A DNA stretch of 34,709 bases from Lachnospiraceae bacterium (GTDB lineage: Bacteria; Bacillota; Clostridia; Lachnospirales; Lachnospiraceae), in NCBI GenBank assembly GCA_017449765.1, contig JAFTFE010000089.1, positions 1-34,709 on the forward strand. The letters run 5' to 3'. The translations under genes and the position numbers were made by a program. Below the pieces are notes generated by a model, which worked only from the letters and a program-made list of their open reading frames with translations, did no database searches and was not told where the DNA came from. Positions 1 through 34,709 of the stretch are shown here, piece after piece; within the stretch, counting starts at the first letter, position 1, and every line of letters begins with the position of its first letter.

Positions 1-93
1 ATAGCATGTTCAATCCTTCCGGTTATCGTTGTATATTTGTTCATGGCAAAGAACATCGTATCCGGTATGACAGTTGGTGCTGTAAAGGGTTAA
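1..93 (+). CDS. Carbohydrate ABC transporter permease, C-terminal end only
   Basis: Reading from base 1, 30 codons are open to a TAA at 91-93. The peptide is hydrophobic and then ends in KNIVSGMTVGAVKG. This ending is typical of MalG-type (binding-protein-dependent) sugar ABC permeases, whose last transmembrane helix is followed by a short tail of the form 'GLTaGAVKG'. The protein would sit in the membrane and import an unknown sugar or oligosaccharide with a partner permease and a solute-binding protein encoded to the left of the window. The YesL-family gene 126 bp downstream fits this reading, since yesL genes often accompany sugar ABC operons. The 5' part of the gene lies outside the window. 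Confidence 0.8.
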   Translation: MACSILPVIVVYLFMAKNIVSGMTVGAVKG

Positions 94-105
94 TATTCTA
101 TTATT

Positions 106-137
106 AAAAAGGTGCACATTTGCTTGTGCACCTTTTT
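106..137 (+). terminator. Rho-independent terminator of the sugar ABC operon
   Basis: The 12-nt arms AAAAAGGTGCAC and GTGCACCTTTTT enclose an 8-nt loop, and the right arm runs into a T-tract. It starts 13 bp after the permease stop codon. Confidence 0.88.
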
Positions 138-218
138 TAATATGTGCATTATATATGTCAAGCATATATGCTGTATGTGTTTGCCATATAGAATGACGAT
201 ATTTTTGGGAGATAATAT

Positions 219-950
219 ATGAGTGATAAAAATATAAAAAATAAAAATGAAAACAATGAAAAAGAAAAAATGAATGAAAACATAAATAACGAAAGCAAAA
301 AAAAACGTGATGAATCAAACGAAGGCGGCAAACCGAAGCTTAATTTTTATCAAAAGGTTGATAAATTCGGTGACCTTGTGTTCTTGAATCTTATGTTTGT
401 TGTGTCGTGCATCCCCGTTATTACCATTGGTGCAGCAGTCACTGCTATGTATGCATATCTTTTTAAGATGGTAGATGATGAGGAAGATTCCTTGTGGAAG
501 GGCTATTGGGGATATTTTAAGAGCAATTTTAAACCTGCTACAAAAGCCTGGGGTGTGCTTATCATTATATTCGGCATAATGTTCGGAGAGTTTTATGCTT
601 CACTTGCCATGACCGGTACGAGTGCTCTTTTTATGACGGCGTTAATCGGCATCGAGGCAGTATTTTTAAGCTTTATACTTCCTCTTCTGTTTCCGCTTAT
701 AGCCAGATATGAAAATACTACATTTAATTATTTTAAGAATTCTTTTTTGATATCAATATCCAACCTTGGCACGTGGTTTTATCTGTTCTTTATATGGTTC
801 ATACCTATTTTGATATATGCGACCACAACCAAGATACTGGTTTACTCCTGGTACCTGTGGCTTCTGATATATATAAGCCTTTTTGCATACGCAAGCTCGT
901 ATCAGCTTAAGAAGCTGTTTAAAAAGATTGAAGAAACTGTAGAAAAATAG
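219..950 (+). CDS. YesL family (DUF624) membrane protein
   Basis: This 243-residue protein has a hydrophilic Lys/Asn/Glu-rich N-terminus (about residues 1-45). The rest is a YesL/DUF624-type membrane domain with about five hydrophobic helices. The first carries the family-typical start 'KVDKFGDLVFLNLMFVVSCIPVITIGAA', here split over residues 46-75. Family members of about 200-220 residues sit next to sugar ABC transporters (for example yesL beside yesMNOPQ in Bacillus subtilis), and their molecular role is not established. GGGAG upstream of the ATG at 219 supports the start. An upstream terminator (106-137) separates it from the permease gene, so it probably has its own promoter. The charged 45-residue leader is longer than usual and looks disordered. 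Confidence 0.8.
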   Translation: MSDKNIKNKNENNEKEKMNENINNESKKKRDESNEGGKPKLNFYQKVDKFGDLVFLNLMFVVSCIPVITIGAAVTAMYAYLFKMVDDEEDSLWKGYWGYFKSNFKPATKAWGVLIIIFGIMFGEFYASLAMTGTSALFMTALIGIEAVFLSFILPLLFPLIARYENTTFNYFKNSFLISISNLGTWFYLFFIWFIPILIYATTTKILVYSWYLWLLIYISLFAYASSYQLKKLFKKIEETVEK

Positions 951-959
951 CACTCGTTA

Positions 960-1145
960 TCACACTATCGCGTCTACCCTCTGCTTTATCAACTCATTCA
1001 TATCTTCCTTCATAGCTTGAGGCATATATGAGTTATCGCACAGTTCCATAAATTCATCAGATAATGATATTATCTTATCAAGCATTCTTTGTGCTGATTT
1101 TTCCTGCATTTCGATTTTTTCTGCAAGTGTCTCACACCCTCTCAT
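960..1145 (-). CDS. Small XRE-regulator C-terminal-like protein (61 aa), possibly the downstream half of a broken gene
   Basis: The ATG at 1145 has a strong AGGAGG upstream with the spacer ATAAAG. The product is helical and acidic: LAEKIEMQEKSAQRMLDKI, then a stretch containing SLSDEFMEL and a C-terminal helix ending QRVDAIV. The second half resembles, by eye, the tail that follows the helix-turn-helix in small XRE-type regulators of Clostridia. Directly upstream, in another frame and overlapping by 14 nt, lies a 26-codon ORF that reads like the first half of an XRE domain (1132-1212). The simplest reading is one regulator gene split by a small deletion or frameshift. Translational coupling of two short peptides is the alternative. 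Function as a DNA-binding protein is doubtful because the recognition helix is missing. Confidence 0.5.
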   Translation of the reverse strand: MRGCETLAEKIEMQEKSAQRMLDKIISLSDEFMELCDNSYMPQAMKEDMNELIKQRVDAIV

Positions 1146-1212
1146 CTTTATCCTCCTGTGTTAATCCGGCTTCTTTTCTCAATTCTTTGAATTTTGCTCC
1201 TATAACATTCAT
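1132..1212 (-). pseudogene. N-terminal XRE/Cro-type helix-turn-helix remnant (26 aa)
   Basis: The minus-strand ORF starts at ATG 1212 and stops at TGA 1134-1132. It encodes MNVIGAKFKELRKEAGLTQE followed by DKDERV. The segment 'KFKELRKEAGLTQE' is the classic first helix and turn of an XRE domain, where 'LAEKIG' and a recognition helix would normally follow. Here the frame closes at once, and the sequence LAEKI reappears in the overlapping downstream ORF (960-1145). This suggests loss of roughly the recognition-helix codons plus a frame change. A weak GGTGAT ribosome site precedes the ATG. The three palindromes at 1255-1354 lie just upstream, as expected for an autoregulated XRE gene. Confidence 0.5.
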
Positions 1213-1254
1213 TGTATCACCATTCCATTTTAGTAATATTTAATACACAAACAA

Positions 1255-1354
1255 TACACCCTATAGGGTATAATATCAATATAAACATATATTTTTATAC
1301 CTTATAGGGTGTAATTTAATTTGTGTAAACCATTTTTATACCCTAACGGGTATT
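1255..1354. promoter_or_regulatory. Three phased palindromic operator-like sites
   Basis: Three copies of a TATACCC-N4-GGGTATA-type palindrome are visible. The cores are ACCCTATAGGGT at 1258-1269 (perfect), ACCTTATAGGGT at 1299-1310 and ACCCTAACGGGT at 1340-1351. Their centres are exactly 41 bp apart, about four helical turns, so the sites lie on one face of the DNA. They lie between the Cys-rich gene (1365-1550) and the XRE remnant (1132-1212), both on the minus strand. Binding by an XRE-family repressor is an inference from the neighbouring remnant. Confidence 0.7.
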
Positions 1355-1364
1355 ATATATTAAT

Positions 1365-1550
1365 TTACAAATTTCTTACTATCGGGTCATATAAATCAAG
1401 TCTGCAATGCTCATCATCCGCAAAATGTGTGCAGGTAAGGCAGCTTACCGAATCACCTGCAAGGTCTGTAAATCTGTCACGGCAGTGCTTGCAGTCATAC
1501 TCGCTGCATCTTTGGGCTACCTCATGGTAGGTCTCCTGTGTACTACGCAT
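1365..1550 (-). CDS. Small Cys-rich protein, probable metal-binding knuckle (61 aa)
   Basis: The start is chosen at ATG 1550, because AAGGAGG (1560-1566) lies nine bases upstream. A longer in-frame reading from 1610 has no ribosome site. The product contains six cysteines: C-x4-C-x2-C in 'RCSEYDCKHC', then 'SCLTCTH' and 'EHC'. This pattern suggests a small zinc ribbon or other metal site. I do not recognise a named family. It has no signal peptide or membrane helix, so it is probably cytoplasmic. The ribosome site is partly inside an AT-rich hairpin (1563-1598), and three phased palindromes follow the gene. Confidence 0.65.
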   Translation of the reverse strand: MRSTQETYHEVAQRCSEYDCKHCRDRFTDLAGDSVSCLTCTHFADDEHCRLDLYDPIVRNL

Positions 1551-1559
1551 ATTCTTATT

Positions 1560-1598
1560 CCTCCTTATATTTGATAATTTAATTATCTTTATATAAGG
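1560..1598 (-). promoter_or_regulatory. Hairpin sequestering the Shine-Dalgarno of the Cys-rich protein gene
   Basis: On the transcribed strand the outer arms are CCTTATAT and ATATAAGG (1598-1591 and 1570-1563). Inside them, GATAA and TTATC close a 5-nt loop. The last four bases of the outer right arm are the first four of AAGGAGG, so folding would hide half of the ribosome site. The AU-rich stem could melt with temperature or ribosome load. The same dyad could instead be a protein operator. Confidence 0.45.
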
Positions 1599-1657
1599 AA
1601 AGTATGCCACTTAATTTGATTATTTATGCGCTCATCATATCATACTGTATCATAAAG

Positions 1658-4030
1658 CTATTCAACCACCAGCACTCTTGTAGAAACCTTCTTAATCCTT
1701 CTTGATACAAGATATGCAAATACATAAAACATGAATGCGACTACGCAAACCGGAATAATAAGTGCAGGTGCACCAAATACTAAATCGATATGCATAACTC
1801 CAAACATGGAAAATATCATTTCTATTATTTTTTCTCCGAGCAAAAGTGCTATTATTATTCCGAGTAAAGAACCGGCAAAGGATGCAATCATAAATCTTAC
1901 AGCAAACTGGCTTCTTAGTTTGCCTACATCAAAACCACAGGCTTTAAGAATTCCGTAATCTTTCTTTTCACGCTCAAACATCTTACCTGATACAAGAATA
2001 ACCGTTATCATAATAAAGATTGCGGAAAGTGTGTATATTACGACAGATATACCCTTAACTGCAACAGATATAGGATTGTTTCCCATATCATAATCTTCGC
2101 GTTCAGCTTTAATACCTAAATCACCGTATTTGTCATTTATCAGCTCAACTATTTCATCAACCTTTTCTTCATCCTTTATAACATAATAGGCAACTCTCCA
2201 TGTCCATTCAACATCCTTTACAAGTCTTTCATAGCCATCAAAGTTCATAATAAAGCTCTTACCCGCATCGTTACCGCTTGCCGTAAGACCGGTTATAATA
2301 TAATCTTCCTTCTCTTCATGGTCACCAACCACAATGGTATCACCTATACCCACTCCAAGCTCTTTGGACAGATATTCCGTCAAAAGAACCTCATTGTCAT
2401 AAAGGCACGTTCTTCCCTTGACTATATTGCCTATAGCTTCCGGATTATCGATGATTTGGCATGATATTTTAGAATCATCCAATAGTACATATTGATTAGT
2501 AGCATGTATAATCTTATATTCACTTTCGTTTGCAATAAGATCATTAATCTCGTCCTTTTTAGCTTCCAGATCTTCAGACTTCTCACCGGATACTACCATA
2601 TTGTATGCTACAGGCTCAAACAATTCGGTCATTATCTTTGCATCTCCACCCGACATCCATGAAAGCATCTGATTTATAAGCACCATAAATACTACCAGAA
2701 AAGCTGTAATTATAACTGCACTTATATACTGCTTCTTTCTTGAGATAAGCTGTCTGTAAGCAAGTGAGGTATTAAGAAACCTCTTTGATACAGGTAGTTT
2801 TAAAATCGAAGAAAAATGTACATTTTTTCTTCCTTCATTTAAGGCCATAACAGGCGTTACCCTGCTTATTCTTGCTACCTTTATCAATATATAAATTCCG
2901 ACTATGATAATTATGACCAGCATAGTAAATACACTTGACCCCATATCAGTATTTGCCTCTACGTAGGTGCCTCCCACCGGTCTTAAAATTTTATTTACAA
3001 CCTTTATAAGAGGTATGGCAACCGGAACACCGACTATAAATCCAATTATGCAGGTTAGAATATATCCGCATATTATAGAAATTTTAAGCTTGCTGTTTGT
3101 TATGCCGATTGCCTTATATATTCCGTAATTTACATAATCCTTCTCAATACTGTTACTTATATTGTGTCCAAGAACTATTATGGCTATTATCACAAGCATA
3201 ATAATAAATCCAATAAGTATTCCGGAAAAAATATTAACCATCATCATCATATAGGTACTACACTGATTTTTGGTAATGGTAATCCATGCGTACGCAGATA
3301 TATTTGTGTCCCTATTGACACGCTTTTCAAACTCTATATCCTTCATCTTTGAATCACTTTTCTTAAGCGAATATAATACAGAATTTGCATAAGCATAACC
3401 GCCAAAATTATCTTTGATATAAGATATATCTTCATCCGATATAAGTAATGTCTTAATACCCATAAGATAAGTTCCCATATAAGGGTCTTCAAAAAAATAT
3501 GTTATTTTAACATCCAGAGTATCGTCTCCGCGGCCTATAGCAAATGTATCACCTATATTGACATCAAAAAGCACCTTAAAGCTTATCGGAACAATTATCT
3601 CACCTTTATTTAAATGCGGTGAGGCAACCAAATTATCATCCTTATCATATATTTTATAGCTTACCTGATCTGACATATAGTCAATAAGAAATACTGTATT
3701 GCCATAATCATGACCATTTATATCAGGTATATAGGTTTCTATCACATCTATAGCCTTAGCCTCCGATATGACATCACAATCTGAAAGCTTTTCTTTAAAT
3801 ATCATTTTTGCTTCTTCATAGTTTTCAAAATTGTATTCGCCGCACCAGATAAGCATATCTCCAAGTCCGGTATCCTCCATAGCTTTTTGATTGTGCTTTT
3901 TAGTATTATTTACCACACTTAGCACGGTTACAAAGCAGACGGAAACAATAAACATAAGTATGAAAACAGTGATATATGCAGCCTTATTTTTTCTGAAATT
4001 TCCTTTTATTATCAAATTCAAATCTCTCAT
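1658..4030 (-). CDS. FtsX-like ABC transporter permease
   Basis: This 790-residue membrane subunit of an exporter-type ABC system has a cytoplasmic start and a first helix at about residues 17-40 ('AYITVFILMFIVSVCFV'). A large extracellular domain follows. The first FtsX core of three helices lies at about 260-400, and another helix at about 435-455. A second extracellular domain follows, and the second FtsX core is at about 665-785, ending in 'SRRIKKVSTRVLVVE'. Two FtsX cores with large outer domains are typical of MacB/LolC-related permeases that move peptides, lipids or toxins or sense cell-wall stress. A GGGTGGGAG site precedes the ATG. The gene follows its ATPase by 15 bp in one operon. 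The substrate cannot be read from sequence. Confidence 0.9.
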   Translation of the reverse strand: MRDLNLIIKGNFRKNKAAYITVFILMFIVSVCFVTVLSVVNNTKKHNQKAMEDTGLGDMLIWCGEYNFENYEEAKMIFKEKLSDCDVISEAKAIDVIETYIPDINGHDYGNTVFLIDYMSDQVSYKIYDKDDNLVASPHLNKGEIIVPISFKVLFDVNIGDTFAIGRGDDTLDVKITYFFEDPYMGTYLMGIKTLLISDEDISYIKDNFGGYAYANSVLYSLKKSDSKMKDIEFEKRVNRDTNISAYAWITITKNQCSTYMMMMVNIFSGILIGFIIMLVIIAIIVLGHNISNSIEKDYVNYGIYKAIGITNSKLKISIICGYILTCIIGFIVGVPVAIPLIKVVNKILRPVGGTYVEANTDMGSSVFTMLVIIIIVGIYILIKVARISRVTPVMALNEGRKNVHFSSILKLPVSKRFLNTSLAYRQLISRKKQYISAVIITAFLVVFMVLINQMLSWMSGGDAKIMTELFEPVAYNMVVSGEKSEDLEAKKDEINDLIANESEYKIIHATNQYVLLDDSKISCQIIDNPEAIGNIVKGRTCLYDNEVLLTEYLSKELGVGIGDTIVVGDHEEKEDYIITGLTASGNDAGKSFIMNFDGYERLVKDVEWTWRVAYYVIKDEEKVDEIVELINDKYGDLGIKAEREDYDMGNNPISVAVKGISVVIYTLSAIFIMITVILVSGKMFEREKKDYGILKACGFDVGKLRSQFAVRFMIASFAGSLLGIIIALLLGEKIIEMIFSMFGVMHIDLVFGAPALIIPVCVVAFMFYVFAYLVSRRIKKVSTRVLVVE

Positions 4031-4045
4031 ATCGCTCCCACCCTT

Positions 4046-4825
4046 CTACCAGTTCATGGATGAAAGCCATGAGTTCACTTGAGCTTCCCTGTCCTTTAAA
4101 GCTGTTTTATCCGCCTTATCCAACTCATAAAACGGTTTTAATTCCATCTCGCCACCTATTTTGCCATCCTCGATATAAACAAGCCTATTTGCGCGAAGCG
4201 CAGCCTTTATATCATGCGTAACCATAAGTATACTCTGTCCTTCCCTGTTAAGCCCGGTCATAAGGTCAAGGACTTTTCCTGTGTTACTTCTGTTCAAAGC
4301 TCCCGTTGGCTCATCCGCAAAAAGAAGCTTTGGCTCATTTATAACCGCTCTTGCTATAGCCGCTCTCTGAGCCTCACCACCGGAAACCTGAGCAGGAAGT
4401 CTGTCCTTTGCTTCGGTTAAGTCCATCATCTCAAAAAGCTTATCTGCCCTTTCCTTTACCTGTTGCTTGGTCTTAGTCTTATCCATATATCCCGGAACCA
4501 AAGTGTTCTCCAAAAGCGTAAGATTATTAACAAGGTGAATTTGCTGAAATACAAATCCGAAAGAAAACGCACGAATCTTTGCCAGCTTTTTCTCAGAAAG
4601 CTTTGTTATATCGGTTTCATCAAATATAACCTCTCCCTCGCTCGGCTTATCCATACCGCTTATGTTATATAAAAGTGTTGATTTACCTGAGCCTGATGCA
4701 CCCATTACAATCGTAAAATCTTCCTCATAAATCTTCAAATCAACATTATTAAGTACATGCACCTGAGTACCCTCATTTGCAAAGCTCTTGCATAGATTTT
4801 TTGCTTCTAATATTGTATTCTTCAT
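4046..4825 (-). CDS. ABC transporter ATP-binding protein (MacB/LolD-like)
   Basis: This 259-residue cytoplasmic ATPase powers the FtsX-type permease encoded directly downstream. Walker A GASGSGKST is at residues 42-50, the Q-loop 'FVFQQ' at 91-95, the signature VSGGEAQ at 147-153 and Walker B LLFADEP at 167-173. The switch histidine lies in 'MVTHD'. Length and motifs match the LolD/MacB/BceA class. A C-terminal extension of about 35 residues past the usual end reads 'LSSMNW' at the very end. AAGGAG precedes the ATG. A 16-bp perfect palindrome about 107 bp upstream may be an operator for the operon. A two-component system lies about 3 kb away beyond an IS element. Confidence 0.93.
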   Translation of the reverse strand: MKNTILEAKNLCKSFANEGTQVHVLNNVDLKIYEEDFTIVMGASGSGKSTLLYNISGMDKPSEGEVIFDETDITKLSEKKLAKIRAFSFGFVFQQIHLVNNLTLLENTLVPGYMDKTKTKQQVKERADKLFEMMDLTEAKDRLPAQVSGGEAQRAAIARAVINEPKLLFADEPTGALNRSNTGKVLDLMTGLNREGQSILMVTHDIKAALRANRLVYIEDGKIGGEMELKPFYELDKADKTALKDREAQVNSWLSSMNW

Positions 4826-4931
4826 AGCATTTCTCCTTCTTATTATTCTTAATCACTACCTGCAAAAACTGTTTCAGTCAAAAAGTGATTTTGTTTTGTC
4901 TTAACAGGAATATACAATAAAAGTTATTAAG

Positions 4932-4947
4932 AAATCCTTAAGGATTT
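4932..4947. promoter_or_regulatory. Perfect 16-bp palindrome upstream of the ABC exporter
   Basis: AAATCCTTAAGGATTT is fully self-complementary with no spacer and lies in the AT-rich leader upstream of the ATPase gene. It could bind a dimeric regulator, such as the OmpR-type protein at 8817-9539. No confident -35/-10 pair is visible beside it. The rest of 4826-5054 shows nothing else that I can name. Confidence 0.35.
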
Positions 4948-5054
4948 TATGTTCCCCTATTTAATTATAATTATTTATAAGTTTTTATACAAAATTCTTA
5001 TTATTGGGGGTACAGACAAGTGCAATTTTATTAAAATATACAACAAAAATTCAA

Positions 5055-5083
5055 GGACATAGTTACGTTTTGTAACTATGCCC
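5055..5083 (-). terminator. Terminator-like hairpin after hepT
   Basis: CATAGTTAC and GTAACTATG (5058-5066 and 5072-5080) form a perfect 9-bp stem with a 5-nt loop, and a GG/CC pair sits at the base. Read on the minus strand it is followed by TTGAATTTTTG. It starts 13 bp after the hepT stop codon. Confidence 0.6.
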
Positions 5084-5095
5084 CTCAGTTGTAAA

Positions 5096-5443
5096 CTATT
5101 CTTCTTTTTCATTTTTTAATATATTTTTTAATTGTTCTTTCATTTGAGGAAAATCAATAATAGCTGAATTATATACATCCTCCATCCTAAGCGTTTGATA
5201 TCTATGTGCGGTAATATCTCTCATACCGGCTGCATCTTTCCAGTTTATCTCCTTGTATTTTATTCTTGTATCCTCAGTTACATTTTTTATTAATTCACCT
5301 ATATTAATTATTGTCATACTGACTGCTCTTTTAAGAACTTCATCTTTCAAAAAATCTTCCATAGATATATCATTAAGAATTTGCTCAGCAATATCTATTT
5401 CATCTATAACTTTTTTCAACACAATTAAATCCCTATGCCGCAT
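5096..5443 (-). CDS. hepT: HepT-like (DUF86) toxin ribonuclease
   Basis: This 115-residue HEPN-domain protein has the R-x4-H-x-Y signature 'RDITAHRY' (R75, H80, Y82). In HepT toxins, R and H form the RNase site, and the tyrosine is the residue modified by the partner MntA. The protein would cleave RNA when unmodified and is neutralised by AMPylation. The gene overlaps the upstream mntA by 11 nt with only a weak ribosome site, so translation is probably coupled. Length matches the family. A terminator-like hairpin follows. The motif residues are intact, which argues that the module is functional. Confidence 0.9.
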   Translation of the reverse strand: MRHRDLIVLKKVIDEIDIAEQILNDISMEDFLKDEVLKRAVSMTIINIGELIKNVTEDTRIKYKEINWKDAAGMRDITAHRYQTLRMEDVYNSAIIDFPQMKEQLKNILKNEKEE

Positions 5444-5714
5444 AAAGTTCTACCACCTTTCCAACTTCTATCATATCTGTATCTCTTATTGGACCATGAA
5501 TAACATCAACTGAAAGGCCTGTCAAATCTTCAAGTTTATTTTTTAAGTTGGACAAAAACATTATTGTCACAGTTCTGTTAAACTCAACTATTAAATCTAT
5601 ATCACTATCATCATTATTTGTACCTGCTGCTCTTGAACCAAAAAGCACTACGTTTTTGAAAGAGTACTCATCCGCAATATCCAAAATAATCATCTTAATT
5701 CTATCGTTAGTCAT
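5433..5714 (-). CDS. mntA: MntA-like nucleotidyltransferase antitoxin
   Basis: This 93-residue protein starts at ATG 5714, chosen because AGGAGG lies just upstream; a longer reading from 5753 has no such site. It is a minimal nucleotidyltransferase with the GSX10DXD motif: G26-S27, then ten residues to D38-I-D40. MntA proteins transfer AMP from ATP to the HepT active-site tyrosine and so neutralise the toxin. The order here is antitoxin first, with an 11-nt overlap into hepT. The IS110 element begins about 70 bp upstream of this start and may have altered the promoter, so basal expression of the pair could differ from other genomes. Confidence 0.9.
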   Translation of the reverse strand: MTNDRIKMIILDIADEYSFKNVVLFGSRAAGTNNDDSDIDLIVEFNRTVTIMFLSNLKNKLEDLTGLSVDVIHGPIRDTDMIEVGKVVELYAA

Positions 5715-5805
5715 TTTCAAACCTCCTCGTATAATATATTTTAGATACATCAAATGTACCTTGATAACTTAATAAATCTTTGTTCAATAGGCTTAGTAAA
5801 GCCCA

Positions 5806-5814
5806 TGATATAAT
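5806..5814 (+). promoter_or_regulatory. Extended -10 promoter for the IS110 bridge RNA
   Basis: TGATATAAT at 5806-5814 is a perfect extended -10 (TGnTATAAT). No good -35 lies 16-18 bp upstream within the element, which suits an extended -10 or a -35 supplied by the joined right end of a circular form. The expected start near 5821 is just before the first RNA hairpin. Confidence 0.5.
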
Positions 5815-5820
5815 TGTTCC

Positions 5821-6010
5821 ATAGTGTCAATCAGGTATCAGTTCTAACGCCTCCTGTTGATCCATAAATGGATGCTTCATAATAAGTCTGTTCCCCTGAC
5901 ACGGATGTTAGCTTCAAACCGGCTGGCTGTTTGCCTATGTTTATGGGCTGCCTCTTAGCAGTGGGGTTCGCATTAGTCCATCTTAGGCTGGATTCTTATA
6001 TGCGAGGGTG
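5821..6010 (+). ncRNA. Candidate IS110 bridge RNA
   Basis: The region upstream of the recombinase folds into three hairpins. Hairpin A has stem GTGTCA/TGACAC (5824-5829 with 5897-5902), a large internal loop and the cap ATCCAT/ATGGAT (5860-5873). Hairpin B has AACC/GGTT and GCTG/CAGT stems (5917-5968), an internal loop and the cap GCCTAT/ATGGGC. Hairpin C has stem CGCAT/ATGCG (5969-5973 with 6000-6004) with inner TCCA/TGGA. Hairpins with paired internal loops are the architecture of IS110 bridge RNAs, whose loops pair with target and donor DNA. The length of about 190 nt is close to the published IS621 RNA. Ends are inferred, and guide sequences cannot be assigned without the element boundaries. 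Confidence 0.6.
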
Positions 6011-6083
6011 TCGATGCTCCGTGATCATGGGTTTTACTAAGCCGATTGAACACTCAAATCCAACATAGAAAGAAGGTGATAAC

Positions 6084-7310
6084 ATGAACCCACTTTACGT
6101 CGGTATTGATGTTAGCAGCAAATCCAATGTCGTATACCTGATGCTTCCTGATGGCAGTAAGCACAGTAACTTTTCCGTTTCCAACTCTCACGATGGATCC
6201 GCTCAGTTGGTAAAACGTATCCTGTCAGCAATTGCATCTCATTCCCTTGACACAGTAATCATTGGTCTCGAAGCCACTTCTGTTTATGGCGACAACCTTG
6301 TGTATTTCTTAAGGGAAGATGCCACTCTGGTACCATATGACAAGAAGATCCATGTCCTCAATCCAAAGCAGGTAAAACATTTCAAGGAAGCGTATAATGA
6401 CCTGCCAAAGAATGATTATGTGGACTCCTATGTCATTGCTGACTGCCTGCGTTTCGGTAGAATCAACAAAGAGGTCTATCAAAGCGATTACCGTTATAAA
6501 GCCCTTCAGAACCTTACAAGGGCTCGTTTCTTCGCCGTCCAGAACCTCGTCAAAGAAAAACAGCGATTCATCAATGTCCTGTTCAAGAAGTATTCTACAA
6601 TGACGCAGGAGAAGGTATTTTCCAATACCTTCGGCACTACCGCCCTAGCTGTCTACGAAGAGTTTGATTCCGCAGAAGCTTTGGCTTCGATGGACTTACA
6701 GGAGCTTACGGACTTCATTATGGAAAAGGGGAAGAACCGCTTCCCTGATCCGGATGCCGTAGCCAAAGCCATCCAGAAAGCTGCCAGGAGTTCCTACCGT
6801 TTACCCAAGACGGTGAATGACTCCGTTAATCAAGTGCTTTCTATATCCATAACCTCAATAAAGGCATTGGATGCTCAAATCAAGGAGTTCGACAAGGCTA
6901 TAAAAGCCCAGATGGAACTCCTGCCAAACGTTTTGACCTCCATTCCAGGTATTGGTCCGGTATACTCCGCAGGTATTATCGCAGAGATTGGAGATATCAA
7001 TCGTTTTCCGTCTCAGGCGCAACTCGGTAAATATGCCGGTCTTGCTTGGACTCAGAATCAGTCCGGTGACTTTGAAGCTGAAAACACAAAGCTCATAAGA
7101 TCCGGAAATAGATTCCTAAAGTATTACCTGTGTGAAGGTGCCTTATCCCTCGTGAGATGCGACACGGAGTACAGCAACTTCTATCACTCCAAATATAAAG
7201 AAGTGAACAGGCATCAACACAAACGTGCACTCGCATTAACTGCCCGTAAATTTGTGCGGTTAGTCTTTCGACTGCTGAAAGATAATCGCCTATATCGAGC
7301 AGCGGAATAG
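6084..7310 (+). CDS. IS110 family transposase (DEDD recombinase)
   Basis: This 408-residue recombinase has an N-terminal RuvC-like DEDD domain with D9 ('GIDVSSKS'), E63 ('GLEATSVYG'), and D111 and D114 ('NDYVDSYVIAD'). A coiled-coil linker follows. The C-terminal transposase-20 domain starts at about residue 280 with 'LTSIPGIGPVYSAGI' and contains 'RSGNRFLKYYL', in which S340 is the expected catalytic serine. In this family the protein acts with a bridge RNA to recombine element ends with target DNA. AAGGTG lies just before the ATG at 6084. All key residues are present and the frame is intact, so the element looks active. It is transcribed away from mntA and towards the minus-strand histidine kinase gene. 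Confidence 0.96.
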   Translation: MNPLYVGIDVSSKSNVVYLMLPDGSKHSNFSVSNSHDGSAQLVKRILSAIASHSLDTVIIGLEATSVYGDNLVYFLREDATLVPYDKKIHVLNPKQVKHFKEAYNDLPKNDYVDSYVIADCLRFGRINKEVYQSDYRYKALQNLTRARFFAVQNLVKEKQRFINVLFKKYSTMTQEKVFSNTFGTTALAVYEEFDSAEALASMDLQELTDFIMEKGKNRFPDPDAVAKAIQKAARSSYRLPKTVNDSVNQVLSISITSIKALDAQIKEFDKAIKAQMELLPNVLTSIPGIGPVYSAGIIAEIGDINRFPSQAQLGKYAGLAWTQNQSGDFEAENTKLIRSGNRFLKYYLCEGALSLVRCDTEYSNFYHSKYKEVNRHQHKRALALTARKFVRLVFRLLKDNRLYRAAE

Positions 7311-7332
7311 ATATCTATTCCTGCTGATGAAT

Positions 7333-7364
7333 GCCCTGCTTCAAAAAAGCAGATTTTGCAGGGC
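7333..7364 (+). terminator. Hairpin after the IS110 transposase, with two mutually exclusive folds
   Basis: GCCCTGC (7333-7339) can pair with GCAGGGC (7358-7364). Its CTGCTT part (7336-7341) can instead pair with AAGCAG (7347-7352). The outer fold is the stronger and probably ends the transposase transcript. There is no long T-tract, so termination strength is uncertain. Confidence 0.5.
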
Positions 7365-7430
7365 TTATTAAGGTTACCCTTTTTCCAGTAAATGATACAA
7401 AAAAGACTTAAAAAACTTATAAATTTATAC

Positions 7431-7460
7431 TTGACATATCACCGCTGGACTTACTATTAT
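7431..7460 (+). promoter_or_regulatory. Outward-facing sigma-70-type promoter right of the IS element
   Basis: TTGACA (7431-7436), an 18-bp spacer and TATTAT (7455-7460) make a near-consensus promoter pointing to the right. No plus-strand gene follows; the next gene is the minus-strand histidine kinase, whose 3' end is at 7551. It would give an antisense RNA. Alternatively its TTGACA could serve as the right-end -35 of an IS110 circle junction. Confidence 0.45.
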
Positions 7461-7550
7461 ATTATAATAATATCATACCACATTTTAATCATTAAACAAT
7501 ATTTTTATTTATAAAACAATGATGCAAAAATTCCGGTAATGTAATTGATA

Positions 7551-8762
7551 TTAATTATAAAAAATAAGTAAAACCTCAAGTCCGTTTCTGCTGTTATTTA
7601 ATTCAACACTTCCGCCAATAGCTTCCATAATATACTTTACTATGAAAAGTCCGAGACCTGCACCGCTCTTATCCGACTTATTTTTTCCACGATAGAATTT
7701 ATCAAATACAAACGGCATATCTTCCGGAGGTATGCCTGTGCCGTTATCCTTTATATGAAGGCAGTACGAATCTTTTATCTCGCTCCATACCTCAATCTTG
7801 CTACCCTCTGCATATTTTCTCGCATTGGTAATTATATTCTCGATAACCTGAGATATTCTCATAGAATCAGCTTCATGAAGAGTAAATGTATCTATTTCTC
7901 CCTTAACTGCAATATCATTTTTGTCGCCCTTAAGTGATTCTATCGTGTCATTTATCACTTTATCCAAAGCAACTTCATCCTTATTAATCACAAGTCTGTC
8001 AAGGTCATGCAGGGAATGAATAAACATATCATCCGTAACCTTTGACACCTCGTCACATTTTTTCATTATCACATTTATATATCTTTCTCTTCTTTCGGGA
8101 CTGCTGTCCATATTTTCAGACAATCCTTCCGCATATGCTCTTATGGATGAAACAGGAGTTTTAATGTCATGTGAAAGAGTTGCTATTATTGTCTTGTTAT
8201 TTTCCACAGCCTCTCGCTCCCTCTCTCTGGATTTCTTTAATTCGCTTCTCATATGGTCAAATGCCCATGTAAATTCTCCGAACACATTGACTCGTTCATA
8301 TTCTAATTCTCTGTCAAAATTGCCGTTTGCAAGCTCTCCCGCAAAACGTTCCAATTTTTCAAAAGGTCTAAGAATTATAAACCAGATTACAAGAAATAAT
8401 ATAATGATTACGGCTACGGATATAAGATAAGCAATAACTATATATTTTCTGCCAAAGCCGCCGGTTTCTTTATTATTTTGCAGATTAATTATTATAGTGT
8501 TAATTTTATCTTTTATAGTATAATTTTTATCAATAGATATTTCACCATCTGTTATATAATCGTTATCTCCTGCGGGTACAGTTTCTTCAATATCCAATAA
8601 AGCCACTATCTCATTTAGTGCAACAATAGTTTCTGAATTAGTATCCTGCGCCCGTTCTTCCTCATATGTACTATAATAAAGACTCGCAAAAACTACCGTG
8701 CATATTAACACACAACACAAAACCATCATAAATATTTTTCGGGATATTTTTATATTGTTCAT
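7551..8762 (-). CDS. Sensor histidine kinase (HAMP-HisKA-HATPase)
   Basis: This 403-residue membrane kinase has helix 1 at about 9-30, an outer sensor loop of about 75 residues, helix 2 at about 107-130 and a HAMP linker to about 180. The dimerisation box has phospho-acceptor H198 ('LSHDIKTPVSSIRAY'). The catalytic ATPase domain has N313 ('NIITNARKYAEG'), 'DNGTGIP' at about 339-345 and 'GAGLGLFIVKY' at about 367-377. It should phosphorylate the OmpR-type regulator encoded 54 bp upstream. The outer loop is too large for a BceS-type kinase; VanS/PhoR-like kinases are closer in layout. The start is the ATG at 8762. The 3' end faces the IS110 element. Confidence 0.93.
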   Translation of the reverse strand: MNNIKISRKIFMMVLCCVLICTVVFASLYYSTYEEERAQDTNSETIVALNEIVALLDIEETVPAGDNDYITDGEISIDKNYTIKDKINTIIINLQNNKETGGFGRKYIVIAYLISVAVIIILFLVIWFIILRPFEKLERFAGELANGNFDRELEYERVNVFGEFTWAFDHMRSELKKSREREREAVENNKTIIATLSHDIKTPVSSIRAYAEGLSENMDSSPERRERYINVIMKKCDEVSKVTDDMFIHSLHDLDRLVINKDEVALDKVINDTIESLKGDKNDIAVKGEIDTFTLHEADSMRISQVIENIITNARKYAEGSKIEVWSEIKDSYCLHIKDNGTGIPPEDMPFVFDKFYRGKNKSDKSGAGLGLFIVKYIMEAIGGSVELNNSRNGLEVLLIFYN

Positions 8763-8816
8763 AATTATCTATATTTATCCTTTATCAATTATATCTTTAA
8801 TAATCCAATGCAAATT

Positions 8817-9539
8817 TTACTCGTTGCTCTCCTCCAGCATATATCCCACTCCCCAAACAGTCTTGATAAACACAGGCTTAGACGGTTCCTTCTCAAGCTT
8901 CTCACGAAGCCATCTGATATGTACGGTAAGAGTGGATGGTTCAACATCACTAAAAGCTCCCCAGACGGCATTGACAAGTTCTTCCTTCGACACAGCCCGG
9001 GTCTTATGCTCACACAGGTATAAAAACAGGTCGTATTCCTTCAGTGAAAGTGATATGTCAGTGTTTTTATCTCCTGCTATTCTTCTCACTGTACGACTGC
9101 CTGTATCTATTTCAATCACATTATCCTTCCCCGCCTGCAAAGTGTAATTGATGTTCTTAGCCTTGAAGCCGTAAGTGCGCCTTATAAGTGAATTAATCCT
9201 CGACATAAGTTCTTTAATCGAATACGGCTTTGAAATGTGATCGTCACCGCCCATATCAAGTCCTATAATCTTATCATCCTCTGAGGTTCTTGCACTCGCA
9301 AATATTACCGGAACCTCTGACACCTTCCTTAATTCCCGGCACAGCTCAAAGCCCGTACCATCAGGAAGATTGATATCAAGCAGTATAAGGTGCACTTTTT
9401 CATTTTCAAGGATCTCATATGCTCCGTCAAGCGACTCCACAGTCAGGCAGACATAACCATTGTCCGAAAGCATATCACATATAAGCATAGATAAATCTAC
9501 ATCATCATCAACTATAAGTATTTTATATCTATTTTCCAA
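8817..9539 (-). CDS. OmpR/PhoB-family response regulator
   Basis: This 240-residue regulator has a receiver domain with acidic pocket DDD (11-13), phospho-acceptor D55 ('LLDINLP'), S82 and K104 ('HISKPYS'). A C-terminal winged helix at about 135-235 ends with 'VKTVWGVGYMLEE'-like sequence. The start is TTG at 9539: in-frame stops lie directly upstream, no other in-frame start is near, and AAGGTG precedes it. It forms an operon with the kinase downstream and has a recognisable promoter at 9619-9647. By layout the pair resembles systems that control nearby exporters. The FtsX-type ABC operon at 1658-4825 is a candidate target, now separated by a toxin-antitoxin pair and an IS element. Confidence 0.94.
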   Translation of the reverse strand: MENRYKILIVDDDVDLSMLICDMLSDNGYVCLTVESLDGAYEILENEKVHLILLDINLPDGTGFELCRELRKVSEVPVIFASARTSEDDKIIGLDMGGDDHISKPYSIKELMSRINSLIRRTYGFKAKNINYTLQAGKDNVIEIDTGSRTVRRIAGDKNTDISLSLKEYDLFLYLCEHKTRAVSKEELVNAVWGAFSDVEPSTLTVHIRWLREKLEKEPSKPVFIKTVWGVGYMLEESNE

Positions 9540-9618
9540 GATTCAACATCACCTTCCACTAACAAAATAATATACGATCCAAAACTGATAGAGAACATTT
9601 ATCCGTAAATATAATATA

Positions 9619-9647
9619 AGTTTAGTCATAAACAAATTACTTGTCAA
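9619..9647 (-). promoter_or_regulatory. Promoter of the two-component operon
   Basis: On the minus strand, TTGACA (9647-9642) is separated by 17 bp from TAAACT (9624-9619). The -35 is perfect and the spacer ideal, while the -10 matches 4 of 6. The start would be about 75 nt upstream of the TTG codon of the response regulator. Confidence 0.6.
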
Positions 9648-9767
9648 TTTATTAAGCTTCAAATTTCACATTTTTACTTTAAATAATAATAATCCGCTTG
9701 AAACAAAATATTGCATATGCTAAAATATGAATATATGAATATTGAATCAATTTCATTATTTAAACCG

Positions 9768-9796
9768 TTGACAGTTATTTTTATCCTTTATAAATT
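9768..9796 (+). promoter_or_regulatory. Candidate promoter of the prepilin gene
   Basis: TTGACA (9768-9773), a 17-bp spacer and TAAATT (9791-9796) form a good match. The -10 directly abuts AAGGAG (9797-9802), so a start near 9803 would leave only GAGG (9807-9810) as ribosome site and a leader of about 13 nt. A second weaker candidate further upstream starts with TTGCAT near 9712. The rest of the 9540-9815 gap is AT-rich with nothing else visible. Confidence 0.45.
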
Positions 9797-9815
9797 AAGG
9801 AGAAATGAGGTATAT

Positions 9816-10382
9816 ATGATGAGGAATAATAAAGGATTTTCGCTTGTGGAATTGATTATTGTTATCGCAATAATGGCGATACTTGCAGGTGCAATTGCCC
9901 CTGCGCTGATACGATACATTGATAAATCACGCAAATCAAATGATATTTCCGCAGCAAAAACAATTAAAACAGCTGTTGAAACAGCCTTATCCTATGAAAA
10001 ATCTTTTGAGCTACTGACAACCGGAGATGGAAGCTCAACAACAGATACAGATGGAAACACAGTGAATTATGTAGGATATATAGAGATTGTACCGGATACT
10101 CCCGATAATGGTTACGGAAATAATGGTATTACTCTAAAACCGGCAAATAATGCAGAGACAGATGCAGATACGTTGCAAAACACATCTGAAGAGATAGCTA
10201 ATAATCTTGGAGAAAGAACCCCAAGGATAAAATACAGAAAAAAAGCAAACGATTCTGTTTCACCTAATATGTGGTATGTATTTTGTACAACACAAGGCTC
10301 AATAAGCGTTGGATTAGGAGAAAGCACAGACAACGGAAAATTCTATATGCTTGCACCTGAGATAAGCAAATTCTACAATTAA
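9816..10382 (+). CDS. Type IV prepilin-like / pseudopilin protein
   Basis: The start is placed at ATG 9816 (or 9819), giving 188 residues that open with MMRNNKG-FSLVE. This is a canonical class III prepilin leader with cleavage after Gly7, Phe at +1 and Glu at +5. The hydrophobic helix that follows is the pilin assembly helix. The upstream in-frame extension from 9711 lacks a ribosome site and would bury the leader. The rest is a hydrophilic globular domain without cysteines that I could not match to a named pilin. Pilins are processed by a prepilin peptidase and assembled by PilB/PilC-type proteins, none of which are in this window. The gene stands alone, convergent with the adhesin gene and sharing its terminator. 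Confidence 0.85.
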   Translation: MMRNNKGFSLVELIIVIAIMAILAGAIAPALIRYIDKSRKSNDISAAKTIKTAVETALSYEKSFELLTTGDGSSTTDTDGNTVNYVGYIEIVPDTPDNGYGNNGITLKPANNAETDADTLQNTSEEIANNLGERTPRIKYRKKANDSVSPNMWYVFCTTQGSISVGLGESTDNGKFYMLAPEISKFYN

Positions 10383-10401
10383 AAATAAACATAGTTTATT
10401 T

Positions 10402-10457
10402 AATAATAAAGGCCCATAACATCACATATTATTGTAATGCTATGAGCCTTTATTATT
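10402..10457. terminator. Bidirectional terminator between the prepilin and adhesin genes
   Basis: AATAATAAAGGC (10402-10413) pairs perfectly with GCCTTTATTATT (10446-10457), and an inner CATA/TATG stem extends it. A- and T-rich flanks on both sides suit termination from both converging genes. Confidence 0.8.
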
Positions 10458-10474
10458 GTTCTAATACCTTATTA

Positions 10475-13189
10475 TTATATCTTTCTCTTCTTCATATAAG
10501 CTGCAACTATAAATCCTGCCAACGACATAAGTATGATTGAAATTGCCAAAATCGGATTATCCATATCACCTGTCTTAGGGCTTGTGTCTTTTGCACTTGT
10601 AACCTTAGTTGTAACCTCTGTTGTAGATGTCTCAGTCGTTGTAGCAGTTGTAGTTACCTCTGTTGTTACTTCTGTTGTATTTGTAGTTGCTTCTGTCGTA
10701 GCTTCCGTAGTTGCCTCTGTGGTTGCTTCTGTTGTATTTGTGGTTGCTTCTGTAGTTGCCTCTGTCGTTGCTTCCGTAGTTGCTTCTGTGGTTGCTTCTG
10801 TTGTATTTGTGGTTGCTTCTGTAGTTGCCTCTGTAGTTGCTTCTGTAGTTTCTTCATCTACAGGTATATCTACTGTTGTTGTTTCATTTTCTTTTACGGT
10901 AACTGTTACTTTTTCACCGGTCTTTACGGTATATCCATCAGGAACATCAGTAACCTCGACGGTATATTCTCCTGTTTTTGCATCCTCGATTGTTACTGTA
11001 CCATTCTCATCTGTAGTATGCTTAGTCTCTGTTCCGTCCGGATCAGTAATCTTAACTTCAGCATCAGGAACCGGTTCCTTAGTCTCCTCATCACGTATTG
11101 TTACCTCAAGAGTTCCGGTACTTTCAGTATTAATCTCAGCTATATGTTCTGCTATCTCAAGCTTCTTTACAGTTACTGTCGTTGTCTCTCCAACTGTAAC
11201 CTTCTTACCTGCCGGAACTTTAGTAACTACTATATCATAATCTCCGGTATCTGTAGGATTAATAAGTATCTCACCATTCTTATCTGTAGTATATTCCTTA
11301 GATTTTCCATTCGGACCGGTAACCTTAACTGTTGCATTCGCAACAGGTTTCTTTGTATCTTCTTCAATAACTGTAATCTTAAGTCCACCTGTAGGAGTTA
11401 TCTCTGCAACATATTTTGCGGTCTTATTAATCTCAACTGTTGCGGTTGCCTCTTCACCGGTTGTAACTCTGTATCCTGTAGGTACTTCAGTTACTACTAT
11501 CTTGTGATCGCCTATAAGTGTATCATTTAATGTAATCTTGCCATTGGAATCTGTAGTATATTCTTTAGTTGTTCCACTTGGATCAGTTATCTTAACCTTA
11601 GCTCCCGGAACAACTTCTTTTGTATCCTCATCCCGTACTGTTACCTCAAGATTTCCGGTATTAACTTTATTATAGAATCTACCAAACGTAAGCTCAGGAG
11701 GTGAAACAGGTTTGTTCGTATTCGTGGTTATTGATTTACCTGCCTGTTTATCTGCAGCTGTTACATATTTACTTGATGAATATGTAAATGAATAATTACC
11801 ATTTGCATCAATAGCTACCGATACTTTAAAATCAATCTCTCCATCAGAAAGCTCAATATATTCTTTGGCAGTTCCTGCTTTTTCTTTTATTACAAAGTAA
11901 TAATCGCCTGCCTCCGGAAATGTATAAACAGGGAATGAAACACGTGAATTTTCATCATTTGTTACAGTAGCATAAGGTGTACCGGTTATATTATAATTGA
12001 TATCACTTTCATAGATTTCAAAAGTAAATTCATCTTTCTCTGCAGCGACATTATCTGTCTCATTTTCCTCTGCATTTGCTAAATCAGTTGTAAATACCTT
12101 TTTAATACCAAATGATAACTGATTTTCCTCAGCTGTACTTCTATCGTGGTAAATATAATGGAATTCTCCGTTTATATTAATTGTTCCACCCGTTGCAATC
12201 CATCCGGCAGATGTCTTTTGATTTATAACAGCGGTTTCCTGAGGAACAATAAATAATCCTGCTGTTGTATCAAGACTTACGCTTGTAGCATTTGGCATAT
12301 TCCAAATAATCTTCTGACAAATACTCTTATCTACCGACTTATTATGATCAGACTCCTCTCCGCCAAAAGTCTGCTCAGTAGTAATTCCGTTAACATTGTA
12401 TTTGTTCATGGAAATATTAGTACCTTCTAAATTAAATACAATAACCGTACTATCATCTTTCTTAATCTTAAGACCTTCACTTGTATTTAATGAAGTTTGT
12501 ATCGCATGTCCGTCCGGAACAGTTATGTAAACCGTCTTACCTTCATATCCTTTATTGGTTAAATCAATAGTATAATTACCTGCTGTACCACTTCCGATTT
12601 CATCAATATTCAGACCGGATTTTGCTTTCAATTCATCAGATTTGGCTTTAACCTCATTTTGCATGGTTGTTATACTTGCCTCAATATCTGACTGAGCTCT
12701 CTCATTTAAAACTATATCTGCATTAACATGACCCGGATCTACCGCTTTGGTCTTAGCCTTTGCATATACTTCAGCCGTAGTTTCCAGATAATACGTCATA
12801 CTTGTCGCGCCCTGATAGATCTTCGACCCAAAATCAAGCGGATATTGACTTGAATTATCCGTCAAATCCAATGAAGCTATAGAAAGCCACACAGGTTCAG
12901 CTCCACACAAGTCAATCTCATTTGCTCCTTTTGGTTTGAAAATCTTTGTTGCTATGGTTGTCTCCATATGGCTGTCCTGATTTATACGAGTTGCCAAAAG
13001 TCCATAGTTTGCAGCACGTCCTAAAACTGTACTAAAATTAACCTGACTTGCAGAATCTACAGTCGGCTCCGCCGCCATCACATCCTTGTTTCTGTCAGCT
13101 CCCCCTATACTTAACATTCCGACAGCCAAAAGTGCCGCCATGCTAACAGATAAGAGCTTGTTTAAAATCCTTTTTGTTTTTCTCATCAT
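10475..13189 (-). CDS. Sortase-anchored Cna-B surface adhesin / pilin-like protein
   Basis: This 904-residue exported protein has a signal peptide at about 1-40 (basic start, hydrophobic core, cut near 'VMAAE'). The N-terminal domain opens 'VNFSTVLGRAANYGLLATR', which resembles choice-of-anchor-A-type regions. An FctA/Spy0128-like pilin domain lies at about 350-505. Three Cna-B repeats follow at about 511-599, 600-690 and 691-778, each starting TGxL(K/E)(I/V)T and holding 'TTD.NG'. A Thr-rich stalk spans 779-869. The sorting signal SPKTG starts at 870, followed by a hydrophobic helix and KKRKI. Sortase would link it to the cell wall, and FctA and Cna-B folds often form internal isopeptide bonds. 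GAGGGGGCAG precedes the ATG. No sortase gene is in the window. Confidence 0.9.
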   Translation of the reverse strand: MMRKTKRILNKLLSVSMAALLAVGMLSIGGADRNKDVMAAEPTVDSASQVNFSTVLGRAANYGLLATRINQDSHMETTIATKIFKPKGANEIDLCGAEPVWLSIASLDLTDNSSQYPLDFGSKIYQGATSMTYYLETTAEVYAKAKTKAVDPGHVNADIVLNERAQSDIEASITTMQNEVKAKSDELKAKSGLNIDEIGSGTAGNYTIDLTNKGYEGKTVYITVPDGHAIQTSLNTSEGLKIKKDDSTVIVFNLEGTNISMNKYNVNGITTEQTFGGEESDHNKSVDKSICQKIIWNMPNATSVSLDTTAGLFIVPQETAVINQKTSAGWIATGGTININGEFHYIYHDRSTAEENQLSFGIKKVFTTDLANAEENETDNVAAEKDEFTFEIYESDINYNITGTPYATVTNDENSRVSFPVYTFPEAGDYYFVIKEKAGTAKEYIELSDGEIDFKVSVAIDANGNYSFTYSSSKYVTAADKQAGKSITTNTNKPVSPPELTFGRFYNKVNTGNLEVTVRDEDTKEVVPGAKVKITDPSGTTKEYTTDSNGKITLNDTLIGDHKIVVTEVPTGYRVTTGEEATATVEINKTAKYVAEITPTGGLKITVIEEDTKKPVANATVKVTGPNGKSKEYTTDKNGEILINPTDTGDYDIVVTKVPAGKKVTVGETTTVTVKKLEIAEHIAEINTESTGTLEVTIRDEETKEPVPDAEVKITDPDGTETKHTTDENGTVTIEDAKTGEYTVEVTDVPDGYTVKTGEKVTVTVKENETTTVDIPVDEETTEATTEATTEATTNTTEATTEATTEATTEATTEATTNTTEATTEATTEATTEATTNTTEVTTEVTTTATTTETSTTEVTTKVTSAKDTSPKTGDMDNPILAISIILMSLAGFIVAAYMKKRKI
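10583..10855 (-). repeat. In-frame (TTEAT)n / NTT coding repeats of the adhesin stalk
   Basis: About 90 codons of mostly TTEAT units are punctuated by three NTTEAT or NTTEVT units. This creates a higher-order repeat at the DNA level, visible on the plus strand as runs of GTTGCTTCTGTAGTTGCC-like units. The stretch probably forms an extended, possibly glycosylated, wall-spanning stalk. Unit number could vary by slippage or recombination. Confidence 0.85.
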
Positions 13190-13258
13190 ATCTGCCCCCT
13201 CATTAAATTATTTTGTCAAACCATCATAAGTGATTTACATAATTACAGATATAATAAA

Positions 13259-13302
13259 AATAACACAGATACTACAAAAATACAATAGGTATCTGTGTTA
13301 TT
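13259..13302 (-). terminator. Terminator of the purine permease gene
   Basis: Fourteen-bp perfect arms, AATAACACAGATAC (13259-13272) and GTATCTGTGTTATT (13289-13302), enclose a 16-nt loop. On the minus strand the hairpin is followed by TTTTTATTAT. It lies 60 bp after the permease stop codon and upstream of the adhesin. Confidence 0.82.
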
Positions 13303-13362
13303 GTCAACTATTTCATCAAATTGCACAAAACAATTTGTACAAATAATACTATTAACTTTTTA

Positions 13363-14859
13363 CTACATAGTTACGAATATGAACTTGCATACAAAGAGTG
13401 CCGCAATTATGGTTACAACCCAATCCTTCTTAGTGAACTTGCCACTGAATAATGTTATAACAACATATGCTATCGCTCCGATACCGATACCGTTTGATAT
13501 TGAGTAGGTAAGCGGCATCATAATAAGAGCAAGAAATGCAGGTACTGCAGAACGCATATCATCCATATCAACATTTGCAAAGTTCTTAGCCATAAGAACG
13601 CCTACAAATACCAAAGCAGGTGCTGTGGCACAGCTTGGGATTATGCTTGCCAGAGGACTAAGGAATAAACATACTACGAAGCAAAGCGCGGTAATTAAGC
13701 TTGCAAAACCGGTTCTGCCGCCTGCGCCGACACCCGAAGCAGACTCAACAAAAGTTGTACAGGTTGAAGTACCAAGCATTGAACCTGCTACCGTACCGAT
13801 AGAGTCGCACATCATTGACTGGTTTAAGTTTATCGGGTCGCCATTTTCATCTAACATTTTTGCAGAAGCTGCTGTTCCGTAGATTGTGCCGACTGTATCG
13901 AACATATCGACCAGACAGAACGCAATTATAAGAACTATAGCAGCGAACACGCCACCGATGAATTCTCCGGTGAATGCTGCATTCCATGCGTCACCGTTGA
14001 ACACGCCAAATAATCCTATATCCGAAAAATCCTTAAATGACTGTTTTATCTGTCCTGCATCAAACGAAGGAAGCTCCCACATCATTATATAATATAGAAT
14101 TGTTGATACTAAAATACCGATTATAACATTTGCCTTAATACCTTTCTTAGCAAGAATGGCGATTATGAATATACCTATAAATGCAACAAGTACAGGAACT
14201 ATCTCGTGCCATACGTCTAAGCTTGTTATTACATGACCAAAAGCATCCTCTGTTCCAATCTGCTTGATTCTTCCGTGTATATCAAAGAACTGTACGAAGG
14301 TATACTGATTACTCTCCACTATGCCGGCATTCTTAAATCCGATTAATGCTATGAATAAACCGATTCCGGCAGGAATAGATTTTTTCAGACAATCCGGAAG
14401 TGCTGTTGCTATATATTTTCTTAATCCTGTTATGGAAAGAACGAGGAATATAACACCTGACAAAAATACTACTACAAGACCTGCCTGATAACCTGTCACA
14501 ATATCCTCTCCACCAAAAAATGCTCCTGAAATAAACGTCGTACAGAAGAAAGAATTAAGTCCCATTCCACACGCCTGAGCAAACGGCATCTTAGCGTAAA
14601 GTGCCATAAGCAAGGTTCCGATTATAGCAACCAATATAGATGCTATATAAACCGAATTCCATATTTTGCCCATTGTTGCCGGCTCCGCACCTAATGCCAC
14701 AAGCCAGCCATTTGCGCCCTCTGCAGCAACCTGATTTGGATTTACAAACACGATATAAGCCATCGCAAAGAATGTTGTAAGTCCTGCGAAAATCTCAGTT
14801 CGTATTGTAGAACCTCTTTCTTCGATTTCAAAGAAGCTTTTCTTTTTTTCCTTTTCCAT
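13363..14859 (-). CDS. NCS2-family purine permease (AzgA/PbuG-like)
   Basis: This 498-residue transporter has about 12-14 membrane helices. Family marks include the opening 'RTEIFAGLTTFFAMAYIVFV', then 'QACGMGLNSFF', 'GIGLFIALIGFKNAGIV', 'DMFDTVGTIYG' and 'STCTTFVESASGVGAGGRTG'. These match the AzgA/PbuG branch of NCS2, which imports adenine, guanine or hypoxanthine with protons. The exact purine is not readable from sequence. A GGAGG site precedes the ATG. Only 39 bp separate it from the ppk stop, which leaves no room for a purine riboswitch. It is therefore probably the last gene of the ppx-ppk transcript, ending at the strong hairpin 13259-13302. Confidence 0.92.
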   Translation of the reverse strand: MEKEKKKSFFEIEERGSTIRTEIFAGLTTFFAMAYIVFVNPNQVAAEGANGWLVALGAEPATMGKIWNSVYIASILVAIIGTLLMALYAKMPFAQACGMGLNSFFCTTFISGAFFGGEDIVTGYQAGLVVVFLSGVIFLVLSITGLRKYIATALPDCLKKSIPAGIGLFIALIGFKNAGIVESNQYTFVQFFDIHGRIKQIGTEDAFGHVITSLDVWHEIVPVLVAFIGIFIIAILAKKGIKANVIIGILVSTILYYIMMWELPSFDAGQIKQSFKDFSDIGLFGVFNGDAWNAAFTGEFIGGVFAAIVLIIAFCLVDMFDTVGTIYGTAASAKMLDENGDPINLNQSMMCDSIGTVAGSMLGTSTCTTFVESASGVGAGGRTGFASLITALCFVVCLFLSPLASIIPSCATAPALVFVGVLMAKNFANVDMDDMRSAVPAFLALIMMPLTYSISNGIGIGAIAYVVITLFSGKFTKKDWVVTIIAALFVCKFIFVTM

Positions 14860-14898
14860 TTTTCGTCCTCCTATGGTTTATATTTATTATAGTGCTTC

Positions 14899-17019
14899 CT
14901 ATTCTGACTTTGTCCTTGGGATAAATGTACGTGTTTCAACCTGCTTCTTACTCTCCTTGTTGGCATTCACTGCCTGCTTGCAAAAGTAAACCTGTGCTTC
15001 AAGCTTGTCTCTTCCTCTTAAATCCTGTTTCTCATAGGTTCCGTCAGGCTGCATTATATGAGCCTTTAATGTATCGGCAAGCTGTATATTAAGGATTTCT
15101 ATTACACGCTTTTTTAAATCCTCATCTTCAACCGGGAAGGTAATCTCAACTCTCTTGTCAAGGTTTCTCGGCATCCAGTCGGCGCTTCCCATATACACAT
15201 CTTCAAAACCTCCGTTGTAGAAGTAGAATATTCTTGAATGTTCAAGGAAATTACCTACGATAGACCTTACGGTTATATTTTCGCTAAGATCAGGAATTCC
15301 TGTCTTAAGACAGCAGATACCTCTTACGATTAAATCAATCTGCACGCCTGCACAGGATGCCTCGTATAATTTCTTGATAATAACAGGATCACATAGTGCA
15401 TTCATCTTCGCAATTATCCTTGCACCTCTGCCATGCTTCGCATTGTCAATCTCTCTGTCTATAAGTCCGACAAACTTCTTCTTCAGCCATATAGGAGCTA
15501 CCATAAGCTTATTCCAGGCAGGAGGTTCGGAATAACCTGACAGCATATTGAACACCGCTGTTGCATCTTCACCTATAGCATCCGATGCAGTAAATATACC
15601 CATATCTGTATATATTTTTGCAGTTATATCATTATAATTTCCTGTTCCGAGATGAACATATCGTTTTATACCATCCTCTTCACGTCTTACGACAAGAGCT
15701 ATCTTGGAATGAGTCTTAAGACCGACCAGACCATATATAACATGGCAGCCTGCTTTCTCAAGTTTTTTCGCCCAAATTATATTATTTTCCTCATCGAATC
15801 TCGCCTTTAACTCTACTAATACCGTAACCTGTTTGCCGTTCTCAGCCGCCTGCGCCAAAGCTGCAACTATAGGAGAATTTCCGCTTACACGATATAGTGT
15901 CTGCTTTATCGCAAGCACATCAGGGTCAACTGCCGCCTGCCTGATAAAGTCTACTACAGGGGTAAATTCATAGAACGGATGGAACAAAAGTATATCCTTC
16001 CTCTTAATCTGCTCAAATATATTCTCCTCATTGTTATAGCCGGGTACGGGCTGCGGTATGTATTTTTTATATTTTAGATGTTCAAATCCATCGAATCCGT
16101 ACACCTTCATAAGAAATGTCAGGTCAAGCGGTCCGTTTATCGAATACACATATTCATTGTCAACATTAAGCTGCTTCTTGAGTTCCTTAAGAAGTCTCTT
16201 GTCCATATCAGACTCAACTTCAAGTCTTATTACTTCGCCCCAGGCACGCTTCTTTATCTGCTTCTCTATCTCCTTAAGTAAGTCAGCCGCATCCTCCTCA
16301 TCTATGGTAAGGTCGGCATTTCTCATAATTCTGTAAGGATATGCACATACTATCTCGTAGTTAAGGAAAAGCTTTCCCAAGTTCTTCTCAATTATCTCCT
16401 CAAGAAGTATTATCTCACGGGACTCACCTTCCTTTGGAAGTTCAATAACTCGCGGCAATACTGACGGAACCTGAACAGTCGCTATATCCACGACATCCTT
16501 CTTCTTATCACGTATAAGTGCTCCTATGTTAAGAGTTTTATTTCTTATAAGAGGAAATGGTCTTGATGAATCAACAGCCATCGGGGTAAGTACGGGATAT
16601 ATCTCCTTCTCAAAATATTTATCCACGAATTTGCTCTGCTTTTCAGATAAGTCCTCATAATGTCTTAAAAGCTTCAAGCCCTCTGACTCAAGTGCCGGTA
16701 TAAGCGAACGGTTAAGTGTCACATATTGGGACTGCATCATATTCTTAGTCTCGGGAATTATCTTATCAATCTGTGCCTTCGGGCTGAGACCTGCGATATC
16801 CTTCTTCTTGTAATCTGCTTCAATCAGGTCAATAAGCGACGCAACTCTTATCATGAAAAACTCATCAAGATTTGAAGCGGTTATACTTAGGAATTTAAGC
16901 CTTTCAAATAATGGTATGGTCTTATCCTTTGCCTCATTTAATATACGATAATTAAACAAAAGCCACGATAATTCTCTGTTATAAAAGTTCTCCGGTTTAT
17001 CCAAAATCTTTTTATCCAT
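14899..17019 (-). CDS. ppk1: Polyphosphate kinase
   Basis: This 706-residue enzyme makes inorganic polyphosphate from ATP, reversibly. The N-terminal domain opens 'NRELSWLLFNYRIL', and the middle head domain contains 'PVLTPMAVDSSRPFPLI'. Two phospholipase-D-like domains follow. H437 in 'GLKTHSKIAL' is the expected autophosphorylated histidine, 'VHLGTGNYND' follows at 455-464, and the second conserved histidine is in 'FLEHSRIFYFYNGG' near 595. Length is normal for PPK1. The ATG overlaps the ppx stop by one base (TAATG), with AAGGAG upstream inside ppx. Synthesis and breakdown of polyphosphate are therefore translated from one message. Confidence 0.96.
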   Translation of the reverse strand: MDKKILDKPENFYNRELSWLLFNYRILNEAKDKTIPLFERLKFLSITASNLDEFFMIRVASLIDLIEADYKKKDIAGLSPKAQIDKIIPETKNMMQSQYVTLNRSLIPALESEGLKLLRHYEDLSEKQSKFVDKYFEKEIYPVLTPMAVDSSRPFPLIRNKTLNIGALIRDKKKDVVDIATVQVPSVLPRVIELPKEGESREIILLEEIIEKNLGKLFLNYEIVCAYPYRIMRNADLTIDEEDAADLLKEIEKQIKKRAWGEVIRLEVESDMDKRLLKELKKQLNVDNEYVYSINGPLDLTFLMKVYGFDGFEHLKYKKYIPQPVPGYNNEENIFEQIKRKDILLFHPFYEFTPVVDFIRQAAVDPDVLAIKQTLYRVSGNSPIVAALAQAAENGKQVTVLVELKARFDEENNIIWAKKLEKAGCHVIYGLVGLKTHSKIALVVRREEDGIKRYVHLGTGNYNDITAKIYTDMGIFTASDAIGEDATAVFNMLSGYSEPPAWNKLMVAPIWLKKKFVGLIDREIDNAKHGRGARIIAKMNALCDPVIIKKLYEASCAGVQIDLIVRGICCLKTGIPDLSENITVRSIVGNFLEHSRIFYFYNGGFEDVYMGSADWMPRNLDKRVEITFPVEDEDLKKRVIEILNIQLADTLKAHIMQPDGTYEKQDLRGRDKLEAQVYFCKQAVNANKESKKQVETRTFIPRTKSE

Positions 17020-18557
17020 TATTTCACGCTCCTTTTCAATCTCAATATAGGTCTTATGCCATACACCTGCTCAAAGAAATCCGCTCTTGCTTCAAATAGT
17101 CCGGCTTCAAGTGATATATCATCATAAGTAAGTGCCGAAATAATCAGGTTATCATCCTTTATACTTATACTTACATCTTCTATCTTCTGCAAGTGGCTCT
17201 TGTCCAATATATTCGCTATCCTGAGTATTGCAACAAGTTTTGCAATAACCATATAGTCACAGTCACCAAGTTCTGCCATTATCTGATCCTTGGCAGGCAG
17301 ATAATGGATATTGTATTTAACTATATTGGCAACTTCCATACGTTCGGTGTGTGACAGACCGATAATCTCTGTATTTGCAATAATATGATAGGAACTCATA
17401 GCACCATTATGCATACTTATGAAATTACCACAGTCATGAAGTATCGCAGCTATCTTAAGCAGAAGTCTCTCCTGTTTATCCATACCGTAAGGCTTCCTGA
17501 CACTGTCAAATATTTTAAGTGCCAGATCAGATACTGCCTCAAGATGTCTCTGATTACATTTATATCTCTTACTTAGGTTAAATGCAGAAGCAACAATATC
17601 TTCCGTGAAATCATGTGAGAACACAACTCTGCTTCCCTCATCCATATATGAAGCCGCTATACCCTCACAGAAAGTGACGTTTGGTACATATATCGACTCT
17701 GCCTTGCAGTTATTAAGCAAAGACTTGTATATTAGGACATTCGGTAAAATAAGTGTTGCTCTCTCAAAAGGTATTCCATATTTTTCGGACAGTTCAAGAG
17801 GTGAAAGCTTTATCGCTCTACTGTAGATTTTCTCAAACTGCTCAAAGCTTATCCTCTCGTTCAAATCTATCTCCGGTACAATCTTTCCGAAGGATTTTAC
17901 TATCTCTCCGACCGCTACTATACTTTTTATCTCTTTATCATTCAGGTAAATATTTCTGAAGGTGGCTATGTCATTATCTACAAATTCTGCTATGACCTGA
18001 TCGAGTCTTCCGGATTTATTGCCGATTATAGACAGATAGTCTCTGATTCGCACTGCTCCGATAGGCATATTCTCGGATACAATCAGGTTATTTTTATCAA
18101 AAAGTGATATCTGGATACTTCCGGCGCCGACATCTATAAGTGCCGTATTCTTGCTTGCTATCTGCCTGAAGCTTTCTGATTTGGCTATTACGCCTTTGAA
18201 TATTATGTATCTTTGTTCAGAGTTACTGAGTATCTTAACATCAATATTGGTCGTTCTTTTTATTGTCTCAAGTATTATCTCAGAATTCTTCGCCTCTCTG
18301 ACAGCCGATGTTGCATAGGCTCTGTACTCAGTTATCTGATATTCCTTCATTTTCTTTTTAAAATCACCAAGCACCTCGCAGACCTGCTTTATGGATGCGG
18401 TGCTTAAGACTCCATCGCTGTATGTGTCCTTGCCTAATTCAATAAAGCGGCTTAAACCATCTATTTTCCTAAATGATTTTCTGCCGTTTATCTCAAATAT
18501 ATTAAGTGATAATTCGCTTGAGCCAACGTAGATGGCAGCGAACATTTTCAAAGCCAT
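17019..18557 (-). CDS. ppx: Ppx/GppA-family phosphatase with C-terminal HD domain
   Basis: The start is set at ATG 18557, where AAGGAGG lies seven bases upstream; a reading from 18599 lacks this. The 512-residue protein has an ASKHA-fold phosphatase domain to about 300, with 'LIDVGAGSIQISLF' as the second phosphate motif. An HD-type domain follows with 'IAAILHDCGNFISMHN' near 395. It should degrade polyphosphate or the 5'-phosphate of pppGpp. One oddity: the first phosphate-binding motif reads 'AAIYVGSSELSLNIFEI', with Tyr where relatives usually have Asp (DxGS). A single base change (GAC to TAC) would explain it. The gene overlaps ppk by 1 nt. Upstream lies a MITE-like palindrome whose left arm is about 30 bp from the start codon. 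Confidence 0.88.
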   Translation of the reverse strand: MALKMFAAIYVGSSELSLNIFEINGRKSFRKIDGLSRFIELGKDTYSDGVLSTASIKQVCEVLGDFKKKMKEYQITEYRAYATSAVREAKNSEIILETIKRTTNIDVKILSNSEQRYIIFKGVIAKSESFRQIASKNTALIDVGAGSIQISLFDKNNLIVSENMPIGAVRIRDYLSIIGNKSGRLDQVIAEFVDNDIATFRNIYLNDKEIKSIVAVGEIVKSFGKIVPEIDLNERISFEQFEKIYSRAIKLSPLELSEKYGIPFERATLILPNVLIYKSLLNNCKAESIYVPNVTFCEGIAASYMDEGSRVVFSHDFTEDIVASAFNLSKRYKCNQRHLEAVSDLALKIFDSVRKPYGMDKQERLLLKIAAILHDCGNFISMHNGAMSSYHIIANTEIIGLSHTERMEVANIVKYNIHYLPAKDQIMAELGDCDYMVIAKLVAILRIANILDKSHLQKIEDVSISIKDDNLIISALTYDDISLEAGLFEARADFFEQVYGIRPILRLKRSVK

Positions 18558-18588
18558 GTTTTTTACCTCCTTAAAATTTACTCTTTGA

Positions 18589-18777
18589 GGTATATTCAAT
18601 TATATATGACTATCGCAGGCACGCTCTCGCTAAGATTCGCACGCAACGGTACTAAGCTCCTTAAGCCTACAAAATCATATTAACTCACTTTGTTCGTTAT
18701 ATGATTTTATAGTCTCAAGTCACTAACTACCGGCGGCTCATATTACCTGCTTATAGTCATATATAATCGAATATACC
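18589..18777. repeat. MITE-like nested palindrome (189 bp) between folBK and ppx
   Basis: The terminal arms 18589-18613 and 18753-18777 match over 25 nt with one mismatch: GGTATATTC, one variable base, then ATTATATATGACTAT. A GCAGG/CCTGC pair lies just inside. Further in, CGGTA/(T)ACCG-like segments, CTTAAG-like segments and AAAATCATAT/ATATGATTTT pair again, so the whole element folds into one long imperfect hairpin. It has no ORF of note. It fills nearly all of the gap between the two genes. No target-site duplication is obvious. Confidence 0.7.
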
Positions 18778-18825
18778 GCTTTACGTTTATAATTAAGCAA
18801 AGTTAATGCTTTTATAAATGTTCTA

Positions 18826-19662
18826 TTATGATATATTAGTTTCCTTTTTATCCTTTAGTATGTCATAAAGTTCGATTACGCGCTTGTTATAGCCCGGGTG
18901 GTAGGCGAAGGGTGCTATCTCACACAGAGGTTCTAAGACGAATCTTCTGTTCGTCATGTCCGCATGAGGAATCTTTAAATTTTCTTCCATAATTATATCT
19001 TTGTTATATAGAAGAATATCTATGTCGAGAGTTCGCGGGCCCCAATGTATTATCCTTTTTCTTCCGGCACTTTGTTCTATGTCATTTATGACTGACAAAA
19101 GTTCTCCCGGCGAGTATAAGGTTTCGATCTCAAGGCAGGCATTTAGGAAGTTCTCCTGCTCCACATCTCCATATGGTTCAGTCTCAATATATGAAGATAT
19201 TTTATTGACTATTATATACTCATCCTTGTTAAGCTGGTCTACAGCATAATCAAGATATCCCTCTTTATCTCCCATATTGGAGCCAATGCCGAGATATGCT
19301 ATATTCTTGCGTCTTGTAATATCCACACATACCGTATCAAAGCTCATATTTATTGGAGCTTCCGGCTTGCCGACTATTATTCTCACAGTCTTTATTTTAT
19401 CATATTTTATAAGAATTGTGTTCGCAATGTTTTCTGCCGCCGCTTCGATAAGATTATATTTTTCTTCGAGCATAACACCTTTTATGAGTTCACAAACCTC
19501 AGCATAATTAACAGTCTTGTTCAAATCATCGGTCATGCCTGCATCTCTTATATCAAGCGAAAGCTCAGCTGTTATTATAAAGGTCTGCCCTTTTCTTTTC
19601 TCATCTTCATATACACCATGATAAGCGAATATTTCCAAATCCTTGATTATTATTTTATCCAA
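18826..19662 (-). CDS. folK: Fused dihydroneopterin aldolase (FolB) / HPPK (FolK)
   Basis: This 278-residue two-domain folate enzyme has FolB at residues 1-118. It opens 'DLEIFAYHGVYEDEKRKGQ' and contains 'KTVNYAEVCELIKGVM', and it converts dihydroneopterin to 6-hydroxymethyl-dihydropterin. FolK at about 119-278 contains 'AYLGIGSNMGDKEGYL', 'SSYIETEPYG' and 'GPRTLDIDILLY', and it pyrophosphorylates that product for FolP. The fusion is common in Firmicutes and makes two consecutive steps in one polypeptide. The gene follows folP by 52 bp in the folC-HD-folP-folBK block. The MITE-like palindrome lies directly after it. Confidence 0.95.
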   Translation of the reverse strand: MDKIIIKDLEIFAYHGVYEDEKRKGQTFIITAELSLDIRDAGMTDDLNKTVNYAEVCELIKGVMLEEKYNLIEAAAENIANTILIKYDKIKTVRIIVGKPEAPINMSFDTVCVDITRRKNIAYLGIGSNMGDKEGYLDYAVDQLNKDEYIIVNKISSYIETEPYGDVEQENFLNACLEIETLYSPGELLSVINDIEQSAGRKRIIHWGPRTLDIDILLYNKDIIMEENLKIPHADMTNRRFVLEPLCEIAPFAYHPGYNKRVIELYDILKDKKETNIS

Positions 19663-19714
19663 AATATTTCTCCATTTTATAAAATAGTTATTCTGTAGTT
19701 TTTCATAAGCAATT

Positions 19715-20524
19715 TTATTTTGATTTCATTATTGTATCTGCCATTTTTAATGCTCTGTAATTAGCCTTAACATCATGCACCCTGAAAAATGTACAACCTT
19801 TCATAAGTCCAATAACCGATGTTGCGATAGTCCCTTCCTCACGCTCCTCAACAGGAAGATTCAAGGTATTGCCAATCATTGACTTTCTGGAAGTGCCAAG
19901 CAGTACAGGATACCCCATAGTCACAATCTTTTCAAGATTATTCATCACAACAAGATTATCCTCTGTCGTCTTGGCAAATCCTATGCCGGGATCAATCATT
20001 ATCCGTTCCTTAGCTATACCGGCATTATCTGCAATATCAAGCATAATCTTTAAATCTGCTGCAATATCCTCCATAAGATTGCTGTAATTCTTATTATCAC
20101 GGTTATGCATTACACAGACTGACACATTGTGCTTTGCCACAGTTTCAGCCATCATATCATCAGCAGTAAGCCCCCATATGTCATTTACAAGGTCCGCTCC
20201 GGCAAGTATAGCTGCCTCAGCAACCTTGTGCTTATATGTATCTATTGAAATCGGTATATTAAAATTCTCTCTGATTGCCTCTATGATAAAGCAGGTTCTT
20301 TCAATCTCTTCCTGTACGGATATTACAGTATGTCCGGGTCTTGTTGATTCGCCACCCACGTCTATTATGTCCGCACCATCATCTATAAGCTGCTTTGCAT
20401 GCTTTAAGGCCTTGTCAACATCATTATAATTCCCGCCATCCGAAAAGGAATCCGGGGTAACATTTAAAATCCCCATAATATATGGTCTTTTTCCCGTCTC
20501 AAAATATCTGTTACCGATTATCAT
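19715..20524 (-). CDS. folP: Dihydropteroate synthase
   Basis: This 269-residue TIM-barrel enzyme joins 6-hydroxymethyl-dihydropterin pyrophosphate with p-aminobenzoate to form dihydropteroate. It is the sulfonamide target. Signature motifs are 'MGILNVTPDSFSDGG' (18-32), 'DIIDVGGESTRPG' (about 54-66), 'ISIDTYK', 'MHNRD' and 'DPGIGFAKT', with 'LLGTSRKSMIG' near 217. All conserved positions look intact. AGGAGACATAT precedes the ATG at 20524. It lies between the HD-domain gene and the folB-folK fusion. Confidence 0.97.
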   Translation of the reverse strand: MIIGNRYFETGKRPYIMGILNVTPDSFSDGGNYNDVDKALKHAKQLIDDGADIIDVGGESTRPGHTVISVQEEIERTCFIIEAIRENFNIPISIDTYKHKVAEAAILAGADLVNDIWGLTADDMMAETVAKHNVSVCVMHNRDNKNYSNLMEDIAADLKIMLDIADNAGIAKERIMIDPGIGFAKTTEDNLVVMNNLEKIVTMGYPVLLGTSRKSMIGNTLNLPVEEREEGTIATSVIGLMKGCTFFRVHDVKANYRALKMADTIMKSK

Positions 20525-20581
20525 ATATGTCTCCTATATAATACAAGTCCATTATTAGCACAACTTAATATTTATTAATTT

Positions 20582-21067
20582 CTATACGAGCACTGTCTGA
20601 TTTTTCTTCTCCTCATCCCAGTAGCACTCATCATACATTTTACATTCAAAACAATTTCTTGAAAGCTTATCGGCCTTATATAAAACATATCTTAGGTCAC
20701 CTTTATCAATATCCTCCGGTATATTTTTATGGCTCTCTATAGCCTGAGTAATAAAATATATCTCCTCCTCGGAAAAACCTGAAGCCCTGAGTACATTTTC
20801 AGCTATCCTGCTGCCTGCAGTATTATGAGGCGTTCCCTTCTCATATTCCTCACATCTTCCTATATCATGCAGGAGCGCCATCGCATATATACACTCCTTA
20901 TCAAATCCAAGTTCGTCCTCTAAATTAATTATATAGGCAATACGCGCTACAGCCAGTGAATGCTCTATGTCGTGCAGACAGAACAATCTTTTTTCTTCAG
21001 CTTTTTCTATCTCTGCCATACATTGATTATATATATTATTATTTAAAATACTGTCAACTCTCTGCAT
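20582..21067 (-). CDS. HD-domain phosphohydrolase in the folate cluster
   Basis: This protein of about 161 residues starts at ATG 21067. GGAGG lies seven bases upstream of it, whereas the ATG at 21079 has no ribosome site. The HD domain has 'CLHDIEHSLAVARIAYI', the metal pair in 'ALLHDIGR', 'GTPHNTAGSRIAENVL', 'IESHKN' and 'LYKADKLSRNCFECKMYDEC'. The last part gives a Cys cluster (C-x2-C-x5-C) characteristic of this clostridial subgroup. HD enzymes hydrolyse phosphate esters. Between folC and folP it could act on a pterin or folate intermediate, for example dihydroneopterin triphosphate, but this is inference from position only. Confidence 0.85.
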   Translation of the reverse strand: MQRVDSILNNNIYNQCMAEIEKAEEKRLFCLHDIEHSLAVARIAYIINLEDELGFDKECIYAMALLHDIGRCEEYEKGTPHNTAGSRIAENVLRASGFSEEEIYFITQAIESHKNIPEDIDKGDLRYVLYKADKLSRNCFECKMYDECYWDEEKKNQTVLV

Positions 21068-21095
21068 ATCTGCCTCCATATATCAGGAAAACCTC

Positions 21096-22343
21096 TTATT
21101 TTAGATAATCAGATATAAAGGATAATGAACCGCATACCATAATTACATCTTCGTCCCCCGCTGCATCAAACGCCATTCTTACCGCATCTTCATATGTGTC
21201 TGCGGTTTCAGCCTTTATCCCCTTATTACTAATCAATTCCGCCAACTTATAATTATCTAATGCTCTCGGTGTATCAGGAGTAATTGTTATGGCATATGAC
21301 ATATTATCACACAAAATATCAATCATTTTTTCGTATTCTTTATCCTTTAATACTCCTATTATATAAATAATTTTCTTATTTGTAAAATACTTATTTATAT
21401 TGTTTTTTAAATAAATCCATGCGGCCTCATTATGTGCTCCGTCCACATACATTAATGGTCTGTCATTTACCTTTGTAAGTCTGCCTTTCCACTCAGTTTT
21501 ATGCAGACCTTCTTTAATAAACTCATAATCGATATTTAATATCTTCAGTACCTCTATTGCAGTTGAAGCATTTATTATCTGATGTGCTCCGATAAGACCT
21601 ATATCATATTCTTCACCCTTATACGAGAAAAATATGCCGTCTGTCTCATCTTTTTCTATGTGAAAATCCGTTTCATCCACCATTACAAACTCAGAGTTTT
21701 TCTCTGCACAAACAGTCTTTAGAACCCTTACTGCTTCTTCCATCTGGGGTGCGGACACACATACGGAATCCTCTTTTATAATCCCTGCCTTATGTACGGC
21801 TATCTGCTCTATCGTATCACCTAAAAAAGCCGTATGATCTATGCTTATCTGGGCTATAACGGATATAAGCTTATTTTTAATAACATTTGTCGCATCCAAT
21901 GTACCACCCATACCACATTCGATAAGAGTGTAATCACATTTTTTTTCCGCAAAATATAAAAAAGCGATGGCAGTTTCTATCTCAAATGCGGTCGGACTCG
22001 GATAACCGTCTTTTTCCATTTTCTCTATAACATCTGCCACCTGTTCAAGCAATCTGCAAAATGTATCCTCATCCATATTCTTTTTGTTAATCTGAAATCT
22101 TTCGAGATATTCAAAGATTGTAGGAGATATATACCTTCCGACAGTGAATCCGGCCTCAATAAGAGCCGATTCGACAAAAGCGAAAATTGAACCCTTTCCA
22201 TTTGTACCCGATATATGCAGAGCTTTACACTTATCCTGTGGGTTATCAAGCCTTCTTAAAAGCTCCCTGACATTATCTAAGCCCGGCACTATGCCGAGCT
22301 TATTCTTTCTATCAATATATTCCATAGCAGCATTTATGTCCAT
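21096..22343 (-). CDS. folC: Bifunctional dihydrofolate / folylpolyglutamate synthase
   Basis: This Mur-ligase-family enzyme of about 415 residues adds glutamate to dihydropteroate and to folates. It shows 'DNPQDKCKALHISGTNGKGS' with the P-loop GTNGKGS, followed by 'FTVGRYISPTIFEYLERFQIN'. Later motifs are 'ECGMGGTLDATNV', 'QISIDHTAFLGDTIEQIA.HKAGIIK' and 'DGAHNEAAW'. The start is ATG 22343, with AGAGG at suitable spacing; a GTG directly before it is also possible. The gene follows the polysaccharide deacetylase by about 30 bp and precedes the HD gene by under 30 bp, so all are probably co-transcribed. No folE is in the cluster. Confidence 0.96.
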   Translation of the reverse strand: MDINAAMEYIDRKNKLGIVPGLDNVRELLRRLDNPQDKCKALHISGTNGKGSIFAFVESALIEAGFTVGRYISPTIFEYLERFQINKKNMDEDTFCRLLEQVADVIEKMEKDGYPSPTAFEIETAIAFLYFAEKKCDYTLIECGMGGTLDATNVIKNKLISVIAQISIDHTAFLGDTIEQIAVHKAGIIKEDSVCVSAPQMEEAVRVLKTVCAEKNSEFVMVDETDFHIEKDETDGIFFSYKGEEYDIGLIGAHQIINASTAIEVLKILNIDYEFIKEGLHKTEWKGRLTKVNDRPLMYVDGAHNEAAWIYLKNNINKYFTNKKIIYIIGVLKDKEYEKMIDILCDNMSYAITITPDTPRALDNYKLAELISNKGIKAETADTYEDAVRMAFDAAGDEDVIMVCGSLSFISDYLK

Positions 22344-22376
22344 CACTTCTACCTCTTGCCTTGCTTAGAGCTTAAC

Positions 22377-23468
22377 TTAATCAACCTGTTCATCGTCCTC
22401 ATCATCAATATCAGGCTCATATTTTACATGCTGCACCAAAGTTGTATCCTCGTCTATGGCACATATTTCATAGCCTTCTGCCTTAAGTGTATCAATCAGA
22501 TCCTGTAAAGCCTCAACGGTTGCATGTGTCGTATTCAAATCATGCATAAGAACAACTGAATCTCCTTCATTATTTCTTACGTATTGCATGATATTTGAAT
22601 TTAATTGATTCGGAGTCAGATTACCGGACACTGCATCATTACTGAGTGCGTTCCAGTCATAATATACTATCCCCTGCTCATCAAGGAATTTCATACATTC
22701 CTGCATATCAACATTTGATACATGATTGGAGCTTCCTCCCGGAAATCTGTAATATTTACAGTCATATCCGGTCTGCTCGTATAAGAAATCATGAATATCC
22801 AATACATCCTTCTCAAATGCTTCCTCATCAGCATATATTTCTCTGTAAATATGGGTATATGAATGCATTGCAAGGGTATGTCCTTCATCAACTATACGGT
22901 TATATACAGGCAATAAGTCTTCATCGCTGTAATGTACGACAAAAAATGTTGCTTTAACATCATTTTCAGCAAGTATATCCAATATCTCGTTTGAATATAC
23001 ACTTGGTCCGTCATCAAAAGTAAGATATACCTTTTTACCATTAGGTTCGGCATTTTTCTTTAATACCGTAGAGTTATCTTCTTCCTTACCGTCTTTTTCG
23101 ATATATGTATCATCAAACTCTGCATCACCGTTGGTACTGATTTGTGTATTACTGCTTCCGTTAATTCCTGATGCTAAATATGTATTATCATTATCATATA
23201 TCTCAAGCTGTGAAGCTGCTGTCATATCCAATTCTCTTATGTTATCCGCCACTGTCTCGGTTACTGTGATGTTACTCGCACCCGCAGCCGTCTTCAGGCT
23301 TATCTCGTCCAACTTTCTCTCAAGACTGTTAAGTCTAATCATAAGATATATACAAAGAAGTACCGGGACAGCAAACATTATTACAAATACCGCTATCAAC
23401 ATTTTCTTTATAAAATCCACATTTTTTCGATTATATTCAGTTTTATTAATTTTAGTATTTTCTTCCAT
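22377..23468 (-). CDS. Membrane-anchored polysaccharide (peptidoglycan) deacetylase
   Basis: This 363-residue protein has a short cytoplasmic start and one helix at about 23-45 that serves as a signal anchor. A low-complexity linker to about 143 precedes a NodB domain. The five NodB motifs are visible: TFDDGP at 150-155 (catalytic and metal Asp), HSYTH at 202-206 (metal histidines), RFPGGS at 241-246, DWN at 271-273 and 'VVLMHD' near 313. It should remove acetyl groups from cell-wall glycan outside the membrane, like PgdA, though another glycan is possible. The C-terminus is very acidic ('DIDDEDDEQVD'). Ribosome binding upstream is weak. It is the first gene of the block leading into folC. 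Confidence 0.92.
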   Translation of the reverse strand: MEENTKINKTEYNRKNVDFIKKMLIAVFVIMFAVPVLLCIYLMIRLNSLERKLDEISLKTAAGASNITVTETVADNIRELDMTAASQLEIYDNDNTYLASGINGSSNTQISTNGDAEFDDTYIEKDGKEEDNSTVLKKNAEPNGKKVYLTFDDGPSVYSNEILDILAENDVKATFFVVHYSDEDLLPVYNRIVDEGHTLAMHSYTHIYREIYADEEAFEKDVLDIHDFLYEQTGYDCKYYRFPGGSSNHVSNVDMQECMKFLDEQGIVYYDWNALSNDAVSGNLTPNQLNSNIMQYVRNNEGDSVVLMHDLNTTHATVEALQDLIDTLKAEGYEICAIDEDTTLVQHVKYEPDIDDEDDEQVD

Positions 23469-23518
23469 AAAAAGCCTTTACAAATCTAAATATTGTGGTA
23501 TAATAATTCCAAAGTACA

Positions 23519-23566
23519 ATTTGCAGTTTTCTTTGGAAATGTATTTTTCCAAAAAAAGCTGCAAAT
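23519..23566. terminator. Hairpin between the propeller/coiled-coil gene and the deacetylase gene
   Basis: The outer arms are ATTTGCAG (23519-23526) and CTGCAAAT (23559-23566). The inner arms are TTTGGAAA (23532-23539) and TTTCCAAA (23546-23553). The hairpin follows the minus-strand gene ending at 23595. There is no clear T-tract after it on that strand, so it may be a weak terminator or a leader structure of the deacetylase. Confidence 0.4.
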
Positions 23567-23594
23567 TTTATTATATGATATTTTCCAACCAAAG

Positions 23595-24644
23595 TCAAGC
23601 TTCAGCGGACTTATCACAGTCTTTGTCTCTTTCCTCAGAATTATTTCCCGAGTTTTTTTCATCATCATTTATTTTATCATTTTCTATTTTTTTATCTTCC
23701 TTATTCTTTTGGGAGGATGCGGTCTTTTTTGTTTTTGCCACAGAAGCCTTAGTCTTTTCAGGTGCAGTTTTATCAACACTCACCCTTCTTTCATTTTTAA
23801 TCTTTTCAAGAACATCAAGAGTCTGGATATACATATCTCTGTATTGTTTTCCTTCTTCCTGAATCTGCTTAGTCATCTCACTAAGTTCATTGTACTGCCT
23901 TGTATAGTTTTCCTCTAATGATCTTATCTCATCAACCCTTTTCTCTTCTAATTCCATCTTTAATTTGTCAATTTCATGATTGAGTTTATCCTCATACTCC
24001 TTGCGAATCTGCTCATTAATGATATTTTTTTCAACCTCTATCTTATCCAGTTTATCATTTATATCCTTCTCATATTTCTTTCTCTCATTTTCATCTATAA
24101 GATAATTCTGCGATAAAATTATATCCTCATTACCATCTATAGAAAGCTTGAAGAATTCGCATTTCTTACCGGCTTCATATCTTACTTTCAAATACATTTC
24201 TTCATTTGCCGTAAATATGCTGTATTCGTATATTTTATTCTTTTTAAACATCATCAGTCTGCTTTTTCTGTCACCACGGGGATTTATATATCTTATCTCA
24301 TGTTCATCATTACTCTTATTATAAATCTGATAGCTAAGATATATTTTTTCATTTATAACAAAAAGTTGTAAATCGGATACATTCCAGACTTCATTAGCAT
24401 CAGAAATTAAAACAAGTGATTCATCGCTTCCTATCTGTCTAAACTTTACTTCGTTGGTATTACTTATATAAACTACATATATGTTGTTCCGAAAATAAGT
24501 ACATTCAAGTGATGACAGATAATCTCGTGTCACAATTGCGCTCTGCATATTTCTTGTATTTGCCATGAAGATAAGAATTATATTATTTCCTTCATCATAT
24601 ATGACGGCTTTTCGTCCATCAGCCAAAGCGTGTATATATTCCAT
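23595..24644 (-). CDS. Unrecognised protein: beta-repeat domain, coiled coil, charged tail
   Basis: This 349-residue protein has no signal peptide or membrane helix. Residues 1 to about 185 contain recurring beta-like units ('NNIYVVYIS', 'NEKIYLSYQI', 'NEEMYLKVRY'), spaced like blades of a small propeller. Residues of about 187-280 are a strongly charged coiled coil rich in E, K and I. From about 285 the tail is low-complexity, with Lys/Ala/Thr ('KTKKTASSQKNK') and then Asp/Glu/Asn. I do not recognise the family. AGGAG precedes the ATG at 24644. It is divergent from the Cys-rich gene at 24770 across a 125-bp gap, which suggests shared control and perhaps a shared structure. Confidence 0.7.
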   Translation of the reverse strand: MEYIHALADGRKAVIYDEGNNIILIFMANTRNMQSAIVTRDYLSSLECTYFRNNIYVVYISNTNEVKFRQIGSDESLVLISDANEVWNVSDLQLFVINEKIYLSYQIYNKSNDEHEIRYINPRGDRKSRLMMFKKNKIYEYSIFTANEEMYLKVRYEAGKKCEFFKLSIDGNEDIILSQNYLIDENERKKYEKDINDKLDKIEVEKNIINEQIRKEYEDKLNHEIDKLKMELEEKRVDEIRSLEENYTRQYNELSEMTKQIQEEGKQYRDMYIQTLDVLEKIKNERRVSVDKTAPEKTKASVAKTKKTASSQKNKEDKKIENDKINDDEKNSGNNSEERDKDCDKSAEA

Positions 24645-24769
24645 ATCTGCTCCTAAAAATATTATTTGTAATAACTATATTCAAATTATTAAAAATAATG
24701 TGCATATTTTTAACAAACAAAGGACACATGAATATATTAAATTAAGCATATCAGAAAGGAAATGTCCCA

Positions 24770-25639
24770 ATGTCTAAATTTTGCAATTCTAACCAAAGAC
24801 CAAATAACAATGATACAAATAACATCGGAGGCGGAGGCTGTTCGGGGGCAGATGTATGCTTAAACCCACAATGCGGCGATCCAAAACTGCTCAATGTTTT
24901 GACACCTGTCGTATATGATGAAGTCGGCGTAAATATTAGCCAGACTATACCACTTCCTGAGGATTTCCTCGCAGATTATCCGACCGCATATTATGCGACG
25001 GCAGAAGTTCTTGACATAACCTTTGAAACAGTAGAAGACGAGACAACTACAGTTGCCCCTATAGCTACAAGACCTAACTGCTATAATGTGGACCTAACAA
25101 ATCTCTCAGTTGATTTTGCAATCAAGCTGTATGATTACAGTAAGAGACTTTTAGCTACACTTGCACTTGACGACATCTTATTTCTCCCATCAGATACCAC
25201 TGATCCGGGTTTTGACAGTGAGACCAATCCATCATCAGTAAGCATGGATATATTTGCTCCTTACGGAATATCATATGATGGAGGAGATGTGACTGCTCCA
25301 CTGTTAAATGTCATCGGTTTTACCGATACAAATAACACTATATGTCAGGGGCTTAATCTTATGGCAATACCAAAGGTGCTCGATTTTGACCAGACTGAAG
25401 AAAACATAACCATAGGTCTTACTCTGACATGTAATTCCTGTTATTTTAATACTTATCGTATCGAACACGACGGTAAAACAGTCGCTGAAAGAGCTGAACT
25501 CGTGTCAGACGAAGAAGCATTACGTACGGAATTTGTACAGGGAAGTCTGCTCGACAGAAATATAAAACCTTTAGAGCTGTGTAATCCCGGTGATAACAAA
25601 AATTCAAATGCAAATAACGATGTAAATAATTGTGATTAA
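24770..25639 (+). CDS. Unrecognised Cys-rich protein (289 aa), possibly a self-assembling coat or surface component
   Basis: The product has ten cysteines. The N-terminal region is Asn/Gly-rich with C5, C24, C30 and C35 ('CLNPQCGDP'), a pair 'TCNSC' lies near 224, and the tail is Asn-rich and ends NNCD. Between them is a beta-rich domain starting 'LLNVLTPVVYDEVGVNISQ' (about 39-57) that repeats hydrophobic/acidic strands. There is no signal peptide. Cys-rich ends flanking a beta domain, without export signals, recall proteins assembled in the mother cell of spore formers, but I see no named family and no sporulation promoter. AAAGGA precedes the ATG. It is divergent from the propeller/coiled-coil gene. 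Confidence 0.7.
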   Translation: MSKFCNSNQRPNNNDTNNIGGGGCSGADVCLNPQCGDPKLLNVLTPVVYDEVGVNISQTIPLPEDFLADYPTAYYATAEVLDITFETVEDETTTVAPIATRPNCYNVDLTNLSVDFAIKLYDYSKRLLATLALDDILFLPSDTTDPGFDSETNPSSVSMDIFAPYGISYDGGDVTAPLLNVIGFTDTNNTICQGLNLMAIPKVLDFDQTEENITIGLTLTCNSCYFNTYRIEHDGKTVAERAELVSDEEALRTEFVQGSLLDRNIKPLELCNPGDNKNSNANNDVNNCD

Positions 25640-25734
25640 AATGTAAATTTTAACATTTTTATAATAGATAAATATTATCCTTAATTATGTTCATACTAAT
25701 TATGGTTATAAATTTAATTAAGGAGTGTAGATTC

Positions 25735-26091
25735 ATGAAAAATATAAAGAAATTTTTATTAATGACTTTATCTTTGACCTTACTTTCCATCTCCCTTGCA
25801 GCCTGTGGTGAAGGAAATGACGAAACTACAAGAGACACAGCAACCACAGAAAGTACAAGAAATGACAACGACAACTTAATGGAAGATGCCGGCGATGCAG
25901 TCGGTGATGTAGTTGACGGAGTCGGCGACGGAATAAATGATGTTGTTGATGGTGTCGGCAACGGAATAAACAACGCTGTCGACGGTGTACAAAACGGCGT
26001 AGACGAGATGACAGACAACGATAACGATAATAACAATGACAACAATAACAAAAAGAACAACAACAACAATAATAACAGAAATAACAACTAA
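25735..26091 (+). CDS. Small lipoprotein with 11-residue repeats and an Asn-rich tail
   Basis: The start is placed at ATG 25735, where AAGGAG lies upstream; a longer reading from 25687 would bury the signal peptide. The 118-residue product has a lipoprotein signal with lipobox 'LAAC' (Cys near 23). The mature part has about three 11-residue units of the form G-V-x-x-G-[IV]-[ND]-x-[VA]-V-D (residues about 50-85), which could form an amphipathic helix. It ends in a tail of Asp then almost only Asn with a few Lys/Arg. It should be tethered to the outer face of the membrane. Function is unknown. A strong terminator follows at 26111-26141. Confidence 0.75.
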   Translation: MKNIKKFLLMTLSLTLLSISLAACGEGNDETTRDTATTESTRNDNDNLMEDAGDAVGDVVDGVGDGINDVVDGVGNGINNAVDGVQNGVDEMTDNDNDNNNDNNNKKNNNNNNNRNNN

Positions 26092-26110
26092 TCAAGTCCC
26101 GACAGGGCAT

Positions 26111-26141
26111 AAAACGCGAAGCATTTTCCGCTTCGCGTTTT
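26111..26141. terminator. Strong bidirectional terminator
   Basis: AAAACGCGAAGC (26111-26122) and GCTTCGCGTTTT (26130-26141) form a perfect 12-bp GC-rich stem with a 7-nt loop and A/T tracts on both sides. It separates the lipoprotein gene from the convergent membrane-protein gene ending at 26157. Confidence 0.93.
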
Positions 26142-26156
26142 ACATATTATATACCA

Positions 26157-26516
26157 TCAGTTTTCAAGTTTAAAAGCTTTATGATTTTTATTCATCATCT
26201 CATCATATTGGGTATACATTTTCTGAACACTATTTTCCAAGAGATAATAATGCATTACATAAGGTACAAGCAGAACCAGAAGTGCGATGGTAAGTAAAAG
26301 CATAACTAACTTACCACTGTAATTAAGATAAATAATAGTCATTAGTGTCATAAGTGCAAAAAGCACCATTACTATAAGATGCACCTGTCTTTCATGAGCA
26401 AAAAAACCAATATGCACAAGATGTTTCTTTATTTCTTCATCCCAATCTGTATCTGCACTGTCTTCATCCAAAAGTTTGTCTATATATGCAAGATATGCAG
26501 TAATTCTTTTTTTCAT
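26157..26516 (-). CDS. Small membrane protein with two helices (119 aa)
   Basis: The protein has a hydrophilic acidic N-terminus (about 1-40) and two adjacent membrane helices at about 45-65 and 68-92. The first is 'VHLIVMVLFALMTLMTIIYL'. The C-terminus is polar. I do not recognise the family. GGAGG with a 6-nt spacer supports the ATG at 26516. It follows yqeG by about 60 bp and may be co-transcribed with uvrC and yqeG. The N- and C-termini are predicted to be on the same side of the membrane. Confidence 0.7.
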   Translation of the reverse strand: MKKRITAYLAYIDKLLDEDSADTDWDEEIKKHLVHIGFFAHERQVHLIVMVLFALMTLMTIIYLNYSGKLVMLLLTIALLVLLVPYVMHYYLLENSVQKMYTQYDEMMNKNHKAFKLEN

Positions 26517-26577
26517 ATGTAACCTCCGAATTATTATATTTTGAATTAAATATAATTAATGTATCTTAAATTATATA

Positions 26578-27096
26578 TTAATTATTTTTTTGTGTTTTAA
26601 TTTTGTGTTTTCTCAGATAGAAAAACAAAACAAGCTTTTCAGGTATTCTCTTAAGTATTATCTGAATCTCCTCATGCTTTGCAATCGGCTTAACCAATAT
26701 GCTGTGAATCTTGGCATTGTTTGCCCCCCAAATATCCGTGAAAAGCTGATCTCCTACGAATAAAGTATTATCTTTATTAGTATTCATTCTCTCCATAGCC
26801 TTGTTATATCCTTTAGCTAAAGGCTTGCCTGCTTTATAAATGTATATAGCCCCAAGTTCTTTGTTAAAATCTGCAACTCTTTTTTCATCATTATTGGATA
26901 AAAAACAAACCTGATATCCTATGGCAAGAAGCTTCTTTATAAGCACTGACGCTCTAAAATCAGCCGGAGCGTCATGTTCAACAAGCGTATTATCTATATC
27001 AAAAATTACTGCTCTGTATCCTTTTTTATAGTATTCCTTAAAATCTATCGAATACGTTGAATCATAGTATTCTGTAGGGTAGAATTTCTTTAACAT
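26578..27096 (-). CDS. yqeG: YqeG-family HAD phosphatase
   Basis: This 172-residue HAD hydrolase has the nucleophile motif 'VIFDIDNTLVEHD' near residue 31. Motif II is 'VCFLSNNDEKR', a lysine lies in 'YKAGKPLAKGY', and the acidic motif is 'NTLFVGDQLFTDIWGANN'. This is the YqeG (HAD-IIIA) pattern, and length matches. The physiological substrate is not established; relatives include mitochondrial phosphatidylglycerophosphate phosphatases. AGGGGG precedes the ATG. The gene follows uvrC by about 23 bp, so it is probably in the same transcript. Its C-terminus is Lys-rich. Confidence 0.9.
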   Translation of the reverse strand: MLKKFYPTEYYDSTYSIDFKEYYKKGYRAVIFDIDNTLVEHDAPADFRASVLIKKLLAIGYQVCFLSNNDEKRVADFNKELGAIYIYKAGKPLAKGYNKAMERMNTNKDNTLFVGDQLFTDIWGANNAKIHSILVKPIAKHEEIQIILKRIPEKLVLFFYLRKHKIKTQKNN

Positions 27097-27119
27097 ATTT
27101 GCCCCCTTATCATTTCATA

Positions 27120-28946
27120 TCAACCATGAAAAAATTCATATATATTCTTCGCTACATCCTGCGGTATGCCCTGCACTGATTCCAACTCAGACAGCTTTGC
27201 TATCCTGATATGTTCAATATCCTTAAAGTGTTTAAGCAGTGCCTTTCTTCGCGATGCGCCCACACCCTTTATCTCATCAAGCACAGAGTGCACCTGATTT
27301 TTATTTCTTAGCTGTCTGTGATATTCGATAGCAAATCTGTGTGCCTCATCCTGAAGTGCGGTTATCATAAGCATTGCCTGACTTCCTTTCGGAAACTCCA
27401 CCTCTTCATTATTATAATATAATCCCCGGGTATGGTGATTATCATCCTTCACCATGCCACACACGGGTATATCAATACCAAGACTGTCAAGCACCATAAG
27501 AGCGATATTAACCTGACCTTTTCCACCGTCCATCATTATGACATCCGGATATACATCCATCTTCTCATCAGTAAACCTCCTGCCTAAGACTTCCTTCATG
27601 GAAGCATAGTCATCAGGTCCCTGTATGGTTTTAAGCCGGAATTTCCTATATGCATTTTTTTTAGGTACACCTTTCTCAAATACTACCATAGATGCCACAC
27701 TCAGTGTTCCTGAGATATGTGATATATCAAATGCTTCAAGCCTGTCTGCCTTTTCAATGCCAAGCAGATCTGCTATATCTTTAGCAGCTCCTGTAGTCCT
27801 CTTCTCCTGCCTCTTTATTCTCTCCATATCCTGCTTTAATACAAGTGCAGCATTGTCATAGGCAAGATTAAGCAGCTTTTTTTTCTCGCCCTTTTGAGGA
27901 ATAATTATCTTAACTTTTGAGCCTCTTTTTTCTTCAAAATACGCTTCCAGTATTTCCAGCTCGTCTATTTTATCCTGTACAACTATCTCCTTTGGTAAAA
28001 ATGGTGTACCGGAATAATACTGCTTTACAAATGCCGTTATAATCTCGCTTACGTTCTCCTGATTGTTTGCATTCATATGATGGTGCTCTCTGCCCAAGAG
28101 CTTACCTTCTCTTACGAAGAATATTGTAACTACAGCATCTGTATCATTTGATGCACAGGCAATGATATCCCTGTCCTCACCGTTTGCTATATTCATCTTC
28201 TGCTTGTCCATAATATGATTGATGCTTTCAATTAAATCACGTGTCTCAGCAGCCTTCTCAAATTCCATATCTTCGGCATAGCTTTTCATCTTCTCATTTA
28301 AATCACGAAGTGTATCCTTGTAATTGCCATTCAAAAAATCAATCGCACCATCAATATGCTTCTTATATTCATCAGAGGATATGCGTGCGTTACACGGTGC
28401 ATCGCACTGCCCTATCTGATGATAAAGACACGGTCTTTCCTTACCTATATCTCTTGGTAAAACCCTGTTGCAATTCCTAAGATGATATAACTTATTGATA
28501 AGTTCAATTATATCTCTTACCGCACGGGAATTAGTATATGGACCAAAATATTTGGATTTATCTCTCCTTATATTATGACTGTAAAGTACACGCGGAAACT
28601 CCTCATCCACTGTAATTTTAATATATGGATAACCTTTATCATCAGTCATAAGAGTATTATATTTGGGTCGATATTCCTTTATAAAATTACATTCAAGAAC
28701 GAGCGCTTCCATCTCAGATGAAGTTACAATATATTCAAAGTATGAAATCTGCGAAACCATCTTGACAATCTTCGGAGAATTATTGTGTCCATGACCTTCT
28801 CTGAAATACTGCCTTACCCTGTTATGAAGATTAATCGCCTTACCCACATAGAGAATATCATCATTCGAACTGTGCATGATATACACACCGGGTTTCTTGG
28901 GAAGCTTATTTAGTTCCGTCTCTATATCAAATAACTTCTCTTCCAT
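27120..28946 (-). CDS. uvrC: UvrABC excinuclease subunit C
   Basis: The start is placed at ATG 28946, giving 608 residues and the usual beginning 'FDIETELNKLPKKPGVYIM'. The longer reading from 28988 adds 14 residues without a ribosome site. The GIY-YIG nuclease domain that cuts 3' of the lesion lies at about 12-95. A Cys-rich segment 'CLYHQIGQCDAPC' is near 170, and the UvrB-binding UVR motif 'MEFEKAAETRDLIESI' is near 215. The RNase-H-like nuclease with 'EAFDISHISG' near 400 makes the 5' cut, and helix-hairpin-helix motifs are at the end ('IKGVGASRRKALLKHF'). It acts in nucleotide excision repair. All domains look intact. Confidence 0.96.
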   Translation of the reverse strand: MEEKLFDIETELNKLPKKPGVYIMHSSNDDILYVGKAINLHNRVRQYFREGHGHNNSPKIVKMVSQISYFEYIVTSSEMEALVLECNFIKEYRPKYNTLMTDDKGYPYIKITVDEEFPRVLYSHNIRRDKSKYFGPYTNSRAVRDIIELINKLYHLRNCNRVLPRDIGKERPCLYHQIGQCDAPCNARISSDEYKKHIDGAIDFLNGNYKDTLRDLNEKMKSYAEDMEFEKAAETRDLIESINHIMDKQKMNIANGEDRDIIACASNDTDAVVTIFFVREGKLLGREHHHMNANNQENVSEIITAFVKQYYSGTPFLPKEIVVQDKIDELEILEAYFEEKRGSKVKIIIPQKGEKKKLLNLAYDNAALVLKQDMERIKRQEKRTTGAAKDIADLLGIEKADRLEAFDISHISGTLSVASMVVFEKGVPKKNAYRKFRLKTIQGPDDYASMKEVLGRRFTDEKMDVYPDVIMMDGGKGQVNIALMVLDSLGIDIPVCGMVKDDNHHTRGLYYNNEEVEFPKGSQAMLMITALQDEAHRFAIEYHRQLRNKNQVHSVLDEIKGVGASRRKALLKHFKDIEHIRIAKLSELESVQGIPQDVAKNIYEFFHG

Positions 28947-29002
28947 ATAATATACGACTCCGTTTTCTTTTATCATATACACAATCATATCATCATTTTT
29001 GT

Positions 29003-29032
29003 CTTATAATAATAAAGGAAAGGAGGTATCAA
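29003..29032 (-). promoter_or_regulatory. Candidate uvrC promoter overlapping the upstream terminator
   Basis: On the minus strand, TTGATA (29032-29027) is separated by 18 bp from TATAAG (29008-29003). The -35 lies in the loop and right arm of the terminator hairpin at 29022-29042, so the two elements share sequence. Confidence 0.4.
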
Positions 29033-29042
29033 AGATACCTCC
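29022..29042 (-). terminator. Terminator of the 695-residue orphan gene
   Basis: GGAGGTATC and GATACCTCC form a perfect 9-bp stem with a 3-nt loop. On the minus strand it is followed by TTTCCTTTATTATT. It lies 35 bp after the stop codon at 29077. Confidence 0.78.
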
Positions 29043-29076
29043 AAAGGATATGATAAAGGTTTTTTTGTGTTTGATA

Positions 29077-31164
29077 TTATAATAAGTCAGCTCTTAACTT
29101 CTTGATAACCTGTAAAGTCTTATCTCTTAATTCTTCTGCATCATATAATGGAAGCATAACAGTCTTATCAAGCTTTGCATTAACAACTGTGTCTAACCAG
29201 TCATTAACGTAAGATTTAACATAGTTAACATTTTCCTCAGACTTATCTTTAAGTGCAACAATTATATTATTGAGATTCTCAATAACTGTTGGCGTTGTAT
29301 TTGCATTAGATACAGGAGTCTGAGTGCTTTCGTCCGATAACTCAATTACCTTACCTGTCTTAGTAATAATGACCTTCTTATTAGGTGCCGACTCAGTCTT
29401 ACTTGAACTGCCACCCTTCTTATCAAGCAGCTTTTCAACAACCTTTACAAGACATACTACACTGTATGTACTTTCTTCAGGTGTCTGCTTCTCGGCACCT
29501 TTATCAGCATATTGATGCCATAACCACTCTGATTTAAGAAGCATCTCTTCTATCTTGGTATCTGACAAAAGTTTTGTCAAATCCGGATCAATAGCAGGTG
29601 CTGATGACTTACCAAAAAGCTTACCTCCTGAAGACTGATGCTCATTCTTCTTGTATTTTGAAGGCACAAGCACATCATTGTAAGTTTTAATAAGATATTT
29701 CTCAGCAACCTTAGGATCATAACTGTTATTAATTATATTAACCTTGCCACTGTTAAGTCCGTTTACTATCATATCTTCAGCAGTCATAAATACAAGCGCT
29801 TTCTGTCTGTCATCCAATAACTGCTTAATCTCATAATTTGTCTTCGACTTCTCAAGGATAGAATTCTTTCTAACCTTAAATGCCTTAATCTTCTCCTTAA
29901 CACTGAAGAAAAGTTTTAACAGTGTAGGATTGGCATTAACATAATTACCTATCCATGTAAGTTCGACATACTGATGCTCAATCTTATTAGAAATCTCATA
30001 TACGTTGTATCCATCGAATATTACATTCATGGTTGTATAGAGTAAATCCAATATCTCGTACTTTTCTTCCCAAGGACGAGTTGATATATCCTGGTTAACT
30101 AAATCCTTTATGCCACACTCATAGAACACCAAATTGTATTCATAAAGTCCCTCAAATACATTTGTCTTATCTTTAAGTGCCGAACCTACGCCAAGAATCT
30201 GAAGACTCTTCTTCATCTCAGGCTCACTTTCAATATACTGATAAACCTTCTTGATAAATGCACTGACTTCACTAATAAGAGAATCAATTCTCTTGTTGTA
30301 GATTTCCTGCTTGGATATAGCATTTACAACACTTCTGCTTAATACTGTTGTATTCTGCGGAGAATTACAATTTCTGATAAGCTCCTTAAAGCTCTCATAT
30401 ACCGCCATATTATCAATTGGAATATACTCAGCATTAAGTCCGTAAAACTCAAATGCCTTGTCATAATCCTTGTTATTGATATAAGCATTAAATAATCCAA
30501 TAGAAAACTGAATCTTGTAATCATTTCCAACATGAGGATCTTCAACAACATAATCAAATAATACCTCAAGATTGTTCATGTATGCATCCGAATTAGGACC
30601 TGTAGCAGGTATGCCCATCTCCATAATAACATTGATAAGGTCAAGATAACCCATTACAGCCTTATCAAAGTTCTTAGGTCTGTCATCATCCTCTAAAATC
30701 TGATAGCTCACATTTATAAGAAGAGGAGCAATCCTCTCACCTATAAGATTCATAGCATCTGTGAACTTTTCTCTCTGGTATAAATATATAAGCCAAATGC
30801 TGTAACGATATATACCGGAGGTACTGATAGGTGCATCAACATCTGATGGATCAATATCACCATATACAAATCTGAATAATGGCTCAATCCACTCTTCAAT
30901 CTCATATCGTCCGGTAGCTTTGATATTGGTATCAACAAATTCCCCTAATTCATAAAGCTTCTGACATTGAGATTTCACGTCTTCATCAACCATCATGTTA
31001 GATAAATCGAAGTTGCTGTCCTTAAGATAGTCTATAACCAATGCATAGAAACCATCTTCCACCTGCTCATTAAGAAATCTAATAAGTAGTCCCTTATTAT
31101 TGGAAGCAGCAATGGACAACACGTTATTATCTGAACCGGTTGTAATGTTTGCTGGTAATGCCAT
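29077..31164 (-). CDS. Large unrecognised cytoplasmic protein (695 aa)
   Basis: The start at ATG 31164 is supported by AGGGGG upstream, though the spacer is long. There is no signal peptide or membrane helix. Residues 1 to about 470 look all-helical, with repeat-like helices such as 'KDYDKAFEFYGLN' and 'REKFTDAMNLIGER', reminiscent of TPR-type scaffolds. The region of about 510-545 is Ser/Gly/Lys-rich ('GGKLFGKSSAPA'). Residues of about 600-640 hold another low-complexity linker ('KKGGSSSKTESAP'), and a helical C-terminus follows. I do not recognise the family. It is a single-gene transcript: a 3' terminator ends it, and the MutS-like gene upstream lies 168 bp away. Confidence 0.75.
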   Translation of the reverse strand: MALPANITTGSDNNVLSIAASNNKGLLIRFLNEQVEDGFYALVIDYLKDSNFDLSNMMVDEDVKSQCQKLYELGEFVDTNIKATGRYEIEEWIEPLFRFVYGDIDPSDVDAPISTSGIYRYSIWLIYLYQREKFTDAMNLIGERIAPLLINVSYQILEDDDRPKNFDKAVMGYLDLINVIMEMGIPATGPNSDAYMNNLEVLFDYVVEDPHVGNDYKIQFSIGLFNAYINNKDYDKAFEFYGLNAEYIPIDNMAVYESFKELIRNCNSPQNTTVLSRSVVNAISKQEIYNKRIDSLISEVSAFIKKVYQYIESEPEMKKSLQILGVGSALKDKTNVFEGLYEYNLVFYECGIKDLVNQDISTRPWEEKYEILDLLYTTMNVIFDGYNVYEISNKIEHQYVELTWIGNYVNANPTLLKLFFSVKEKIKAFKVRKNSILEKSKTNYEIKQLLDDRQKALVFMTAEDMIVNGLNSGKVNIINNSYDPKVAEKYLIKTYNDVLVPSKYKKNEHQSSGGKLFGKSSAPAIDPDLTKLLSDTKIEEMLLKSEWLWHQYADKGAEKQTPEESTYSVVCLVKVVEKLLDKKGGSSSKTESAPNKKVIITKTGKVIELSDESTQTPVSNANTTPTVIENLNNIIVALKDKSEENVNYVKSYVNDWLDTVVNAKLDKTVMLPLYDAEELRDKTLQVIKKLRADLL

Positions 31165-31332
31165 AAGAAACCATCCCCCTTATTCTCTAAATCACTTATT
31201 ATATTTTATAACATTTTAAACTTTAGTGTCAACCAACTTTTTAGCACTTTTTTATAATTGGCATTGTGCATAATTAACAAAGGTTTTTACACAAATTATA
31301 GCTCGATTTTTATGCAAATTGTCGGTGAGTGA

Positions 31333-33132
31333 TTATTCAACACCAAAACCTGCAAGTTTCAAAATTGCCAGAGCATTGGTAGTTGTACACCTTCCATCAC
31401 GGATTTTATAGTCAAATTTAAGCTCATCATTATCATAATATTCTTCAAAATGATAATTATCCGCCTTATGACCATACTTATCTTCCAAATCACAAAGCTC
31501 AAAATCATGCGTGGAAACCATTGTTATACATTTTTCTCCCGCCAATCTTCTTATAGCTTCTCCTGCGCCTACTATTCTGTCCGCAGAATTAGTACCCTTG
31601 AATATTTCATCAATAAGACATATCATTGGGGCATCATATTCTCTGTATTCTGCCATCGCTTTTATCCTTAAAATCTCTGCATAAAATGTAGATATACCAT
31701 GTGCCACATCATCTGTAACACGCATAGATGTAAATATCTTCATATATGAAGCTTTCAGTCTGTCTGCACAAACCGGTGCCCCAAGATAACCTAATACAAG
31801 GTTGATGGCAAGCGTCCTTAAGAATGTCGTCTTGCCCGACATATTCGAACCAGTGATTATTGTAACTCCACCATTTAATTCTATGCTGTTGGCAATCACA
31901 ACTTCACTTTTTATTAGCGGATGATACATATTTTCACCAATGACACTTACATTCTTTTCTTCCTCATTAATATCTGCCCATGCTGTATGCTTAACATTCA
32001 TAATAACAGCGAAACTTAGAAGTTCCTCATATATAGCAAGCACTTCAAAAGTTTTGGACAGATTGGCCGCATATTTTTTCTTCCATCTTGATACAAGATA
32101 TCCAAGCTGATAATCCCAGAGAATAACACCGCTCAGTATCTGATGAACAAGAGGATTATAAGATATATTATATGCCTGTCTTAGCTTACGCAAATCATCG
32201 AATGCATTTACAGCACCATTTTCTCCCGTAATATAATTACGAAGTTTGGTAAGAAGTTCGGATTTGAACTCCTCCCGTTCAATAAGTGCAAGCATATCCG
32301 CATACCAGTCAATAGCATGTCCCAAACTGTAGAGCGGAAATATGATTCCATGCATAAAAGTATTTGTAAGCCAGGTAAAAACCAAAAATATGAAAAAGAA
32401 TACAAGCGGATATCCATAACTTACAGCTCCGACCACACAAAGAATTATAAGAACAATCTCCACTATCGGAATTAATATTCTTGTCAGGTCTGCCCACTTT
32501 GGAAGAACTCCTTCCTTATCATCATTAAGATAATTCATAAATGCATCTACGTCCGGCTTTTTCTTGTCATCAACAAGTCTTACTCCTGCCGCCTCATAGT
32601 CGATTGCAAAATCCACCTTATCACTTAATTCAGATATAGCCTCCTGTCTCTTAGCATTAGTTTTCAGATCCACATTAAGAAGTCTCAAATCATCTGCCAG
32701 AAGTTTTCTTCCCATATCGGTATGGCAAACACTCATCATCTGATACAGTGAATTAGCGCCAAGTAAGTCGATATCCTTCGCTACAGTATCATTATCGTCT
32801 AAGAACTCAGCCCCGCTATCATCGAAACTTCTCCAGTCATCACTATATCTGCTTAAATATCTATCCGTTACGGTAAGTCTGCTTTTATTAACTTCAGCAA
32901 GTTTAACCACATCACCATGCTTTTTTACAAGATAAATAAAACCCACAAGAATTATAATTCCGAAAACGAGTGCAATCGGCTTATCATCTGAAATTCCAAT
33001 CAGTAAAAGTGCAATACCAATAAGAAATGTTGTGACTCTCAACAAGGAAATTATGGAAAACCTTTTTTCCAATTCAACCTTTTCATCATTTAATGTATTC
33101 AGTTTTTCTTGATAAATTTTTTGTTCTTTCAT
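31333..33132 (-). CDS. Membrane-associated MutS-family ATPase
   Basis: This 599-residue protein has two adjacent N-terminal membrane helices at about 28-45 and 50-68, and another hydrophobic pair at about 212-262. A helical clamp-like region follows, and the C-terminus is a MutS-type ABC ATPase. Walker A is 'GSNMSGKTTFLRT' near 430, 'STFYAEILRI' follows, Walker B is 'MICLIDEIFKGTNS' near 505 and the switch His is in 'STHDFEL'. It lacks the mismatch-recognition domain of MutS1, so classical mismatch repair is unlikely. It belongs to the short membrane MutS-like proteins of Firmicutes, whose role is unknown. A clear promoter lies 58 bp upstream, but the ribosome site before ATG 33132 is weak. 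Confidence 0.88.
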   Translation of the reverse strand: MKEQKIYQEKLNTLNDEKVELEKRFSIISLLRVTTFLIGIALLLIGISDDKPIALVFGIIILVGFIYLVKKHGDVVKLAEVNKSRLTVTDRYLSRYSDDWRSFDDSGAEFLDDNDTVAKDIDLLGANSLYQMMSVCHTDMGRKLLADDLRLLNVDLKTNAKRQEAISELSDKVDFAIDYEAAGVRLVDDKKKPDVDAFMNYLNDDKEGVLPKWADLTRILIPIVEIVLIILCVVGAVSYGYPLVFFFIFLVFTWLTNTFMHGIIFPLYSLGHAIDWYADMLALIEREEFKSELLTKLRNYITGENGAVNAFDDLRKLRQAYNISYNPLVHQILSGVILWDYQLGYLVSRWKKKYAANLSKTFEVLAIYEELLSFAVIMNVKHTAWADINEEEKNVSVIGENMYHPLIKSEVVIANSIELNGGVTIITGSNMSGKTTFLRTLAINLVLGYLGAPVCADRLKASYMKIFTSMRVTDDVAHGISTFYAEILRIKAMAEYREYDAPMICLIDEIFKGTNSADRIVGAGEAIRRLAGEKCITMVSTHDFELCDLEDKYGHKADNYHFEEYYDNDELKFDYKIRDGRCTTTNALAILKLAGFGVE

Positions 33133-33189
33133 AATACGGTAAAATATCAGTTCCTCTGAATAAATAATGGTTGTAATAACACTCTGTAT

Positions 33190-33219
33190 ATTATACCCTT
33201 AAAATATGTTAGGTTGCAA
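33190..33219 (-). promoter_or_regulatory. Promoter of the MutS-like gene
   Basis: On the minus strand, TTGCAA (33219-33214) is separated by 18 bp from a perfect TATAAT (33195-33190). Transcription would start near 33183 and leave a leader of about 50 nt. Confidence 0.7.
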
Positions 33220-33500
33220 GACTTTTCACTTTTAATTAACATTACAAAAAGCACTCTTAATTTGAGGGTTTTTGAAATTTTGTTGCCTTTTGTCTAATTA
33301 TGTAGTATTATTTTTCTACAAGCAGATATATATCTTTAATAAATGTAATTATCATTTAGGATTTCTCCTACAATCCAAAGAATTATCCTGCTTAAATACC
33401 TCACTAAAGATAAAAACAAAACATAGTATAAGGCAGGTGATTGAGCAATTATTTGTATTTTACAATTTATGATTATTGAAATTAAAAAAACTATATTGTA
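33220..33500. other. AT-rich intergenic stretch, no gene seen
   Basis: Between the MutS-like promoter and the Rpn-like gene I see no ORF with a ribosome site, no strong hairpin and no repeat. A promoter for the plus-strand gene must lie here. A TTGAAA near 33475 with a TATATT-like box near 33492 is too closely spaced to call. Confidence 0.5.
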
Positions 33501-33518
33501 GAATAAGGAGGAATTATA

Positions 33519-34466
33519 TTGAGTGTACAAAATGTATTATCTAAAAGAATTGATACTGCTGCTGATATGAGAGAATATGATGAAGCGTGTAAACAAATTA
33601 TCGCTCATAAGATTATTCTTGCATGGATTATGAAGCACAGTATAACTGAATATTCAGATTATAAGATTAAAGATATCATAGATAACTTTATCGAAGGGGA
33701 GCCTGAGATTTCTACTGATGCAGTAAATCGTGATGAAAAAGCAGAGTTCATTGAAGGCATGAATTCTGAGGATGCAAGCATAAACGAAAATACAGTTATG
33801 TTTGATATCAGGTTTAAAGCCATAGTACCATCGACACATACCACAGAGGATATGATAATTAATGTAGAAGCTCAAAGCAACTTCTATCCTGGGTATCCCA
33901 TTATCAAAAGAGGTATATACTATGCGAGCAGAATGATATCATCGCAATATGGCACAGTATTTGGAAATTCTCATTACGAAAAAATCAAAAAGGTAAATTC
34001 CATATGGATATGCACCAAACCTCCTAAGTATCGGCAGAACACCATAACAAGCTATGATATAACAGAGAAAAATAAATATGGAGCTTACAAAGAAAATAAA
34101 AAGAATTATGATTTGATTTCAGTTATACTTATATGTTTGGGGAACAGCGGACAACAAAACGAGGATGAACTTATTAAAATGTTATCGGTTCTTTTGTCAA
34201 GGGATATTACGCCAAAGATTAAGAAAGAAACTTTACAGAATGAATTTGGAATTCCTATGACAAGTAATTTAGAAAGTGAGGTGGGGAACGTGTGTAACTT
34301 AAGTCAGGGTATAGTTGATGAGATAACGATAGAGTATCTTAAAAATATGATGGAAACCACAGGATGGGATGTCGATAAATGTATGGATGTATTAAAAGTT
34401 CCTACTGAGCCGTCATATATAAGAGAATATTATAAAGAAGATATATTTGATACAGATATTGCATAA
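33519..34466 (+). CDS. Rpn/PD-(D/E)XK nuclease-family protein (transposase-related)
   Basis: The start is TTG at 33519, supported by AAGGAGG (33505-33511) with a 7-nt spacer; no other start near the ribosome site fits. The 315-residue product carries a PD-(D/E)XK-like core: D96 in 'MFDIRF', then E117-A-Q119 in 'INVEAQSN'. This is followed by 'YPIIKRGIYYASRMISSQYG', typical of Rpn/YhgA-like and 'PD-(D/E)XK nuclease family transposase' proteins. The tail holds 'VGNVCNLSQGI', also typical. The lysine of the motif is replaced by Gln, as in many Rpn relatives. Such proteins cut DNA and can promote recombination, and many genomes carry several copies. A terminator follows. Confidence 0.82.
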   Translation: MSVQNVLSKRIDTAADMREYDEACKQIIAHKIILAWIMKHSITEYSDYKIKDIIDNFIEGEPEISTDAVNRDEKAEFIEGMNSEDASINENTVMFDIRFKAIVPSTHTTEDMIINVEAQSNFYPGYPIIKRGIYYASRMISSQYGTVFGNSHYEKIKKVNSIWICTKPPKYRQNTITSYDITEKNKYGAYKENKKNYDLISVILICLGNSGQQNEDELIKMLSVLLSRDITPKIKKETLQNEFGIPMTSNLESEVGNVCNLSQGIVDEITIEYLKNMMETTGWDVDKCMDVLKVPTEPSYIREYYKEDIFDTDIA

Positions 34467-34487
34467 AATCTGTAAAGTTGTAAAATC

Positions 34488-34536
34488 GGGGCTGTCGCTT
34501 TAGATAATTAAATTTATCTATGCGAGGCCCCTTTTT
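34488..34536 (+). terminator. Terminator of the Rpn-like gene
   Basis: The base stem GGGGC/GCCCC (34488-34492 with 34527-34531) is extended by CGC/GCG and TAGATAA/TTATCTA and followed by TTTTT. It begins 21 bp after the stop codon. Confidence 0.88.
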
Positions 34537-34656
34537 ATGTCATAAATTATGTATTTGAGAGACAGTTTCCTTTAATGTTGCCGAAAATAGAGTACTTTAA
34601 CAAGCCGATGTTTTAATCGGCGTATTGGCATCTTTTCTATTTTGAAGTATCAAAAA

Positions 34657-34709
34657 TTATGATGCTTTTTTCAGTTCAAACAGGTACGTTCCTGTTCTTT
34701 TGGCAACGA
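34657..34709 (-). CDS. Possible 3' end of a minus-strand gene running off the window
   Basis: On the minus strand the frame open from the window edge reads VAKRTGTYLFELKKAS and then TAA (34659-34657). The sequence has protein-like composition. A hairpin GCCGAT/ATCGGC lies 36 bp further on (34604-34621), as a terminator might. With only 17 codons no family can be named. It could equally be chance. Confidence 0.3.
   Translation of the reverse strand, partial: VAKRTGTYLFELKKAS

What the first reader, a model, noticed from the sequence alone, without database searches (positions are those of the whole stretch)
5781..6083. IS110 bridge RNA candidate enclosed by a 29-nt inverted repeat
The 5' non-coding region holds three hairpins with internal loops, the layout of a bridge RNA, and is framed by 29-nt arms that match at all but two positions. 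Such strong flanking arms are not part of the usual bridge RNA description. The left arm ends in the RNA's -10 box, while the right arm lies between RNA and recombinase start. The arms could act as DNA (recombinase binding), as an RNA switch in longer transcripts where they would hide the recombinase leader, or as a remnant of an embedded element.
Basis: partly seen in the sequence, partly recalled or inferred. Interest (0 to 1): 0.7.

Follow-up and report, generated by a model that had tools for sequence, protein, structure and literature searches.

The report
Bridge RNA closed by long stem
A jumping gene of gut bacteria makes a guide RNA that steers it into the ribosome-binding sites of other genes, and this guide RNA is enclosed by an unusually long, conserved double-stranded stem that could let the cell cut it out of the longer message for the enzyme.

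Summary
The inverted repeat is real: 5781-5809 and 6024-6052 match at 27 of 29 positions. It frames the bridge RNA of an IS110-group element (about 5726-7451). The RNA is confirmed by its guides: they match each copy's own flanks better than all 20,000 reshufflings, n=34 left and n=21 right. 36 of 37 aligned copies keep both arms, three with a one-base indel. RNAalifold recovers them as a stem closing both guide loops; 14 of 26 pairs show two-sided changes. Copy L033 has unrelated arm sequences that still pair. In the 11 inner pairs, G·U outnumber A·C changes 27 to 2, which points to RNA of the + strand; the outer 15 pairs do not. A relative clade has shorter, different arms.

The left arm lies upstream of an internal extended -10 box, so only transcripts starting further out can form the stem, chiefly those from the TTGACA-17-TATAAT promoter made at the circle junction. 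Best guess: a maturation stem separating bridge RNA from recombinase mRNA. Leader hiding is not supported by folding. The guides aim at Shine-Dalgarno sequences (32 of 35 left ends). New variant of a known kind.

The parts
5726..7451 (+). IS110-group element, from left core CT (5726-5727) to right core CT (7450-7451)
   Evidence: Left end recognised in 35 of 37 copies; right end seen by eye in 33 of 38 downstream rows; guides match the flanks outside these points
5730..5735 (+). TATAAT -10 half of the junction promoter, complete only when joined to the right end (TTGACA 7431-7436), 17-bp spacer
   Evidence: 24 of 24 copies with both ends recognised, of 37; the search patterns themselves contain hexamers and spacing
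5757..5775 (+). boxA-like motif TACCTTGATAACTTAATAA
   Evidence: 20 of 37 copies hold a form of it; TACCTTGAAAACT stands before a 23S gene of Anaerocolumna. Function inferred
5781..5809 (+). left arm of the closing stem
5806..5814 (+). internal extended -10 promoter TGATATAAT; start of RNA about 5821 inferred
   Evidence: 36 of 37 copies
5831..5899 (+). target-binding loop of the bridge RNA
   Evidence: consensus fold
5846..5855 (+). left target guide AACGCCTCCT (same strand as the left flank ...ACCTC-CT)
5878..5887 (+). right target guide CATAATAAGT (complementary to the right flank CTTACTATTATA)
5900..6023 (+). donor-binding loop of the bridge RNA; GGCTGGCT (5921-5928) resembles the right end, TTATATGCGAG (5996-6006) is complementary to the left end with a bulge
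   Evidence: fold; donor matches read by eye, hardly testable by covariation because the ends are nearly invariant
6024..6052 (+). right arm of the closing stem
6072..6078 (+). ribosome-binding site of the recombinase (GAAGGTG)
   Evidence: sequence
6084..7310 (+). DEDD recombinase, 408 aa
   Evidence: PF01548 E 2.9e-29 and PF02371 E 2.8e-24
7431..7449 (+). right end, holding TTGACA (7431-7436)
5433..5714 (-). nucleotidyltransferase (MntA-like) gene, ATG at 5714-5712, whose Shine-Dalgarno AGGAGG (5727-5722, minus strand) is the insertion target; followed by a HepT-like gene (5096-5443)
   Evidence: PF18765 and PF01934; sequence; site geometry

Best explanation
The region is the bridge RNA of an IS110-group insertion sequence whose RNA is closed by a 26-29 bp stem. 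SHOWN by comparison: the stem, the two guide loops, the targets, both promoter motifs. INFERRED: when the element is a circle, the joined ends form a strong promoter; its transcript includes the left arm, so both arms pair and close the bridge RNA, as the processing stems of ribosomal RNA precursors do. A double-strand nuclease such as RNase III then cuts the stem, freeing a protected bridge RNA and leaving the recombinase message, with its ribosome-binding site downstream of the stem, intact. In the integrated state the internal promoter, whose -10 box begins at the inner end of the left arm, yields bridge RNA without the stem. One element so makes two RNA forms according to its state.
For: Stem: 91-92% of cells paired; 13 of 26 pairs (14 after correcting one column) changed on both sides, 30 cells v 7.8 expected, 0 of 500 shuffles. 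L033: own pairing score 25.0 v at most 13.0 in 72 cross pairings. G·U v A·C events 27 v 2 in the 11 inner pairs. Predicted arm pairing 0.88 in long transcripts, mean of 35 copies. Position: the donor stem and the right arm are directly adjacent and the arm ends about 20 nt before the ribosome-binding site. Junction promoter in 24 of 24 copies with both ends recognised; internal extended -10 in 36 of 37. A boxA-like motif between the two in 20 of 37. Sister clade with different arms at the same place. Siddiquee et al. [quoted passage not shown]
Against: No RNA data; both transcription starts and any cut are inferred. The outer 15 pairs show no G·U bias (10 v 17), and 10 of the 27 inner G·U events fall on one column. 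Four pair positions fail in 9 to 20 of 37 copies (columns 157, 164, 165, 168). L010 has a decayed left arm, and L017, L024, L039 carry a one-base indel in an arm. For 5 of the 6 copies examined singly some cross pairing scored higher than the own pairing, as most arms are alike. The boxA-like motif is missing in 17 of 37 and not enriched in the own genome. Siddiquee et al. think the transposase a likely processor.
Confidence: 0.42

Rival explanations
1. The stem is a lasting structural part of the bridge RNA that the recombinase binds, a longer counterpart of the 5' stem-loop of IS621, with no cleavage.
For: Stem adjoins the donor stem and covaries; inner half under RNA-level constraint; IS621-type RNAs have a 5' stem-loop (passages of PMC11208160).
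Against: The conserved internal -10 box (36 of 37) would make RNA lacking the left arm.
Confidence: 0.25
2. The arms act as DNA: inverted sites bound by the recombinase or a host repressor around the internal promoter, controlling bridge RNA and recombinase expression.
For: The left arm reaches into the -10 box; the outer half (TCAATCGG / CCGATTGA) is strongly conserved without G·U bias.
Against: 27 v 2 G·U bias in the inner half; L033 replaced most of the sequence on both sides and kept pairing, unusual for a protein site.
Confidence: 0.12
3. RNA switch: in long transcripts the stem hides or exposes the recombinase leader, as 5'-UTR structure does in ISPpu9.
For: Precedent in ISPpu9 (abstract and passages); in single copies such as L007, L012, L014 the site is predicted less open in the long form.
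Against: The ribosome-binding site is outside the stem; predicted accessibility 0.354 long v 0.366 short, mean of 35 copies, with copies such as L022, L023, L035 going the other way.
Confidence: 0.07
4. Trans action: the free right arm of short bridge RNAs pairs with the left arm of the promoter DNA or of long transcripts and damps the internal promoter.
For: The right arm of the short RNA would lack its partner and is complementary to the promoter segment (sequence); G·U bias fits RNA:DNA pairing as well.
Against: Nothing direct; no such case seen in the listings.
Confidence: 0.05

Closest known systems
IS621 and other IS110-group elements with bridge RNA (Durrant et al. 2024, PMC11208160; passages and section 12 seen)
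   Same: DEDD recombinase, bridge RNA in the long left end, target and donor loops, core dinucleotide, promoter formed at the circle junction
   Different: 29-nt arms around the whole RNA, an internal extended -10 promoter about 80 bp inside the left end, guides aimed at Shine-Dalgarno sites
ISEc21 / seekRNA of IS110 and IS1111 (Siddiquee et al. 2024, PMC11187229; passages seen)
   Same: RNA co-transcribed with the transposase from the junction and in need of processing
   Different: No long enclosing stem is mentioned in the passages seen; the subterminal inverted repeats of IS1111 (usually 11-13 bp) lie at the element's ends, not around the RNA
ISPpu9 (Gomez-Garcia et al. 2021, PMC8450116; abstract, outline and passages seen)
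   Same: Long structured 5' untranslated region before tnp
   Different: There structure is thought to bury the ribosome-binding site and an antisense RNA to open it; here the site lies outside the stem
Processing stems of ribosomal RNA precursors (recalled)
   Same: Long stem enclosing a structured RNA, boxA-like motif upstream
   Different: Analogy only; nuclease cutting not shown here

Membership tests
IS110 family, IS110 group | DEDD_Tnp_IS110 plus Transposase_20 domains | tested here: met
   Pfam, both over cut-off
IS110 family, IS110 group | Left non-coding end longer than right, RNA in the left end | tested here: met
   About 358 nt left v about 141 nt right
IS110 family, IS110 group | Bridge RNA with target loop whose guides match the target | tested here: met
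   Left n=34, right n=21, 0 of 20,000 permutations each
IS110 family, IS110 group | Donor loop matching the element's own ends | tested here: inconclusive
   Matches seen by eye; ends nearly invariant, no covariation test made
IS110 family, IS110 group | Promoter formed at the circle junction | tested here: met
   TTGAC[AT]-17-TAT[AG][AG]T in 24 of 24 copies with both ends recognised, of 37; the patterns hold hexamers and spacing
IS110 family, IS110 group | RNA-guided recombination | not testable with these tools
   Needs experiment
IS1111 group | RNA in the right end and 7-17 bp subterminal inverted repeats (as in section 12 of PMC11208160) | tested here: not met
   RNA lies in the left end; the arms are not at the two ends: the left is 53 bp inside the left end, the right 31 bp before the gene
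RNase III processing stem | Conserved near-perfect duplex of about two turns or more | tested here: met
   26-29 pairs with a few weak positions, RNA-level bias in the inner half only; the length requirement is recalled
RNase III processing stem | Cleavage in the stem | not testable with these tools
   Needs RNA ends in an rnc mutant

The most novel reading that the evidence does not exclude
A whole IS110 lineage has built its RNA system on the pattern of a ribosomal RNA operon: circle-junction promoter, boxA-like antitermination motif, and a long processing stem that cuts guide RNA and recombinase message out of one transcript. Because the left arm is transcribed only from outside the internal promoter, closed RNA marks the circular state and open RNA the integrated state. 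Its guides carry an anti-Shine-Dalgarno-like CCTCC core, so the element seeks the ribosome-binding sites of almost any gene and leaves the site's GAGG in place.
Probability: 0.25. Interest if true: 0.8.

Novelty: new variant of a known kind. Interest (0 to 1): 0.6.

Why it matters
How IS110 guide RNAs are matured and separated from the recombinase message is left open in the passages I saw; this lineage offers a natural, testable answer with strong covariation. A lineage whose guides aim at Shine-Dalgarno sequences would be a general, host-independent targeting strategy and a source of new programmable recombinases whose guide RNA may come as a self-contained, stem-closed unit.

Tried and rejected
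Leader hiding by the stem: folded 35 copies as long and short transcripts, no difference in the mean. Embedded-element remnant: rejected, arms fixed in place in the aligned copies. Rfam: no match at gathering score among 4227 families in the window. Other copies in the own genome: only the window copy plus one remote IS110 protein (24%), so no within-genome copies to compare. Empty site: among 20 related genomes the MNT gene had one relative, at 36%; the ends rest on conservation and guides. boxA in the own genome: 19 matches v 26 for the reversed pattern at up to 3 mismatches, no enrichment; no 23S found in the assembly; two of three relative 23S leaders read as N. A first look for arms in the sister clade and a first alignment took minus-strand loci in the wrong orientation; redone. 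In one search one column of one pair was mis-set (166 for 165); corrected. In one search the ends of L046, L037 and L027 were mis-anchored and L041 was counted; corrected. Plasmids: 5 records, each covering only 4-8% of the element.

Rows dropped. Of 43 loci, 34 entered alignment A1 with the window, L046 and L047 (37 rows). Left out: L006 (contig begins inside the region), L021 (match begins at residue 21, upstream not alignable), L030, L031, L036, L043, L044, L045 (fragments without the gene's start) and L041 (broken match, although its arms pair at 26 of 26). L049, L051, L052, L054 were dropped as repeats of L010, L025, L042, L035, judged by their arms and coordinates. L048 and L050, main-clade copies on the minus strand, were missed by the anchor search and never added; whether they repeat named loci was not checked. 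Fragments L053, L055, L066, L072 were not used. In one search L010, L017, L024, L039 were left out. In one search, 11 sister copies were counted; L061, L064, L070 had no start found; L071 repeats L062's genome, and L073, L074 of that genome were not given to the call. Mean own arm score was 22.3 v 20.0 for cross pairings: a small gap, since most arms are alike; the power lies in L033 and the two-sided changes.

Full report
OBSERVATION. The window holds a 29-nt inverted repeat, 5781-5809 and 6024-6052, 214 nt apart. 27 of 29 positions are Watson-Crick; of the other two, one is A against G and one G·U. Its score, 24.0, compares with a maximum of 11.5 in 150 dinucleotide shuffles of 5700-6083. 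The finding is confirmed as described.

THE ELEMENT. The gene at 6084-7310 encodes a DEDD recombinase with both IS110 domains. 43 loci were found in genome contigs, 2 in viral contigs, and 24 of 397 family genomes, the own one included, had a match at E 1e-80 or better, many of them a sister clade at 41-44% identity. Upstream and downstream alignments give sharp ends: the left end begins CT-CGTATAAT, the right end stops at CCGCTGGA-CT. In the window the element runs from core CT 5726-5727 to core CT 7450-7451.

BRIDGE RNA. The left guide (5846-5855) carries the same-strand sequence of the left flank and the right guide (5878-5887) the complement of the right flank. Across copies, guides fit their own flank better than others' flanks: left 4.94 of 8 v 4.14 (sd 0.18), n=34; right 4.24 of 7 v 2.60 (sd 0.23), n=21; 0 of 20,000 permutations reached either. 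This follows the rule of Durrant et al. (PMC11208160, passages and section 12) and identifies the RNA without any database match (Rfam gave none).

TARGET. The left end lies directly against a Shine-Dalgarno sequence of a gene on the other strand: a start codon 7-18 nt from the core that opens a frame of 40 or more codons in 32 of 35 copies with a recognised left end, against 386 of 1700 random positions in the same flanks. The three exceptions are L013 (24 codons), L024 (3) and L025 (contig end). In the window the target is the MntA-like gene of an MNT/HepT pair (ATG at 5714-5712, minus strand); insertion keeps AGGAGG before its ATG, while a promoter-like TTAAAA-16-TATAAT pointing at it now lies beyond the right end, at 7488-7461 (such matches were no commoner than in shuffles, 6 v 5.6). 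Sister-clade copies sit at the same kind of site by eye. Searches for IS110 with Shine-Dalgarno (6 papers), with ribosome binding site (8 papers) and a wider one (12 of 25 listed) showed no paper that, by title and start of abstract, reports such targeting; the library lacks most subscription papers and preprints.

THE ARMS IN OTHER COPIES. RNAalifold on 37 copies, left to itself, predicts the arm stem and inside it the two guide-bearing stems, the donor stem directly adjacent to the right arm. For the arms, 91.7% of cells pair, 13 pairs and 30 cells are changed on both sides, v 4.4 and 7.8 in shuffles, 0 of 500; slid controls reach at most 5 pairs and 45% paired (14 of 26 pairs after correcting one column). 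For the whole structure 36 of 75 pairs and 174 cells, v 17.4 and 54.5. L033, whose protein is 63% identical, has arms unlike the others that still pair at 25 Watson-Crick and 2 G·U of 28; its score 25.0 exceeds all 72 cross pairings (maximum 13.0). Against: for the other five copies examined singly, the window's included, the best cross pairing scored higher than the own one, because most arms are alike; L010's left arm is decayed (its left end too was not recognised); L017, L024 and L039 have a one-base indel in an arm; four pair positions fail in 9 to 20 of 37 copies.

RNA OR DNA. On a tree of the RNA's interior, 33 copies, mismatches that would be G·U in the + strand RNA arose 27 times in the 11 inner pairs (10 of them on one column) and A·C 2 times; in the 15 outer pairs 10 and 17 times; together 37 v 19. 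If the left side is held by the promoter, single transitions on the right would give A·C at 7 of the 11 inner positions (my count), so the bias is not a side effect of the -10 box. The inner half therefore acts as RNA; for the outer half the level is open.

SISTER CLADE. In 11 copies at 41-44% protein identity, duplex energy of the corresponding segments is -20.4 v -12.6 (sd 3.1) in mononucleotide shuffles and -16.7 in cross pairings; two subgroups have different arm sequences, between-subgroup pairing -13.8, within -19.7 kcal/mol. Single copies range from -12.3 (L060, no better than shuffles) to -28.3, and part of the energy comes from extra pairs further downstream. Shorter arms at this place thus seem older than the family studied.

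TRANSCRIPTS. Joining right and left ends gives TTGAC[AT]-17-TAT[AG][AG]T in 24 of 24 copies with both ends recognised (the search patterns contain hexamers and spacing, which were first read from the alignments). A second, extended -10 box lies at the inner end of the left arm, TG[AG]TATAAT in 36 of 37; no good -35 stands before it (by eye; one search did not list it). So RNA from the internal promoter lacks the left arm, RNA from the circle junction has it. The integrated left end faces the start of a gene on the other strand, so + strand readthrough from outside should be rare (inference). Between the promoters 20 of 37 copies carry CTTGATAAC-like sequence; TACCTTGAAAACT occurs before a 23S gene of Anaerocolumna, in the genome of L016, and boxA elements lie upstream of 16S and 23S genes (PMC5725501, passages, for E. 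coli). That this is boxA is inference.

FUNCTION. Predicted accessibility of the recombinase ribosome-binding site is on average the same with and without the left arm (0.354 v 0.366, 35 copies; single copies differ either way), so leader hiding is unlikely. The stem closes the RNA, stands free of the ribosome-binding site and is long enough for RNase III (length requirement recalled). I take processing and protection of the bridge RNA from long junction transcripts as most likely, a lasting structural role as the main rival. Siddiquee et al. (PMC11187229, passages) state the need for processing and think the transposase likely does it. No paper listed (18 listed; 8; 8 of 12) appears by its listing to describe such a stem; of these I saw passages of Durrant et al. 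and of the TIGR-Tas paper (PMC12045711), and only the listing of the others, the IS621 structure paper PMC11208158 included.

VERDICT. A real, conserved, at least partly RNA-level structure in a new lineage of a known system. The mechanism is a hypothesis with clear tests.

Noticed in passing
5726-5727 and left flanks of 35 copies: The lineage inserts into Shine-Dalgarno sequences of host genes, keeping GAGG-like sequence before the start codon; 32 of 35 copies v 23% of random positions.
   Followed up: yes
7461-7488 minus strand; 5096-5714: Insertion parts an MntA/HepT-like pair from a promoter-like TTAAAA-16-TATAAT now beyond the right end of the element.
   Followed up: partly
5757-5775: boxA-like motif between the junction promoter and the left arm, matching the leader of a relative's 23S gene.
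   Followed up: partly
5887 and right ends of L023, L042: The two copies of 21 whose right target guide reads GCT instead of ACT also have G instead of A before the core CT of the right end (GAG-CT, GGG-CT): a possible pairing of exchanged strands.
   Followed up: no
18589-18777: Nested inverted repeats (25 nt at 96% around 34 nt at 76%) between two genes, the look of a small palindromic element.
   Followed up: no
L010:8-367: Copy with unrecognised left end and decayed left arm but intact right arm and recombinase match, as if the left arm is no longer under selection once the end is lost.
   Followed up: partly
L002: Own genome holds a second, remote IS110-type recombinase (24% identity).
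   Followed up: no
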